Source: Stenotrophomonas maltophilia (GTDB lineage: Bacteria; Pseudomonadota; Gammaproteobacteria; Xanthomonadales; Xanthomonadaceae). Taken from it: DNA of 64,000 nt. Shown here in pieces: positions 1 to 64,000 of the stretch; positions within the stretch are counted from its first letter, which is position 1, and every line of letters begins with the position of its first letter. A program made the position numbers and the translations under genes. Where the stretch lies: NCBI RefSeq assembly GCF_039555535.1, contig NZ_CP154630.1, forward strand, positions 4,698,501 to 4,762,500, in the 5' to 3' direction. Below the pieces are notes generated by a model, which made no database searches, was not told the DNA's origin, and saw nothing but the letters and a program-made list of their open reading frames with translations.

Positions 1-86
1 CCAAGGTCGACACCTACCAGGCGCGGGGACAGCGCGCCGACCCACGGTCGGAACCCACAGGCACCCACCACGGGAACATCGGGCAT
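1..86. other. Left-edge intergenic sequence
   Basis: No gene is visible. The stretch around 37-53 (GCCGACCCACGGTCGG) is a small inverted repeat similar in style to the GTAG palindromes elsewhere in the window, but it lacks the GTAG end. Any gene upstream lies outside the window. Confidence 0.4.
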
Positions 87-114
87 GAAAAAACCCGCCA
101 CATGGGCGGGTTTC
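87..114 (-). terminator. Rho-independent terminator of rpmB-rpmG
   Basis: Read on the minus strand, a GC-rich stem (AAACCCGCC / GGGCGGGTTT with a 4-nt ATGT loop) is followed by a run of Ts. It starts about 28 nt beyond the rpmG stop codon, which is the expected place for the end of the rpmB-rpmG transcript. Confidence 0.85.
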
Positions 115-141
115 TTCGCGGGGATCAGCAATCCGTGCGGA

Positions 142-306
142 TTACTTGATCTTGCCTTCCTTGTACAGGACGTGCTTGCGCACGACCGGATCGTACTTCA
201 GGAATTCCATCTTCCCCGGGGTGTTCTTCTTGTTCTTGTCGGTCGTGTAGAAGTGGCCGGTACCGGCCGAGGAAATCATACGGACCTTATCGCGCTTGCC
301 TGCCAT
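142..306 (-). CDS. rpmG: 50S ribosomal protein L33
   Basis: A 54-residue, Lys/Arg-rich protein that begins [20 protein letters not shown] and ends [11 protein letters not shown], a typical bacterial L33 of normal length. L33 is a small protein of the large ribosomal subunit near the E site. This copy lacks the paired CxxC zinc knuckles of the C+ form, so it is a C- type L33. It lies 13 nt downstream of rpmB on the same strand and is followed by a clear terminator, so the two form the standard rpmB-rpmG operon. The start is the only ATG that gives the conserved N-terminus. Confidence 0.97.
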
Positions 307-319
307 GATGCTTTACTCC

Positions 320-556
320 TCAGACCTTTTCGCCGCGCGCACGCAGCTCAGCCAGAACGGAATCAATGCCGTTCTTGTCGATGGTGCGCAGTGCATGCGC
401 GGAAACACGAAGCTTGACCCAGCGGTTCTCGCTGGCCACCCAGAAACGGCGCTCGTGCAGATTCGGCAGGAAACGACGACGGGTCTTGTTGTTGGCGTGC
501 GAGACGTTGTTACCCGTCTGCACTCGCTTGCCGGAAACCTGGCATACGCGGGACAT
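320..556 (-). CDS. rpmB: 50S ribosomal protein L28
   Basis: A 78-residue basic protein starting [20 protein letters not shown], with the downstream [19 protein letters not shown] segment characteristic of L28. L28 is a component of the large ribosomal subunit. The length is normal for the family and no zinc-binding Cys pairs are present. It is the first gene of a two-gene operon with rpmG. A plausible sigma-70 promoter lies about 170 nt upstream on the minus strand. Confidence 0.97.
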
Positions 557-723
557 TGCGCACCTCGATAGTAGTAGTTGTCAGCCCGTAGCCCGGGAGA
601 CGGCGGCCTCGATGGTTGCCCACCACACGTCAAGAGAATCAAAGGGTTACGCTGGCGTTGGGCGGCCGGGGACGTGCTCCCGGGGGCGCCGCCCGGTAGA
701 AAACCGGACACAGCGAGCCGCGC

Positions 724-752
724 ATTATGCACGGGCTCAAGCACTTGCGCAA
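724..752 (-). promoter_or_regulatory. Candidate sigma-70 promoter for rpmB-rpmG
   Basis: On the minus strand, TTGCGC (-35-like, 752-747) and CATAAT (-10-like, 729-724) are separated by exactly 17 nt and point toward rpmB. The predicted RNA start would leave a leader of about 160 nt. The remaining sequence between 557 and 723 shows no gene and no recognisable RNA motif. This is a match by eye only. Confidence 0.45.
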
Positions 753-794
753 GTTACCCACAGGCTGCGGCTGAACACGGCGGCGGGAGCCCTT

Positions 795-862
795 GTAGAG
801 CCGAGCCCACGCTCGGCTCTGGCATTCCGGGACACAGCAGCCGAGCATGGGCTCAGCTCTAC
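795..862. repeat. SMAG-type GTAG palindrome dimer
   Basis: Starts GTAGAGCCGAGCCCACGCTC and ends with the inverted copy finishing CTAC, so two REP-like units face each other around a short spacer. It sits 18 nt past the end of the dnaQ-like reading frame and between it and the rpmB promoter. One arm has a mismatch (CTCAGCT for CTCGGCT). Confidence 0.85.
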
Positions 863-880
863 AACAACGACCGGGCCGGT

Positions 881-1390
881 TCAGCGCAGGTGCGGGATGA
901 CCTGGGCCAGCAGATGGGCGTCCTTCAGCGCGCCGTGCAGGCCGCGCGTCCCTGGAATGCGCAGGCGCTGCAGCACATCGTCCAACTTGTTGCCCTAGCC
1001 GGGCCAACGCCCGCGCGCCAGCTTCAGGCTGCAGGTGATGCGGCAGTGCTGGGCCAGCGTGGCGGGAATGCCGGCCAGGCGCAGCTCATTGTCGAGGAAA
1101 CCCACATCGAACGTGGCGTTGTGCGCGACCATCTCGCTGCCGCGCAGGAATTCCAGCAGTTCGGCGGCCTTGCTGGCGAACAGCGGCTTGTCCACCAGCA
1201 TCGCATCGCTGATGCCATGCACGCGCTGTGCGCCCCAGTCGACCCTGCGCTGCGGTTGCAGGTAGGTGTGGAACTGGCGCCCGGTGAGCTGGCCGTCGAT
1301 CAGTTCGACGGCACCGATTTCGATCACCCGGTGCCCCAGGCGGTGGGAGATGCCGGTGGTTTCGGTATCCAGTGCAACGATGCGGCTCAT
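881..1390 (-). pseudogene. DnaQ-like 3'-5' exonuclease, interrupted by in-frame amber codon
   Basis: The reading frame starts MSRIVALDTETTG, with the ExoI motif (Asp8, Glu10), and has an ExoII-like segment HNATFDVGFLDNEL. It is stopped by TAG at 997-995 (codon 132). The same frame continues without shift for 37 more codons to TGA at 883-881. That extension contains the missing ExoIII motif HGALKD (His152, Asp157 if the stop is read through) preceded by GNKLDDVL. A single TAG-to-CAG change would give a 169-residue exonuclease-domain protein (WPGQGNKLDD). The family is DnaQ/epsilon-type DEDDh exonucleases. Because the repaired length is well below that of full epsilon (about 240 residues), this is more likely a stand-alone DEDDh exonuclease than the replicative subunit. 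The truncated product lacks two catalytic residues and should be inactive. A sequencing error cannot be excluded. Confidence 0.8.
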
Positions 1391-1446
1391 GCGTGGCGAT
1401 GTTTCCTGTTACGTGCGGTGGTGATTTTCGCACGCGACCGATGCAC

Positions 1447-2340
1447 TCACCCCAGCGCTTCCACCACCCAATCAATGAACACCCGCAACCGCTGGCTCAT
1501 GTGCCGGTTCGGCGGGAACATCACGTGCATCGGCATCGACGGCAGTTGCCAGTCCTCCAGTAGCGGCAGCAACTCGCCGCGCGCCACGTGCGGTTCGGCC
1601 ATGTAGCTGGGCAGCGCCACCACGCCGAGTCCGGCCAACGCAGCGGCCAGATAGGCGTTTCCGTCATCGAAGCCGACCGTATAGCGGCCCTGCACCTCAA
1701 CGCGTTCATCGCCGCGCTGCGCGCTGAACACCCGCGCCCGGCCACTGCGCGGGCTGAGAAAGCCGACCATGTGGTGATCGGGCCCTTGCAGCGCGCGCGG
1801 ATCGGTCGGCAGGCCGAAACGCTGCACATACCCGGGGCTGGCGTGGAAACCGATCGGCAGCGCCGCCAGCGGTCGCGCCACCAGTGCCGGGTCGGTCGGG
1901 GTGCCACCCCGGATCACACAGTCGACGTTGTCGGCGATGACATCGACTTCGCGGTCGCTCACGCCGACGTCCAGCTGGATCTCCGGGTAGCGCGCCTGGA
2001 ACTCCGGCAGCGCCGGCACCAGCCGTAGTCGCGCGTAGGGTCCGGGCACATCCACCCGCAGGCGGCCGCGCGGCTGGCTGACTGCGTCGCCCAGCCCGCC
2101 CTCCACCTCTTCCAGCTCGGCCAGCAGGCGGGCGATGCGCGGGTAGTAGGCCGCGCCGTCGGCGGTGACGCTGACCCGGCGCGTGGTGCGGTTGAGCAGG
2201 CGCAGCCGCAGGTGTGCCTCCAGCTGCTGCACCAGCTGGGTGACCGTGGTGCGGCTGATCTGCAGCGTGTGCGCCGCACGGGTGAAGCTGCCGGTTTCCA
2301 CCACCCGGGCAAACGCCCGCATCGCCTCGAAGCGGTCCAT
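1447..2340 (-). CDS. LysR-family transcriptional regulator
   Basis: About 297 residues. The N-terminal winged helix-turn-helix is typical of LysR proteins (MDRFEAMRAFARVVETGSF, then SRTTVTQLVQQLEAHL), followed by a periplasmic-binding-protein-like effector domain. I place the start at the ATG at 2340, which gives the canonical MDRFEAMRAF N-terminus. An upstream in-frame ATG at 2370 would add ten poorly conserved residues and run into the putative operator. The gene is divergent from a RidA-family gene 110 nt away, the usual arrangement for a LysR regulator and its target. The effector is unknown. Confidence 0.9.
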   Translation of the reverse strand: MDRFEAMRAFARVVETGSFTRAAHTLQISRTTVTQLVQQLEAHLRLRLLNRTTRRVSVTADGAAYYPRIARLLAELEEVEGGLGDAVSQPRGRLRVDVPGPYARLRLVPALPEFQARYPEIQLDVGVSDREVDVIADNVDCVIRGGTPTDPALVARPLAALPIGFHASPGYVQRFGLPTDPRALQGPDHHMVGFLSPRSGRARVFSAQRGDERVEVQGRYTVGFDDGNAYLAAALAGLGVVALPSYMAEPHVARGELLPLLEDWQLPSMPMHVMFPPNRHMSQRLRVFIDWVVEALG

Positions 2341-2351
2341 CGAACTGCCAT

Positions 2352-2372
2352 GATTGTTTGGAATTGACAATC
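2352..2372. promoter_or_regulatory. Candidate LysR operator
   Basis: A perfect inverted repeat GATTGT-N9-ACAATC lies in the divergent region just upstream of the lysR start and 78 nt before the RidA-family ATG. Dyads of this size and spacing are typical LysR-type binding sites. Assignment to this regulator is inferred from position. Confidence 0.5.
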
Positions 2373-2449
2373 AATCTAGGCCGATCATCGCGGTTTATCC
2401 AGACAGCGCTGGCGCGGAGGATGGCGTTCTCTCCCACGGGATCTTCCCC

Positions 2450-2839
2450 ATGTCACAGCGTGATGTCGTTTTCCCCACCGGCCGCCAGGCCCTGTACGCG
2501 CACAACCGCTACTCGCCGGCGATCCGATCCAACGGTTTCCTGTTCGTCTCCGGCCAGGTCGGCAGCCGCGAGGACGGCTCGCCCGAACCGGACTTCGAAA
2601 CCCAGGTGCGCCGCGCCTTCGAGAATCTCAATGCGGTGTTGGCTGCTGCGGGCTGCACGTTCGATGACGTGATCGACGTGACCGTGTTCCTGGTCGATCC
2701 AGAGAAGAACTTCGAGAAGGCCTGGGCGATCGTGCCGGAGTATTGGGGCGAGGCGCCGCACCCGACCCTGACCGGTATCGGCGTGACCTGGCTGTATGGG
2801 TTCCAGTTCGAGATCAAGGTGATCGCGAAGCTGCCGTGA
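2450..2839 (+). CDS. RidA family protein (YjgF/YER057c/UK114)
   Basis: 129 residues, the usual RidA-family length. Family hallmarks visible are the NRYSPAIRSNGFLFVSGQVG segment, an FENLNAVLAAAG helix, and VTVFLVD near the middle. Canonical RidA deaminates reactive enamine/imine intermediates such as 2-aminoacrylate. It depends on an Arg in a C-terminal motif (IEIEA/RxxxP), and here the C-terminus reads FQFEIKVIAKLP. The Arg position is not obvious, so this may be a RidA-like subfamily member with another role. The start at 2450 gives the conserved MSQRDVVFPTG N-terminus. The gene is probably controlled by the divergent LysR protein. Confidence 0.88.
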   Translation: MSQRDVVFPTGRQALYAHNRYSPAIRSNGFLFVSGQVGSREDGSPEPDFETQVRRAFENLNAVLAAAGCTFDDVIDVTVFLVDPEKNFEKAWAIVPEYWGEAPHPTLTGIGVTWLYGFQFEIKVIAKLP

Positions 2840-2847
2840 CCTTCGCT

Positions 2848-2909
2848 GTAGAGCCGAGCCCATGCTCGGCTGAGCGCGCAACAGCAGCCGAGCATGGGCT
2901 CGGCTCTAC
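2848..2909. repeat. SMAG-type GTAG palindrome dimer
   Basis: GTAGAGCCGAGCCCATGCTC and its inverted copy ending CTAC flank a short spacer, starting 9 nt after the RidA-family stop codon. It could fold into one long hairpin and act as the 3' end of that transcript. Confidence 0.88.
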
Positions 2910-3026
2910 AGAAGCGCAGCCCGGTGGGCCGAAAGGCCCGCCCCACCTGAACGGGAGATTCCGACGAATTCCCGAAGCGGCCATTGATATTGTATCCGGC
3001 GAAAACCGCTTGCTAGCCTCCCCTTC

Positions 3027-3359
3027 ATGCGCTGGATCACCCGCCACCTCCGTTCGACCCTGCTGATGCTGCTGATGGCGGCATTCGTGGTCGTGCCGGT
3101 GGCCGACGCGCTGGCGTGCACGGTGGAACCGCACGCCAGCACGGTGCATGTGGAGTCCGCACCGGATTCCGATGGCGACAGCGACGGCAAGCATGTCGGT
3201 GCCTGTGGCCACAACCACTGCCACCATTCCAACCTGAGCCTGCCGGCACACACGCTGGCCGCGTTCGGGGCGCCGCTGCCGGCGCGCTGGATGAGTGCGG
3301 GCGATGCGGCGGCCTATGCGGTTGCCCAGGATGAATTGACGCGTCCACCCCGGGCGTGA
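3027..3359 (+). CDS. Small His-rich exported protein, CzcI-like position
   Basis: 110 residues with a strong N-terminal signal peptide (basic start, then LLMLLMAAFVVVPVADALA) and likely cleavage before Cys31. The mature part has a metal-ligand-rich patch at about 56-69 (HVGACGHNHCHHSN). It is the first gene before czcC, B and A on the same strand. Small exported proteins at this position (CzcI in Cupriavidus) modulate or sense periplasmic metal. By position and composition this is probably an analogue, but I see no motif that proves homology. Confidence 0.7.
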   Translation: MRWITRHLRSTLLMLLMAAFVVVPVADALACTVEPHASTVHVESAPDSDGDSDGKHVGACGHNHCHHSNLSLPAHTLAAFGAPLPARWMSAGDAAAYAVAQDELTRPPRA

Positions 3360-3415
3360 GTTGAGCGCGTCCCGCGATTGCGGGCTCCCGTTTCACTCAC
3401 AACCGGAATCCCCCT

Positions 3416-4669
3416 ATGTCGATCCTGACACCTCGGTCGCCGCGTGCGGCCGGGCTGGTCGTCGCTGTGCTGCTGGGCCTGGCCCCGGCGGCATCGGTGA
3501 TGGCGCAAGCCGCCCCCTCCTACGACACCCTGCTTGAACGCCTGGACCAGCTGCCCGGCACCCGTGTGGGTACGGCACTGGCCGAGGCCGCCGATGCGCG
3601 CGCCGACCAGGCCCGTGCGCTGCCCAATCCCTCCCTTTCCTGGTCGGCCGAGAATGCCTGGGGCTCCGGCACCTACCGTGGCATGGGCAAGGCCGATACC
3701 GTGCTCACCCTGTCCCAGCCGCTGGAGGTCTGGGGCCAGCGTGGCGCGCGCGTTCGTGCCGCCCGGGCCGAGGCACAAGCCGCTGCCCTGCGTGGTTCGC
3801 AGAGCCGCAGTGATGTCGCCAGCCAACTGGCGGCGGTCTACGCACAGGCGGAAAGTGCATTGCGTCGTTACGCCCTCGCCGGCGAAGCGTTGACCCTGAC
3901 CCGCGACGATGCGGCTGCCGTCAATGCGATGGTCAAGCAAGGCCGCGAACCGCAGCTGCGCGCGGTGCAGGCGCAGAGCGAAGTGGCCAACGCCAGCGCC
4001 GCGCTGGATGAGGCACAGGCCTTCCGCGATGCCGCACTCGCACGCCTGGCCGGCACCGCGCTGCTGGATGCGCCGGTGCAGTCGATCGACAACAGCCTGC
4101 TCGATCGCGTGCCACCGCTGCCGCGCGGGGCCACCGATACCGCACTGGCAGTGCGCATCGCCGAAGCCGAAGCCGATGCGGCGGGCAAGCTGGTGGACGT
4201 GGAGCGCAAGCGCGCCCTGCCCGACCTCAGCGTCACCGCCGCGCAGACCCGCTTCCGCGAAGGCGGCGAGCGTGCCTACAACCTCGGGCTCAGCCTCAGC
4301 ATCCCGTTGTTCGACCGTAACCGTGGCGGCATCCGCGCCGCCAACGCCGACCAGCGCGCGGCCGAAGCGCGCCTGGACCAGCAGCGTCGCGACAGCGAGG
4401 CCGAGCGCCTGTCCGCCGTGGCCGGTCTGAAGGCCGCCGGCAGCCGTACCCGCGCCGCCGATGAAAGCGTGGTCGCCGCCGAAGAGGCCTATCGCCTCGC
4501 ACGCATCGGCTTCGACGCCGGACGCATCTCGCAGCTGGAACTGCGCAGCACGCGCAGCGCCCTCATCGCCGCCCGCGGCACCGCCGTGGATGCGCGCCTG
4601 TCGCGCGTCGGCGCGGAAATCGATCTTGCCCGCCTGGAAGGGCGCGCACCTTTTGTGGAGGCCCCATGA
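3416..4669 (+). CDS. czcC: CzcC-type outer membrane efflux protein (TolC family)
   Basis: 417 residues with a signal peptide (GLVVAVLLGLAPAASVMAQA) and the TolC-family architecture of two repeated long-helix segments. The visible pattern is RADQARALPNPSLSWSAENA near the start and YNLGLSLSIPLFDRNRGGI in the second repeat. It forms the outer-membrane channel of a tripartite RND metal exporter. Its stop overlaps the czcB start (ATGA), so translation is coupled. The family is well defined, but the metal (Zn/Co/Cd versus Ni or Cu) cannot be read from the sequence alone. Confidence 0.92.
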   Translation: MSILTPRSPRAAGLVVAVLLGLAPAASVMAQAAPSYDTLLERLDQLPGTRVGTALAEAADARADQARALPNPSLSWSAENAWGSGTYRGMGKADTVLTLSQPLEVWGQRGARVRAARAEAQAAALRGSQSRSDVASQLAAVYAQAESALRRYALAGEALTLTRDDAAAVNAMVKQGREPQLRAVQAQSEVANASAALDEAQAFRDAALARLAGTALLDAPVQSIDNSLLDRVPPLPRGATDTALAVRIAEAEADAAGKLVDVERKRALPDLSVTAAQTRFREGGERAYNLGLSLSIPLFDRNRGGIRAANADQRAAEARLDQQRRDSEAERLSAVAGLKAAGSRTRAADESVVAAEEAYRLARIGFDAGRISQLELRSTRSALIAARGTAVDARLSRVGAEIDLARLEGRAPFVEAP

Positions 4670-5871
4670 CTCTCTCCCGTTCCTTTCCCCTGATCGGCGG
4701 CCTCCTGCTGACCGTGTTCCTGGCTGGCTGCGCCGGCAACGCGCAGACGCCGGCGAATGAAGATCCCGCTGCGGCCAAGGCCGGCACCGACGATGGCCAC
4801 GGCCACGCCGCCGACAGCAAGGAAGCCAAGGCAGAAACCGCGAAGGCACCGGCGGACGCCGATGAAGGCGTGGTGCAGCTGACCCCGGAGCAGATCAAGG
4901 CCTCCGGTATCGAAGTGGTTGCCGTCGGTCGCGGCGGTGGCGGTTCCACCCGCCTCGCAGGCCGGGTCGAGCCCTCGGTCGGTGCGCGTGCCTCGGTAGC
5001 CTCCACGGTGACCGGCCGCGTCGAACGCGTGCTGGTTGCACCGGGCACCGCGGTGAAGCAGAACCAGGCACTGGCCATCGTGGTCAGCGGCGAGGCGGCG
5101 GTGTTCCGTGCCAATGCGCTGGCCGCATCGGCCGAAGCCGAGGCCGCACGCCTGGCCTATGGCCGCGACAAGGCGCTGGTCGACCAGGGCGTGGTCGCGC
5201 GCCAGGAAATGGAAGCCTCGCGCGCCCGATCGCTGGCGGCACAGGCGCAGGCGGCCGCGGCACAGGCGCAGGCCGCCGCCAACGGTGCGCCCGATGCCAG
5301 TGGCCGCGTGCGCATCACCAGCCCGGTGGCCGGCATCGTCGGCAACGTGCAGGTCACCCCGGGTGGCGTGGTCGCCGCCGGCAGTGCCGTGGCCGACGTC
5401 GCCGATCCGGCGATGAACGAACTGGTGTTCACCGCGCCGCCGGCGCTGGCCGCGCAGGTCACGCCGGGCATGACGCTGGAAGTGAGCGTACCGGGGGGCA
5501 GCTTCACCGCTACCGTCACCGGCTCGGCCGCCGATGTGCGCCAGCAGGGCGGCGTGGCGGTGATCCGCGCCACGCCGGTGGATGCGTCGCTGCCGCCGGC
5601 GGGTTCGCCGGTGTCGGCGGTGGTGGTCACAGAAGGCCAGGACGGTTCGCTCAGCGTGCCCGCCGATGCGGTGCAGAACGTCGATGGCAGCAGCGCGGTG
5701 TTCGTCGCCGTCGATGGCGGGTTCAAGGCACAGCCGGTGCTGGCCGGGCGTCGCGCCGGCGACCGCATCGAGATCCTCGGTGGGTTGAGCGGCAACGAGC
5801 GCATCGTCGGTGCCAACGCCTTCCTGCTCAAGGCCGAACTGGCCAAGGGCGAAGCCGAGCACGGCCACTGA
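4666..5871 (+). CDS. czcB: CzcB-type periplasmic adaptor (membrane fusion) protein
   Basis: 401 residues. The N-terminus is a lipoprotein signal (LTVFLAGC, lipid attachment at the Cys), followed by a His/acid-rich linker including DDGHGHAAD that could bind metal. The lipoyl/barrel halves are seen around GRVERVLVAPGTAVKQNQ and RITSPVAGIVGNVQVTPGGV, separated by an Ala/Gln-rich alpha hairpin. It links the inner-membrane pump CzcA to CzcC. The protein ends with another His-containing tail (EAEHGH). It overlaps czcC by 4 nt and is followed 10 nt later by czcA. Confidence 0.93.
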   Translation: MTLSRSFPLIGGLLLTVFLAGCAGNAQTPANEDPAAAKAGTDDGHGHAADSKEAKAETAKAPADADEGVVQLTPEQIKASGIEVVAVGRGGGGSTRLAGRVEPSVGARASVASTVTGRVERVLVAPGTAVKQNQALAIVVSGEAAVFRANALAASAEAEAARLAYGRDKALVDQGVVARQEMEASRARSLAAQAQAAAAQAQAAANGAPDASGRVRITSPVAGIVGNVQVTPGGVVAAGSAVADVADPAMNELVFTAPPALAAQVTPGMTLEVSVPGGSFTATVTGSAADVRQQGGVAVIRATPVDASLPPAGSPVSAVVVTEGQDGSLSVPADAVQNVDGSSAVFVAVDGGFKAQPVLAGRRAGDRIEILGGLSGNERIVGANAFLLKAELAKGEAEHGH

Positions 5872-5881
5872 GGAGGCGACC

Positions 5882-8800
5882 ATGTTCAAGCTGATCATTG
5901 AAACAGCGGTGCGCCACCGCTGGCTGGTGGTGTTCCTGGCGGCGCTGATCGCTGCGGTGGGCCTGTTCCAGCTGGGCAAGCTGCCGATCGACGCGGTGCC
6001 GGACATCACCAACCGCCAGGTGCAGATCAATACGGTGGCACCTGCACTGACCCCGGAGCAGATCGAGCGGCAGGTGACCTACCCGCTGGAAACCGCGCTG
6101 GCCGGCATTCCCGGCCTGTCCACCACGCGTTCGCTGTCGCGCAATGGCTTCTCGCAGGTCACCGCGATCTTCACCGATGCCACCGACATCTACTTCGCAC
6201 GCCAGCAGGTGGCCGAACGCATGCGCGAAGCGGCCGATGACCTGCCCGATGGCGCATCGCCGATGCTGTCGCCGGTCACCACCGGCCTCGGCGAAGTGCT
6301 GATGTGGACGGTGGACTTCACTACGTTCGATCCGGCCAAGCTGGCCAAGCCCGGTGAAGCCGGCTGGCAGGCCGGTGAGGTCTACCGCACACCGGAAGGC
6401 AACCTGCTGCGCACGCCGGAAGAACGCGCGACCTACCTGCGTACCGTGCAGGACTGGATCATTGCGCCGCAGATGCGCTCCAGCCCGGGGCTGGCCGGTG
6501 TCGATACGGTCGGCGGCTACGTCAAGGAATACGGCGTGCATCCGGACAGCGCGCGGCTGGCCGCGCACGGCCTCGGCCTGGCCGATCTGGTCACTGCCCT
6601 GCAGCGTTCCAACGTGCAGGCCGGCGCCGGTTTCGTGCAGCGTGCCGGCGAAGGTCTGGTGGTGCGTGCCGATGGCCTGGCGCTGACCACCGAGGATCTT
6701 GCACAGGCGCCGGTGGCTACCCGCAATGGCGTGGTGGTGCGCGTGGCCGATGTGGCCACCGTGGAACTGAGCCGCGCGCCGCGCCTGGGTGCAGCCAGCC
6801 GCAACGGCCACGAGGCCGTGCTGGGCACCGCGCTGATGATTGCCGGTGGCAACAGCCGCACCGTGGCGCAGGCCGCGGCCGCACGCCTGGAACAGGTCAA
6901 CAAGTCGCTGCCGGCCGACATCGTGGCGGCGCCGGTGCTGGACCGCAGCGTGCTGGTCAATTCCACCATCAAGACCGTGGCCAAGAACCTCACCGAAGGC
7001 GCACTGCTGGTGGTGGTGGTGCTGTTCCTGCTGCTGGGCAACCTGCGTGCGGCGACGATCACCGCGCTGGTGATTCCGCTGTCGTTCCTGTTCGCAGTGA
7101 TCGGCATGAACCGCTTCGGCATCAGCGGCAACCTGATGAGCCTGGGTGCGCTGGACTTCGGCATCCTGGTTGACGGTGCGGTGATCGTGGTCGAATCGAC
7201 GCTGCTGATGCTCGGCCAGCGCCGCGCCGAACTGGGCCGTGCGTTGACCGCGATGGAACGGCTGCGCGTGGCCGCCGATTCGGCAATGAAAATGGCGCGA
7301 CCGGCGGCGTTCGGCCAGCTGATCATCCTGCTGGTGTTCGCGCCGATCCTCACCCTGGAAGGCGTGGAGGGCAAGACGTTCCACCCGATGGCGGCGACCT
7401 TCATGCTGGCCCTGGTCGGTGCCTTCCTCTTCTCTTTCACTTTCGTTCCGGCGATGGCCGCACTGCTGGTGCGCGAGCCGAAGCTGAAGGACGGCGATGC
7501 CCATGCGAACGAGGGCGAGCACGAAACCAGGCTGATCCGCGTGCTGCGTGCGCGCATCGAACCGGTGATCCGCAAGGCCGTGGCGCATCCGCGCACGGTG
7601 GTGGCCGGTGCGGTGATGATGGTGGTGGTGGGGATCGGCTCGTTCTCGCTGCTGGGCCGTGAGTTCATGCCGACGCTGGACGAAGGCAACGTGGCGATGC
7701 AGGCCCTGCGCGTGCCGTCGACCTCACTGGAGCAGTCGCTGGCGATGCAGCTGGCACTGGAGAAGGCGATCGCCAAGCAGCCGGAAGTGGAGACCGTGTT
7801 CTCGCGTACCGGTACCGCCGAGGCGGCGATCGACCCGATGCCGACCAACATCTCCGACAGCGTGATCGTGCTGAAGCCGCGCAAGGACTGGCCCGATCCG
7901 AAGCTCGCCAAGGACGAACTGGTAGCGCGTTTCGAAGCGCTGGCCGGGCAACAGCTGGGCAACAGTTTCGAGTTCAGCCAGCCGATCGAGCTGCGCTTCA
8001 ACGAGCTGATTTCCGGCGTGCGTACCGATCTGGCGGTGATGATCTTCGGCGATGACTTCAGCCAGCTGCAGAAGGTGGCCGACCAGGTGGCACTGAAGCT
8101 GCGTGCGGTGGATGGCGCGGCCGACGTGCGGGTGGAACAGATCTCCGGCCTGCCCACACTGAACGTGGCGATCGACCACGTGGCGGCGGCGCAGTACGGG
8201 CTGACCGCCGCGGATGTGAGTGATGCACTGTCCACCGGCATCGGCGGTACCACGGCCGGCAAGATCTTCGAAGGGGATCGCCGCTTCAACGTGGTGGTGC
8301 GCCTGGACGATGCCTCGCGCAACGATCCGGACCAGCTGGCGTCACTGCCGATCGCCACGCCGTCGGGACTGGTGATTCCACTGTCGTCGGTGGCCCGCAT
8401 CACGGTCAGCGAAGGACCGAACCAGATCAGCCGCAACAACGGCAGCCGCCGCGTGGTGGTGCAGGCCAACGTGCGTGGGCGCGACCTGGGTGGCTTCGTC
8501 GGCGAGGCGCAGGCCGCCGTGGCCGATGTGGCGCTGCCACCGGGCGCCTACCTGACCTGGGGCGGCCAGTTCGAGAACCTGCAGCGCGCGGAGAAGCGGC
8601 TGGCGACGGTGGTGCCGGTGGTGTTCCTGCTGATCGGCAGCCTGCTGTTCATGGCCCTGCGCAGCGGCAAGGAAGCCATTCTGGTGTTCAGCTGCGTGCC
8701 GTTGGCGCTGGTCGGCGGCATCCTCGCGCTGCTGCTGCGTGGCATGCCGTTCTCGGTGTCGGCGGCGGTCGGCTTCATCGCCGTCTCCGGCGTGGCGACC

Positions 8801-9091
8801 TTGAACGGCCTGGTGCTGATGCAGGCGATCCGCGAACGCCTGGATGCCGGCGACCTGCCGCTGCAGGCGGCGATCAACGGTGCTTCCAGCCGCATCCGCG
8901 CGGTGCTGACCACGGCGCTGGTGGCGATCGTCGGCTTCATTCCGATGGCAATTGCCAGCGGTTCCGGTGCGGAAGTGCAGAAGCCGCTGGCGACGGTGGT
9001 GATCGGTGGCTTGATCACGGCTACCGTGCTGACCCTGCTGGTGCTGCCGACGTTTGCGGCGCGCGTGGCCAAGCCGCGGGCGGTGGGGTGA
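5882..9091 (+). CDS. czcA: CzcA/CusA-type heavy-metal RND efflux pump
   Basis: 1069 residues, normal for HME-RND pumps. TM1 is at the N-terminus (HRWLVVFLAALIAAVGLFQL), followed by the family signature PDITNRQVQINT. TM4 contains ALDFGILVDGAVIVVE, with the Asp/Asp/Glu residues of the proton relay characteristic of CzcA-type pumps. There are two large periplasmic loops and a second six-TM bundle from about residue 870. It exports divalent metal by proton antiport through CzcB and CzcC. A strong ribosome-binding site (GAGGAGG at 5871-5877) fixes the start. No czcRS or czcD genes are adjacent. Metal specificity is inferred only at the level of divalent heavy metals. Confidence 0.95.
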   Translation: MFKLIIETAVRHRWLVVFLAALIAAVGLFQLGKLPIDAVPDITNRQVQINTVAPALTPEQIERQVTYPLETALAGIPGLSTTRSLSRNGFSQVTAIFTDATDIYFARQQVAERMREAADDLPDGASPMLSPVTTGLGEVLMWTVDFTTFDPAKLAKPGEAGWQAGEVYRTPEGNLLRTPEERATYLRTVQDWIIAPQMRSSPGLAGVDTVGGYVKEYGVHPDSARLAAHGLGLADLVTALQRSNVQAGAGFVQRAGEGLVVRADGLALTTEDLAQAPVATRNGVVVRVADVATVELSRAPRLGAASRNGHEAVLGTALMIAGGNSRTVAQAAAARLEQVNKSLPADIVAAPVLDRSVLVNSTIKTVAKNLTEGALLVVVVLFLLLGNLRAATITALVIPLSFLFAVIGMNRFGISGNLMSLGALDFGILVDGAVIVVESTLLMLGQRRAELGRALTAMERLRVAADSAMKMARPAAFGQLIILLVFAPILTLEGVEGKTFHPMAATFMLALVGAFLFSFTFVPAMAALLVREPKLKDGDAHANEGEHETRLIRVLRARIEPVIRKAVAHPRTVVAGAVMMVVVGIGSFSLLGREFMPTLDEGNVAMQALRVPSTSLEQSLAMQLALEKAIAKQPEVETVFSRTGTAEAAIDPMPTNISDSVIVLKPRKDWPDPKLAKDELVARFEALAGQQLGNSFEFSQPIELRFNELISGVRTDLAVMIFGDDFSQLQKVADQVALKLRAVDGAADVRVEQISGLPTLNVAIDHVAAAQYGLTAADVSDALSTGIGGTTAGKIFEGDRRFNVVVRLDDASRNDPDQLASLPIATPSGLVIPLSSVARITVSEGPNQISRNNGSRRVVVQANVRGRDLGGFVGEAQAAVADVALPPGAYLTWGGQFENLQRAEKRLATVVPVVFLLIGSLLFMALRSGKEAILVFSCVPLALVGGILALLLRGMPFSVSAAVGFIAVSGVATLNGLVLMQAIRERLDAGDLPLQAAINGASSRIRAVLTTALVAIVGFIPMAIASGSGAEVQKPLATVVIGGLITATVLTLLVLPTFAARVAKPRAVG

Positions 9092-9098
9092 GCTGAGA

Positions 9099-9181
9099 GG
9101 GGGTCGGAGCCCTTTCCGGGGGAAAGGGATCCGACCCCGTGACAGGGTCGGATCCCCGCCCTTCGGGCGGGGCTCTGACCC
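9099..9181. repeat. Two palindromes of the GGGTC...GACCC family at end of czcA
   Basis: The first (9099-9138) reads GGGGTCGGAGCCCTTTCC, a short loop, then GGAAAGGGATCCGACCCC. The second (9145-9181) shares the GGGTC/GACCC ends but has a different central stem. The pair lies between the czcA stop and the convergent DUF885 gene stop, so they probably act as transcription terminators for both. Similar elements occur at 11227, 23238 and 28852. Confidence 0.8.
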
Positions 9182-9194
9182 GATCACACGACGG

Positions 9195-10964
9195 TCAGGC
9201 CTTCTTGCGTTCGGCGATGTAGGCCTGGATCTGTTGTTCCAGCACCGGCAGCGGCACCGAGCCCTGCTTCAGCAGGGTGTCGTGGAAACCCTTGATGTCG
9301 AACTTGTCGCCCAGCTCCTTCTCGGCCTGCGCACGCAGGCGCACGATGGCGATCTCGCCCAGCTTGTAGCTCAGCGCCTGGCCCGGCCAGGAGATGTAGC
9401 GATCCACTTCGGTGGTCACTTCATGCTCGCTCAGCGCGGTGTGGTCGCGCAGGTAGGCCAGCGCCTGCTCGCGGGTCCAGCCCTTGCTGTGCACGCCGGT
9501 GTCGATCACCAGGCGCGCCGCACGCCACATTTCGTAGGTCAGGCGGCCGAAATCCTCGTACGGGGTTTCGTAGATGCCCATCTCCACGCCCAGCTTCTCG
9601 CAGTACAGCGCCCAGCCTTCGCCATAGGCGGAGATGTAGGCGTTGCGGCGGAACTCGGGCAGGTTCTTCTGCTCGGCGGCGATGGCGCCCTGCAGCGCGT
9701 GGCCCGGATCGGATTCATGCAGGGTCAGCGCCGGCAGGTTGTACAGCGGGCGCGATGGCAGGTTGTAGGTATTGAGCCAGTAGGTGCCCATGCCACCACG
9801 GCCGGCAGTCCAGAACGGCGCGATATCCGGCGGTACCGGCACGATGGTGAAGCGCGCGCGCGGCAGCGTCATGTACTTGCCGAGCTGGCCATCGGCGCGC
9901 TTGGAGATCCACGCAGCACGCGACAGCAGCTCTTCCGGCGTCTTGGCATAGAACTGTGGATCGGTACGCAGGAAGGTCAGGAACTCGGCGAAGCTGCCCT
10001 TGAACTTCACCTGCTTGATGATGTCGTTCATCTCGCCCTGGATGCGTGCGACTTCCTCCAGGCCGATGCGGTGGATCTCGTCAGGCGACAGGTCCAGCGT
10101 GGTGTATTCGTGGATCTGCTGCTTGTAGTACGCCTTGCCATCGGGCATCGCTTCGGCGGCCAGGGTGGTGCGCGCCTGCGGCACGTACTCGCTGACGAAG
10201 AAGGTGCGCAGCTGCTGGAACGCCGGCACCACCTTGCCGCTGATCGCCGCGCGCGCCTGCGCCTGCAGCCTGGCCTGTTCGGCGGCCGGAACAGTATTGG
10301 GCAGCTTCTTGAACGGCGCATACAGCGGCGATTCGGTCGGGTCCTTCAGCTCGGCGACGGTGGCGATGGACACCTCGCGGCCATCGAGCACCGCACGCGG
10401 CACGCTGAAACCACGCTTCAGGCCGGCGCGCATGTTCTCGGTCTGCTGACCGAAGTAGCGCGGTACGTCATTCAAGCGTGCGATGTAGTTCTGGTAGTCC
10501 TGCACGGTCTTCATCTCGCGCCGCGCCATGAAGGACAGGTTGGACCAGAACGAGGAGTCGGCGTTGAACGGCATCTCATAGCCGCGCAGGCGCACTTCCT
10601 CGGCCAGGTTGAACACCTGGTCGTGGTAGATCGCGTAGTTGACCTGGTTGTCGGGCGAGAGCGTCTTCGGATCGATCTTCTTCAATGCGGCCAGGGTTTC
10701 ATCCCAGACCTTCAGGCGCGCCTGCTGCGCGGCCGGGCCGACGTCGGGCATGCGGGTGGCGTTGGCCGGGGCGTCTTCGTCCTCGCTGGCCTCGCCGCCG
10801 CCTTGCTGGCGCCATTTCCATTCCTTCTCATACAGTGCGCGGAAGGCGGCATCGGCAGGCGATTCGGTGGCGACGCTGGCCGGCGCGGCGGCGGGCGGCG
10901 CGGCCAGGGCCACGGCGGGGGCGGACAGGGCGATCAGCAGGGCAACGGCAAGACGGGTTTTCAC
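9195..10964 (-). CDS. DUF885 family protein, putative secreted metallopeptidase
   Basis: About 589 residues with a signal peptide (LAVALLIALSAPAVALAA), hence exported. DUF885 proteins (COG4805) resemble metallopeptidases and carry an HExxPGH-like motif, seen here as LTLHESDPGHALQ at roughly residue 410. A conserved YGEGWALYCEKLG segment follows. No ATG gives this N-terminus. GTG at 10964 (VKTRLAV) is the best start, with GTG at 10970 as an alternative. Downstream toward 11283 lie only repeats. Substrate unknown. Confidence 0.87.
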   Translation of the reverse strand: MKTRLAVALLIALSAPAVALAAPPAAAPASVATESPADAAFRALYEKEWKWRQQGGGEASEDEDAPANATRMPDVGPAAQQARLKVWDETLAALKKIDPKTLSPDNQVNYAIYHDQVFNLAEEVRLRGYEMPFNADSSFWSNLSFMARREMKTVQDYQNYIARLNDVPRYFGQQTENMRAGLKRGFSVPRAVLDGREVSIATVAELKDPTESPLYAPFKKLPNTVPAAEQARLQAQARAAISGKVVPAFQQLRTFFVSEYVPQARTTLAAEAMPDGKAYYKQQIHEYTTLDLSPDEIHRIGLEEVARIQGEMNDIIKQVKFKGSFAEFLTFLRTDPQFYAKTPEELLSRAAWISKRADGQLGKYMTLPRARFTIVPVPPDIAPFWTAGRGGMGTYWLNTYNLPSRPLYNLPALTLHESDPGHALQGAIAAEQKNLPEFRRNAYISAYGEGWALYCEKLGVEMGIYETPYEDFGRLTYEMWRAARLVIDTGVHSKGWTREQALAYLRDHTALSEHEVTTEVDRYISWPGQALSYKLGEIAIVRLRAQAEKELGDKFDIKGFHDTLLKQGSVPLPVLEQQIQAYIAERKKA

Positions 10965-11101
10965 GAGCACAGGTTCCCGGGAAGGCAGACCCCGATCATG
11001 GCACCCCCCACCGCCGGTGGCATGGGACGAAGGTCCTGCCTGCAACGCAGGCAGGGCCGGGAACCGGCCGCAGGCCGGGACCCAAGCGCCGGAGGCGCGT
11101 G

Positions 11102-11209
11102 GTAGCGCGGGGCCATGCCCCGCGAGCGCGCAGCGCGGAAAAGATACATCCGCCGGGCATGGCCCGGCGCTACCAACGAACATGCCGTAGATCCACGCCA
11201 TGCGTGGAT
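11102..11209. repeat. SMAG-type dimer (GCCGGGC stem) plus a GTAGATCCACGC palindrome
   Basis: From 11102 to 11173, GTAGCGCGGGGCCATGCCCC and an inverted arm ending GGCGCTAC face each other. At 11187-11209 a separate single palindrome, GTAGATCCACGCCATGCGTGGAT, has the same GTAG head with a different stem. Immediately upstream (11000-11100) there are several short unlabelled hairpins such as GCCTGCAACGCAGGC. Apart from these, the 320-nt stretch from 10965 to 11283 holds only the palindrome at 11227. Confidence 0.8.
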
Positions 11210-11226
11210 GCGCCGGGGATCCTGAT

Positions 11227-11265
11227 GGGGTCAGAGCCCTTTCCTGCGGAAAGGGATCCGACCCC
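11227..11265. repeat. GGGGTC...GACCCC palindrome
   Basis: An imperfect palindrome with arms GGGGTCAGAGCCCTTTCC and GGAAAGGGATCCGACCCC around a short loop. It is closely related to the elements at 9099 and 28852. It lies 18 nt beyond the stop of the LAB_N gene on the minus strand and is a likely terminator for that gene cluster. Confidence 0.8.
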
Positions 11266-11283
11266 AAGCCCTACCCGGGGCCC

Positions 11284-11631
11284 TCAGTGGCCGGCCCTGT
11301 CGCGCTTCCAGCCGCGGTGCTTGATGTCCAGGTGCAGGCTGTACAGCGCGGTGAACGCCGGGAACAGGTTCTGCAGCACGCCTACCGAGTCCTGCTTGGC
11401 CGAGAACAGGAAATAGCTCAGCGTCATCAGGCTGCCGATCACGCTCATGTACCAGAACAGGCGCGGGATGACCGGCTTGCCGGCGCGCTTGGAGGCAATG
11501 AACTGGACCAGCCAGCGGCCGCCGAACATCAGCGCGCCGGTATAACCGATCAGCTTCCAGCCGGTCACATGCAGGCCGGTCCAGTACAGCCAGGTCAACG
11601 GCTGGTCCAGCCAGTGCAGCTCCAGATCCAT
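11284..11631 (-). CDS. LAB_N (lipid A biosynthesis N-terminal-like) membrane protein
   Basis: 115 residues with three hydrophobic segments, including WKLIGYTGALMFGGRWLVQF and FWYMSVIGSLMTLSYFLFSA. Small proteins of this kind resemble the N-terminal region of some LpxB proteins (LAB_N domain). They are usually found beside a GT2 glycosyltransferase in lipid-linked sugar or lipid A modification clusters. The start ATG (11631-11629) overlaps the stop of the GT2 gene by one base, so the two are translationally coupled. Function inferred from context only. Confidence 0.82.
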   Translation of the reverse strand: MDLELHWLDQPLTWLYWTGLHVTGWKLIGYTGALMFGGRWLVQFIASKRAGKPVIPRLFWYMSVIGSLMTLSYFLFSAKQDSVGVLQNLFPAFTALYSLHLDIKHRGWKRDRAGH

Positions 11632-12353
11632 CAACGCTCCTCCACCGCGGTGCGCTTGCTGCGGGTGATCAGCCACGCCACGCCGCGCAGGTCGCGGATG
11701 CCGACCAGCGCGCGACCGATGTTGTTGTACTTGGACACGCCTGCGGTGCGGTGACGGTGGTTGACCGGCACGCTGGTGGTCTTCCAGCCGGCGCGCTGCA
11801 TCAGCGCCGGCAGGTAGCGGTGCATGTGGTCGAAGTACGGCAGGTCGAGGAACGCGCTGCGCTCGAACAGCTTGATGCCGCAGCCGGTATCGGGGGTATC
11901 GTCGCGCAGCATGCGCGCGCGGATGGCGTTGGCCCAGCGGCTGGCCCAGCGCTTGCTGCCGCTGTCCTGGCGGTTGACGCGCCAGCCGGCGAACAGCTTC
12001 ACCTGGGCCTCGGCGGCATCGCGCGCGGCCAGCAGCTTGGGAATATCGGCCGGATCGTTCTGGCCGTCACCATCGAGGGTGGCGATCCACGGTGCGCGCG
12101 CGTGCTTGACGCCGGTGCGCACGGCGGTGCTCTGCCCGCTCTGGTTCACGTGGTGCAGCACCCGCAGTTCCGGCGTGGTCGCCTTCAGGCCCTGCAGCAC
12201 GGCCAGGGTGTCATCGCGCGAGTGGTCGTCGATGTAGACGATCTCGAACGGCAGCCGGCCGCGCAGCGCGGCGGTGATTTCAGCGACCAGCGGGGCGACG
12301 TTGTCACGCTCGTTGAACACCGGAACGACAACGGAAAGCTCGGGTTGGCTCAT
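11631..12353 (-). CDS. Family 2 glycosyltransferase (dolichyl-/polyprenyl-phosphate hexose transferase-like)
   Basis: 240 residues of GT-A fold. It opens with LSVVVPVFNERDNVAPLV, then IVYIDDHSRDDTL, and has the metal-binding acidic motif in TLDGDGQNDP. A YLPALMQRAGW segment and the RTAGVSKYNN region fit DPM1/ArnC-like transferases that load a sugar onto a polyprenyl phosphate at the inner face of the membrane. No C-terminal TM helices are present, so the coupled LAB_N membrane protein may supply the anchor. The start at 12353 gives the conserved MSQPELSVVVPV. Confidence 0.88.
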   Translation of the reverse strand: MSQPELSVVVPVFNERDNVAPLVAEITAALRGRLPFEIVYIDDHSRDDTLAVLQGLKATTPELRVLHHVNQSGQSTAVRTGVKHARAPWIATLDGDGQNDPADIPKLLAARDAAEAQVKLFAGWRVNRQDSGSKRWASRWANAIRARMLRDDTPDTGCGIKLFERSAFLDLPYFDHMHRYLPALMQRAGWKTTSVPVNHRHRTAGVSKYNNIGRALVGIRDLRGVAWLITRSKRTAVEER

Positions 12354-12442
12354 AAGGCACTCGGCCAAGGGGGGACAAAGAGCGCGCATTCTCCGAAACC
12401 GAGGTTATCCGAAGATGAACCCCGTGGCGTGAGGATCCATCC

Positions 12443-13408
12443 TCAGGCGCGATCGCCAAAATACTCGCGGCACCACTGCACCACAGGCGGCAGGCCTTCT
12501 TCGATCGGGGTCACCGCATCGAAGCCGAAAGCGTCATGTGCGCGCCGGGTATCGGCCATCGTGCGCACCATGTCGCCGGGCTGCATGGGCTTGTAGACCT
12601 TCTGCGCGGGGCGGCCGGCGGCCTGCTCGATGACGCTGATGAAGCGCTCCAGCTCGACCGGCGTATGGTTGCCGAGGTTGAACACCCGGTGCGGCACCGG
12701 GCCGTCGGCCGGATGCGCGAGGGCGCCGAGGATACCGGACACAATGTCGGAGACATGTGTGAAATCGCGCTGCATGCGGCCTTCGTTGAACACGTCGATG
12801 GGGCGCCCGGCCAGCACCGCGCGCGAGAACAGCAGCGGTGCCATGTCCGGCCGGCCCCACGGGCCATACACGGTGAAGAAGCGCAGGCCGGTGGCATGCA
12901 GGCCGTACAGCTGCGCGTAGGTGTAGGCCATCAGCTCATTGGCCGCCTTGGTCGCCGCGTACAGCGAGCGCGGCTGGTCCACGCGCTGGTCTTCGGAGAA
13001 CGGCGGCGTGGCCGAATCGCCGTACACCGAACTGCTGGAGGCATACACCAGGTGCTGCACGCCGCGATGACGGCACAGTTCCAGCATGTTGACGAAGCCG
13101 ACCAGGTTGCTGTCAACGTAGGCCTGCGGGTTTTCCAGCGAATAGCGCACGCCGGCCTGCGCGGCCAGGTGGATCACTGCGGTCGGCTGCACTTGATCGA
13201 ACAGCGCGGCCAGGCCGTCGCGGTCGGTCAGGTCCAGCGTGCGCAGGTCCAGCGCCGGGCACAGCGCGGCGACGCGGTCGCGCTTGATCTGCGGGTCGTA
13301 GTAGTCGTTGAAGTTGTCCAGGCCGACCACGGACTGGCCCGCCTCCAGCAGCGCGCGGGCGGTATAGGCACCGATGAAGCCGGCAGCGCCGGTGAGCAGG
13401 ATGGTCAT
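12443..13408 (-). CDS. NAD-dependent sugar epimerase (UDP-glucuronate 4-epimerase-like)
   Basis: 321 residues. The Rossmann glycine motif TGAAGFIGAYTARAL is at the N-terminus, the catalytic YAATK (YxxxK) is near residue 150, and there are typical SDR-E segments such as VIHLAAQAGVRYSLENP and TVYGPWGRPDMAPLLF. The last two resemble UDP-glucuronate 4-epimerases (capsular polysaccharide synthesis type). It lies 89 nt upstream of the GT2/LAB_N pair on the same strand, suggesting a common pathway for a surface or lipid-linked sugar. Exact substrate not determinable. Confidence 0.88.
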   Translation of the reverse strand: MTILLTGAAGFIGAYTARALLEAGQSVVGLDNFNDYYDPQIKRDRVAALCPALDLRTLDLTDRDGLAALFDQVQPTAVIHLAAQAGVRYSLENPQAYVDSNLVGFVNMLELCRHRGVQHLVYASSSSVYGDSATPPFSEDQRVDQPRSLYAATKAANELMAYTYAQLYGLHATGLRFFTVYGPWGRPDMAPLLFSRAVLAGRPIDVFNEGRMQRDFTHVSDIVSGILGALAHPADGPVPHRVFNLGNHTPVELERFISVIEQAAGRPAQKVYKPMQPGDMVRTMADTRRAHDAFGFDAVTPIEEGLPPVVQWCREYFGDRA

Positions 13409-13459
13409 TGCAGTTGCCTGGAAATCAATGAGTACAGGTGCAGAGGATACGCTGCGGGC

Positions 13460-14191
13460 TCAGAACAGCCCGAAACGCTTCTTGGCTACGTTGCTGCGGC
13501 CGGGTTCGATCACATCCTGGATCTTCTTCGCATCGAAGCGGTCGAGCAGCGCCTCGGCGCCCTTCTTCAGCTTCAGGTCCATCTCTTCCGGATACAGCGG
13601 GACCAGGCTCATGAAGCTGATGGTCTTGCCGTCGTCCAGTTCCAGCGTGGCGAATTCTTCCGGGGTGGTCACCGGCGGCAGCACGATGGCACCGTCGAAG
13701 CCCACGCCCGGCGCGTAGGGCTCGCTGGGATGGCCGTTGGGAATGGTGTGGCCGAAGCCCAGCCAGGTGTCGTACTCGTGCGGCAGCCGCGCCATGCCCT
13801 TCAGCAGGCGCACCGGCCAGTAGTTGCGCTCGTCCTCGAAGGCGTCCTGGGAGATCGGCCAGTCGGCCGGCAGGGTCACCATCAGCTCCATGTAGCGCGG
13901 CACGTCCGCATCCACTTCCGCTGGCACGGTCATCGGCAGGTCGCTCATGCCGGAGGTGACCAGGCGCAGGTACGGGAACTGGTCATTGGCCGGCACCACA
14001 TGCACGTCGATGTGCACCAGGTCGGAGATGATTTCGTGGAAGACACCGGAAACCGGGCCGAGATGGCGCTCGATGTGGGCGCTGATCGCCTCGATGTGTG
14101 CTTCGCCCTGCGCGGGGCTGAAGTCTTTCTGGCGGCTGTGCACCATGATCGGGCTGCCGCCCGGGCTGACGTCGTCGAAGGCGTTGCTCAT
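13460..14191 (-). CDS. Suppressor-of-fused (SUFU) domain protein
   Basis: 243 residues, predicted soluble and cytosolic. The pattern HIERHLGPVSGVFHEIISDLVHIDVHVV (given here as positions about 40-67), LVTSGMSDLPMTVP and FLSLVPLYPEEMDL-like sequences match bacterial SUFU-domain proteins (formerly DUF). These are often encoded near polymorphic toxin or immunity genes but also as singletons. Here it stands alone between the epimerase and parB, with no toxin gene nearby. I choose the ATG at 14191. Function unknown. Confidence 0.8.
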   Translation of the reverse strand: MSNAFDDVSPGGSPIMVHSRQKDFSPAQGEAHIEAISAHIERHLGPVSGVFHEIISDLVHIDVHVVPANDQFPYLRLVTSGMSDLPMTVPAEVDADVPRYMELMVTLPADWPISQDAFEDERNYWPVRLLKGMARLPHEYDTWLGFGHTIPNGHPSEPYAPGVGFDGAIVLPPVTTPEEFATLELDDGKTISFMSLVPLYPEEMDLKLKKGAEALLDRFDAKKIQDVIEPGRSNVAKKRFGLF

Positions 14192-14315
14192 GTCCTGCTC
14201 CCTGGATGAAGCCACAGACCGGAGAGCCGTGCATCCCCCGGCGCGGCGGTGCGTTCCCTGTCGTTGATGAAGGGACGCGGCAGGAACAGGCCGCCCCCCT
14301 GTCGCTACGCCAGGC

Positions 14316-15239
14316 TCAGCCCTGGCGCGTACGCAGCTTTTCCAGCACGCCGTCCAGGGTGTCCAGGTCGGTGTAGTGGATGATCAGCTTGCCCTTGCCG
14401 CCGCGGCCGTGGTTGATCGCCACCTTGGCGCCGAGCGATTCGGACAGTTCGGTTTCCAGCGAGGCGATGTCGGCCTGCTGCACCTTCGGCGTGGCCACCG
14501 GGCGGTTGCTGGGTACTTTGCCGGCCGCAAAGGCCTGCGCACGGCGCTCGACCTCGCGCACCGACCAGCCCTCATCGGCCGCTTCCTGCGCCAGCTTGCC
14601 GGCCAACTCGGGGGCCAGGGTCAGCAGCGCGCGGGCGTGGCCCATTTCAAGGCGGCGCGTTTCCAGCAGCAGGCGGATGGCCACCGGCAGCTCCAGCAGG
14701 CGCAGCAGGTTGGACACCGCCGCACGCGAGCGGCCAACGGCCTCGGCGGCCTCGGCGTGGGTGAGGGTGAACTCGCTGATCAGGCGCTGCAGCGCCTCGG
14801 CTTCTTCCAGCGGGTTGAGGTCTTCGCGCTGGATGTTCTCGATCAGCGCCATCGCGATGACGGTGCGGTCTTCCAGCTCGCGCACCACCACCGGCACTTC
14901 GTCCAGCCCGGCCAGCTGCGAAGCGCGCCAACGGCGTTCACCGGCGACGATTTCGTAGTTGCCCGCCGGCAGCTGGCGCACCAGGATCGGCTGGATCACG
15001 CCCTGCGACTTGATCGAGTCGGCCAGCTCGGACAGCTTGCCCTCGTCCATCTCGCGGCGCGGCTGGTACTTGCCCGGCTGCAGCTGGCCCACCGCCAGCT
15101 TGCGCAGCACCTCACCCGGCAGCGGCTCGATCACTGCGGTGGTGGCCTGCACCTGGCTGACCGCGCCCTTCGGGCCCAGCAGCGCATCCAGGCCACGGCC
15201 GAGGCCCCGCTTCTTGGCTGCCGGCTTGCTGCTGGTCAT
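14316..15239 (-). CDS. parB: Chromosome partitioning protein ParB
   Basis: 307 residues. The N-terminus (KKRGLGRGLDALLG) is typical of chromosomal ParB. CTPase box II is visible as GERRWRASQLAGLDEVPVVV. The central HTH region includes TLTHAEAAEAVGRSRAAVSNLLRL (positions about 155-178), followed by a C-terminal dimerisation domain. It binds parS sites and spreads by CTP-dependent sliding. Its start overlaps the parA stop by one base. No obvious parS (TGTTTCACGTGAAACA-like) site was found in this window. Confidence 0.96.
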   Translation of the reverse strand: MTSSKPAAKKRGLGRGLDALLGPKGAVSQVQATTAVIEPLPGEVLRKLAVGQLQPGKYQPRREMDEGKLSELADSIKSQGVIQPILVRQLPAGNYEIVAGERRWRASQLAGLDEVPVVVRELEDRTVIAMALIENIQREDLNPLEEAEALQRLISEFTLTHAEAAEAVGRSRAAVSNLLRLLELPVAIRLLLETRRLEMGHARALLTLAPELAGKLAQEAADEGWSVREVERRAQAFAAGKVPSNRPVATPKVQQADIASLETELSESLGAKVAINHGRGGKGKLIIHYTDLDTLDGVLEKLRTRQG

Positions 15240-16036
15240 CAGACGGTCTCCACGGCCTTGGCGGCCTTGTTGCGTTCGTTGTTGCGGCGGATGATCTCGC
15301 CGGCCAGGCCCAGGTAGGCCACGCCACCGCGCGAGGCGCGGTCATAGCCGACGATGCTCTGGCCATGGCTGGGCGCTTCGGCCAGGCGCACGTTGCGCGG
15401 CACGATGGTGCGGAACACGCGGTCGCCGAAGTGCTCGGTGAGCTCGGCCGACACCGCGTTGGCCAGGTTGTTGCGCACATCGAACATGGTGCGCAGCACG
15501 CCTTCGATCTCCAGCGCCGGGTTCAGGCTGGTGCGCAGCGCTTCGATGGTTTCCACCAGCGCGCTCAGGCCTTCCAGTGCGTAGTACTCGCACTGCATCG
15601 GCACGATCACCGAATCGGCGGCGGCCAGCGCGTTGAGCGTCAGCAGCGACAGCGCCGGCGGGCAGTCGATCAGGATGTAGTCGTATTCGTCGCGGATCGG
15701 CGCCAGCGCGCGCTTCAGGCGCTGCTCGCGCTCGCTCTGGCCCATCAGCTGGATTTCGGCGGCGGTCAGGTCGATGTTGCCCGGCAGCAGGTCGTAGCCT
15801 TCGGCAGTCTGCACGCGCACATCGGCGGCGCTGTTCTCGCCCAGCAGCAGATCACAGGTGGAAGCGGCCAGCTCACGCTTGTCCACGCCGCTGCCCATGG
15901 TCGCGTTGCCCTGCGAGTCCAGGTCGACCAGCAGCACGCGCTTGGGGGCGTTGGCCAGGGAAGCGGCCAGGTTGACGGCGGTCGTGGTCTTGCCGACGCC
16001 ACCCTTCTGGTTGGCGATGGCGATGATGCGGGCCAT
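15239..16036 (-). CDS. parA: Chromosome partitioning ATPase ParA (Soj)
   Basis: 265 residues. The deviant Walker A motif KGGVGKTTTAVNLAASLA lies right after MARIIAIANQ, with VDLDSQGNAT (Walker A') and ILIDCPPALSLLTLNAL (Walker B) downstream. The lack of an N-terminal HTH extension marks it as the chromosomal (type Ib/Soj) form. It works with ParB to segregate replication origins. The ATG at 16036 gives the conserved start. Together with rsmG upstream this is the common rsmG-parA-parB order. Confidence 0.96.
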   Translation of the reverse strand: MARIIAIANQKGGVGKTTTAVNLAASLANAPKRVLLVDLDSQGNATMGSGVDKRELAASTCDLLLGENSAADVRVQTAEGYDLLPGNIDLTAAEIQLMGQSEREQRLKRALAPIRDEYDYILIDCPPALSLLTLNALAAADSVIVPMQCEYYALEGLSALVETIEALRTSLNPALEIEGVLRTMFDVRNNLANAVSAELTEHFGDRVFRTIVPRNVRLAEAPSHGQSIVGYDRASRGGVAYLGLAGEIIRRNNERNKAAKAVETV

Positions 16037-16149
16037 GCAGGTGTGCCTCGTCGACGGATGGTTGGGACCGGTCATTATGCGTACAACCGGCCCCGGGCGG
16101 AAATCGTGAATCGCCAACCTCTTGTTCCACAAGGGGCTGGCGATGGCAA

Positions 16150-16788
16150 TCAGGGGCCTGTAACAGTGACCAGGTGGCGTTCGCCGGCCAGGCCGGGCAC
16201 GCTCAGCGGGGTCACCTCGCGCACCTGCCAGCCAGCCGGCAGCTCCGCGATCTCCTCATGGGGATAGACGCCCTTCATGGCCAGCAGTACGCCACCGGGG
16301 CGCAGCAGATGGCCACCGACACGGACGATGCCGGCCAGGGTGTCCATCGCGCGCGCGGTCAGCTGGTCGTAGCGACCGGCCTCGTCCAGGGCCTCGGCGC
16401 GCGATTCGGCCACGCGGGCGTTGTCCAGGCCGAGCTGGCGCACGGCTTCGCGCATGAAGCGCGCCTTCTTGCCGTTGCTCTCGACCAGGGTGACCTGCAG
16501 GCCCGGGCAGGCGATCGCCAGCGGGATGCCGGGCAGCCCGGGGCCGGTACCGAGGTCGGCCAGGCTGCCATCGTCCACGAACGGCTGCATCGCCAGCGAA
16601 TCGAGCAGGTGGCGGGTGACCATCTCCTGCGGATCGCGGATGGCGGTGAGGTTGTAGGTGCCGTTCCAGCGGTGCAGCAGGGCCAGATAGCGCAGCAGCG
16701 GCGGCGCCAGTGCGGCGTCCAGGCCCATGCTGGCCAGGCCCTGTTCCAGCGTGGCGGCCACGCTGGCGGGAAGTGGGTGTTCGCTCAT
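16150..16788 (-). CDS. rsmG: 16S rRNA (guanine527-N7)-methyltransferase RsmG
   Basis: 212 residues. It has the SAM-binding motif [18 protein letters not shown], with [20 protein letters not shown] upstream, the signature of RsmG/GidB. It methylates G527 of 16S rRNA, and loss gives low-level streptomycin resistance in other bacteria. It lies upstream of parA-parB on the same strand with a 113-nt gap. Confidence 0.95.
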
Positions 16789-16827
16789 GCCAGCATTATC
16801 GCCGGTTTTGCACGCCGATTCCCCGCT

Positions 16828-17427
16828 TCAGTGCGGATACCAGGCCAATGCGGCGCGGAACTGCCCGGTGGCCTGCCACTCATGTAGATGCCAGCGCGCG
16901 GCCTCGCCCAGTTCCGGGTCGCACCAGCGCAGGTGCAGGGCGCCATCGGCCCCTGGCGCCAGCTGCAGGCGGTGCAGGCCGAACGAGATGCCCTGCCCGT
17001 GCGCTTTCAGCATCGCTTCCTTGGCGCACCACACGCGGAAGAACCAGTGCTCGCGGCCGGCCTCGTCCAGGCTCTCCAGCCAGGCCACCTCGGCGGGGTG
17101 GAAGAAGCGCTGCACGATTTCCAGCAGCCGCGCGCGCGGCCGCAGCAGTTCCAGGTCCACGCCCAACCGCACGCCTTCACCCAGCGCGACCAGCAGCACC
17201 TCGCCGCTGTGGCTCCAGCCGGTGCCGTAGTGCGCCAGTGCGCCGCTCAGTTCCGGCCGGCCCTTGTCATCGCGGACCAGCGGCAGCGTCTCGGGGTCGG
17301 CACCCAATGCCTGCGCCAGCACCTGCCGCGCCTGCGGTTCACCGCGGTGACCCGGCACGTGCGGGCAGCGCCAGACCGTCACCGGACCGAAGCGCCACGG
17401 GCCGTCGAGGGTGGCTGGCAGGCTCAT
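16828..17427 (-). CDS. 4'-phosphopantetheinyl transferase superfamily protein
   Basis: About 199 residues. The Mg-binding motif LGVDLELLRPRARLLEI and the C-terminal FFRVWCAKEAMLKAHGQG (W-x-x-KEA) are both present, as in Sfp-type PPTases. These transfer phosphopantetheine from CoA to a Ser on carrier proteins of fatty acid, polyketide or non-ribosomal peptide synthesis. No carrier-protein or megasynthase gene is nearby. The ATG at 17427 (MSLPATL) is preferred over the one at 17454. Confidence 0.88.
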   Translation of the reverse strand: MSLPATLDGPWRFGPVTVWRCPHVPGHRGEPQARQVLAQALGADPETLPLVRDDKGRPELSGALAHYGTGWSHSGEVLLVALGEGVRLGVDLELLRPRARLLEIVQRFFHPAEVAWLESLDEAGREHWFFRVWCAKEAMLKAHGQGISFGLHRLQLAPGADGALHLRWCDPELGEAARWHLHEWQATGQFRAALAWYPH

Positions 17428-17511
17428 CCGCACGCGCCCATCACGCAATTGCACGACGGGTTCACGGCCGTGCGCGTCAACTGGTCACAGTTCCCCACCG
17501 GAGGTTCGATC

Positions 17512-17763
17512 ATGGGTATCATCATCTGGCTGATCGTCGGCGGCATCGTAGGCTGGCTGGCCAGCATCATCATGAAGCGCGATGCCCAGCAGGGCATCAT
17601 CCTCAATATCGTGGTCGGCATCGTCGGCGCGCTGATTTCCGGCTGGCTGTTCGGCGGCGGCATCAACGAAGCGATCACCCTCCGCACCTTCCTGTTCTCG
17701 CTGATCGGTGCGGTGATCCTGCTGGCGATCGTCAACCTGTTCACCCGCAAGAGCATACGGTGA
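17512..17763 (+). CDS. GlsB/YeaQ/YmgE family stress-response membrane protein
   Basis: 83 residues, almost entirely hydrophobic, with three predicted TM helices. It starts MGIIIWLIVGGIVGWLASII, has the family's short charged loop (MKRDAQQG) and then glycine-rich helices. The ribosome-binding sequence GGAGG at 17500-17504 fixes the start. Members of this transglycosylase-associated family are induced by general stress, but their mechanism is unknown. The gene converges on xthA, with a SMAG dimer filling the gap. Confidence 0.9.
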   Translation: MGIIIWLIVGGIVGWLASIIMKRDAQQGIILNIVVGIVGALISGWLFGGGINEAITLRTFLFSLIGAVILLAIVNLFTRKSIR

Positions 17764-17771
17764 TCTGAGGG

Positions 17772-17838
17772 GTAGCGCCGGGCCATGCCCGGCGTCTCCC
17801 TGCCGCCGCTGTGCTCGCCGGGCATGGCCCGGCGCTAC
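17772..17838. repeat. SMAG-type dimer filling a convergent gene gap
   Basis: GTAGCGCCGGGCCATGCCCG and the inverted arm ending GGCGCTAC. It begins 8 nt after one stop codon and ends 1 nt before the other, so it occupies nearly the entire intergenic space between ymgE-like and xthA. It is the only candidate terminator for either gene. Confidence 0.88.
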
Positions 17839-17839
17839 C

Positions 17840-18607
17840 TCAACCCAGCTGCACCCACGCCGGCGCATGGTCGCTCGGGCGTTCCCAGGTGCGCGGCTCG
17901 CGGTCGATGCCCGAGGCCACCGCGCCGCCCTTCAGCGCATCGGAGACCAGGGTCAGGTCGATGCGCAGGCCCAGGTTGCGGCGGAAGCCGGCCGCGCGGT
18001 AATCCCACCAGCTGAACACACCGGCTTCGTCGTTGTGCAGGCGGAAGCCATCGTGCAGGCCCAGCTGCAGCAGCTTGTTGAGCGCGCCGCGCTCGGCGGT
18101 GGAGGTCAGGATGTGGTTGTCGTTCCACACCTCCGGATCGTGCACGTCGCGCGCGTCCGGGGCGATGTTGAAGTCGCCCATCACGATCAGCTTCGGGTGC
18201 CGCTGCAGTTCTTCGGCGATCCAGGCATGCACTGCCTCGAGCCAGCGCAGCTTGTAGTCATACTTGTCGGTGCCGATGTCCTGGCCGTTGACCACGTACA
18301 GGTTGATCACCCGCAGGTCGCCGAAGGTACCGGCAATGACGCGCTTCTGTTCGTCCTCGAAGCCGGGAATGCCGATCTGCACGTCCTGCGCCGGCTCACG
18401 CGACAGCAGTGCCACGCCGTTGTAGGTCTTCTGGCCGGCGAACACGCTGCGGTAGCCGGCGGCGATCAGCGCAGAGTCGGGGAACTTGTGGTCCTCCAGC
18501 TTGGTTTCCTGGATACCGACGATGTCCGGGCCGAACTCCTTGAGCCACTGCTCCAGGTGCGGCAGGCGGACATTGAGCGAATTGACGTTCCACGAGGCGA
18601 TCTTCAT
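17840..18607 (-). CDS. xthA: Exodeoxyribonuclease III
   Basis: 255 residues of the endonuclease/exonuclease/phosphatase fold. It begins MKIASWNVNSLNVRLPHLEQ, then IVGIQETKLED (catalytic Glu), VMGDFNIAPDARDVHDP and a C-terminal RPSDHAPAWVQL (catalytic Asp-His). It cleaves DNA at abasic sites during base excision repair and removes 3' blocking groups. Length and motifs are complete. Confidence 0.95.
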   Translation of the reverse strand: MKIASWNVNSLNVRLPHLEQWLKEFGPDIVGIQETKLEDHKFPDSALIAAGYRSVFAGQKTYNGVALLSREPAQDVQIGIPGFEDEQKRVIAGTFGDLRVINLYVVNGQDIGTDKYDYKLRWLEAVHAWIAEELQRHPKLIVMGDFNIAPDARDVHDPEVWNDNHILTSTAERGALNKLLQLGLHDGFRLHNDEAGVFSWWDYRAAGFRRNLGLRIDLTLVSDALKGGAVASGIDREPRTWERPSDHAPAWVQLG

Positions 18608-18657
18608 GGGGGCATTCTACCCGGGTGGGCGGGGCTGGGCTCGGCCTGGATTCCCGT

Positions 18658-18732
18658 GTAGAGCCGAGCCCATGCTCGGCTGCATTGATCGGGCACCCAG
18701 CCAACAGCAGCCGAGCGTGGGCTCGGCTCTAC
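18658..18732. repeat. SMAG-type dimer upstream of xthA
   Basis: GTAGAGCCGAGCCCATGCTC plus the inverted arm AGCCGAGCGTGGGCTCGGCT ending CTAC, with a spacer of about 27 nt. It lies between the aldehyde dehydrogenase stop and the xthA start, both minus strand. Confidence 0.88.
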
Positions 18733-18777
18733 AGAAGAATCGGGCCCTGATTCAGTAGAGCCACGCCTTGCCTGGGT

Positions 18778-20187
18778 TCACCGCAGCAGCAGCTTCAACA
18801 ACCCTGCAATCTTCGAATACGGCGGCCGCAGCCGGTCGCTGGCCGCCCAGCGTGACTGCCACAGCACCGGCAGCCGCTTGCTCATCGCGTCGAACCCGGC
18901 CCGGCCGTGGTACGCGCCCATGCCGCTGGCCCCTACCCCGCCAAACGGCAGGCCATCGGCGGCGAAGTGCAGCAGCGTGTCATTCACCGTCACCCCGCCC
19001 GCCACCACCTGGCCGAGGATGCGCTCCACCGTCGCCGTGTCATGGCTGAAGGGATACAGCGCCAGGGGCCGGTCACGCGACAGCACGTCGGCCAGCGCAG
19101 CATCCAGATCCGGATAGGCCCGCACCGGCAGGATCGGCCCGAAGATCTCCTCGCGCATCAGGTCCAGGTCGTCCGGCGGGTCCAGCACCACGGTCGGCAC
19201 CAGCAGGCGCTCACGGTCAGCACGCGCATCATCCACCTGCGCCAGCGGAATCACTGGCACACCGCGTTCGCGCGCCTGCGCCAGATAGCCCTGCAGGCGC
19301 CGGTACTGGCCTTCGTTGATGATGCGCGTGTAGTCGTCGGCATCGCTGAAATCGCCGTAGCGCTCGCGCACCTGCTGCTGCAGCGCCTGTACGAACTCGC
19401 GCTGGCGAACGGTATCGATCAGCACATAATCCGGCGCGATGCAGGTCTGGCCGGCGTTGAACCACTTGCCGGTGGCCAACCGCGCGGCGGCCTTGTCCAG
19501 CGGGAAATCGCGACAGACAATCGCCGGCGACTTGCCGCCCAGTTCCAGCGTGACCGGCACCAGATGCTCGGCTGCGGCGGCCATCACCTTGCGGCCAACG
19601 GCCGTCGAGCCGGTGAACAGCAGATGGTCCAGCGGCAGCGACGACACCGCTGCGGCCACATCCGCCCCGCCCTGCACCACCGCCACCCGATCGGGCGGGA
19701 ACACACTGGCCAGCAGATCGGCCAGGAACGCGCTGGTGCGCGGCGTGTGTTCAGAGGGCTTCAGCAGCACGTGGTTGCCAGCGGCAATCGCGGTGGCCAG
19801 CGGCACCAGGGCCAGCGTGACCGGGTAATTCCAGGGCGAAATCACCCCGACCGCGCCCAGTGGCGTCGGCCGCAGCTGCGCGCGCGCCGGCCACAGCTTC
19901 CAGCCCGCCGATGCCCGCTGCGGCTTCGACCAGCGCCGCAGATGGCGGCGCAGGTGGTCGATGGCCGACAGCACGCTCATGCCATCGGCCAGTTTCGATT
20001 CGGTGTGGGCGCGGTGGCCGAAGTCCTCGGCGATGGCCTGGGCCATTTCGTCCAAGCGCGGCTTCAATGCCTCGCGCAGGCGGTGCAGGTCATTCTCGCG
20101 CTGGTCGAGCGAAGGGCGCTGCGACTGCCAGGCGCTGCGCAGGGTGTGCAGGATGGCGGGGAGGTCGGCTGGGGCGATGGTGGTCAT
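18778..20187 (-). CDS. Coniferyl aldehyde dehydrogenase-like NAD(P)-dependent ALDH
   Basis: 469 residues of the aldehyde dehydrogenase superfamily. It has PLGAVGVISPWNYPVTLALV, LFTGSTAVGRKVM (cofactor site), LELGGKSPAIV with the general-base Glu, and the nucleophile Cys in WFNAGQTCIAPDYVL. The C-terminal tail with PFGGVGASGMGAYHG followed by a hydrophobic end resembles CalB/long-chain (fatty) aldehyde dehydrogenases. It oxidises aldehydes to acids. Substrate uncertain. The start at 20187 gives MTTIAPADLP. Confidence 0.88.
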   Translation of the reverse strand: MTTIAPADLPAILHTLRSAWQSQRPSLDQRENDLHRLREALKPRLDEMAQAIAEDFGHRAHTESKLADGMSVLSAIDHLRRHLRRWSKPQRASAGWKLWPARAQLRPTPLGAVGVISPWNYPVTLALVPLATAIAAGNHVLLKPSEHTPRTSAFLADLLASVFPPDRVAVVQGGADVAAAVSSLPLDHLLFTGSTAVGRKVMAAAAEHLVPVTLELGGKSPAIVCRDFPLDKAAARLATGKWFNAGQTCIAPDYVLIDTVRQREFVQALQQQVRERYGDFSDADDYTRIINEGQYRRLQGYLAQARERGVPVIPLAQVDDARADRERLLVPTVVLDPPDDLDLMREEIFGPILPVRAYPDLDAALADVLSRDRPLALYPFSHDTATVERILGQVVAGGVTVNDTLLHFAADGLPFGGVGASGMGAYHGRAGFDAMSKRLPVLWQSRWAASDRLRPPYSKIAGLLKLLLR

Positions 20188-20196
20188 GGGCCGATT

Positions 20197-20225
20197 GTAG
20201 GGTCGAGCCGTGCTTGGCTCGCATG
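20197..20225. repeat. Degenerate single GTAG palindrome
   Basis: GTAGGGTCGAGCCGTGCTTG followed by GCTCGCATG resembles one SMAG arm with several substitutions and no partner. It lies just upstream of the ALDH start, at the left border of the lower-GC segment. Confidence 0.5.
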
Positions 20226-20314
20226 CCAACCTTCACGTCCTGGCACGGGGTCTCATTCGGACACCTCCCAACCGCCTTGCATGCGTTCACCCTCGCATGC
20301 AAACCCGTCCATCA

Positions 20315-20857
20315 CTACGCCTTCTTCTGGTCGGTAGGTTCTGCCGGGCATGACTGAGGTTCTGGCAACTCAAGCGGGATTTTGATCGGGTACTCGGGGC
20401 TGCTGTACGCGTAACAGGAGGTGGTGACCTGAATCTCATCGCAGGGCAGGAAATGCACGGTGATGCCGCAGACGTCCTGGCCGGTGTAGTCCGGGACGGG
20501 GACGACTTTGCTTTGCCTGCGCTTCTGCGCCAGGATTTTTTCTCTCCAAGCCAGAACTTTGGACCAATCTTCTGTCCCAGGAAAATCTATCGAGCTTCCT
20601 GCACCCGTTTCCCAGTCAACCCGCACCGTCAGCCCCGGATACCAGCGCTCTGGTGCACCGTAGCAGCAGCCTCCACCCCCGCCTTGATATGGGCCAATGA
20701 TGTCAACGGCTGAACGACCATCGACACTGAACCGGTTGATCGCCCAGTGGGTGTGGTTGACGCCATAGATCGCACTCGCATCCACAGCGTAGGCAGACAA
20801 GAGCAGAGGTGGGCCAGCAAGAAATGCCAGCGCCACGCGCTTCAAAGCAAACATCAT
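20315..20857 (-). CDS. DUF3304 domain exported protein
   Basis: About 180 residues with an N-terminal signal sequence (LAFLAGPPLLLSAYAVDA). The body has the DUF3304 pattern: YGVNHTHWAINRFSVDG, a Gly run before two Cys (GGGGGCCYG), PERWYPGLTVRVDWE and a late Cys pair. GGAG with a 5-nt spacing supports the start at 20857 rather than the upstream ATG at 20884. DUF3304 proteins are common in xanthomonads and some lie near type VI secretion genes, but none are visible here. Function unknown. Confidence 0.75.
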   Translation of the reverse strand: MMFALKRVALAFLAGPPLLLSAYAVDASAIYGVNHTHWAINRFSVDGRSAVDIIGPYQGGGGGCCYGAPERWYPGLTVRVDWETGAGSSIDFPGTEDWSKVLAWREKILAQKRRQSKVVPVPDYTGQDVCGITVHFLPCDEIQVTTSCYAYSSPEYPIKIPLELPEPQSCPAEPTDQKKA

Positions 20858-20908
20858 TGAAACTCCATAATGTATAGCCCTCATTTCTTGTCCGAGGGCA
20901 CCAATGCC

Positions 20909-21526
20909 CTACTCAGGCGCAAACTCCCGCCTCCAGTCACGCAGCATCTCGACCTCCCGCGCGATCAGTGCTGATTCTGCTGCGGGCGCGTCGGAGAACT
21001 GTTCGCCCGACACTGGAATCCTCTTCAGGGGGACATTCCGATCACCTACGAAGAAGTGGGGTGTAAAGCAGTAAGGCTCATCCCCCGATTCCGTGGGCTG
21101 CTTCACCAACGTCGCGAACACGGCATTCGTCGGCACGCTCGGTTTGGCGGCTGAACACCACGGATGCGACGAGACGATGTCCTGAATCCGCGCACCAGCC
21201 CGACGTAACTCCGTGGGACTGAAAACCTTGCCGAGAGAGACGCGATGTACCCGATAGGTGTCGACTTCCGGTTGCGCCTCGACAAGCCATCCTGAGTTGT
21301 CATGCGATGTGCAACTGCAATCGCAGGTCACCAGCGTTGCGTTTGGTACGGCGTTGTTCCAGGACAGCCAGACCTTCTCTGTCTTGCAAAGTTGTTTGAT
21401 CACGGGCGATCTTTCCTCGACTCGCAGGCTTCCCTGCGGTGTCGCACCGTCGGCAGCTACATGCGTTTCAGCGCCAGCCGCTGACGCTGAGACAGTGATG
21501 ATCGCTGCCAGAAGTACCCTGCGCAT
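20909..21526 (-). CDS. Hypothetical exported protein, Cys-rich
   Basis: 205 residues. A clear signal peptide (VLLAAIITVSASAAGAE) is followed by a mature protein containing a CDCSC cluster and further Cys (HPWCSAAKPS, EPYCFTPHFF), suggesting disulfides in the periplasm. It lies 51 nt upstream of the DUF3304 gene on the same strand, so both are probably co-transcribed. I do not recognise the family. Base composition is lower in GC than the housekeeping genes around it. Confidence 0.7.
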   Translation of the reverse strand: MRRVLLAAIITVSASAAGAETHVAADGATPQGSLRVEERSPVIKQLCKTEKVWLSWNNAVPNATLVTCDCSCTSHDNSGWLVEAQPEVDTYRVHRVSLGKVFSPTELRRAGARIQDIVSSHPWCSAAKPSVPTNAVFATLVKQPTESGDEPYCFTPHFFVGDRNVPLKRIPVSGEQFSDAPAAESALIAREVEMLRDWRREFAPE

Positions 21527-21769
21527 GTCCCGATCCGATTCGATGAATCACACATGCTATGGGGCGTACTGACGAACAAAGGGAGTTCGGGCCATTTGCG
21601 TCAGAAGTTGGCAGTTCTTGCTAGAAGCCCCCGTCTTCCGTGTGGCTGGATACGTCATCCCGCACCGGTACGATCAAATACTGGGCTGATATGTAGATTC
21701 GTACTTGTTTCATTGCCGCACGACGTCAGCGCGCTGAAGGTAGTGTTCCACCTCCAATAACATGCGTAG

Positions 21770-22492
21770 ATGCGACGCGTATTTGCATTTCTGACCGGAT
21801 GTCTTCTCATGGCCGGAACTGCCGATGCCAGCGAGCAGTCCATTGATGTCGCGGAAGTCGGCCTGAACGCCGAGCACGAACACATCCCGTTGGTAGGCGA
21901 CACCCTGGCTGCCGTCGTCGGCGATCTCGAGGGCGATGCCACACCCGGTGCCAGTATTGGCAGGGTGCTCGAGATACTTGCAGAGAGACTCGAACGTACG
22001 ACCTGCTATCTACAGCCCCCCGTCAAAGACAGCTCACGTTCGTCCGGCGTGACCTGCGGCGGACCCGATGTAGACAGCGTCTTCCCGTACTACACCGCCT
22101 TGCGGCAGGCGAAGACACCAGCAGAGCACGAGAGTCGGGGCCGTCGCTTCCTGGACGCCTATACGGCGTTGCTCAGGGATGCGCCGGATGTCGCCCTCAC
22201 GCGACCAAACGAAGATGAGGCGGCAGATGGGTTGTTACATGTGCTCTTCCCGTTCAAGGCCTGGGACGAGAAGCTGAACGTTCCACGCCATGACGTGTAC
22301 TTCCCGTTTGTTCCTGTGTGCAACCTCGTTGTCGCTCGCGCTGCGCGCTGCCCGGAAGCCGACCAGTTGCGCAGAAAGATCGAGCAGGCAGGCGATGAGA
22401 GTGAACAGCGCTTGTTGTGCATCAAGGAGTTCTCGAGGCGACAGCTGGCGGAGGAAGGTGAATGTCCCGAAGTGACCAACACGAGCCCCTGA
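21770..22492 (+). CDS. Hypothetical exported protein
   Basis: 240 residues with a signal peptide (VFAFLTGCLLMAGTADA; the internal Cys could alternatively be lipidated). The mature part is acidic and contains several Cys (TTCYLQPP, GVTCGGPD, PVCNLVV, LLCIKEF, EGECPE). It is divergent from the hypothetical at 20909-21526 across a 243-nt AT-richer gap, and its 3' end overlaps the next gene. Not recognised. Likely part of the same small accessory group. Confidence 0.68.
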   Translation: MRRVFAFLTGCLLMAGTADASEQSIDVAEVGLNAEHEHIPLVGDTLAAVVGDLEGDATPGASIGRVLEILAERLERTTCYLQPPVKDSSRSSGVTCGGPDVDSVFPYYTALRQAKTPAEHESRGRRFLDAYTALLRDAPDVALTRPNEDEAADGLLHVLFPFKAWDEKLNVPRHDVYFPFVPVCNLVVARAARCPEADQLRRKIEQAGDESEQRLLCIKEFSRRQLAEEGECPEVTNTSP

Positions 22493-23181
22493 TGCCCATC
22501 GCATGCTCCCGCCTGAAGATGACGGTTTCCTGGAGAATGAACTTGTTGAGCTTGATCTTCACTCTGCTTGCAACACTGGCTTCAACAGAGGATACGAAGG
22601 CTGGCAGCGGGAGATGGGTGCACGCTGGCAGCAACATCACACTGCGATACGACGGCGAGGAGAGCGGTCGCTACCGGAACCTGTCGGTGATGAAGCAGGG
22701 CAAACTGGTGCGCCGCATGGCACTCGGCAAGCGCTCGTACTCTCTGTTCGAGTACGACCCCGATCCGACGACGTCCCCTGACGGTCGGTATGTGCTTGTC
22801 ACTGACTTGGAATCCGGGGAGGTTGGCTTGACGGATGGGCGCGGTTCTCTGCATGAAAGGCAGTACTGCGGTTTCATCGACACACAAAGCGGCTGCCTGT
22901 TCGCGCGTCAGACCGGGCAATTCTGTGGAGGGCAGTTCAATGACGCTGGCGCCTGGGTATCTTCGGCGCTTCCAGAGCTGATCCTTGCTGATGGGCGCCC
23001 CACCGCGGAGGACTATGTCTCAGGCCGCCTGAGTCCCTCGGATGCACCCGATGGTTCCCTCGACAATCTGCTTCGCTGCGACCCACCAGGCCCAGGCAAC
23101 AGAGACCACTACGAGAAGCTGATCGATGCGGGGATCTTTAACGTCACTCCCTCGCAGAGAAGGGCGCTGTACGGCGGGTAG
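22462..23181 (+). CDS. Hypothetical exported or membrane-anchored protein
   Basis: 239 residues. A strong ribosome-binding sequence (GGAGGAAGG at 22450-22458) supports the ATG at 22462, inside the 3' end of the previous gene, so translation is probably coupled. Internal ATGs at 22519 or 22537 would give a shorter N-region before the hydrophobic stretch NLLSLIFTLLATLAST. The mature part contains CGFIDTQSGCLFARQTGQFC, suggesting disulfides. No family recognised. Confidence 0.68.
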   Translation: MSRSDQHEPLMPIACSRLKMTVSWRMNLLSLIFTLLATLASTEDTKAGSGRWVHAGSNITLRYDGEESGRYRNLSVMKQGKLVRRMALGKRSYSLFEYDPDPTTSPDGRYVLVTDLESGEVGLTDGRGSLHERQYCGFIDTQSGCLFARQTGQFCGGQFNDAGAWVSSALPELILADGRPTAEDYVSGRLSPSDAPDGSLDNLLRCDPPGPGNRDHYEKLIDAGIFNVTPSQRRALYGG

Positions 23182-23237
23182 AGCCTACTGTTGATCGACT
23201 GCACCAGGCTCTAACTTGCACTGCCTACCGCGATTGA

Positions 23238-23271
23238 GTCAGATCCCTTTCGCATGCGAAAGGGATCTGAC
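23238..23271. repeat. Perfect 34-nt palindrome of the GGTC...GACC family
   Basis: GTCAGATCCCTTTCGCA is followed by its exact reverse complement. It is the same element family as at 9099, 11227 and 28852, here with perfect arms and no loop. It lies 57 nt past the last gene of the low-GC group and could terminate it. Confidence 0.85.
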
Positions 23272-23378
23272 CCCGGGCGCGATACGGGCTGTGGCTTCGG
23301 ATGCTTGTCAACCGCGATGACGGCATTGAGTGCTGTCTGTTCGCGTCTGCGGAATTCTGTGCCGCGCGTTGCGCGGTC

Positions 23379-23401
23379 GCCGAGCATGGCTCGGCGCTAC
23401 A
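23379..23401. repeat. Single SMAG-like arm
   Basis: CGCCGAGCATGGCTCGGCGC followed by TAC. It is one palindrome with the CTAC end and no opposing partner. Confidence 0.65.
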
Positions 23402-23410
23402 GGGAAACGA

Positions 23411-23441
23411 AAAGGCCGCGGTCTGCACCACGGCCTCTCCT
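23411..23441 (-). terminator. Terminator of the MHS transporter gene
   Basis: On the minus strand, AGGCCGTGGT-GCAG-ACCGCGGCCT is followed by TTTTC. This GC-rich stem-loop starts about 20 nt after the transporter stop codon. Confidence 0.75.
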
Positions 23442-23461
23442 TCATCCGATGAACATCATTC

Positions 23462-25126
23462 TTACTTGGTGATATCCACGTCCTTGGTCTCGCGCAGGAA
23501 CAGGCCACCGATCACCACCGACATCAGTGCGATGATGATGGGGTACCACAGGCCGTAGTACAGGTTGCCGGTACCGGCCACCAGCGCGAACGAGATCGCC
23601 GGCAGGAAGCCACCGAACCAGCCGTTGCCGATGTGGTACGGCAGCGACATCGAGGTGTAGCGGATGCGGGTCGGGAACAGTTCAACCAGGTAAGCGGCGA
23701 TCGGGCCGTAGACCATGGTCACGTACAGCACCAGCAGCCACAGCATGAAGATGGTGCCGGCGATGTTGATGCGGGCACCATCCGCCTTGGCCGGATAGCC
23801 GGCGGTGGTCAGGGCGGTCTTCAGTTCCGCACCGAACGCATCGGCCTTGGCCTTGCCGTCTTCCTTGGTCAGGCCGGCGGCCTCATACGAGGTGACGCTG
23901 GCGCTGCCCACGTTCACCATCGCCAGCGAACCGGCGGCGGCGGGCTGCACGTCGTACGGCACACCGGCCTTGGTCAGCGCGGCGGTGGCCACGTCGCAGG
24001 AGCTGGTGAACTTGCGCAGGCCCACCGGATCGAACTGGAACGAGCAGGTGTTCGGATCGGCCACGACCAGGGCCGGCGAGCTGCTGCGGGCTTCTTCGAT
24101 GGCCGGGTTGGCGAAGTGGGTCAGGCCCTTGAAGATCGGGATGTAGGTGACGGCCGCCAGCAGGCAGCCGGCCAGGATGATCTTCTTGCGGCCGATGCGG
24201 TCGGACAGCCAGCCGAAGAAGATGAAGAACGGCACGCCCAGCGCCAGCGCGGCCGCGATCAGCAGGTAGGAGGTGGTGGCATCGACCTTCAGCATGCTGC
24301 TGAGGAAGAACAGCGCGTAGAACTGGCCGCCGTACCAGACCACGGCCTGGCCGGCTGCAGCGCCGAGCAGGACCAGCAGCATCAGCTTCAGGTTGCCGCC
24401 CTTCAGGCTGTCACGGAACGGCGTCTTGGAACCCTTGCCCTCGGACTTCATCTGCTGGAACAGCGGCGATTCGCTCAGCTGCAGACGGATCCACACGGAC
24501 ACGCCCAGCAACAGGATCGAGACCAGGAACGGGATGCGCCAGCCCCAGGCTTCGAAGGCTTCGTTGCCGAGGAAGTAGCGGCAGGCCAGGATGATCAGCA
24601 GCGACATGAACAGGCCGAGCGTGGCGGTGCACTGGATGAAGCTGGTGTACAGGCCGCGCTTGTCATCCGGCGCATGCTCGGCCACGTAAGTGGCGGCACC
24701 GCCGTACTCGCCGCCCATCGCCAGGCCCTGGGCCAGGCGCAGGATGATCAGGATCACCGGTGCGGCGAAACCGATCGAAGCGTAGTTGGGCAGCACGCCG
24801 ACCAGGAAGGTCGAGATGCCCATGATCAGGATGGTGACCAGGAAGGTGTACTTGCGGCCGATGCGATCGCCGAGGCTGCCGAAGAAGGCCGCGCCGAACG
24901 GACGCACGAAGAAGCCGGCGGCAAACGCCAGCAGGGCGAAGATCATGCCCGTGGTTTCATTGACGCCGCTGAAGAACTGCTTGGCGATGATGGCGGCGAG
25001 CGAGCCGTACAGGAAGAAGTCATACCACTCGAACACCGTGCCGAGGCTCGAGGCGAAGATGACCTTCTTGTGGCCCTTGGTCAGGGTGCCCGCTGGATTG
25101 TGCGGGCTTGATGCAGTGCTGGACAT
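23462..25126 (-). CDS. MFS transporter, metabolite:H+ symporter (MHS) family
   Basis: 554 residues. It has FEWYDFFLYGSLAAIIAKQF in TM1, GDRIGRKYTFL in loop 2-3 and GLAMGGEYGGAATYVAE in TM4, as in the MHS family (ProP, KgtP, ShiA relatives). A second DRIGRKK motif follows around 309-315. Unusually, about 110 residues (roughly 340-452) with two Cys (NTCSFQF, SSCDVAT) are inserted in the second half. This insert makes the protein longer than typical MHS members (about 430 residues). The gene lies downstream of the DcaP-like porin and may cooperate in carboxylate uptake, which is an inference. Confidence 0.9.
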   Translation of the reverse strand: MSSTASSPHNPAGTLTKGHKKVIFASSLGTVFEWYDFFLYGSLAAIIAKQFFSGVNETTGMIFALLAFAAGFFVRPFGAAFFGSLGDRIGRKYTFLVTILIMGISTFLVGVLPNYASIGFAAPVILIILRLAQGLAMGGEYGGAATYVAEHAPDDKRGLYTSFIQCTATLGLFMSLLIILACRYFLGNEAFEAWGWRIPFLVSILLLGVSVWIRLQLSESPLFQQMKSEGKGSKTPFRDSLKGGNLKLMLLVLLGAAAGQAVVWYGGQFYALFFLSSMLKVDATTSYLLIAAALALGVPFFIFFGWLSDRIGRKKIILAGCLLAAVTYIPIFKGLTHFANPAIEEARSSSPALVVADPNTCSFQFDPVGLRKFTSSCDVATAALTKAGVPYDVQPAAAGSLAMVNVGSASVTSYEAAGLTKEDGKAKADAFGAELKTALTTAGYPAKADGARINIAGTIFMLWLLVLYVTMVYGPIAAYLVELFPTRIRYTSMSLPYHIGNGWFGGFLPAISFALVAGTGNLYYGLWYPIIIALMSVVIGGLFLRETKDVDITK

Positions 25127-25142
25127 GGGACGTTTTCCCTCT

Positions 25143-25220
25143 GTAGGTGCCGACCTGGGTCGGTGGGTGCCGACCGTTGGCCGGCACTCAGTTCGGTAGG
25201 TGCCGGCCGTTGGCCGGCAC
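25143..25220. repeat. Three GTAG/GGTGCCGGCC-type palindromes
   Basis: GTAGGTGCCGACCTGGGTCG, then GTGCCGACCGTTGGCCGGCA, then GTAGGTGCCGGCCGTTGGCC. These have the same GTAG head as SMAG elements but different stems. They fill the gap between the transporter start and the porin stop. Confidence 0.75.
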
Positions 25221-25224
25221 GCTC

Positions 25225-26652
25225 TTAGAAGCTGTACTTCGTGGTGAACTGCAATCGGGTGATATCACCCTTGTTGCCGTTCTCCACTTCGCGACGGCCG
25301 TACATCAACTCCGCGCCGATATCGACCTTGGGCAGCGGCGAATAGAAGATGTTGCCGCGGATGCTCTGCACGCTCTTGGTCACCAGCGGGCCGAGAATGC
25401 TGTCGTTGTCGTAGTCGCTGCGCGCGTAGATCAGGTTGGTGCGCAGCTTCGGCGAGAACGCATGCCGCCAGCCCACGTAGCCGGCAAGCACGCCGGTCGG
25501 GTTGAGCTCGTCGCGGGCCACGTCATAGGCACTGTCGGCGGTAATGCCCAGGCCGATGTAGCGGGCGATGCCTTCGCCGCCGGTCAGCTGGTAGTGCAGC
25601 GAATCGCTGTCACCCATCACCCACTTGCCGCCCAAAGTCAGGCCGCCAGCCACCTTGTCGGCCTTGGCGCCGGTGGCCTGGTTGTCGACCTTCAGCTGAC
25701 GGACGATGCCGCCGACACCGAAGGTGCCCCAATCACCCTTCCAGCCATAGCGCATGGTCAGATCGGGCAGGCTGCCACGGTCGGAGTTGGCACTGGCGTT
25801 GGTCCATGCGCCGGTGACCGGGTTGCGGGTACCGGTGAGGGTGGTGGCTTCCGGGTTTTCCAGCGCGACGCTGAAGCCGCCCTGGGTGTAGCGCACCTGG
25901 GCCTGGCGCACGAAGATCACGCCGTCGGTGGGACCGACGAAGTCGACCGCTTCGGGCAGTGCGGCCGCGTCCATGAAGTTGGACCAGGTCTGGCCGGCCA
26001 TCCAGTTGTTCCAGTACATGTAGGCGTGGCGCAGGGTCACACCGTAGGTATTGGTGGCGGTCTGGTTGCCCAGCGAATTGCCGAAGAAATCCATCTCGAA
26101 GAACGCACCGGCCTTGTTGCCCGATTCGCTCACGTTGTCGATGCCCAGGTTGAAGCGCGAGAACTTGGCGTGGGCGTTGAAGTCGGTGCCCGAACGCTTG
26201 CCGCTGCCGCCGGCGCCTTCCACCGGGGTCTGGCCCGGCAGGTACAGCGAGCGGCCGGTGGCGTCGTCGGCCAGCTGGCCATCGCTGGTCTGGGTGGCCA
26301 GGAAGTCGGCCTTGATGAAGCCGCCGATCTTGACCGTGGTACCCGGCGCTGCGCCCGGGGTGATGGTGGTGACCTGGATCGGCTGCTTGCCGGCCGGCAC
26401 CTGTGCGACCGGCTTCTGCTCGGCCTGCACCGTGCGCACTTCGGTCACCGCCTGCTGGGTCTGGCTGATCTGGGTCTGTTGTTGTTGCTGCGAAGACAGC
26501 AGCAGCTGGACCTGGCGTTCCAGTTCGGCAACGCGTGCTTCCAGTGCCTTCTCTTTGGCGGTCTCTGCGAACGCCATGCCCGGTGCGACCAGGGCGACCA
26601 ACAGGCAGGCCGCCAAAGGTTTGCGCACGGCTTTCAACGTACGGTGGCTCAT
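25225..26652 (-). CDS. DcaP-like outer membrane porin
   Basis: About 475 residues. A signal peptide (ACLLVALVAPGMAFAE) is followed by a short coiled coil (EARVAELERQVQLLLSSQQQ) and a beta-barrel domain ending in aromatic FTTKYSF, the usual outer-membrane insertion signal. The coiled coil plus VKIGGFIKADFLATQ matches the DcaP family of trimeric porins, implicated in dicarboxylate or small acid uptake in Acinetobacter. The start at 26652 (MSHRTLKAVRK) is chosen. It is upstream of the MHS transporter on the same strand and divergent from acs. Confidence 0.87.
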   Translation of the reverse strand: MSHRTLKAVRKPLAACLLVALVAPGMAFAETAKEKALEARVAELERQVQLLLSSQQQQQTQISQTQQAVTEVRTVQAEQKPVAQVPAGKQPIQVTTITPGAAPGTTVKIGGFIKADFLATQTSDGQLADDATGRSLYLPGQTPVEGAGGSGKRSGTDFNAHAKFSRFNLGIDNVSESGNKAGAFFEMDFFGNSLGNQTATNTYGVTLRHAYMYWNNWMAGQTWSNFMDAAALPEAVDFVGPTDGVIFVRQAQVRYTQGGFSVALENPEATTLTGTRNPVTGAWTNASANSDRGSLPDLTMRYGWKGDWGTFGVGGIVRQLKVDNQATGAKADKVAGGLTLGGKWVMGDSDSLHYQLTGGEGIARYIGLGITADSAYDVARDELNPTGVLAGYVGWRHAFSPKLRTNLIYARSDYDNDSILGPLVTKSVQSIRGNIFYSPLPKVDIGAELMYGRREVENGNKGDITRLQFTTKYSF

Positions 26653-26747
26653 GTTGCCCTCTCTCCCAAGTGGCAAGGTGATGCCGCGCGTGGGGCACGG
26701 TCGAGCCGAGACTGCGGGGCGATTATGTATAGCGGCTATTCGCCATT

Positions 26748-26793
26748 GGTCGAACCCGGCCCTGCTGGGCGCTCACTTTCGACCATGGTCTAA
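26748..26793. promoter_or_regulatory. Candidate operator region between dcaP-like gene and acs
   Basis: A near-perfect palindrome TTCGACCATGGTCTAA (26778-26793, one mismatched pair) is accompanied by a matching half-site GGTCGAA at 26748-26754. The site lies about 105 nt upstream of the acs start. It is a reasonable candidate for the binding site of the adjacent response regulator or another regulator. No consensus was available to test this. Confidence 0.4.
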
Positions 26794-26841
26794 CCAGGGT
26801 GGTGACGCGGCCGGGGGTGGATGGGGCAAACTGAGGGGGAT

Positions 26842-26864
26842 CGGTCGCCGCAATGCTGCGACCG
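26842..26864 (+). promoter_or_regulatory. Hairpin in the acs leader
   Basis: CGGTCGC-N9-GCGACCG forms a 7-bp stem with a 9-nt loop, 33 nt before the acs start codon. It may influence translation or be a protein-binding dyad. Function unknown. Confidence 0.4.
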
Positions 26865-26897
26865 CACACACAAAGTCAACGTGCAAGTGAGGGTGCC

Positions 26898-28841
<1,944 letters not shown>

Positions 28842-28851
28842 TGCACGACCC

Positions 28852-28891
28852 GGGGTCAGATCCCTTTCCGCAAGGAAAGGGCTCTGACCCC
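28852..28891. repeat. GGGGTC...GACCCC palindrome between acs and the response regulator
   Basis: GGGGTCAGATCCCTTTCC, a short GCAA loop, then GGAAAGGGCTCTGACCCC. It is a strong hairpin 10 nt after the acs stop, probably ending or attenuating the acs transcript before the regulator gene. Confidence 0.82.
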
Positions 28892-28936
28892 AGGGGCTTG
28901 GCCCCCGAACAGTTTCCCCCACGGTTCCCCCCGACC

Positions 28937-29602
28937 ATGACCACCCTCCTGATTGCCGATGACCACCCGCTGTTCCGCGAAGCCCTGCGCGGCGCCGTGC
29001 AGCGGGTCATCCCTGGCGTGCAGTTGTTCGAGGCCGACAGCGTGGAAGCGCTGTATGCACTGGCCGATCAGCACAACGACGCCGACCTGGTCCTGATGGA
29101 CCTGAACATGCCCGGTGCGCAGGGCTTCAACGCACTGGTGCACATGCGCTCGCTGCACCCGCACCTGCCGGTGGTGGTGGTCTCCGCGCGCGAAGAAGCG
29201 ACGGTGATGCGGCGTGCGCTCGACCACGGCGCGCTGGGCTTCATTCCCAAGTCGGCCGACTCGGACACCATCGGCCATGCGCTGGGCACCATCCTCGATG
29301 GCGAGACCTGGGCACCTCCGGAAGCGCACAACGTGCCACCGACCGAGCGAGAGGAGCGCGAAGTCGGCCAGCGTCTGCGCGAGCTGACCCCGCAGCAGTT
29401 CCGCGTGCTGCAGATGCTGGGCGCAGGCCGCTTGAACAAGCAGATCGCCTACGACCTCAACGTCTCCGAAGCAACGATCAAGGCCCACGTCACCGCCATC
29501 CTGCGCAAGCTCGGCGTGACCAACCGCACCCAGGCCGTGCTGATGGCCGGCAAGCTGGCCATCGACGACGACGCCATTGTGCTGCCGCCGGAAGAAGATT
29601 GA
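28937..29602 (+). CDS. LuxR/NarL-type response regulator, probable CrbR/ErdR
   Basis: 221 residues. The receiver domain has the acidic pair in LLIADDHPLFREAL and the phosphoacceptor Asp in DLVLMDLNMPGAQGF. A C-terminal LuxR HTH follows (LTPQQFRVLQMLGAGRLNKQ, then DLNVSEATIKAHVTAILRKL). In Vibrio (CrbR) and Pseudomonas (ErdR), a regulator of this type next to acs activates acs when acetate is present, with a symporter-fused kinase as partner. Its likely partner here is at 31869-35327. Role is inferred from family and context. Confidence 0.87.
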   Translation: MTTLLIADDHPLFREALRGAVQRVIPGVQLFEADSVEALYALADQHNDADLVLMDLNMPGAQGFNALVHMRSLHPHLPVVVVSAREEATVMRRALDHGALGFIPKSADSDTIGHALGTILDGETWAPPEAHNVPPTEREEREVGQRLRELTPQQFRVLQMLGAGRLNKQIAYDLNVSEATIKAHVTAILRKLGVTNRTQAVLMAGKLAIDDDAIVLPPEED

Positions 29603-29648
29603 CCGTGACGGGCTGCGGAGCCGAGCATGGGCATCTCATGATGCCCTT

Positions 29649-29674
29649 GTAGAGCCGAGCCCACGCTCGGCTGC
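29649..29674. repeat. Single SMAG arm near the RAYT 3' end
   Basis: GTAGAGCCGAGCCCACGCTC then GGCTGC. An altered opposing fragment (GAGCCGAGCATGGGCAT) lies just upstream at about 29618, so this may be a damaged dimer. It flanks the transposase gene downstream. Confidence 0.7.
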
Positions 29675-29693
29675 TCTTCGTCTGAAGACCACA

Positions 29694-30149
29694 CTAGTCC
29701 CGCAGAGGCCACCTGCTCCAGGCGTGGGGATATTCACCGAGACAGTTGGCCAGCCCTGCGCGTACTGGATTGGCCGCGATATACACCGCCTGCGTGCGCA
29801 GGCATTCATCCCTGCGCAACGCATGGTCGTAGTACCCCGGCTGCCAGATCGGTGCATTCGCATCAACACGCCTGGCGATGGATCGTCCACTCCTGGACTT
29901 CAGGATCTGCATGCAGCCGGCGAGCGTGCCGGTACGCAACTCGATCAACCAGTGCAGGTGATCCGGCATGATCACCCAGGCGAGGGAGAAGCTTCGACCC
30001 GTCCGCTCTACCGTGCGCAGGGCTTCGATCAGCAGATCAACGTTGGCCTTGTCACTGAACCAGGGACGGCGCGCACGCGTCACCGTGGTGATCGCATAGA
30101 CATTGCCGGTATGCGACCAACGACCATAACGGAGTGCGGGACTGGCCAT
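29694..30149 (-). CDS. REP-associated tyrosine transposase (RAYT, Y1/TnpA_REP family)
   Basis: 151 residues, the expected size for single-domain Y1 HUH transposases. The HUH-type motif is visible as VIMPDHLHWLIEL (His64, His66), and the probable catalytic Tyr is Tyr123 in AVYIAANPVRAGL. The YYDHALRRDE segment is typical of RAYTs. RAYTs are single-copy domesticated relatives of IS200/IS605 transposases linked to the origin and spread of REP sequences. SMAG elements lie on both sides (29649 and 30225), and a tandem array of SMAG dimers starts 1 kb away. Motifs look intact. Confidence 0.9.
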   Translation of the reverse strand: MASPALRYGRWSHTGNVYAITTVTRARRPWFSDKANVDLLIEALRTVERTGRSFSLAWVIMPDHLHWLIELRTGTLAGCMQILKSRSGRSIARRVDANAPIWQPGYYDHALRRDECLRTQAVYIAANPVRAGLANCLGEYPHAWSRWPLRD

Positions 30150-30224
30150 GCAGGAAGACTATGACGCAGCAGACGATCTCCACATCAGCGAAATGCTGCG
30201 CTGCATGTCGGCCATTGCCGCAAT

Positions 30225-30284
30225 GTAGAGCCGAGCCCACGCTCGGCTGCTTCGCACGCCAGCCGAGCATGGGCTCGGCTCTAC
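30225..30284. repeat. SMAG-type dimer upstream of the RAYT gene
   Basis: GTAGAGCCGAGCCCACGCTC and the inverted arm AGCCGAGCATGGGCTCGGCT ending CTAC, with a short spacer. It sits between the RAYT start and the mntP stop, and also forms the only hairpin after mntP. Confidence 0.88.
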
Positions 30285-30295
30285 AGGTCCGTGTG

Positions 30296-30871
30296 TTACG
30301 CCACACCGTGCAGGTGTTCGTACAGGATCGTCGCGCCAATGATCACCAGGATCACGCCGCCGATGATCTCGGCACGCTTGCCGACCATGCTGCCCAGTAC
30401 GCGGCCAAGCATGATGCCGACGGTGACCATGGTCAGCGTGCACAGGCCAATGACCGCGGCCATCACGCCGATATGCACGTCCATGAAGGCCAGGCCGATA
30501 CCCACCGCCATCGCATCGATGCTGGTGGCGAAACCGGTCAGTGCCAGCTTCCAGAAGCCGTGGTGCTGCGAGGGGTCTTCGTCTTCCTCGGCGCTGTCCG
30601 GACGCAGGCCGTTGTAGATCATGTGGATGCCCAGCGCGCCGAGCAGGCCGAAGGCGATCCAGTGGTCGAAGGCCTCGACGTACTGCAGGGCGGCACGGCC
30701 GAGCAACCAGCCGATGATCGGCGTGATCGCCTCGATGACGCCGAAGATGATGCCGGCGCGCAGCGCATCGCGGAACACCGGCTTGCGCATGGCAGCACCC
30801 TTGCCGATCGCCGCGGCGAAGGCATCGGTGGACATGGCAAAGCCGATCAGGAGGATCGAAATGGGGGACAT
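30296..30871 (-). CDS. mntP: Manganese efflux pump MntP
   Basis: 191 residues with six hydrophobic segments. It begins [20 protein letters not shown] and has the second, inverted-repeat-like [19 protein letters not shown]. The two Asp-containing TDAFA/IDAMA motifs are the family's metal-translocation signatures. It exports Mn2+ across the inner membrane. Two features specific to mntP lie upstream: a yybP-ykoY riboswitch in the leader and an MntR-like palindrome in the promoter zone. The ATG at 30871 is used. Longer in-frame starts would translate the riboswitch. Confidence 0.95.
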
Positions 30872-30914
30872 TGGCGGCTGCTGAAGGTCGGGCAAGGACG
30901 GACGCACGGCTCGC

Positions 30915-31065
30915 GCTCGCGCCCAACCTGACGTTGCGCGCGCGGGCCGCTGGTCTCGCCAACCATCATGGTTGTCCACGCCACGGCGCACTGGCCGAGT
31001 ATGTTGACGTGGACGATTCCTGCGAAGGAATCCGGCTACTCCCCAAGGGGACGCGCAGCTTAGCA
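30915..31065 (-). promoter_or_regulatory. yybP-ykoY manganese riboswitch in the mntP leader
   Basis: On the minus strand the leader contains CCCCTTGGGGAGTAGCCG, the family's L1 signature, then TCAACATACTCGGCCAGTGC (L3 side), GTGGCGTGGAC, and GGCGAGACC toward the 3' side. This is the order and spacing of the yybP-ykoY aptamer as in the E. coli mntP leader. Such aptamers bind Mn2+ and raise expression of the downstream gene. The downstream part up to 30872 is the likely expression platform. Boundaries are approximate to about 15 nt. Confidence 0.88.
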
Positions 31066-31119
31066 CCGCGATCCGCGCGTGGCGCATTTCCAGACAAACG
31101 CGCAGGCAGGGCTGGTTTG

Positions 31120-31135
31120 TATAGCGATGGCTATA
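31120..31135. promoter_or_regulatory. MntR-like operator upstream of mntP
   Basis: A perfect inverted repeat TATAGC-GATG-GCTATA. The core ATAGC-N4-GCTAT matches the arrangement of the E. coli MntR box. It lies about 55 nt upstream of the riboswitch and 250 nt upstream of the mntP start, in the expected promoter zone. No mntR gene is in the window. Confidence 0.65.
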
Positions 31136-31157
31136 TCAGCGCCGCGCTGCACGTGCG

Positions 31158-31861
31158 AGCCGAGCGTGGGCTCGGCTCTACAGAGGGGTCGCGCAACCGG
31201 GAACTTGTAGAGCCGAGCCGATGCTCGGCTGCTGTTCGGCCGAACCACGGAATACCACGCACCACGCGCGATCCGAGCGTGCGCTCGGCTCTACAGAGGG
31301 GTCGCGCAACCGGGAACTTGTAGAGCCGAGCCGATGCTCGGCTGCTGTTCGGCCGAACCACGGAATACAACGCACCACGCGCGAGCCGAGCGTGGGCTCG
31401 GCTCTACAGAGGGGTCGCGCAACCGGGAATTTGTGACGACGAGCCGATGCTCGGCTGCTGTTCGGTCGGACCACGGAATACCACGCACCACGCGCGAGCC
31501 GAGCGTGGGCTCGGCTCTACAGAGGGGTCGCGCAACCGGGAACTTGTAGAGCCGAGCCGATGCTCGGCTGCTGTTCGGCCGAACCACGGAATACCACGCA
31601 CCACGCGCGAGCCGAGCGTGGGCTCGGCTCTACAGAGGGGTCGCGGAACCGGGAACTTGTAGAGCCGAGCCGATGCTCGGCTGCTGTTCGGCCGGACCAC
31701 GGAATACCACGCACCACGCGCGAGCCGAGCGTGGGCTCGGCTCTACAGAGGGGTCGCGCAACCGGGAACTTGTAGAGCCGAGCCGATGCTCGGCTGCTGT
31801 TCGGCCGAACCACGGAATACCACGCACCACGCGCGATCCGAGCGTGCGCTCGGCTCTACAG
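31158..31861. repeat. Tandem array of 113-bp SMAG dimer units (six units plus a half)
   Basis: Units start with GTAG at 31207, 31320, 31433 (degenerate), 31546, 31659 and 31772, exactly 113 bp apart. A leading half unit begins at about 31158. Each unit is a 24-nt SMAG arm, a 40-nt spacer holding TTCGGCCGAA, an inverted 24-nt arm ending CTAC, and a 25-nt linker (AGAGGGGTCGCGCAACCGGG then AACTT). Copies are nearly identical, with a few substitutions. The array fills the space between the kinase stop codon (7 nt away) and the mntP promoter. Open frames inside it are repeat artefacts. Confidence 0.95.
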
Positions 31862-31868
31862 TTGCCCG

Positions 31869-34800
31869 TCAGGCGTCGCTGTTGCCAGCATCGCGCAGTG
31901 CGCCCAGGAAGGCGCGCAGCGAGGCCGGCTTGATCGGCTTGGTCAGCACGCGGTAGCCGCGTTCGCGCGCCATCCGCTTCAGCTCGTCGCGGCCATCGGC
32001 GGTCAGCAGTGCACCCGGCAGCGGATAGCCGGCCGCTTCACGCAGCGCCACCAGCGCATCCAGGCCATCCATGCGGTCATGCAAGTGGTAGTCCACCAGC
32101 ATCACCTGCGGGCGCTCGGCAATCTTCTCCAGCGCCTGGTCGACGGTGGCGGCGGTGATCACCTGCACCTGCCAGCGGCCCAGCAGCGCGCGCATGCCGT
32201 CGAGGATCTCCTCGTCATTGTCCACGCACAGCACGCGCAGGCCAGCCAGCGAATCGCTGCGCAGCGGCGTGGCCACGGCCTGCACCGGCGTGGCCAGTTC
32301 GGTGTAGCCCGGCAGCGGCGCCACACGCGGCAGGATGATCGAGAACATCGAGCCGCTGCCGACGCGGCTGCGGGCATTGAGGCGATGGTCCAGCAGTCGC
32401 GAGATACGCTGGCAGATCGACAGGCCCAGGCCCAGTCCCTGCTCGCCCCAGTCGAACGGCTGCTGGTAGCGGTGGAACTCATCGAAAATCTGCCGCATGT
32501 GGTGCTCGGGAATGCCGGGGCCGGTATCCCATACCTGCAGCTCCACTTCGTCGCCACGATGGCGCACCGCCAGCACGATGCGGCCCTGCCGGGTATAGCG
32601 CAATGCGTTGGCGAGGAAGTTCTGCAGCACGCGGCGCAGCAGGCGGCGATCGCTGCGTACCCAGGCCGGGCGCGCGAACAGGTCCAGGCGCAGGCCACGA
32701 CCTGCGGCCACCGGCGTGTACTGCGCCGCCAGCTCGCGCATCAACGCGCTCACGTCGAACTCCCCGATCACCGGGTGCAGGCCACCGGCATCCAGGCGCG
32801 ACACGTCCAGCAGGCCATCAAGAAGTTCTTCGGCAGCACGCAGCGACGCATCCACGCGCTCGGCCAGGTGCTTCTGCTCGTCGCTCACGTGGTCGCTGTC
32901 GCGCAGCGCGGAAGCGAACAGGCGCGCGGCGTTCAGCGGCTGCAGCACGTCATGGCTGATCGCCGCCAGGAAGCGCGTCTTCGATTGCTGCGCGACCTCG
33001 GCCTCGTGCGAGCGCTCGGCCACGCGCTGTTCCAGCGTCTCGTTGGCTTCCAGCAGTGCCTTTTCCGCGTGCTTGTAATCGGTGATGTCGTTGTAGCTGG
33101 TCACGTAGCCGCCGCCGGGCAGTGCCTGGCCGCGCATCTCGATCACCTTGCCGTCGCTGCGGGTGCGCTCGAACACGTGCGGTGAACCGGCGCGCATGTA
33201 GCCGATGCGGCGGTTGATCTGCACTTCGATATCGCCCTCGCCCAGCTCGCCACGCTCGGCGTTGTAACGGATCAGGTCGGCCACCGGGCGGCCCACGTAG
33301 AGCATGCCGTCGGGGTAGCCGAACATGTCCTGGTAACGGCGGTTCCATGCGGTCAGGCGCATGTCCGGATCGACCACGCTGACCCCGGCACTGATGTTCT
33401 CCAGCGTGGTCGACAGGATCTCGCGGTTGAAGCGCAGCTCCTGCCCGGCTTCGTCCAGCACCGCCACCACTTCGCCCAGGTCCATGCCCGAGCCACGCAG
33501 CAGGCTGGTCAGCAGCAGGCGCGCCGATGCCGCACCAATCGATGCGGCCAGCAGGCGCTCGGTGAACTGTACCCACGGTCGGTCCGCAGGCGCAGAGGAT
33601 TGCAGCTCGCGGCCCAGCGACTGCGCCTGCTCGAAGAACGAACGCCGTGCATGGCGTTCGCCGACCACGCGCGAGGCCAGCGCCAGCAGGTCGCCCACGT
33701 GCACGTGGCCGGGCCAGCCACCCGCCACCGACGGGCGTTCGGCATAAGGATCGAGGAACGGCGCGGCACGCAGGCGTTCGTCCACGCCGGGGCGCCAACG
33801 CGCGGACACCAGCATCATCGTTGCCGCATTCACCAGCAGCGACCAGAAGGTTCCATGGGTCAGCGGGTCCCAGCCGGTCATGCCGAACAGCTGCTGCGGG
33901 CGCAGCCACTCGATGCCGAACGGGCCGTGCTGCACCCAGCCCGCGTCAACCCAACCGGCCATGGTCATCGCCGGCAGCAGCAGGGTGTACAGCCAGGTGG
34001 CGAAGCCCAGCAGCATGCCCACCTCGACGCCACGGCGGCTGGCGCCGCGCCAGTACAGCCCGCCGATCAGGCCGGGCGCGAACTGCGCCACCGCCGCGAA
34101 CGCCATCAGGCCGTACGAGGCCAGCGTGCTGTCGTTGCTGCTGGTGCGGTAGTAGCTGTAGGCCATCAATGCCAGCAGCAGGATCGCCAGGCGGCGGATC
34201 CACAGCACGCGCGAGGCGACGTCGGCGGCCTCCTGGTGGTCACCGCTCCGGCGCAGCAGCACCGGCATCACCAGGTCGTTGCTGACCATGGTGGCCAGTG
34301 CGATGGACGAGACGATGACCATCCCGGTGGCTGCCGAGAAGCCGCCCACATAGGCGATCAGCGCCAGCGCATTGCGGCCCTCGGCCAGCGGCAGCGCCAG
34401 CACCATCGAGTCGTCGGCGACGCTGCCGCCGGTGCCGAACAGGGTCACGCCGGCGGTGGCGATCGGCAGCACCATGCCCGAGATCAGCACCAGGTAGCCA
34501 CCGAACATCCAGCGCGCGCGGCGCACGTCGCGCACGTCACCACACTCGACCACCGCCACGTGGAACTGGCGCGGCAGGCATATGATGGCCAGGAAACTGA
34601 GCAGCGTCTGCGAGATGAATCCCACCGGCGGCAGCCCGGTGAACAGTGTATGCACCGACTCCACCACCGCGTCGGTGCGGTTGCTCAGCCACAGGTAGGC
34701 GAACACGCCCACCGCCACCATCGCCAGCAGCTTGATCACCGATTCGAAGGCGATCGCCAGCATCATGCCGTGGTGGTGCTCGGTGGCATCGACCTGGCGG

Positions 34801-35327
34801 GTGCCGAACAGCGTGGCGAACAACGCCATCAGCAACGCCACGTACAGCGCCGGGTCGGTGAAGAAACCGGTGGGGCCGGTGTTGCCGGTCAGCACCTGCA
34901 GGCTCATCGCCACCGCTTTGTACTGCAGGGCGAGGTACGGAATGATGCCGATCAGCGCGATGATCGCCACCAGCGCCGCCAGCCGCCGCGAGCGTCCGAA
35001 GCGCGAGGAGATGAAATCGGCGATGGAGACCACGTTCTGGCTGCGCGCGATCAGCGCCAGGCGCTCGATGATGCGCCAGCCGAACAACAGCAGCAGCAAC
35101 GGACCGATGTAGATCGGCAGGTAGCCGATGCCGTTGCGCACGGCGGTACCCACGGCGCCGTAGAAGGTCCACGACGAACAGTAAACGGCCAGCGCCAGGC
35201 TGTAGACCACCGGCCGCAGCCACGGCCGGTCGGGATACATCGGCCGACGGTCACCCCACCACGCTACGCCGAACAGCAGCGCGGCATAGGCAACCGAGAC
35301 CAGCAGCAGGATCCAACTGGAGACCAC
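31869..35327 (-). CDS. Sodium/solute-symporter-fused hybrid histidine kinase, CrbS/MxtR type
   Basis: About 1152 residues, starting at GTG 35327 (VVSSWILLLVSVAYAALLFG). Domains in order: an SLC5-like symporter module with about 13 TM segments (to about 490, with FISSRFGRSRRLAALVAIIA); a linker; PAS (about 635-745, LTAWNRRYQDMFGYPDGM); HisKA with His about 792 in AAISHDVLQPLNAARL; HATPase (N box near 909, GLGLGLSICQR near 966); and a C-terminal receiver with Asp about 1079 in MLVDYHLHD. CrbS-type kinases respond to acetate or related carbon status and control acs through a LuxR-type regulator. The probable partner and target lie at 28937 and 26898. An ATG at 35399 would add 24 non-hydrophobic residues. 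Confidence 0.9.
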   Translation of the reverse strand: MVSSWILLLVSVAYAALLFGVAWWGDRRPMYPDRPWLRPVVYSLALAVYCSSWTFYGAVGTAVRNGIGYLPIYIGPLLLLLFGWRIIERLALIARSQNVVSIADFISSRFGRSRRLAALVAIIALIGIIPYLALQYKAVAMSLQVLTGNTGPTGFFTDPALYVALLMALFATLFGTRQVDATEHHHGMMLAIAFESVIKLLAMVAVGVFAYLWLSNRTDAVVESVHTLFTGLPPVGFISQTLLSFLAIICLPRQFHVAVVECGDVRDVRRARWMFGGYLVLISGMVLPIATAGVTLFGTGGSVADDSMVLALPLAEGRNALALIAYVGGFSAATGMVIVSSIALATMVSNDLVMPVLLRRSGDHQEAADVASRVLWIRRLAILLLALMAYSYYRTSSNDSTLASYGLMAFAAVAQFAPGLIGGLYWRGASRRGVEVGMLLGFATWLYTLLLPAMTMAGWVDAGWVQHGPFGIEWLRPQQLFGMTGWDPLTHGTFWSLLVNAATMMLVSARWRPGVDERLRAAPFLDPYAERPSVAGGWPGHVHVGDLLALASRVVGERHARRSFFEQAQSLGRELQSSAPADRPWVQFTERLLAASIGAASARLLLTSLLRGSGMDLGEVVAVLDEAGQELRFNREILSTTLENISAGVSVVDPDMRLTAWNRRYQDMFGYPDGMLYVGRPVADLIRYNAERGELGEGDIEVQINRRIGYMRAGSPHVFERTRSDGKVIEMRGQALPGGGYVTSYNDITDYKHAEKALLEANETLEQRVAERSHEAEVAQQSKTRFLAAISHDVLQPLNAARLFASALRDSDHVSDEQKHLAERVDASLRAAEELLDGLLDVSRLDAGGLHPVIGEFDVSALMRELAAQYTPVAAGRGLRLDLFARPAWVRSDRRLLRRVLQNFLANALRYTRQGRIVLAVRHRGDEVELQVWDTGPGIPEHHMRQIFDEFHRYQQPFDWGEQGLGLGLSICQRISRLLDHRLNARSRVGSGSMFSIILPRVAPLPGYTELATPVQAVATPLRSDSLAGLRVLCVDNDEEILDGMRALLGRWQVQVITAATVDQALEKIAERPQVMLVDYHLHDRMDGLDALVALREAAGYPLPGALLTADGRDELKRMARERGYRVLTKPIKPASLRAFLGALRDAGNSDA

Positions 35328-35399
35328 GCGTGTGTTTCCGTCGGAGGAACCCGCAGTGTAGGCCAGGCGTGGCCGGGGGTGCGGGCTCGTTGGGGGCAA

Positions 35400-35456
35400 C
35401 CACCCCCACCAAGGTGGGGGTCTACGCGGTGCGGGCCACGACCGTTGGTCGTGGCC
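35400..35456. repeat. Two palindromes with CTAC-type end after the S46 peptidase
   Basis: CCACCCCCACCAAGGTGGGG continuing to GTCTAC, then GGCCACGACCGTTGGTCGTG continuing to GCC. The first has the CTAC end of SMAG-like elements but a different stem. They lie between the kinase start and the peptidase stop codon and may terminate the peptidase transcript. Confidence 0.72.
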
Positions 35457-35462
35457 GGCTTC

Positions 35463-37610
35463 TTACTGGGCCGGCACGCCCATTTCCTTCAGCAGCTCGG
35501 GCGCCGGGTAGACCTTGGCCAGCAGCCAGCGCAGGTAGCGCATGTCCACGTGCACGGCGCGCTTGTAGCGCGGGTCGAACCACCAGCTGGCGCTGACCGA
35601 TTCCCAGTTGCTGTCGAAGTTCAGGCCGATCAGTTCGCCCTTGGCGTTGAGCACCGGCGAGCCGGAGTTGCCGCCGGTGGTGTCCAGGTTGGTCAGGAAG
35701 TTGACCGTCTGGGTCTTCAGCGCCGGGTCGGCGGTGCTGCCGAAGTCACCCTTGGCGATCGCCGCCAGCAGCGGCTTGGGAGCATCGAACGGATAGGCGT
35801 TGGTGTTCTTCTCGACAATGCCGGCCACGGTGGTCACCGGCGAGTAGGTCACGCCGTCGCGCGGGTGCAGCGCCTCGACCTTGCCGTAGCTGATCCGCAG
35901 GGTGCGGTTGGCATCCGGGTACACCGCACGGCCCTGCTTGGCACGCCAGGCGAACAGCGCCTGCATGTACGCCGGGCGCAGGCGCAACTGCTCGCCTTCG
36001 CGGGTCTTGCTCTCGTTCTCGATGCGCAGCTGCGCGGCCACCAGCGGGCCGGCCACGGCGATGAGCGGGTCTGCGGCCAGGGCCTTGCCTTCGCGGGCGG
36101 CAGCAAAGCGCGACAGGCGCTGCGCCTCGTCACCCAGCTGGGTGCCGGCGTACAGGGTGTCCAGCGCCTTGGCCAGCTGCTCCGGGGTGCGGCCGAAGGC
36201 AGCGTCGAACTCGGCCACGCGCTGTGCGTCCGGCAGCTGCTGGTAGCGGGTCAGCAATGTGGTCAGCAGGGCCTTCTCGACCTCCGGTGCGTAGCGGCGC
36301 TGGACCTGCTTGAGCACGCCTTCGATCATCGCCTGGTCGCGCTGCTGGTAGCCGCTCTCGCGCTGCGCGTCAGGCTTGGCCGATTCAATGCGCAGGCGCT
36401 CCAGCAGCAGCGCCGAGCGCAGCAGCTGGCTCTGCGCGGCCATCTGGTCCAGCAGCAGGTCACGCTCGCCCACCGCCGCGCCCTGCGACAGGTTGGCCAG
36501 CAGCGCCTTGATATCGCCCTGGTACTTGCGGTCGGTGGCAGCCAGCATCGCCGTCTCGTCGGCGGCACGCTGGGCCTTGGCATCGCTGCGCAGCAGGCCT
36601 TCCAGTTCACCGGCAGCGCGCTTGCGGTTGTTCTTCAGCGACTGCAGCTGCGAGGCGTAGCGGGTACGTGCCTGCGCATCCTTGGCGCTGGCGGCCTCAA
36701 TGGTGTCGATCATCTGCTGGAACACCGACACGCGGCGAGGCAGCACGGCATCGATCTGGCTGGCGAATTCGGCGGCGGTACGGTGGCGGTAGGTGATGCC
36801 CGGGTAACCGGCCAGCATCGCGTAATCGCCTTCCTTCGGGCCTTCCACCGACATCTGCAGGTGTGCCGGCGCCTGGTAGGGCACGTTGTCCTTGCTATAG
36901 GCGGCCGGCTTGCCGTCCTTGCCGACATAGGCGCGCAGCAGGGTGAAGTCGCCGGTGTGGCGCGGCCACATGAAGTTGTCGATCTCGTCGCCGTAGTTGC
37001 CTATCGCGCGCGGCGGTGCATACACCAGGCGCACGTCGCTCAGTTCCAGCTGGGCGATGCGGTAGAAGTCGGTGCCGTAGTACATGTTGGCCACCGAGCA
37101 GCGCACGCTGCCATCCTTCTCGCACTCGGCCACGATCTGCTTGCTGGCCGCGTCCACCGCATCGAAATAGGCGCGACCGGTCTTGCCACGGGCCTGCGCG
37201 AGCACCTGGTCGGTCACCTTGTCGAAGCCGACGGTGACCAGCACGCGGAAGTCCGGGTTGGCCGGGCGCTCGTCGGCACGATCCTTGGCGATGAAGCCAC
37301 CGTTGATCAGGTCGTGCTCGGGCGAGCTGTTGTACTGGATCACGCCCATCGCCACGTGGTGGTTGGTCAGCAGCAGGCCATCGGCGGACACGAACGAGCC
37401 GGTGCCGCCACCGGCACGCACCACCGCGCTCAGCGGCGGCGCGGTGACGTTGGCCAGGTCGGCCGGATTGCCTTTGAAGCCGGCTGCCTGCAGCGGCTTG
37501 GCCAGTTCCGGCAGCTGGGTCGGCATCCACATGCCTTCATCGGCGTGGGCACCCGCGGCGAGGGTCAGGCCCAGGGCCAGGGCGGTGGGAAGGGCTTTGC
37601 GTGGTGACAT
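35463..37610 (-). CDS. S46 family dipeptidyl-peptidase (DPP7/DPP11-like)
   Basis: 715 residues with a signal peptide (ALALGLTLAAGAHA) and the mature start DEGMWMPTQLP typical of family S46. The catalytic His (about 85) is in GLLLTNHHVAMGVI, the Asp is in WPRHTGDFTLL, and the Ser (about 649) is in TTGGNSGSPVLNAKGELIG. These positions align with those known for Porphyromonas DPP11. The residue 18 after the Ser is Ser, not the Arg that gives DPP11 its acidic-P1 preference, so a DPP7-like broad or hydrophobic P1 specificity is more likely. It acts in the periplasm, releasing dipeptides from oligopeptides. Confidence 0.92.
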   Translation of the reverse strand: MSPRKALPTALALGLTLAAGAHADEGMWMPTQLPELAKPLQAAGFKGNPADLANVTAPPLSAVVRAGGGTGSFVSADGLLLTNHHVAMGVIQYNSSPEHDLINGGFIAKDRADERPANPDFRVLVTVGFDKVTDQVLAQARGKTGRAYFDAVDAASKQIVAECEKDGSVRCSVANMYYGTDFYRIAQLELSDVRLVYAPPRAIGNYGDEIDNFMWPRHTGDFTLLRAYVGKDGKPAAYSKDNVPYQAPAHLQMSVEGPKEGDYAMLAGYPGITYRHRTAAEFASQIDAVLPRRVSVFQQMIDTIEAASAKDAQARTRYASQLQSLKNNRKRAAGELEGLLRSDAKAQRAADETAMLAATDRKYQGDIKALLANLSQGAAVGERDLLLDQMAAQSQLLRSALLLERLRIESAKPDAQRESGYQQRDQAMIEGVLKQVQRRYAPEVEKALLTTLLTRYQQLPDAQRVAEFDAAFGRTPEQLAKALDTLYAGTQLGDEAQRLSRFAAAREGKALAADPLIAVAGPLVAAQLRIENESKTREGEQLRLRPAYMQALFAWRAKQGRAVYPDANRTLRISYGKVEALHPRDGVTYSPVTTVAGIVEKNTNAYPFDAPKPLLAAIAKGDFGSTADPALKTQTVNFLTNLDTTGGNSGSPVLNAKGELIGLNFDSNWESVSASWWFDPRYKRAVHVDMRYLRWLLAKVYPAPELLKEMGVPAQ

Positions 37611-37736
37611 GAGGCAATCCGGTACGACAGAACAGCTCGGGACCATAGCCGCTGGGGCGCTGTCGGGCAACGCCCGATAGTCAGGCCTGCGCCGCACTCC
37701 TAGAATTGCCGTTTTCTGCACATCGGACGTCAGCAG

Positions 37737-39425
37737 ATGATCGTCGGTATCGATCTTGGCACCACCCATTCCCTCGTCGGCATGCACACGGCAGCCGGGC
37801 CGCAGCTGTTCCCCAATGCCCATGGCGAGCTGTTGACGCCGTCGGTGGTGAGCCTGGTGGATGGCGCCGTGCTGGTTGGCCAGCCGGCCCGCGACCGCCT
37901 GGTCAGCCATCCACAGCAGACCGTGGCCCACTTCAAGCGCTGGATGGGCAGCGATCGCGAGACCCGGCTGGGTGAGCGCAGTTTCCGCCCCGAGGAGCTC
38001 TCGGCCATGGTGCTGCGCTCGCTGCTGGCTGACGCTGAAGCCGCCCTGGGCCACAAGGTGGAGGAGGCGGTGATCAGCGTACCGGCGTATTTCTCCGACG
38101 CCCAGCGCAAGGCCACCCGGGCGGCCGGCGAGCTGGCCGGCATCCGCGTCGAGCGCCTGATCAATGAACCCACGGCCGCCGCGCTGGCCTATGGCCTGCA
38201 GGAGCGTGATGGCGAAGGCCGCGTGCTGGTGCTGGACCTGGGCGGTGGCACCTTCGATGTCTCCATCCTGGAACTGTTCGACGGCGTGGTCGAAGTACAT
38301 GCCAGCGCCGGCGACAACTTCCTGGGCGGCGAGGATTTCCTGCAGGTACTCGTGCAGGCCTTCCATGCCGACCAGGGCACGTCCGCCGGCGACCTGTCCG
38401 CTGCCGAACAGGCGCAGCTGCTGCGTCGGCTGGAACTGTTCAAGCGCGAACTCAGCCTGAGCGGCGCCGCCAGCCTGCAGTTGCCCCTGGCCGGCAGCGA
38501 ACGCCAGTGGCAGATGGACGAGGCACGCTACACGCAGCTCTGCGAGCCACTGCTGCTGCGCATGCGTGCGCCCATCGAACGCGCGATCCGCGACGCCCGG
38601 CTCAAGCCCGAGGCGCTGGACGACATCATCCTGGTCGGCGGTGCGGTACGCATGCCGATGGTCAGCAAGCTGGCGACCCGCATGTTCGGCCGGCTGCCGC
38701 TGCGCCACGTCCATCCGGACCAGGCAATTGCATTGGGTGCCGCCGTTGCCGCCGGGCTGAAGGCACGCGACGAATCGCTGCGCGAGGTCGTGCTGACCGA
38801 TGTCTGCCCCTACACGCTGGGCACGCAGGTGTCCCGCCAGGATGCTTCCGGTGGCGAGCGCAGCGGCTATTTCCACCCGATCATCCAGCGCAACAGCGTG
38901 GTGCCGGTCAGCCGCGAGGATCGCTTCTACCCGGTGCACGAGCGGCAAAGCGCCATTCGCATCGACGTGTTCCAGGGCGAGAGCCCGACGGTGGATCGCA
39001 ACATCAAGCTCGGTGAGCTGACCGTGCCGCTGACCCATTCTGTCTCGATGCAAGAACGCAGCGTCACCGCCCGCTTTACCTACGACGTGAATGGGCTGCT
39101 GCAGGTCGAAGTCACCGAGGACGCCACCGGCAAGCGCCACGAGCTCATCCTGGAGCAGAATCCCGGACTGCTGTCACCCGAAGAGATCCAGCAGCGCCTG
39201 CGCGCACTGGAAGCGCTGAAGATCCACCCGCGTGACGCCCAGCCCAACCTCGCGGTAATCGCCCGCACCGAGCGCCTTTACGAGGAACGCATCCATCACC
39301 GCGAACAGTTGCAGTCGTGGCTGAGCAGCTTCCGCCATGTGCTGGAGAGCCAGGATGCCGTTGCCGTCGAGCGTCATCGCCATCAGCTGGACGAGGCACT
39401 CGACACCCTCGAGCGCGATGCATGA
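37737..39425 (+). CDS. hscC: Hsp70 family chaperone HscC
   Basis: 562 residues. It has GIDLGTTHSLVG (phosphate 1), RLINEPTAAALAYGL (connect), VLDLGGGTFDVSILEL (phosphate 2) and ILVGGAVRMPMVSKL (adenosine), then a substrate-binding beta domain. It is shorter than DnaK, with a reduced C-terminal lid, as in HscC. HscC is a specialised Hsp70 with unclear clients, partnered in E. coli by J-domain membrane proteins DjlB/DjlC. The next two genes encode J-like membrane proteins and overlap by 4 nt each, so the trio is a tightly coupled operon. Confidence 0.92.
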   Translation: MIVGIDLGTTHSLVGMHTAAGPQLFPNAHGELLTPSVVSLVDGAVLVGQPARDRLVSHPQQTVAHFKRWMGSDRETRLGERSFRPEELSAMVLRSLLADAEAALGHKVEEAVISVPAYFSDAQRKATRAAGELAGIRVERLINEPTAAALAYGLQERDGEGRVLVLDLGGGTFDVSILELFDGVVEVHASAGDNFLGGEDFLQVLVQAFHADQGTSAGDLSAAEQAQLLRRLELFKRELSLSGAASLQLPLAGSERQWQMDEARYTQLCEPLLLRMRAPIERAIRDARLKPEALDDIILVGGAVRMPMVSKLATRMFGRLPLRHVHPDQAIALGAAVAAGLKARDESLREVVLTDVCPYTLGTQVSRQDASGGERSGYFHPIIQRNSVVPVSREDRFYPVHERQSAIRIDVFQGESPTVDRNIKLGELTVPLTHSVSMQERSVTARFTYDVNGLLQVEVTEDATGKRHELILEQNPGLLSPEEIQQRLRALEALKIHPRDAQPNLAVIARTERLYEERIHHREQLQSWLSSFRHVLESQDAVAVERHRHQLDEALDTLERDA

Positions 39426-40903
39426 GCTGGGCACTTCACGTCCTGGAGCTGGACGAATCCGCTGACGAGCGCGCGATCAAGCGCGCCTACGCAAAGCGCC
39501 TGCGGGTGACTCGCCCCGACCAGGATCCCGTCGCCTTCCAGCACCTGCATGAGGCCTATCAGGCAGCATTGGACTGGGTCCGCCAGGAAGCGCTGGCCGG
39601 TACCGATGCTGCGGACGAGGACGAGGACGAGGACGAGGACGAACCGGCGGAGCATGCAGCCGATATCGGCCCCTGGCCGCACGACGCCGACGTGGCATGG
39701 GCGCCACCCGAAACGCGTTCGTACTCGCCTCCGTTGCCACCCCGCGGCACGCCTGTGCTGCTGCGCACGGCACCGGTGGTGGAGCTGGACGGGGTGGTCG
39801 ATGTAGCAAGCCACGCCCAGTTGATCCTGCGCCAGGCATACCTGTTGCCGGTCGACGACTTCGGCCCCTGGCTGGAAGCCACGCCGGTGCTGTGGTCGCT
39901 GCGCTACAAGCCATTGGTGGGCGACGCGCTGCTGGATGAACTGGCACGCAGTCACAACGGCATCAGCGCAGCCAACATGGGTCTGCTGGCACGCTGCTTT
40001 GGCTGGGATGATGTACACGATGGCGTGGATCCGGACAGGCTGGCATCGATCCAGTCGCGCGGTCATCGACGCTGGGCCGCCGAGACCGGGAATGCGGCGG
40101 AGCTGTCGGCACTGCTTGAACAAGAGGGCAGCCTGCGGCTGGGGAAGATCACGGTCAGCCGTTGCCTGCGTTACCTGTCGCAGCCATGGCACCCGCGACG
40201 ATCCCTCTGGCAGGCGCAGCTGCCCGAGCACATCAATGAAGTCAACGCACTGCTGGATGCCATCGAGGCGGGCGGAAGGGAACAGGTGCCCGAGGCATGG
40301 GATCCGCAGCAGATCCTGTTCTGGCGAAGTCTTGCAGACATCTCCCGGCCCAACCGGTGGCGCTGGCAGCTGAACGCACTGCGTGGCGTACTGCTGGGCG
40401 TTTGCAGCCTGTTGTTCTTTGCTGGAATCGCAGGCGTCTCGCTGGTCCAGGGAAAGACGGGCGAAGCCGCGATTTTCGCCCAGCTGGGGGTGCCTTTTGG
40501 CCTGCTGCTGGCTGCGATCGGCGCACTGTGGGTGCCTGTGCGCTGGGCGCTGCGCCAGCTGACGCTGGATCTGCCCCCTTCACGCTGGGGATGGCTGCTG
40601 GCGCTGCCAGCGCCCTTGATGGCGATCGGCAGCCTGGTTCTTGTCCATGGCCTTGGCCACCGCATCGAAGGTACCCTGTTGATCTTCATGGCACTGCCCT
40701 TGGCGACTACGCGCCTGTGGCGACGCGTCGGTTCGCGGATACGGTTCGGAATCCGACATGCCGTGTTCATGGTGCTTGCCATGCTGATCGCCGAAGCAGG
40801 CATCGTTCTGATCCTGCTGCAGTGGGGAGCCGAGTTCATACATCGCACGCGCCGTCACGCGTCGATTGACGGGCTCCCGCCGGCCTCTGGAAACACCGTG
40901 TGA
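39422..40903 (+). CDS. J-domain-like membrane protein, HscC partner (1)
   Basis: 493 residues. The N-terminal J-like helices read ALHVLELDESADERAIKRAY, followed by KRLRVTRPDQDPVAFQHLHE. At the position of the canonical HPD tripeptide the sequence is Arg31-Pro32-Asp33. A very acidic stretch (DEDEDEDEDE) follows, then a soluble middle. Hydrophobic segments near residues 325-480 include GVLLGVCSLLFFAGIAGVSL. It overlaps hscC by ATGA. The composition matches DjlB/DjlC-type co-chaperones, which anchor HscC function at the inner membrane. Confidence 0.83.
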   Translation: MSWALHVLELDESADERAIKRAYAKRLRVTRPDQDPVAFQHLHEAYQAALDWVRQEALAGTDAADEDEDEDEDEPAEHAADIGPWPHDADVAWAPPETRSYSPPLPPRGTPVLLRTAPVVELDGVVDVASHAQLILRQAYLLPVDDFGPWLEATPVLWSLRYKPLVGDALLDELARSHNGISAANMGLLARCFGWDDVHDGVDPDRLASIQSRGHRRWAAETGNAAELSALLEQEGSLRLGKITVSRCLRYLSQPWHPRRSLWQAQLPEHINEVNALLDAIEAGGREQVPEAWDPQQILFWRSLADISRPNRWRWQLNALRGVLLGVCSLLFFAGIAGVSLVQGKTGEAAIFAQLGVPFGLLLAAIGALWVPVRWALRQLTLDLPPSRWGWLLALPAPLMAIGSLVLVHGLGHRIEGTLLIFMALPLATTRLWRRVGSRIRFGIRHAVFMVLAMLIAEAGIVLILLQWGAEFIHRTRRHASIDGLPPASGNTV

Positions 40904-42147
40904 ACCGGGCACTGGACGCGCTCGGGCTCGACACCGACGCCGACGAACGGGCGATCAAGCGCGCCTACGCGCAGAAACTGCGCACGGCGCGCCCTGACGA
41001 AGACCCCGTGGCATTCCAGGCGCTGCACGAGGCTTACCAGGAGGCCCTGCTGTGGGTGCGCAACCGCACGCAATGGCAGGAGGAAGACGGTGCAGAAGCG
41101 CTGTCGGCCCCACCTGCAGACAACAGCCCACCCGGCCCACCGGCGCTGTACGACAGCCATTCGTCGATGGACCACATGCCGGTGCTGCATCGTCCATGCA
41201 CGTTCGACACCGACCTGCCGGACGATGTGGTGGAGCCGTCATTGAACCTGCCCCGGTTTGCGCGTCTGCTGATCAACACCGCGACCGATGCCGACCCGGC
41301 CAGCTTCGAGCACTGGCTGGCCCATCGTCCGGAGCTGTGGTCATTGGCCGACAGGCCGCGTATCGGTGACGTGGTATTGCAGCAGCTGCTGCACGAGGGC
41401 CGGCCGCTGTGCGAGTCCAACTTCGATCTGCTCGGTCGATACTTCTGCTGGGATGAGATCCGGGCTGATATCGATCCCTACCGCGTCCGCGCACGGCGCA
41501 ACCTGCTGCATCGCCACTGGCAGCTGCAGCCGCGCAACCACGCGGCCCTCACCGCAGCCCTGGACCGACCGCACGACCGGGTGTCCGCTATCGAGGCGCA
41601 TGCCCGCGTGGAACGCTTGACCCGACCATGGCACTGGCTGCAATCGCTGCTGTCGGCCAGCGTGCCCGGGCGTGCTGCCACCATGCGGCACACGATGCAG
41701 CGTCTGGGGGTGCATGGCGTCCGTGACACGCTGGCGCCATTGGACGGGGATCAGGTCGCCTTCTGGATGGCGATATCCGAACCCAGGCGCTTCAATCTCA
41801 TGAAGATGCAGGTGGCAATTGTCCGCTGCCTGCTGGGCGCTCTCGTCGTGCTGGCCGTCCTGGCGGCGCTGGCCTTGCTGGGTGATGCCGCTCGACCCAT
41901 CGCGATCAGCACGTCCAGCATGAAACACGTGGCAATCCATGCCTCGGTGGTCATCGTGTCTGGCGTCCTCATGCTGACACCCTTCGTTGGAGGGACTCCA
42001 TCGCGGACGGCGTCCGCGCCAGCGCCCGTCGAGCGACCGTCGCCGCTTGATGGACTCGGCATGCTCACGCACGGGCCTCGTCCGCGCAGGCCAGCCCGTT
42101 CCTTCGCCGTTGTCCGCCAGATGGACCCCGGCACAGAGGGGGGGTGA
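40900..42147 (+). CDS. J-domain-like membrane protein, HscC partner (2)
   Basis: 415 residues, GTG start overlapping the previous stop (GTGA). The N-terminus is a paralogue of the previous gene: LGLDTDADERAIKRAYAQKL, then RTARPDEDPVAFQALHEAYQ, again with Arg31-Pro32-Asp33 instead of HPD. TM segments lie near the C-terminal third (VRCLLGALVVLAVLAALALL). The tandem pair probably arose by duplication and gives HscC two alternative partners. It converges on tamB, 11 nt away. Confidence 0.82.
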   Translation: MNRALDALGLDTDADERAIKRAYAQKLRTARPDEDPVAFQALHEAYQEALLWVRNRTQWQEEDGAEALSAPPADNSPPGPPALYDSHSSMDHMPVLHRPCTFDTDLPDDVVEPSLNLPRFARLLINTATDADPASFEHWLAHRPELWSLADRPRIGDVVLQQLLHEGRPLCESNFDLLGRYFCWDEIRADIDPYRVRARRNLLHRHWQLQPRNHAALTAALDRPHDRVSAIEAHARVERLTRPWHWLQSLLSASVPGRAATMRHTMQRLGVHGVRDTLAPLDGDQVAFWMAISEPRRFNLMKMQVAIVRCLLGALVVLAVLAALALLGDAARPIAISTSSMKHVAIHASVVIVSGVLMLTPFVGGTPSRTASAPAPVERPSPLDGLGMLTHGPRPRRPARSFAVVRQMDPGTEGG

Positions 42148-42158
42148 GTGGCGACGGG

Positions 42159-45100
42159 TTATTTCTCCCGCCGCCAGTTGATCGAACCACGGTTTTCCAC
42201 CGTGCTCGATTCCACTTCCACGTCGAAGCCGCGGCGCAGCAGGTACTTCAGCGTGATCACCGAACCGGCACCGACCAGCGATACTCCGTAGCCGACGTAC
42301 AGCTTGGGCGAGATGTACTTGCCGACACCGATCACCGAGCCGCCCAGCGCGCGCGACTGGCTCACACCGGCGTCGTCCAGGCCCAGCTTGGCACCCAGCT
42401 GCGACGCCAGCAGGCCGCTGCCGGCCGAGAGTGCCGCCGAGGCCGCGTTGACCTGCTGGGCCTGGTCGCTGCTGGCACCGGTCAGGCTGCGACCCAGCAC
42501 CAGATAGGCCAGTGCTTCGGACTGCGACATCGCCGGCTCGGACCACACGTCCGCACGCGGCTGCTGCGCACGCCCGGTCACGTCGATGCCGGCAGTGACA
42601 TCACCGATCCGGCGCTCGGCACGGATGTTGATGCGCGGGTCGGACACCGCGTTGTAGTTCCAGGTGAGGTTGCCACGGGTGATGGTCAGGTCCTGCCCGT
42701 ACGCCTTGTAGCGGCCACTGACTTCCAGCCCGCCGTTGGCGGTCATTTCGCGGCCAGGCTTGGCCCAGACCTGCATCTTGCCGGTCAGCGCGCCCTTCAG
42801 GCCGAAGCCGGTCATCTTCACCTTGTCGCCGAGGCTGACCGTCAGGTCCATGTCCAGCGGCGAGGTGCGCGACTCTTCCGGATCGGCCGGGTCGAGCACC
42901 ACCACGTCTTCGGACACCGAGGTGCCACGGTCCAGGCGCTCAAGGTCGATGTCGGCCTCGGGCACGTGCACGGTGCCACGCAGCTCCATCGCCGCCTTGG
43001 CCAGGGTGAAGTCGAGGTTGGGATTGGCGACGATGCGCAGTTCGCTGGTGTTGGACAGCAGCACGTTCTCGCCGTGGATCTTCAGCTGCAGCGGCTGCGC
43101 ATCGCCGAACCAGGACAGGCCACCATCCACGTACAGCGTGCCCTGGCCGGAGTTGGCCTGCGCAGTGATCTTCGCCGAGCCATCGGGCTGCGCCACGAAG
43201 CTGCCCTTGCCCTGGTCGAAGGTCAGGCCCAGTGCCGGGAATTCACCCTTGAAGTTGCTCAGCTGCGCGTCGCCACCCAGCGACGGCTGGCCACGCGTAC
43301 CGCGCAGGCTGACGTGGCCTTCGATCAGGCCGGTCGGGCGCACGATGTCCGGCGAGAACAGCTCCAGCCAGTACAGCCGCGACATGTTGAGGTAGAGCTC
43401 GCCGTTCAACGGCGCGCTGGCTTCCCAGCCGGTCTGCATCTTCGCGTCGACGAAGCCGTTGCCCTGGAAGCCCATGCCCAGGTAGCCCTTGATGCTGGCT
43501 GGGGTCATGTCGAGTTTCAGCGAGAACTGGTCATATCGCACCAGCTCGCCACGGGTGGTATCGCCCACGGTGTTGCGGTTCTCGCCCAGGCGCACGCCGC
43601 CTTCCTTCGAGCGCACTTCCACGTGGCCTTCCCAGGCATTGCCGCGCGGGCGGATCTGCGCGTCCAGGCTGACATCGCCGCGCAGGTAGATGCGGCGGCC
43701 GGACTGCGGCGGCAACCACGGCTGCACCAGTGCCAACGGCAACGCATCACTGCGCACCACCAGGCCCTCGCGCGGCCAGTTGGCCTGTGCGCACAGTGCG
43801 CCGCTGCTGGCGGCGGCCAGGCAGGCCTCGGACAGCGTGTAGGTTCCGCCGTTGATCGCGAACGCCGCCGGTGCACGAAGCGACCAGGCATCGCCCTTCA
43901 CCGGCGCGATGCGCAGCGAAGCCAGTTCGCCGCGCCACTGCGTGCCCTGCTGGCGCACGCTGCCCTGCAGCTCGACCGCGCCCATCTCGTTGCGGGTCTG
44001 CGCCGCCAGGCGCAGGTTGGAGACACTGCCCTGCGCGTCCACATTCAAGCGTTCCAGCAGCATGCCGGCGTTGACCTGCTGGCCCTGCACCGCCAGCGAG
44101 CCGCTGTCGCCGCGCCACGGCAGGTGGCCCTTGATGCTCACGCTTTCGGCGCCGTAGCCATCCCAGTTGAGGTTGTTGCCGACCAGGTCGGCGGTGATGT
44201 CCGGTGCATCGCGCGGGCCCTTCACCTGCACCTGGCCGCGCAGGCCACCATCGGCGCCCGGCAGCAGATCGCTCAGCTGCAGCGGTTCGAAACGCGCATC
44301 GATGTCGAGGCGGTCACCGACCTTGCCCGACGCGGTCACCCGGCTGCTGCCCAGCGACAGCTTCAGGTCACCCTGGCCCTGCGCGCCCTGCAACGCGAAC
44401 TTGCCCTGCGCGTCGAGGTTGCGCTGGCGCAGCATGCCCTTCAGCGACGGCAGATCGACCGTGGCTTCGAGCGTGCCGGCGGTACCCGGCGGCGCATTGG
44501 CCGGCGGCGGCAGCTGGCGGCCCTTCGAGGCCAGGTTGCCGGACAGGCGGCCATTCCAGCCCGGCACGAAATAGCCGGGGTCGAAGTCCTTCAGCGTGGC
44601 CTTGGCATCCCAGTCCAGCTGCGGTGCCCACGCCACCTGGCCTTCCACCTGCAGCTGGCCACCCGGGGTCTGTGCCTGCAGCTGGTGGATCGACGCGGCC
44701 TGGTCGTTGCCGCGCACATCGAAGCGCAGCTGTGCCTTCTGCGCATCACGCTCGACCTCGGCACGGCCGATCGCCGCCCAGGCCTTGAGGGTACCGGCCA
44801 GTCCGAAGCGCGCTTCCTTCAGGGTGACCGGCACCGGTGCGCTGCCGGCCGTGTTCGGATCGGGCGCCGGCACGTAGGTCAGATCGCGTGCGACCACCGA
44901 GAAGTTGAGCTTCTGCTGGTCTTCCTGGCTGAAATCGGCCGTGCCTTCCAGCCGCGCTTCGCCGCCAAGCCCCTTCACCAGCAGTGGTGAAACCTTCAGC
45001 ACCTGGTCCTGCAGCGACACCACCGACGGTGCCAGCTCCAGTTCCTGATCGCCCTGCTTGATCCTGCCGTGCAGGTTGGCGTTGCCGCCCTTGCCGGCCG

Positions 45101-46016
45101 CGGTGAAATCCAGTGCCAGCGGTGCGATCGCCGTGCTCGCCAGTGCCGGCGACAGCAGCGCCAGGTCCAGTTCGTCGCTGCGCACCGTGGCGTTCCAGGT
45201 CGGGTCGGTACGGCCATCGAACACCAGCATCGCGTGCAGCGGCTTCGGCGCGCGCCCGGCTACGGCCACCTCCATGTGCGCCAGGTCGCCACGAGCGACC
45301 AGGCCGACGGTGGCGGCGGTACGTCCACGCGGCGCCGGCAGCACGGCAGTGACGGTCACGTCGGTGTCGTAGTCCTTGGCCGGGATATAGCGGCCCTGGG
45401 CGGTGAAATTGCCCATGTCGCTGTCCACCACCAGTTTGTGCGCCTGGAACTCGCCGTTGGCGATCTCGATGCCGCCACGCACGCGGCTGATGTCGATCAC
45501 CGGCTCGTTGGCCTGGCTGATGCGGAAGCCATCGATGGCGATGGCGTCGGCCTGGATCGCCAGCGGCATCTCGATCTGCGGCAGCGAATCCGGCCACGAC
45601 GGCAGCTTGAACGGCTCCTCACTCTTGGCCAGGTTCAGCGTCGCGTTGGTCAGCTCCAGCTTGTCCAGCAGCAGCTTGCGACCCAGCAGCGGGCGCAGGT
45701 CCGGCTCCAGGTGCGCGCGTTCTGCATGGAAATGGATGTCGTCGTAGCGGAAGTCGACGTTGTACAGGGTCAGCGGGCCGGCCACCGGGCCGTCCACCTT
45801 GTCCCAGGTGAAGCTGGCGCCCACCGGCAGCCGCGCCACCACCTGCGCCAGCAGCACGTCACGGCCGGCCACGGTCTGCAGCAACCAGTAAACCGCCAGC
45901 AGGGCCAGCAGCACCAGGCCTAATACGCCAACGCCCGACCAGGCCCAGAAGCGGCGGCGGCGATAGAAGCGCACGCGCGGCGGCGGCGTGTTCGGGCTCG
46001 GTGCGGGCGTGCTCAC
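42159..46016 (-). CDS. tamB: Translocation and assembly module subunit TamB
   Basis: 1285 residues. One N-terminal TM helix (FWAWSGVGVLGLVLLALLAVYWLL) is followed by a very long beta-rich periplasmic region of AsmA-like repeats. The C-terminal DUF490/TamB domain includes TGRAQQPRADVWSEPAMSQ and SEALAYLVLGRSL. It bridges the inner membrane to TamA in the outer membrane and is implicated in outer-membrane protein or phospholipid transport. The GTG start at 46016 overlaps the tamA stop (GTGA), so translation is coupled. A longer upstream frame inside tamA was rejected. Confidence 0.93.
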   Translation of the reverse strand: MSTPAPSPNTPPPRVRFYRRRRFWAWSGVGVLGLVLLALLAVYWLLQTVAGRDVLLAQVVARLPVGASFTWDKVDGPVAGPLTLYNVDFRYDDIHFHAERAHLEPDLRPLLGRKLLLDKLELTNATLNLAKSEEPFKLPSWPDSLPQIEMPLAIQADAIAIDGFRISQANEPVIDISRVRGGIEIANGEFQAHKLVVDSDMGNFTAQGRYIPAKDYDTDVTVTAVLPAPRGRTAATVGLVARGDLAHMEVAVAGRAPKPLHAMLVFDGRTDPTWNATVRSDELDLALLSPALASTAIAPLALDFTAAGKGGNANLHGRIKQGDQELELAPSVVSLQDQVLKVSPLLVKGLGGEARLEGTADFSQEDQQKLNFSVVARDLTYVPAPDPNTAGSAPVPVTLKEARFGLAGTLKAWAAIGRAEVERDAQKAQLRFDVRGNDQAASIHQLQAQTPGGQLQVEGQVAWAPQLDWDAKATLKDFDPGYFVPGWNGRLSGNLASKGRQLPPPANAPPGTAGTLEATVDLPSLKGMLRQRNLDAQGKFALQGAQGQGDLKLSLGSSRVTASGKVGDRLDIDARFEPLQLSDLLPGADGGLRGQVQVKGPRDAPDITADLVGNNLNWDGYGAESVSIKGHLPWRGDSGSLAVQGQQVNAGMLLERLNVDAQGSVSNLRLAAQTRNEMGAVELQGSVRQQGTQWRGELASLRIAPVKGDAWSLRAPAAFAINGGTYTLSEACLAAASSGALCAQANWPREGLVVRSDALPLALVQPWLPPQSGRRIYLRGDVSLDAQIRPRGNAWEGHVEVRSKEGGVRLGENRNTVGDTTRGELVRYDQFSLKLDMTPASIKGYLGMGFQGNGFVDAKMQTGWEASAPLNGELYLNMSRLYWLELFSPDIVRPTGLIEGHVSLRGTRGQPSLGGDAQLSNFKGEFPALGLTFDQGKGSFVAQPDGSAKITAQANSGQGTLYVDGGLSWFGDAQPLQLKIHGENVLLSNTSELRIVANPNLDFTLAKAAMELRGTVHVPEADIDLERLDRGTSVSEDVVVLDPADPEESRTSPLDMDLTVSLGDKVKMTGFGLKGALTGKMQVWAKPGREMTANGGLEVSGRYKAYGQDLTITRGNLTWNYNAVSDPRINIRAERRIGDVTAGIDVTGRAQQPRADVWSEPAMSQSEALAYLVLGRSLTGASSDQAQQVNAASAALSAGSGLLASQLGAKLGLDDAGVSQSRALGGSVIGVGKYISPKLYVGYGVSLVGAGSVITLKYLLRRGFDVEVESSTVENRGSINWRREK

Positions 46017-47797
46017 AGGTCCGCTCCGATGTTCAGGTACAGCTGGAACTGCGAATCCGGGTTGTTCAGGCCATGCGCGATATCCACGCGCACCGGTCCC
46101 ACCGGCGATTTCCAGCGCACGCCGAAGCCGACGCCGGTATGCAGGTCGATGGTGTTGTCGAAGGCGCTGCCGGTATCGACGAACACCGCCGCACCCCACG
46201 GGCCACCGTTGAAGTAGTGCTCGTACTCGGCCGAGCCGATCACCAGGTTCTTGGCGCCCAGCGCGTATTTGTCCGGTGCCGGCGTGCGCGGCCCCACTTC
46301 GCGGTAGGCATAGCCACGGATGCTGCGGTCACCGCCGGCGAAGTAGCGCAGGCTCGGCGGCATCGCCACCAGGTCGCTGGTCCAGGTGGTGCCGCCTTCG
46401 CCGCGCAGGATCAGGCGATTGCTTTCACCCACCGGGATGTACCAGCGCAGCACGGCGTTGGCCTGTACGAAGCTGGTGTCCGAACCGGCGCCCTCGATGC
46501 CGGCACGCATGGTCGCGGTACCGCTGATGCCCTTGCGCGGGAACATCTCGTCGTCGACGTTGACGTAGTCGGCGACCATCTGCGGATACACCAGGGTCGA
46601 GGTGTTGTAGACCGCATCGGTGAATTCAGTGCCAGAGGCATAGCGCCAACGCTCGCGCAGTGCGTTGATCGAGGCGATCGCGGTCCAGTGCTCGTTGATC
46701 TCGCCGCTGCGGCTGGCGATCAGCTTGAAGTTGCGCAGGTCGATGTAGTCGGTCTGCTCGTCGTAGGCGCTGGCAGCGAAGGTGTACCAGCCATCGAGCC
46801 AGTTGAAAGCCGGAATGCGGTAGCTGGTCACCAGGCTCTTGCGCTTCTGCGCATAGTCCAGCTGCGTGTTCATCTTGTGGCCGCGGTTGTTCAGGAACCG
46901 CCGCTCGATGCCACCGCGCACACCCGGGCCGCTCTCGCTGCCGTAGCTCAGGCCGGCGGTGTAGATGGTGCGCTTGGCGCGGGTCAGCTTCACATCCACC
47001 GGCACCTCGCCGTTGGCATCAGCCTCGTCCGGCCGCGGCTGGATGTCGATCACGCTGAAGTAGTCCAGCTTGGTCAGCGACTCGCGCAGCCGGTCCAGCT
47101 TGCCCTCGTGGAAATAGCTGCCCTGTTCCCAGTACACCAGCGGGTCGAACAGCTTGTCGACGAAGTAGTCCTGCTCGAAACGCACCGGGCCCATGTTGTA
47201 GCGCCGGCCGCTGTCCCAGGTCAGATCGATGTCGGCGGCATTGTCGGCACGGGTGATCTGCACCTGCCGCTGGGTGTAGTCGGCGTCGAAATAGCCACGT
47301 TCGGCCAGGCGGCGGGTGACGGTGATCTTGCTGGCTTCGTACTGCGTATGCTCGAACCGCTGGCCCTTGCGCGGCTTGAACGCGGCCAGGTCGTCCTGCA
47401 GGTACTGGTCGTACATCGCTGGGCCGGTGATGTCGATGTGCTCGCGGCGCACGGTCACCGGGGTGCCCTTGTCGACATGGATCAGCACACGCACGTGCTC
47501 ATCCACGCGCGGCGCTTCGACCTTGATGACCGGGTTGTAGTACCCGAACGGTTCCAGCGCCTGGCGGGTCTGCCGCTCGGCCTGTGACAGCAGGTATTCC
47601 AGGCGCGACTCGCCCTGCTCCTTGCCGATCGTGTCGTACAGCGACAGCGATTCCTGGATGTTCTCGATGATCGCGGCGTCGTCGCCCTTGTCCAATCCCT
47701 TGATGTCCACCTTGTCGATGGTGCCGCGCGCGTGGGCCACGGAGGTGGCGGCCAGCGACAGGACCATCAGCGGCAGGGCGTATTTCTTTGGCTGCAT
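46013..47797 (-). CDS. tamA: Translocation and assembly module subunit TamA (Omp85 family)
   Basis: 594 residues. A signal peptide (YALPLMVLSLAATSVAHA) is followed by POTRA domains (VKIEAPRVDEHVRVLIHVDK-like and FDADYTQRQVQITRAD). The C-terminal 16-strand barrel carries the Omp85 loop-6 motif in YFAGGDRSIRGYAYREVG. It ends NIGADL, and tamB follows by overlap. It works with TamB in outer-membrane biogenesis. The ATG at 47797 (MQPKKYALPL) is preferred. 47809 is possible. Confidence 0.93.
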   Translation of the reverse strand: MQPKKYALPLMVLSLAATSVAHARGTIDKVDIKGLDKGDDAAIIENIQESLSLYDTIGKEQGESRLEYLLSQAERQTRQALEPFGYYNPVIKVEAPRVDEHVRVLIHVDKGTPVTVRREHIDITGPAMYDQYLQDDLAAFKPRKGQRFEHTQYEASKITVTRRLAERGYFDADYTQRQVQITRADNAADIDLTWDSGRRYNMGPVRFEQDYFVDKLFDPLVYWEQGSYFHEGKLDRLRESLTKLDYFSVIDIQPRPDEADANGEVPVDVKLTRAKRTIYTAGLSYGSESGPGVRGGIERRFLNNRGHKMNTQLDYAQKRKSLVTSYRIPAFNWLDGWYTFAASAYDEQTDYIDLRNFKLIASRSGEINEHWTAIASINALRERWRYASGTEFTDAVYNTSTLVYPQMVADYVNVDDEMFPRKGISGTATMRAGIEGAGSDTSFVQANAVLRWYIPVGESNRLILRGEGGTTWTSDLVAMPPSLRYFAGGDRSIRGYAYREVGPRTPAPDKYALGAKNLVIGSAEYEHYFNGGPWGAAVFVDTGSAFDNTIDLHTGVGFGVRWKSPVGPVRVDIAHGLNNPDSQFQLYLNIGADL

Positions 47798-47970
47798 GCG
47801 GCACAGCATACCGACCGGAGGTGACGATGCGAAATGCATCACGTCATTGGGGATCGGTTGTTAAGTGGCGGTCAAAATACGCGCCTTTGTGGCGATCGTC
47901 GTGATCGCAGGCGAGGAAGACGGCATCGTGCGCGATGCCGGAAATGACCCCGATGGACATTGTTCGGTGA

Positions 47971-48032
47971 CGCCGGGCGTGGCCCGGCGCTACCGATGGG
48001 TCAATGCCAGTAGATCCACGCCATGCGTGGAT
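47971..48032. repeat. CCGGGC-stem arm plus GTAGATCCACGC palindrome
   Basis: CGCCGGGCGTGGCCCGGCGC then TAC (47971-47993), followed by GTAGATCCACGCCATGCGTG then GAT (48010-48032). Two REP-like units of different stem types face the gap between glyS stop and tamA start. The rest of 47798-48044 shows nothing else. Confidence 0.75.
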
Positions 48033-48044
48033 GGCAGCTGCCCG

Positions 48045-50120
48045 TCAGCTCGACAGGTGCTCGATCGCTGCCACCTTGCCCAGGCGTTCGCCCAGCATCA
48101 TCAGCAACGCCAGGCGGTTGCCACGCAGCGCCGGATCTTCCGCGTTGACCATCACGCCATCGAAGAACGCGTCGACCTGCGGTCGCAGGCGCGCCAGGCG
48201 CGCCAGCACGGCCACGTAGTCCTTGTGCTGCAGGCTGGCGCCGGTGTCGTCGATGGCTGCGGTGACCGCTTCGGCCAGCGCGCGCTCGGCGTCTTCCTGC
48301 AGCAGCGCGGAGTCGATCTGGGCCGGGATGTCGCCCTCGACCTTGCGCAGGATGTTGCGGATGCGCTTGTTGGCCGCAGCCAGCGCTTCGGCTTCCGGCA
48401 GCGCGGCGAAGGTGGCGATGGCATCCAGGCGGCGGTCGAAGTCGTACAGCGAGACCGGCTTCAGCTCGGCCACCGCGTTGAAGTGCGTGGCCGGCACGCC
48501 CTTGTCGCCGTAGTAGCCCTTCAGGCGGTCGAGGATGAAGTCGTACAGCTCGCCGACATCGGCCTGCACGTTGCGCGCCGCCAGGCCGGCATTGGCGCTG
48601 GCCAGCAGCGCGCGCAGGTCCAGCTCGAAGCCGCTTTCGATGATCGAGCGGGCCAGGCCCAGCGCGTTGCGGCGCAGGGCGAACGGATCCTTGTTGCCGG
48701 TCGGCTTCAGGCCTGCGGCGAAGCCGCCGGCCAGGGTGTCCACGCGTTCAGCAATCGCCAGCACCTTGCCCAGCGGCGACAGTGCGATGTCGTCGCCGCC
48801 GAAGCGCGGCTGGTAGGCCTCGTCGATGGCCAGTGCCACCTCGGCCGATTCACCACCGGCCGCGGCGTAATGGCGGCCGGCGATACCCTGCAGTTCCGGG
48901 AATTCATTGACCATGCGCGACTGCAGGTCGTTCTTGGCCAGCTCGGCAGCCCGCCTGGCCTGCGCCGGATCGGCGCCGACCTGCGGCGCGATCACTTCGG
49001 CCAGTGCAGCCACGCGCGCCACCTTGTCGGCCACGCTGCCCAGCTTGGCCTGGTAGGTCACCGTCTTCAGGCCGTCGCCCATCGACGCCAGGCCCTGCTT
49101 CAGGTCCTCGTCGAAGAAGAACTTGGCATCAGCGAAGCGCGGGCGGATCACGCGCTCGTAGCCCTTGGCCACTTCTGCCACGTCCTTCGATTCGATGTTG
49201 GCGATGCCGATGAACTTCTCGGTCAGCGTGCCTGCGGCATCCAGCACCGGGAAGAACTTCTGGTTGATCTCCATCGTCTCGATCAGCGCCTCCTGCGGCA
49301 CCGCCAGGAACGCGCGCTCGAAGCTGCACAGCACCGCCGACGGCCACTCGACCAGGTTCACCACCTGCTCCAGGTTGTCGTCGGTGATGCGGGCGCTGCC
49401 ACCGGCCTTGGCCGCGGCAGCCTCGACCTCGGCGACGATGCGCGCGCGGCGCTCGCTCGGGTCGACCAGCACGAACGCAGCGCGCAGCGCTTCAACGTAG
49501 TCCTGCGGCTGCGCCAGCGACACGGTCTGGTCGTGGTGGAAGCGATGGCCACGGCTTGCACGGCCAGCCTGCAGGCCGAACAGTTCGGCTTCGACCACGT
49601 TGGCGCCGTGCAGCAGCACCAGCCAGTGCGCCGGGCGGGCGAAGCCCCAGGCGTGGTCGCCCCAGCGCATCGGCTTGGGAATCGGCATCGCCGCGATCGC
49701 CTCGCGCAGGATCTCCGGCAGCAGGCTGGCGGTGCTCGCGCCCGGGGTCACCGCGCGGTGCACGAAGCGCTCACCCTTGTTGTCGGTGGTCTTCTCCAGC
49801 GCGGTCCAGTCGATCCCGGCCTTGGCGGCGAAGCCCTGCAGGGCCTTGGTCGGCTGGCCTTCGGCGTCCAGCGCGATGTTCAGGTATGGGCCCAGCACTT
49901 CGCTGTGCTGTTCCGGCTGTTCCAGGCCGACGCCCGGCAGCAGCACGGCCAGTCGGCGCGGGGTCGACAGCGGGCGTGCATCGCCCAGTTCCAGCGCGAC
50001 GCCGCGCTTGCGCAGGCCTTCGACGACACCGTCGAAGAACGCCTGGGCCAGGCCCGGCAGCGCCTTGACCGGCAGCTCCTCGGTGCCCAGTTCAATCAGC
50101 AGGGGGGACAGTTGGCTCAT
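48045..50120 (-). CDS. glyS: Glycine--tRNA ligase beta subunit
   Basis: 691 residues, full length for the bacterial alpha2beta2 GlyRS beta chain. The N-terminus is [20 protein letters not shown], with [20 protein letters not shown] and the HD-like [20 protein letters not shown] later, all family hallmarks. The beta subunit carries the tRNA-binding domains. It is 77 nt downstream of glyQ on the same strand. Confidence 0.97.
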
Positions 50121-50197
50121 CGGTTCGATCCTGTTGTGGGGGCGCAGCGCGCAACGCGTCCGGCGCCCCGGAAGTTGAGAGAGGGAGGGAGCGGCCG

Positions 50198-51109
50198 TCA
50201 GGCCTTCTTCGCGCCCGGGAAGCCCAGCTTCTCGCGCTGCTCGTAGTAGGCCTTGGCCACCGCCTGGGCCAGCGCGCGCACGCGCAGGATGTAGCGCTGG
50301 CGCTCGGTCACGCTGATCGCACGGCGTGCATCGAGCAGGTTGAAGGTATGGCTGGCCTTCATCACCTGCTCATAGGCCGGCAGCGGCAGGTTCACTTCCA
50401 CCAGCTTCTGCGCTTCGCGCTCGCAGGCGTCGAAGCGGTGGAACAGTTCTTCCACGTCGGCGTATTCGAAGTTGTAGGTGCTCTGCTCCACCTCGTTCTG
50501 GTGGTAGACGTCGCCGTAGGTCACCGGCTGGCCGTCCGGGCCGTAGGTCCAGACCAGGTCGTAGACGTTGTCGCAGTTCTGCAGGTACATGCACAGGCGC
50601 TCGAGACCGTAGGTGATCTCGCCCAGCACCGGGCGGCACTCCAGGCCACCGGCCTGCTGGAAGTAGGTGAACTGGGTCACCTCCATGCCGTTGAGCCAGA
50701 CTTCCCAGCCCAGGCCCCAGGCACCCAGCGTCGGCGATTCCCAGTTGTCCTCGACGAAGCGCAGGTCGTGCACCAGCGGGTCGATGCCCAGCGCCTTCAG
50801 CGAATCCAGGTACAGCTGCTGGATGTTGTCCGGCGCCGGCTTCATCGCCACCTGGTACTGGTAGTAGCGCTGCAGGCGGTTCGGATTCTCGCCGTAGCGG
50901 CCGTCGGTCGGGCGGCGCGAGGGCTGCACGTAGGCCGCGTTCCAGCCTTCCGGACCGATCGCACGCAGGAAGGTGGCCGGGTGGAAGGTACCGGCGCCCA
51001 CCTCCAGGTCGAGCGGCTGGATGAGCACGCAGCCCTGCTGGGCCCAGAACTGGTTCAGGGTCTGGATCAGGCCCTGGAAGGTGATCGGAACGGTCGGGGT
51101 CGCGGACAT
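50198..51109 (-). CDS. glyQ: Glycine--tRNA ligase alpha subunit
   Basis: 303 residues. It has the conserved [40 protein letters not shown] (class II motif 2 region) and [14 protein letters not shown]. It holds the catalytic core of alpha2beta2 GlyRS. It is followed by glyS. The divergent gspE-like gene starts 83 nt upstream, and the short gap contains TAGTATAA, a possible -10. Confidence 0.97.
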
Positions 51110-51192
51110 GCGTACGAGTCTTGGCCGGCAAGGGGGTGCGCTAGTATAACGGCCGACCTGCGGGGCATTCCGTACCCGGGAGGAGCAGGCAG

Positions 51193-53028
51193 ATGGAACA
51201 TCGGCTGCCGGCAGGCACGCCCGGCGAGGCGGGCGGCGTCCCGCTGCCCTGGGGACGGCTGCATTTCGAGCAGATTGCCGCGGCCCTGGCCGCCGATGGA
51301 CTGGTGGCCGAGCAGGACCGCGAGCGCATGCGGTTTTCCGCACAGGGCGCGCGCAACGCCAGTGAAGTGCATCCGCTGGTACTGCTGTCCAACCTCAAGC
51401 TGGCCGCCACCGGCGGCGGCGAACTGACCCTGGAACGCCTGACCGAGTGGCTGGCGCAGCGCACCGGCAGCCGCTACCTGCGCATCGATCCGACCCGTGT
51501 GGACGTCGCCGCGGTCACCGCGCTGGTGTCGCATGCCTACGCCCGCCGCCACCGCTTCCTGCCATTGGCAGTGGACGCCGAGCGCGTGCTGGTGGCCACC
51601 AGCGAGCCGCTGGTGCAGGAATGGCGTCGTGACCTGCAGCACCTGACCCGCCGCCGCATTGAGCTGGCGGTGGTCAATCCACTGGACCTGCATCGCTACA
51701 CCATGGAGTTCTACGGGGTGACGCGCTCGGTGCGCGGCGCCCGTGGCGATGTGCGCGGCGAGGCCAGCACCACCCTGCCCAGCTTCGAGCAGCTGGTCGA
51801 GCTGGGCCGCACCGGCGACGTGAATGCCGACGACCAGCACATCGTGCACATCGTCGACTGGCTGCTGCAGTACGCCTACGAACAGCGCGCCTCGGACATC
51901 CACCTGGAGCCACGCCGCGAGATGGGACGCATGCGCTTCCGCATCGACGGCGTGCTGCACAAGGTGTTCGAAGTGCCGCCGGCGGTGATGACGGCGGTGG
52001 TCAGCCGTATCAAAGTGCTGGGCCGCATGGACCTGGCCGAGCGCCGGCGTCCGCAGGATGGCCGCATCAAGACCCGCTCGCCGGGGGGCCGCGAGGTCGA
52101 AATGCGCCTGTCGACCATGCCCACCGCCTTCGGCGAGAAGTGCGTGATGCGCATCTTCGACCCGGACGCGGCCTTCAAGAGCATCGACCAGCTCGGTTTC
52201 AGCCCGCAGGAAGCCGCTGGCTGGAATGCGCTGGTCGAGCGCCCGCACGGCATCGTGCTGGTCACCGGCCCGACCGGCTCGGGCAAGACCACCACCCTGT
52301 ATTCCACGCTGAAGCGGCTGGCCACCCCGGACGTGAACGTATGCACGGTGGAAGACCCGATCGAGATGATCGCGCCCGAGTTCAACCAGATGCAGGTGCA
52401 GACCAACATCGACCTGGACTTCGCCAGCGGCGTGCGCACCCTGCTGCGGCAGGACCCGGACATCATCATGATCGGTGAGATCCGCGACCTGGAAACCGCG
52501 CAGATGGCGGTGCAGGCCTCGTTGACCGGGCACCTGGTGCTGTCCACCCTGCATACCAACGACGCGCCATCGGCGGTCACCCGCCTGCTCGACCTGGGCG
52601 TGCCGCACTACCTGCTGGCCAGCACCCTCAACGGCATCCTCGCCCAGCGCCTTGTGCGTACGCTGTGCCCGCACTGCAAGCAGCCGCACAGCCTTGGCGC
52701 GGCCGATTGGGCGGTGCTGGCTGATAGCCATGCCGCATATCCAGATGCCGCCACGCCCTGTCGGCCGGTCGGTTGCCTGGAGTGCCGGCGCACCGGATTC
52801 CTCGGCCGTATCGGCCTGTATGAGTTGCTGCCATTGGGTTCGCGGCTGCGCGGGCAGATCCGCGCCGACATGGACCTGGCCGGTTTCACCCGTGCCGCGC
52901 GGACTGAAGGGCTGCGAACCCTGCGCCAGGCCGGGCTTGAAAAGGTGGCGCAGGGGCTGACTACAATCGAGGAAGTCCTGTCAGTCCTGCCGCCCCCGGA
53001 TGAACCCAGCCCCGTTCCTGATCCTTGA
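51193..53028 (+). CDS. GspE/PilB-type secretion ATPase, orphan
   Basis: 611 residues. An N-terminal T2SSE_N-like domain is followed by the ATPase core with Walker [11 protein letters not shown] (about 359-368), Asp box [13 protein letters not shown], Walker [16 protein letters not shown] and His box [10 protein letters not shown]. The zinc tetracysteine is CPHC...CLEC in the C-terminal region. It powers type II secretion or pilus assembly elsewhere, but no gsp or pil gene is adjacent. A strong GGAGGAG ribosome-binding site supports the start. Its 3' end overlaps the next gene by 29 nt. Confidence 0.9.
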
Positions 53029-53746
53029 AACCGGCCGCCCGGTGCCGTCGCTGCGCCGCTACGGGCGCTTCCCGCACTGGATCCGCGTCGCCGCCGGGCT
53101 GGAGGAACACGAGACCGTGGTGGTCGATGTCGAGCACGGTGGCGCCCTGCCCGATCCGCACGCCTTCGCCGGCGTGCTGGTGACCGGCTCGGCCGCCTTC
53201 GTCACCGACCATGCCGACTGGAGCGAGCGCAGCGCCGCGTGGCTGCGCCAGACCGCCCACGACGACCTGCCGGTGTTCGGCATCTGCTACGGCCATCAGC
53301 TGCTGGCACATGCGCTGGGTGGTGAGGTGGCCTACAACCCGGCCGGCCGCGAGTCCGGCACGATCGAGCTGGAACTGCAGCCGCAGGCCGCGCAGGACCC
53401 GCTGTTCCAAGGCCTGCCTCAGCATTTCGCCGCCCACGCCACCCATCTGCAGACCGTGCTGCGCGCGCCCGACGGGGCCGAGGTGCTGGCCCGTTCGCCG
53501 CTGGACGGCTGCCATGCCTTCCGCTGGGGGCGCCAGGCCTGGGGCGTGCAGTTCCATCCGGAGTTCGCCACCCACCATATGCGTGGCTACGTGCGTGCCC
53601 GCGCCGACTGCATCGGCCGCCATGGCGGCTGCGCCCGCAGCATCGAGCGCGCCGTCAGTGCCGCGCCGCTGGCCCGCCAGCTGTTGCGGCGCTTCGTCCG
53701 CCAGGCGCGGCTGTCTTCAGCCCAGCCGATGGCAAAACAGGGATAA
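53000..53746 (+). CDS. Class I glutamine amidotransferase-like protein
   Basis: 248 residues. The nucleophile Cys is in VFGICYGHQLLAHAL and the His-Glu pair in WGVQFHPEFATHHM, as in GuaA-type GATase domains. There is no synthetase domain, so it belongs to stand-alone GATase-like proteins (GMP synthase-like or gamma-glutamyl hydrolase-like), some of which act in polyamine or glutathione-related breakdown. The reaction is not determinable. It overlaps the gspE-like gene and is followed by a membrane protein gene. Confidence 0.85.
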   Translation: MNPAPFLILETGRPVPSLRRYGRFPHWIRVAAGLEEHETVVVDVEHGGALPDPHAFAGVLVTGSAAFVTDHADWSERSAAWLRQTAHDDLPVFGICYGHQLLAHALGGEVAYNPAGRESGTIELELQPQAAQDPLFQGLPQHFAAHATHLQTVLRAPDGAEVLARSPLDGCHAFRWGRQAWGVQFHPEFATHHMRGYVRARADCIGRHGGCARSIERAVSAAPLARQLLRRFVRQARLSSAQPMAKQG

Positions 53747-53790
53747 TCGGCGGCACGGGCAGCCGCCCGGCCCCCTCCTGTCCTTCCCGG

Positions 53791-54708
53791 ATGTCCATGA
53801 AAGAGATTCGCAAGCTGCCGGCTTCGGCGGGCGCCCAGTGGTTGCTGGATACGTTCTCCCTGTACCGGCGTGCGCCGCTGCAGCTGGCCCGGATCGGCCT
53901 GACCTGGCTGCTGGTGAGCTGGGTGGTCACGCTGTTGTCGACGCTGATTCCCGGCGCCGCCGGCATGGCGGTGCAGCTGATGACGCTGGCCATCTCGCCG
54001 ATCATGTTCGGCGGCATGCTGTATGCCGTGGGCGAGATCGACGAAGGCCGCCCGGGCCTGGCTTCGCACCTGCTGCAGCCGATCCGCGACCACCGTGTCA
54101 GTCACCTGCTGGTGCCGCTGGCCATCCAGGTGCTGGCGGTGCTGCTGCTGGGCGCGCTGCTGTTCCTGATGATCGGCCGCGAGGGCTTCACCGCCTTCAG
54201 CGAGGTCATGACCAAGATGGAAGAGATCAGCCGCAGTGGCCAGCAGATCAAGCCGGACGATGCCGCCGCGCTGGTTGCCAACCTGCCGGCCAAGCGCATC
54301 GCGCTGTGGATGCTGCTGGTGTTCCTGAGTGCGGTCGCGCTGTCGCTGGCGATGTTCACCCAGCCGGCGCTGGTGGTGTTCGACAAGCAGAGCGGCATGC
54401 ACGCGCTGCGCCTGAGCCTGCAGGGCTGCATCGAGAACATCGGCGCGATGATCGTGTTCGCCGCACTCGGCCTGATCGCCGCGTTCTGCATGTACATCCT
54501 GTTCGTGATCGTGATCCAGATCGCGATGCTGATCGGTGGCCCGCTGGCCGCCGCCTTCATCGCCCAGCTGGTGCTGACCACGGTGCTGATGCCGCTGTAT
54601 GTCGGCGCGGTCTATGCCGCCTGGAAGCAGATGTTCGTGCACCGCGGCAGCCGCGCAGCCCCGCCGATTCCGACCACGCCGACCTCCAGCGACGTGTTCC
54701 ACGCCTGA
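53791..54708 (+). CDS. BPSS1780 family membrane protein
   Basis: 305 residues with about six TM helices, including LARIGLTWLLVSWVVTLLST and MIVFAALGLIAAFCMYILFV. It begins MSMKEIRKLPASAGAQWLLD, the pattern of the BPSS1780-type (DUF) membrane family. Topology and the absence of catalytic motifs give no function. It is the last gene of the three-gene plus-strand run and converges on tatC, with a SMAG dimer between. Confidence 0.82.
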   Translation: MSMKEIRKLPASAGAQWLLDTFSLYRRAPLQLARIGLTWLLVSWVVTLLSTLIPGAAGMAVQLMTLAISPIMFGGMLYAVGEIDEGRPGLASHLLQPIRDHRVSHLLVPLAIQVLAVLLLGALLFLMIGREGFTAFSEVMTKMEEISRSGQQIKPDDAAALVANLPAKRIALWMLLVFLSAVALSLAMFTQPALVVFDKQSGMHALRLSLQGCIENIGAMIVFAALGLIAAFCMYILFVIVIQIAMLIGGPLAAAFIAQLVLTTVLMPLYVGAVYAAWKQMFVHRGSRAAPPIPTTPTSSDVFHA

Positions 54709-54720
54709 CCGGTCCCACCG

Positions 54721-54789
54721 GTAGCGCCGGGCCATGCCCGGCGGTGGCATCACGTCGAACCCGGCACGCCGGGCATGGCCCGCCGCTAC
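54721..54789. repeat. SMAG-type dimer filling a convergent gene gap
   Basis: GTAGCGCCGGGCCATGCCCG and the inverted arm CGCCGGGCATGGCCCGCCGC then TAC. It begins 12 nt after one stop codon and ends 4 nt before the tatC stop. It is the only hairpin in the gap. Confidence 0.88.
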
Positions 54790-54793
54790 CGCA

Positions 54794-55543
54794 TCATGCA
54801 GCGGGCTTCTTCACTACCGACGATGGCACCAGCCAGCGTGCGGCGTGGATGCCCAGCTCGTACAGCAGGCACATCGGGATCGCCAGCATCAGCTGCGACA
54901 CCACGTCCGGCGGGGTCAGCACCGCCGCCACCACGAAGATGCCGACGATCGCGTAGCCACGGCCTTCCTTGAACTGCTGCGGCGTCACCCAGCCCAGCAG
55001 CACCAGGATCACCATCGCCACCGGCAGTTCGAAACTGCCGCCGAAGGCGAAGAAGATCGCCAGCACGAAGTCCAGATAGGCGTTTGCATCCGGCGTAATG
55101 GCGATCACGTCCGGGCTGAAGGTGGTGAGGAAGTGGAACACCGCCGGCAGCACCAGGAAATAGGCGAAGGCGCAGCCGGTGTAGAACAGCAGCACCGATG
55201 ACACCAGCAGCGGCACCGCCAGGCGCTTCTCGCGCGCGTAAAGGCCCGGCGCGACGAACGCCCACAGCTGGTACAGCAGCCACGGCACCGCCACGAACAA
55301 CGCGACGAAGAAGGTCAGCTTCAGTGGCGCGAAGAAAGCACCGGCCGGATTGGTGGCGATCATCGTCTGCCCATTGGGCAGCTGCGAGACCAGCGGTTCG
55401 GCCAATGCGTTGTAAAGCTTCTGGGTGAACGGCAGCAGCGCCAGCAGCGCCACCCCCAGGCCCAGCAATGCGCGCACCAGGCGGCCGCGCAGTTCCACCA
55501 GGTGTTCGACCAGCGAGCTCTCGCCGAAATCCTGTCCACTCAT
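54794..55543 (-). CDS. tatC: Twin-arginine translocase subunit TatC
   Basis: 249 residues with six TM helices. It begins MSGQDFGESSLVEHLVELRG, the conserved cytoplasmic N-terminus that binds the twin-arginine signal, and contains VPWLLYQLWAFVAPGLYARE and VAAVLTPPDVVSQLMLAIPM. It is the receptor core of the Tat translocon for folded proteins. It overlaps tatB by 4 nt (ATGA). Confidence 0.97.
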   Translation of the reverse strand: MSGQDFGESSLVEHLVELRGRLVRALLGLGVALLALLPFTQKLYNALAEPLVSQLPNGQTMIATNPAGAFFAPLKLTFFVALFVAVPWLLYQLWAFVAPGLYAREKRLAVPLLVSSVLLFYTGCAFAYFLVLPAVFHFLTTFSPDVIAITPDANAYLDFVLAIFFAFGGSFELPVAMVILVLLGWVTPQQFKEGRGYAIVGIFVVAAVLTPPDVVSQLMLAIPMCLLYELGIHAARWLVPSSVVKKPAA

Positions 55544-56001
55544 GGCTGGCGCTCCGTGCTCTGCGCTGGCGGCGGCGTACCGGCTTCAGCGGGCGCGGCC
55601 GAAGCCGGCTCGGCGGCACCACCGTCCTGCATCGGTTCAACCGCATCGGGCGCGGCGCTCATGTGCGGCGGCAGATCCGCTGGCGCCGGTGCACGGACTT
55701 GCTGCACCAGGTCATCGCCCTGCTGCTGTGCCTGCTGGGCTTCGCGACGGATCGCTTCGCCGCTGGCGCGCAGCTGGTTCTCGGTGTCCTGCATGCCCTG
55801 GCGCACGTCCTGCATCTGCCGCTTGATGTCCTCGGCCTGCAGTTCGCGCTCCAGTTCCTGTTTCACCGAATCCCATTGATTGCGGGCACGACGCACCCAC
55901 AGGCCGGCGAAGCGGGCCGCCTTGGGCAGGCGCTCGGGACCGAGCACCACCAGGGCGACCACTGCAATCACCAGCAGTTCGCTGAAGCCGATATCGAACA
56001 C
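55540..56001 (-). CDS. tatB: Twin-arginine translocase subunit TatB
   Basis: 153 residues. A single N-terminal TM helix (IGFSELLVIAVVALVVLGPE) with the Phe-Asp-Ile start is followed by an amphipathic helix (RLPKAARFAGLWVRRARNQW) and a long Pro/Ala-rich cytoplasmic tail. It pairs with TatC in substrate recognition. It lies between tatA and tatC. Confidence 0.96.
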   Translation of the reverse strand: MFDIGFSELLVIAVVALVVLGPERLPKAARFAGLWVRRARNQWDSVKQELERELQAEDIKRQMQDVRQGMQDTENQLRASGEAIRREAQQAQQQGDDLVQQVRAPAPADLPPHMSAAPDAVEPMQDGGAAEPASAAPAEAGTPPPAQSTERQP

Positions 56002-56016
56002 CGCAACCGCTCCGGA

Positions 56017-56244
56017 TCAACGTGCGTTGCGGTCGTGCTCGTCCTGCGCGGTGCGCGGGGCGTCCTGGCTGCGCGACTCATCGCCCAGCTGCGCGTTCGG
56101 CTTGTCTTCGTCGCGCATGCCCTTCTTGAATTCCTTGACCGCCGAACCGAGGTCCTTGGCGCCGCTGGTCAGGCGCTTGGTGCCGAACACCAGCAGGACG
56201 ATGGCCAGCACGACCAACCAATGCCAGATGCTGAAACTGCCCAT
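56017..56244 (-). CDS. tatA: Twin-arginine translocase subunit TatA
   Basis: 75 residues from [20 protein letters not shown], a single TM helix followed by the FGTKRL hinge and an amphipathic helix, then a charged tail. TatA oligomerises to form the transient pore. The ATG at 56244 gives the conserved TatA start. An ATG at 56283 would add thirteen non-conserved residues. Confidence 0.95.
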
Positions 56245-56319
56245 AAAGACGCTCGTTACGTTAGTGATCAGGCTGTCGAGCATAGCGCACCGGGTGTTAG
56301 CCGGCGCGCGTGACGAAAG

Positions 56320-57213
56320 TCAGTTTCCGCCCAGCGTTTCCGTGCGGATTTCGCCGTCGTTGACCGGCTGGAAACCCTGCTGCTGCGGCGGCGGGTTCTG
56401 CGGCACGTTCTGCAGCGGCGCGGTGGTGGCCTCGGCTGGGGCGGCCGGCGCTGCCTGAACAGGCGCCGGGGCGACGGCCGGGGCCGCTGCCGGGCGCGGC
56501 GCGTTGCCGCCGTTGCCGCTGCGGTTGTTGCGCGCAGCGTAGGTGGCCTCTTCCAGGCGATCGCGGAAGGCGACCACGTCCATCGACGGCGAACCGGCGG
56601 CGCGGCCTTCGAAGATCATCCGCGGCGTGGTGTTGCTGCCGTAGGCGTCGAGGTTGGCGGCGTCGTCGATCTGCAGCACCGCACCATCCAGGGCGACACC
56701 GGCGAACAGGCCGCGGGCACGCGACCACGACCAGATCTCGGCCTTCAGCTGGCCGTCGGTGGCCGCGGCGGCGTTGCGGCCCACCGGACCGGCGGCGACG
56801 CCAGCGTCGGCACCCAGCGTGAACTTGCCGTTGACCAGGTTGTCCAGGCTGCGATCGTTGCGGAACACCAGCACCACGTCCGAAGACTGCACGCCGGCCT
56901 GGAAGCCGATGCTGCCCCCGGTGAGCTTCACGAACACCGGGTTGGACCAGGCGCCATTGGCCATGCGCACCGACATCAGGCCGTGGCCACGGCGACCGCC
57001 GATGACCAGACCGGCCTTGATCGTGTCGGGAATGACGATGACCGCGCGGCCTTCGTCGAGCAATTTGTCCGGAATGCCCTGTTCAGGGATTTCCTGGATT
57101 TCAGCCAGCACGCGCACGGCATTGCGGGCACGCTGGTCTTCCTGCGGTCCGGCCATGGCCTGGCTGGACAGCAGGCTGGCGGCGATCAGCAGGGCTTGGA
57201 TCGGGCGACGCAT
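56320..57213 (-). CDS. SYLF (Ysc84) lipid-binding domain protein
   Basis: 297 residues with a signal peptide (ALLIAASLLSSQAMAG). The SYLF domain is seen in IPDTIKAGLVIGGRRGHGLM, FVKLTGGSIGFQAGVQSSDV and GVAAGPVGRNAAAA. The C-terminal 80 residues are Ala/Pro/Gln-rich and probably disordered. SYLF proteins bind phosphoinositide-type lipids in eukaryotes. The bacterial periplasmic forms have no settled role. It lies upstream of tatA on the same strand. Confidence 0.87.
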   Translation of the reverse strand: MRRPIQALLIAASLLSSQAMAGPQEDQRARNAVRVLAEIQEIPEQGIPDKLLDEGRAVIVIPDTIKAGLVIGGRRGHGLMSVRMANGAWSNPVFVKLTGGSIGFQAGVQSSDVVLVFRNDRSLDNLVNGKFTLGADAGVAAGPVGRNAAAATDGQLKAEIWSWSRARGLFAGVALDGAVLQIDDAANLDAYGSNTTPRMIFEGRAAGSPSMDVVAFRDRLEEATYAARNNRSGNGGNAPRPAAAPAVAPAPVQAAPAAPAEATTAPLQNVPQNPPPQQQGFQPVNDGEIRTETLGGN

Positions 57214-57378
57214 GGCAGGCTCCAGAAGTCAGTCCATAGGAAGATATAGCAAGTGACTGAAATTAGTAGTGTTGTCATGAATCTCCAATGAGCGTTCCCT
57301 GCTCACATTGATGCGCGCTATGCCTGCAATCCGAACCCTGCATCCCGGCGCGGCACCGGATCGGCGACAATACCGCCC

Positions 57379-58341
57379 ATGCTCGACGCACCCGATACCG
57401 CCGTGCTGGCGGTCAACCTAGGCACGCCCGAAACGCCGACGGCCCCCGCCGTACGCCGTTACCTGGCTGAATTCCTGTCCGACCCCCGCGTGGTCTCGAT
57501 CCCGGCGCTGCTGTGGCAGCCGCTGCTGCGCGGGTTGATCCTGCCGCTGCGCAGCGGCCGTTCGGCGGCCAAGTACGCCCAGGTCTGGCTGCCCGACGGC
57601 TCACCGCTGATGGTGCATACGCGCCAGCTGGCGCAGGCCATGCAGGCCCTGCTGCCGACCCTGACTGTGCGCCACGCGATGCGTTACGGCGAACCGGCGC
57701 TGGCCAGCGAGCTGGACCGGCTGGCCGCCGACGGCGCGCGCCGCATCGTGGTACTGCCGCTGTATCCGCAGTATTCCACCACCACCACCGCCTCGGTCGA
57801 AGACCGGGTCGATGCGTGGCAGCGCCGGAACCCGGGTGTAACCGTCAGCCTGGTTCGCGATTACTCGGTCGATCCGGGCTGGGTCGAGGCCGTGGCCGGC
57901 TCGATCCGGCGTTACTGGGAACAGCACGGTCGTGGCCAGACACTGATGTTCTCCTTCCATGGCATTCCGCAGCGCCTGGCCGATGCAGGCGATCCGTATC
58001 CGCAGCGCTGCGAAGCCAGCGCACAGGCCATTGCCAACGCGCTGGGCCTGGGCAGGGACGAGTGGCAGATGGGTTACCAGTCGCGGTTTGGCCGCGAGCG
58101 CTGGCTGCAGCCCTATGCCGAACCCAGCCTGTGGGCGCTGGCCGAATCCGGCGTGAAGCAGATCGACGTGGTCTGCCCGGGCTTCGCCACCGACTGCCTG
58201 GAGACGCTGGAAGAGGTCGCGATGGGCTTCACCGAGACGCTGGCCGAGCGCGGCGCAACAATGCGCTACATCCCCTGTCTCAACGCCGAACCGGAGCACG
58301 CACGCGCCCTGGCGCGACTGGCCGTGGCCTCGCTGGCATGA
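57379..58341 (+). CDS. hemH: Ferrochelatase
   Basis: 320 residues. It starts with [20 protein letters not shown] and has the catalytic His in [20 protein letters not shown], with the [20 protein letters not shown] and [17 protein letters not shown] region carrying the conserved Glu. It inserts Fe2+ into protoporphyrin IX, the last step of haem synthesis. Its stop overlaps the hydrolase start (ATGA). The upstream 165-nt gap is divergent with the SYLF gene. Confidence 0.96.
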
Positions 58342-59192
58342 GCCTGCAGCCGCTTGAGCTCGAGGTCGGTGGCGCCCGCGTCGCCGGCCTTTGCAACCAC
58401 GGCGACGGCCCACGCGTGCTGGCCCTGCATGGCTGGCTCGACAACGCCGCCAGCTTCGTGCCACTGGCCCCGCACCTGTCCTCGCTGCAGCTGGTGGCCA
58501 TCGACCTGCCCGGTCATGGCCACAGCGCGCATCTGCCGGCCGGTGCCAGCTACACCACGGCCGCCGCGATCTGCCACGTACTCGATGTCGCCGACGCGCT
58601 GGGCTGGGACCGTTTCAGCCTGCTCGGCCATTCGATGGGCGCCGGCATCGCCAGCCTCACCGCCTCGGTCAGTGATCGCGTGGAGCGGTTGGTGGCGATC
58701 GAAGCGCTCGGCGGCCTGCGCGGTCCGGAAGAAGACACCGCCAACCGCCTGCGCGAGCACGTGAATGCCACGCGTGGGCTGGCACGCAAGCAACTACGCG
58801 TGTTCCCCGACCTGGCCGCGCCGATCCGCGCACGGATGATGACCAACCAGCTGAGCGAGCGCTGTGCACGGCTGCTGGTCGAGCGCGGCGTGGAACCGGT
58901 CGAGGGTGGCTACCGCTGGTGCAGCGATCCGCGCCTGATGCTGCCTACAGCGATCCGTCTCAGCGAAGGCCAGATCGACAACCTGCTGCAGGCCATCGCC
59001 TGCCCGACGCAGGTGATCTATGCCACGCCGGCGCAGTCCTACTATCCCGAGCCGATGCGCAGCGATCGCCTGCAGCACCTGCGCGATGGCCGTCTGGCGG
59101 TGTTTCCCGGCAACCATCACCTGCACATGGAAGATCCGGCGCAGATCGCCGAGGTGATCCTGCGCTTCTTCAGCAACGACAACGCCGGCTGA
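58338..59192 (+). CDS. Alpha/beta-fold hydrolase
   Basis: 284 residues. The oxyanion segment [20 protein letters not shown], the nucleophile elbow [13 protein letters not shown] (Ser) and the late His in [13 protein letters not shown] form the expected triad scaffold. The family resembles esterase/epoxide hydrolase-like proteins. Substrate unknown. It is translationally coupled to hemH. After its stop, 59193-59482 (290 nt) contains no recognisable gene or repeat. Confidence 0.88.
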
Positions 59193-59482
59193 GTCGCGGC
59201 GTCCGCGCACTTCACTCTGCGCAGTTGCGGCCGATACATCAGTTGCGGGCCGCTGCGCCTGCAGCACGCAGGTCCGGTCGGGCCTGCGGCGTGTGTCTGG
59301 TTCTGCAAGGAAGTCCGCATGCCCGCTCCATTGCACCGTTACCCACAGGATGTGGTCACGGCGCCCCGTCTGCGCGACGTTGATTGCGTCGCATTCCCCG
59401 AATTCCCGGTCCATGCCCTGGCCACGCACTCCTGCGTGCGTCGCCGCATGGCCGCTGTCGTCTGCTGATCCAGGAGTCGCCG

Positions 59483-61588
59483 ATGTCCGCTGCATTCTCC
59501 CGTCCCCCCGATACCGCTCGCCTGCCGCACCTGCAGCAGCTCGCCCGCCGCGCTGATCGCCGCCTGCTGATCGGCAGCGCAGCACTGGGCCTGGCTGGCC
59601 TGGTGCTGGCCCTGCGTGGTCCACAGGTGCAGGCCGCCGTGCTGGCTGCCGCTGCAGTGCTGCCTGCGGCGTGGCTGGGCGGATCCCAGGCTGGCCATGG
59701 CTTCGCCCGCAATGGCCTGGCCTCGCTGTTGTCACTGCAACTGGCGCTGGTGTGCGCGATCGTCGGCCTGTCACCGGCACTGCCGGTTGCCCTGTTGCTG
59801 GGCGTGCTGCTGGGACACCGCGATCGGCTGCCGGTGTGGCTGGCCGGTGGGGTCGGCACGCTCGCACTGCTGGCCCCGTTGCTGAGCGGTGCCACAGTGT
59901 GGCCGACGCTGCTGCAGGCCGGCATGTTCGCGGGCCTGACCCTGTTCCTCGGCCAGGTCGCGCTGCGGCTTCGCCAGCAGACCGAGACACTTGGGCATGG
60001 CCCGCGTCGCCTTGCCGCGCTGGCACGCGATATCGCCACCGGCGCCGATCTTGGTGCACATGCCGACACCAGCGCCTATGCGCCGGGTTCACTGGCCCAC
60101 GCCCTGGCCGACACTGCGCGCCACGTGCAGGCCCAGCGCGGACGCGAGGCGGCGGCGCATGCCGAGAACGCGCAGATCCGCCAGGCGCTGGATGCCTCAC
60201 GCACCGCGATGATGATCGCTGACAACGACCACGTGATCCGCTATGTGAACCGTTCGGTGGTAGCACTGCTGCGCAACCAGCAGGCAACGTTGCGACAGGC
60301 CTTCCCCGATTTCGACGCCGAACGCCTGGTGGGCAGCAGCATCCATCGTTTCCACGCCAACCCGGACCGCATCCGCGCCATCCTCAATGGCCTGCAGGTC
60401 ACGCATAACGGCAAGGTGCAGATCGGCCCGGTGCACTTCGCGCAGGTGGTCACACCGGTGTTCGACGACCAGGGCGCGCGCCTGGGCTTTGCCGTGGAGT
60501 GGCATGATCGGACCCACGAACTCACGCTGGAGAACGCCGTGGCCGGCATCGTCGCTGCCGCCGCCGCCGGTGATCTCGACCAGCGCCTGCAGGCCACCGA
60601 AGGGGCGAGCTTCCTCGATGGCCTGACCGGTGGCATCAACCAGTTGCTGGATACGCTGGGCCGCACCATCGACGAAGTGCGGCAGATGCTCTCGGCACTG
60701 GCCAACGGCGACCTGGATCGGCGCATGCACGGCGAGTATCACGGCGCCTTCGCTGCCATCCAGCGCGACGCCAATGCCACGGCGGAACAGCTGGCACGCA
60801 TGGTCGGCCGCATCCAGGACTGCGCATCGTCGATCAGTACCGCGGCCGGTGAGATCGCTGCCGGCAACGGCGCGTTGTCCGAGCGCAGCGAGCGGCAGGC
60901 GGCGCATCTGCAGGAAACCGCGGCCTCCATGGAGGAACTGACGGCCACCGTGCGCCAGAACGCCGCCCATGCGCGGGAGGCCAGCGCGCTGGCGTCCTCC
61001 ACGCAGGACGCGGCCAGCGACGGCAACCTGGCCATGCGGCGGGTGGTCGACACCATGCAGGCCATCGAGGGCGCGTCGAAGCGGATCGGCGACATCACCG
61101 GCGTCATCGACGGCATCGCGTTCCAGACCAACATCCTGGCGCTGAATGCCGCCGTGGAGGCGGCGCGCGCCGGCGAGCAGGGCCGAGGCTTCGCCGTGGT
61201 GGCCAGTGAAGTGCGGGTTCTGGCGCAGCGTTCGGCGGCGGCGGCCCAGGAGATCAAGAAGCTGATCGACGAAGCCGGCCGCCAGGTGGGCGAAGGTGCC
61301 CAGCTGGTGGCGGATGCCGGCCAACGCATGCAGGGGATCGTGGGGGGTGTCGAGAATGTCAGCCACCTGATGCGCGAGATATCCGCGGCGTCGCAGGAGC
61401 AGTCAATCGGTATCGAGCAGATCAACCAGACCGTGGTGCAGATGGACCAGGCCACGCAGCAGAATGCTGCGCTGGTGGAGGAAGCAACTGCCGCAGCACG
61501 CGAGCTGCAGTCGCAGGCGGGAACGCTGGATGATGCGGTGTCGGTGTTCCGTCGGCAGGAGTCACAGGGCGTGGCGCTGGTCGCCTGA
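59483..61588 (+). CDS. Methyl-accepting chemotaxis protein with PAS domain
   Basis: 701 residues. The N-terminal half has about five hydrophobic helices ([20 protein letters not shown] onward) with no clear periplasmic ligand domain. A PAS-like region (about 235-345, [20 protein letters not shown]) follows, then two HAMP-like helices, and a C-terminal signalling domain with the conserved hairpin [20 protein letters not shown]. The start ATG is preceded by CAGGAG. It signals through CheA/CheW. The stimulus is probably sensed through PAS or membrane state, which is an inference. Confidence 0.92.
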
Positions 61589-61614
61589 TCCCGGCCTTCA
61601 ACACGAGCCATGTG

Positions 61615-61646
61615 AAGACGGCGCCCGCAGGGCGCCGTCTTTTTTA
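61615..61646 (+). terminator. Rho-independent terminator of the chemoreceptor gene
   Basis: AGACGGCGCC-CGCAG-GGCGCCGTCT followed by TTTTTA, about 27 nt after the stop codon. It is a classic stem-loop with a T-run. Confidence 0.92.
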
Positions 61647-61702
61647 TGTGTCCTGCGTGACGGATCACGGGAGGCACAGGACCCGGTGGTATCGATCCTT
61701 TG

Positions 61703-61790
61703 GTAGTGCCGGCCGCTGGCCGGCAACCACGCCGCGCGCAGTGCGCATGCCCACACCACGCATCACGCATCACGCATGGCGTGGACCTAC
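61703..61790. repeat. GTAG palindromes (GCCGGCC and CACGC stems)
   Basis: GTAGTGCCGGCCGCTGGCCG then GCAAC at one end, and CACGCATGGCGTGGACCTAC at the other, about 60 nt apart. They resemble a dimer whose two arms have different stems. Confidence 0.72.
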
Positions 61791-61829
61791 CGATACCACC
61801 ACCGGATGCATTGCATGGCCCCATCACCG

Positions 61830-61910
61830 GTAGTGCCGGGTGCTGGCCGGCAACCTCGACACGTCCATTGCGCAGGCCCATGCACGTATCCACGCATGGC
61901 GTGGATCTAC
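61830..61910. repeat. GTAG palindromes, second mixed dimer
   Basis: GTAGTGCCGGGTGCTGGCCG then GCAAC, and ATCCACGCATGGCGTGGATC then TAC. The same pair of stem types as the preceding element is repeated at a similar spacing. Confidence 0.72.
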
Positions 61911-61945
61911 CGGTGCATTCCGGCAGCTGCATTTTCCTGCGCACA

Positions 61946-61979
61946 AAGAAAAACCCCGCTGCGTGAGCAGCGGGGTTTT
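61946..61979 (-). terminator. Terminator of the rRNA operon
   Basis: On the minus strand, AAAACCCCGCTGC-TCAC-GCAGCGGGGTTTTT begins about 11 nt after the end of 5S rRNA. The T-run follows the stem, so the orientation fits the rRNA transcript. Confidence 0.88.
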
Positions 61980-61989
61980 GGGTATAAAC

Positions 61990-62103
61990 CCTGGCGATGA
62001 CCTACTCTCGCATGGCTTGAGCCACACTACCATCGGCGCAGCTGCGTTTCACTTCCGAGTTCGGGATGGGATCGGGTGGTTCCACAGCGCTAATTTCACC
62101 AGG
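61990..62103 (-). rRNA. rrf: 5S ribosomal RNA
   Basis: On the minus strand, CCTGGTGAAATTAGCGCTGT begins the RNA, and CCACCCGATCCCATCCCGAA is the universally conserved 5S segment. The 3' end TAGGTCATCGCCAGG closes the terminal stem with the 5' end. It lies 127 nt after the 23S end. No tRNA is seen between them. Ends are judged from the terminal stem and may be off by one or two bases. Confidence 0.95.
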
Positions 62104-62230
62104 GAGGCTTTTGGAGCGTCGCACTCGTCCCGGGGGACAAGGCGCCAGCCTCGCATAGTTCTTGTGACGTAGCGTGCACTTGGATGCTCTTACGACGTTG
62201 TCGTAAAGCCAAGGCAACTTGAGGTTATAT

Positions 62231-64000
<1,770 letters not shown>

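Follow-up and report, generated by a model that had tools for sequence, protein, structure and literature searches.

Tandem arrays of short palindromes were described in Stenotrophomonas maltophilia in 2008 (PMC2613905). In these SMAG arrays, as at the locus reported here, monomeric or dimeric GTAG palindromes are repeated together with flanking DNA at fixed loci, and the copy number differs between isolates. In SMAG region XII a 72-bp dimer and a further 31 bp make up a 103-bp unit. No change was seen at four SMAG loci followed in three strains through five days of subculture (PMC2613905), and copy number is therefore not fast-changing at those four loci. The present array differs from those covered in the available part of that paper in that its REPs are of class SM9 and not of the GTAGTGCCGGCC consensus, and in that it is located on an inversion breakpoint.

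Nearly identical REPINs lie in tandem, flanks included, also in Pseudomonas fluorescens SBW25, where a cluster of the matching type is found near each RAYT and in some cases beside the RAYT gene (PMC3116915), again as here. The largest tandem REPIN cluster reported for SBW25 comprises four REPINs and a REP, and other arrays there comprise 12 REPs, compared with six REPINs and a REP at the present locus, where, unlike in SBW25, the array is separated from the RAYT by an inverted chromosomal gene. PMC3733652 describes, more generally, REP dimers that are repeated in tandem along with flanking DNA. The BIMEs of Escherichia coli are likewise tandem REPIN-like doublets and bind gyrase, IHF and Pol I (per PMC3686654). 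The SM9 class was described in the latter paper with the same REP core, with RAYT-flanking REPs and with an abundance that tracks the RAYT, all of which is found here. Its SM9 counts, 0 to 116 in ten genomes, refer to one exact sequence and are not comparable with those from the looser pattern used below. The available text of PMC3686654 mentions neither the array nor the inversion (the word 'inversion' occurs 0 times).

Because tandem SMAG and REPIN arrays of varying copy number were published between 2008 and 2013, the array alone belongs to a known kind. The literature searched, covered mostly through titles and the beginnings of abstracts and with few subscription journals, contained no report on an inversion of mntP or on its tie to a REP array. 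What appears new relative to that literature is that a riboswitch-controlled metal exporter is inverted in association with a REP class and its RAYT, and that an array lies on the breakpoint. Among 43 genomes the locus provides natural replicates in which mntP occurs in either orientation, with RAYT, palindromes and array going with one of the two. It thereby opens to experiment the questions of whether host genes are rearranged by REPs and RAYTs, and of how a REP array between a kinase gene and a riboswitch-controlled metal exporter affects expression. Here we present the structure of this locus in a 64,000-nucleotide stretch of an S. maltophilia genome (the window; all positions refer to it unless a contig is given), together with a comparison of the genus.

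Structure of the array and its surroundings

Tandem Repeats Finder reports a repeat at 31150-31861 with a period of 113, 6.3 copies, 95% matches and a score of 1324. Read on the minus strand, from the kinase gene towards mntP, it resolves unit by unit into six full 113-bp units (31182-31859) and a lone 24-bp REP (31158-31181), so that the six units and partial unit of the sequence-only reading are real. Each unit is composed of a REP (24), a 40-nt spacer, an inverted REP (24) and a 25-nt linker, as had also been proposed. The 88-bp REP-40-REP part, with its REPs inverted, their GTAG ends outward and a single hairpin possible, qualifies as a REPIN; with flanking DNA included in the unit and copy number varying among species-level genomes, the whole qualifies as a tandem REPIN/SMAG array. 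The units differ pairwise at up to nine positions. The outermost units 1 and 6 are identical, and their variant REP is absent from the inner four. The internal spacers, earlier taken to be identical, carry one or two substitutions in three of the six units; the palindrome TTCGGCCGAA noted within the spacer does exist, but is intact in only four of the six. The regular spacing suggested a CRISPR, which was rejected as the spacers are near-identical copies of one another.

The coordinates (Table 1) place the array between the kinase stop codon and the promoter region of mntP, in agreement with the sequence-only reading. By its position, the palindromic box TATAGCCATCGCTATA is likely the MntR box reported in S. 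maltophilia Sm18, where an MntR box lies 247 bp upstream of mntP together with a predicted riboswitch, and where deletion of mntP leads to manganese sensitivity (PMC13217887). The RAYT gene, about 1 kb from the array, scores 148 bits with NF047646 (cut-off 80) and has REPs on both sides (29649, 30225). Three other RAYT-like matches occur in the genome; two of them (52% and 43% identical) adjoin other REP classes, and the third is weak and partial. The perfectly matching 25-bp arms of an inverted repeat, 30224-30248 and 31158-31182, enclose a 909-nt segment carrying mntP. A 27-nt, 89% inverted repeat of another REP class surrounds mntP in the uninverted locus L145.

None of the 24 primers for the 12 typing loci in the available part of PMC2613905 matches in the window, the best having 5 mismatches. 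A perfect five-copy tandem repeat of the 6-bp motif GGACGA is present at 39613-39642.

Table 1. Features of the array locus in the window, and two further tandem REP arrays of the same genome (contig C1)
Feature	Position	Strand	Remarks
Hybrid histidine kinase gene	31869..35399	-	PAS, HisKA, HATPase_c and receiver domains; provisional start; upstream of array
Array unit 1	31747..31859	-	REP end 9 nt from kinase stop codon (31869-31871)
Array unit 2	31634..31746	-	two substitutions vs consensus
Array unit 3	31521..31633	-	equals consensus
Array unit 4	31408..31520	-	seven substitutions; second REP decayed
Array unit 5	31295..31407	-	one substitution
Array unit 6	31182..31294	-	nearest mntP; identical to unit 1
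Lone SM9 REP	31158..31181	-	mntP end of array; 22 nt from putative MntR box
Conserved palindromic box TATAGCCATCGCTATA	31120..31135	-	about 250 bp upstream of mntP start
Manganese (yybP-ykoY) riboswitch	30961..31050	-	RF00080; 46.8 bits, gathering score 45
mntP, manganese efflux pump	30296..30871	-	PF02659; within inverted segment
SM9 REPIN	30225..30284	.	two inverted REPs 12 nt apart; other inversion breakpoint
RAYT, REP-associated tyrosine transposase	29694..30149	-	PF01797; downstream of mntP, same strand
SM9 REP	29649..29672	+	far side of RAYT gene; sequence match
Tandem REP array, 108-bp unit (L157)	around C1:2904035-2904591		within run of six REP pairs
Tandem REP array, 87-bp unit (L158)	C1:2932995-2933676		7.8 copies

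REP class and distribution in the genome

The array palindromes are GTAG-type REPs, in intergenic position as checked at the array locus, and belong to class SM9, GTAGAGCCGAGC..GCTCGGCT. The REPs of the E. coli BIMEs have sequences other than SM9. Apart from loop variants the array REPs match the SM9 sequence TGTAGAGCCGAGCCCATGCTCGGCT listed in Table 2 of PMC3686654, and as in that class a RAYT adjoins; the assignment is based on the REP sequence and on the presence of the adjacent RAYT. The name SMAG, used in the earlier reading, does not apply in its strict sense, because the consensus GTAGTGCCGGCCGCTGGCCGGCA given for SMAG in the available part of PMC2613905 corresponds to SM8 of PMC3686654 and is not that of the array REPs.

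The genome (G000) is a single contig of 4,830,894 bases, and genome-wide counts were obtained by pattern and BLAST searches. The REP pattern GTAGAGCCGAGCNNNNGCTCGGCT has 355 exact copies genome-wide, as against 0 for a reversed-pattern control, which excludes chance. The 113-bp unit itself is not dispersed, a point on which the earlier reading would have fallen: near-full-length matches, 6 of 139, were found at the array locus only, and the next best match is 83% identical over query positions 1-82 (40 of 337 candidates scored). At least two other tandem REP arrays are present in the same genome (Table 1). With these, and with the descriptions in PMC2613905, PMC3116915 and PMC3733652, tandem dimer arrays are not out of the ordinary, contrary to what had been assumed.

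Orientation of mntP in the genus

Eighty loci were selected by MntP similarity (the best 80 of 422). The kinase 3' end was used to probe 91 Stenotrophomonas genomes, of which 84 matched; 42 loci of the S. maltophilia complex, defined as a kinase probe at least 85% identical, were taken, and the 22 of these that duplicated loci of the MntP-similarity set were dropped. One genome per species was compared, and the contrast in orientation is thus a contrast between species. Strands were tallied where the kinase probe and a second probe lay on one contig, with 16 of the 91 genomes unscored.

Of 75 Stenotrophomonas genomes, 21, the window genome among them, have mntP and its riboswitch in inverted orientation relative to the neighbouring genes, and 54 do not. 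The complex divides into 21 inverted and 22 uninverted genomes (43 in total), and all 32 scored genomes outside it are uninverted. Among the best 80 of 422 MntP loci, mntP faces the kinase gene in 55, is inverted in 15, and is unassigned in 10, in whose stretch no kinase gene was found; the window and the 15 inverted loci all belong to the complex. The uninverted order, where all four genes are visible, is acs> RR> mntP> <kinase. The inverted order, in the window and the 15 loci and with exceptions, is kinase> REPs mntP> REPs RAYT> <RR <acs. The array sits on one of the two inversion breakpoints.

The class of the neighbouring REPs goes with the arrangement. At inverted loci the REP that first follows the stop codon is SM9 in 20 of 21 cases for the kinase gene, in another 20 of 21 for mntP and in all 20 of 20 for RR. 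At uninverted loci, where such a REP was found, it is of a class other than SM9, mainly GTAGTGCCGGCC, with one doubtful case, L053 (= L142), in which SM9 is matched beside mntP at up to four mismatches but the sequence is that of the GTAGCGCCGGGC class.

Two loci deserve separate mention. At about 4088-5324 of L033, the REP between mntP and the RAYT gene is interrupted by roughly 1.2 kb of additional DNA that may be an insertion element. L063, titled Bacillus subtilis SK7B5, is a Stenotrophomonas locus that groups with Stenotrophomonas, and the entry is likely mislabelled or mixed.

RAYT gene and number of SM9 REPs

A RAYT gene flanked by SM9 REPs is present at the other breakpoint in 19 of the 21 inverted loci, and at the mntP locus in 0 of the 22 uninverted genomes of the complex (Fisher P 2.6e-10, a statistic that ignores relatedness); G042 and G043 are the two inverted genomes that lack it. 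Close RAYT genes, at least 77% identical, occur in 19 of the 91 genomes, each time at the mntP locus and each time in an inverted genome. RAYT-like genes at most 66% identical are found elsewhere in many genomes of both orientations.

The 19 genomes with the RAYT contain 64 to 355 SM9 REPs (median 204), the 22 uninverted genomes 1 to 174 (median 28), and the two inverted genomes lacking the RAYT 19 and 39; the comparison of the 19 with the 24 others gives a Mann-Whitney P of 7e-8, again ignoring relatedness. That REP number depends on the cognate RAYT has already been published (PMC3686654). The low end of the first group is G084, inverted and with RAYT, at only 64. The high end of the uninverted group is G068 (locus L150), without a close RAYT, at 174, the next highest uninverted genome having 81; perhaps G068 recently lost its RAYT, or its REPs are mobilised by the 66% identical one. 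In S. maltophilia D457 (L034 / L121; genome G048) an in-frame stop interrupts the RAYT gene next to mntP, and the genome contains 210 SM9 REPs despite it.

Variation of the array between genomes

The number of units at this place is 0, 1, 2 or 6 among related genomes. This is in line with the variable-number locus suggested from the sequence, here at the level of one genome per species. At least one unit is present in nine of the 21 inverted genomes: six in the window, two in L045, two plus a remnant in L044, and one each in L031, L038, L048, L054, L112 and L136. Eleven of the 21 have a lone REP only, and in one, L036, neither a unit nor a lone REP was recognised at the array site. Of the 12 inverted loci that lack a unit, 11 thus retain a single REP, which in 8 of the 11 stands at the distance from the box seen in the window, 22 nt.

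Unit length across genomes is 108-114 bp, unit borders coincide with REPs, and nine units could be aligned over their whole length. Identity averages 96.0% within genomes (17 pairs, range 88.5-100%) and 80.2% between genomes (103 pairs, range 67.3-92.2%). As units are more alike within than between genomes, these alignments suggest that one REPIN unit is old at this site and was likely amplified separately in individual genomes.

Origin of the inversion and of the array

A flank tree was calculated from kinase, RR and acs stretches of 44 genomes (20 inverted, 22 uninverted, two outgroups), L036 being left out of the trees because it gave no RR match. On this tree orientation needs at least 10 changes, compared with a shuffled mean of 14.7; 10 of 1000 shuffles were as low. 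Orientation is therefore clustered, and flips are not free of ancestry. On a tree of the mntP segment, with mostly low bootstraps, 13 changes are needed, against a mean of 14.8 for shuffled labels, and 217 of 1000 shuffles needed 13 or fewer; the expected coupling of mntP sequence to orientation was not found on it.

Many nodes of the trees are weak. Two inverted genomes provide strong contrasts. L050 and uninverted L145 are sisters, with bootstraps of 100% (flank genes) and 96% (mntP segment); among the compared genomes L145 is its closest relative, or tied to one decimal, in 10 of 10 non-RAYT parts, and the kinase tail of L050, LRDAR-TAA, is the one found in L145. The RAYT of L050 is from a different lineage and groups with that of L136 (99% bootstrap). 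L146 groups with uninverted L151 and L150 on the flanks (98% and 96%) and with uninverted L150 on mntP (98%), and in 10 of 10 non-RAYT parts the genome nearest to it is that of an uninverted relative, in one part with a tie. On the simplest reading of these trees the inverted form likely had two or more origins, at least one of them without import of mntP or flanks; a transfer followed by conversion of mntP is a possible alternative.

From these observations we consider it probable that the array, six tandem SM9 REPIN units on the breakpoint of an mntP inversion, grew and shrinks by unequal recombination or slippage between direct REPs. Recombination between the palindromes would then likely be responsible both for multiplying the unit and for flipping mntP. 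The RAYT would spread SM9 REPs, as published for REP classes generally. Homologous recombination between inverted REPs on either side of mntP would flip the 0.9-kb segment of box, riboswitch and gene. In the resulting order, in which the kinase gene reads towards mntP, a single REPIN would be duplicated, the two direct REPs flanking it giving the homology for unequal exchange or slippage. On this view the array is predicted to be a by-product of the REP/RAYT system and, locally, a hot spot of recombination. Participation of the RAYT in the flipping is possible. A more elaborate form, in which RAYT and REPs together constitute a slow flip system, seems distinctly improbable: the arriving RAYT would seed SM9 REPs around mntP and nick them, the riboswitch-mntP segment would turn, the RAYT would land downstream of the manganese-responsive promoter, perhaps under read-through, and the array would be an amplified target at one breakpoint. 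Against the reading that we prefer, uninverted loci with a RAYT number 0 of 22, so that neither an intermediate nor a re-flip is seen, and the REP numbers of G068 and G084 run counter to a strict tie with the RAYT.

The most serious competitor, to which we give somewhat less than an even chance, is an inverted form that arose once, together with the RAYT and the SM9 REPs, and then spread by allelic exchange; there would have been no repeated flipping through REPs, and the array would be a passive passenger. It is favoured by the uniformity of the inverted loci: all inverted genomes except L050, 20 of 21, share a kinase tail ending in DA or EA, the first REP lies 7-9 nt past the kinase stop in 18 of 21, and the last REP lies 21-22 nt before the box in 17 of 21. 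The kinase gene ends in LRDAQ or LRDAR in 17 of the 22 uninverted genomes, and this difference in tail between the arrangements points, within the main clade, to allelic exchange rather than to repeated flips in place. RAYT relationships also depart from those of the flank genes. L050, however, which agrees with its uninverted sister in kinase tail, mntP and flanks, does not look like the recipient of an imported block, and neither does L146 with its affinity to an uninverted relative in all ten parts. Construction of the array by the RAYT itself, through repeated insertion of REPINs at one spot, appears very unlikely; the RAYT is flanked by the same REP class 1 kb away, and ordered REPIN clusters beside RAYTs are known in P. 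fluorescens SBW25 (PMC3116915), but linkers and spacers repeat together here at an exact 113-bp period, unlike what separate insertions would leave. Tandem repeats are often miscounted in assemblies, yet six copies as an assembly artefact are scarcely credible for a genome present as one contig, given the differences among the units and the presence of two units at the same site in other assemblies (L044, L045).

Selection for a function in transcription is an unlikely reason for the presence of the array. Stacked hairpins would halt or delay RNA polymerase arriving from the kinase gene, insulating mntP so that it answers only to its own box and riboswitch, an extension of the block to read-through suggested in the sequence-only reading. 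In the inverted order kinase and mntP are indeed co-directional with the array between them, and most genomes of the complex (20 of 21 inverted, 20 of 22 uninverted) have a REP no more than 60 nt from the kinase stop. For the RNA of one REPIN alone the folding energy is a favourable -52.2 kcal/mol (z -5.3), and for two of the units it is -51.6 and -56.5 kcal/mol (z -1.9 and -3.6). REPs are, however, palindromic by definition, 12 of the 21 inverted genomes do without any full unit, and covariation over nine units, in which the long hairpin was set against single-REP hairpins, shows too few changes to lend support to a selected long hairpin. A consensus scan for intrinsic terminators at 29.6-32 kb returned one weak site, the only one in the region and at chance level (shuffled mean 1.0). 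Sigma-70 promoters sought by consensus in the region were at chance level or absent. Effects on transcripts, such as protection of the kinase 3' end or weakened read-through into mntP, would be secondary to the origin by recombination that we prefer. A role of REPs at the 3' ends of messages is plausible.

In 15 of the 22 uninverted genomes of the complex the kinase gene ends on a REP, its stop codon being the TAG or TAA within the GTAG end of that REP. Kinases with such a stop have a shorter tail than those of the inverted genomes (L032, L037, L039, L041, L043, L113 and others).
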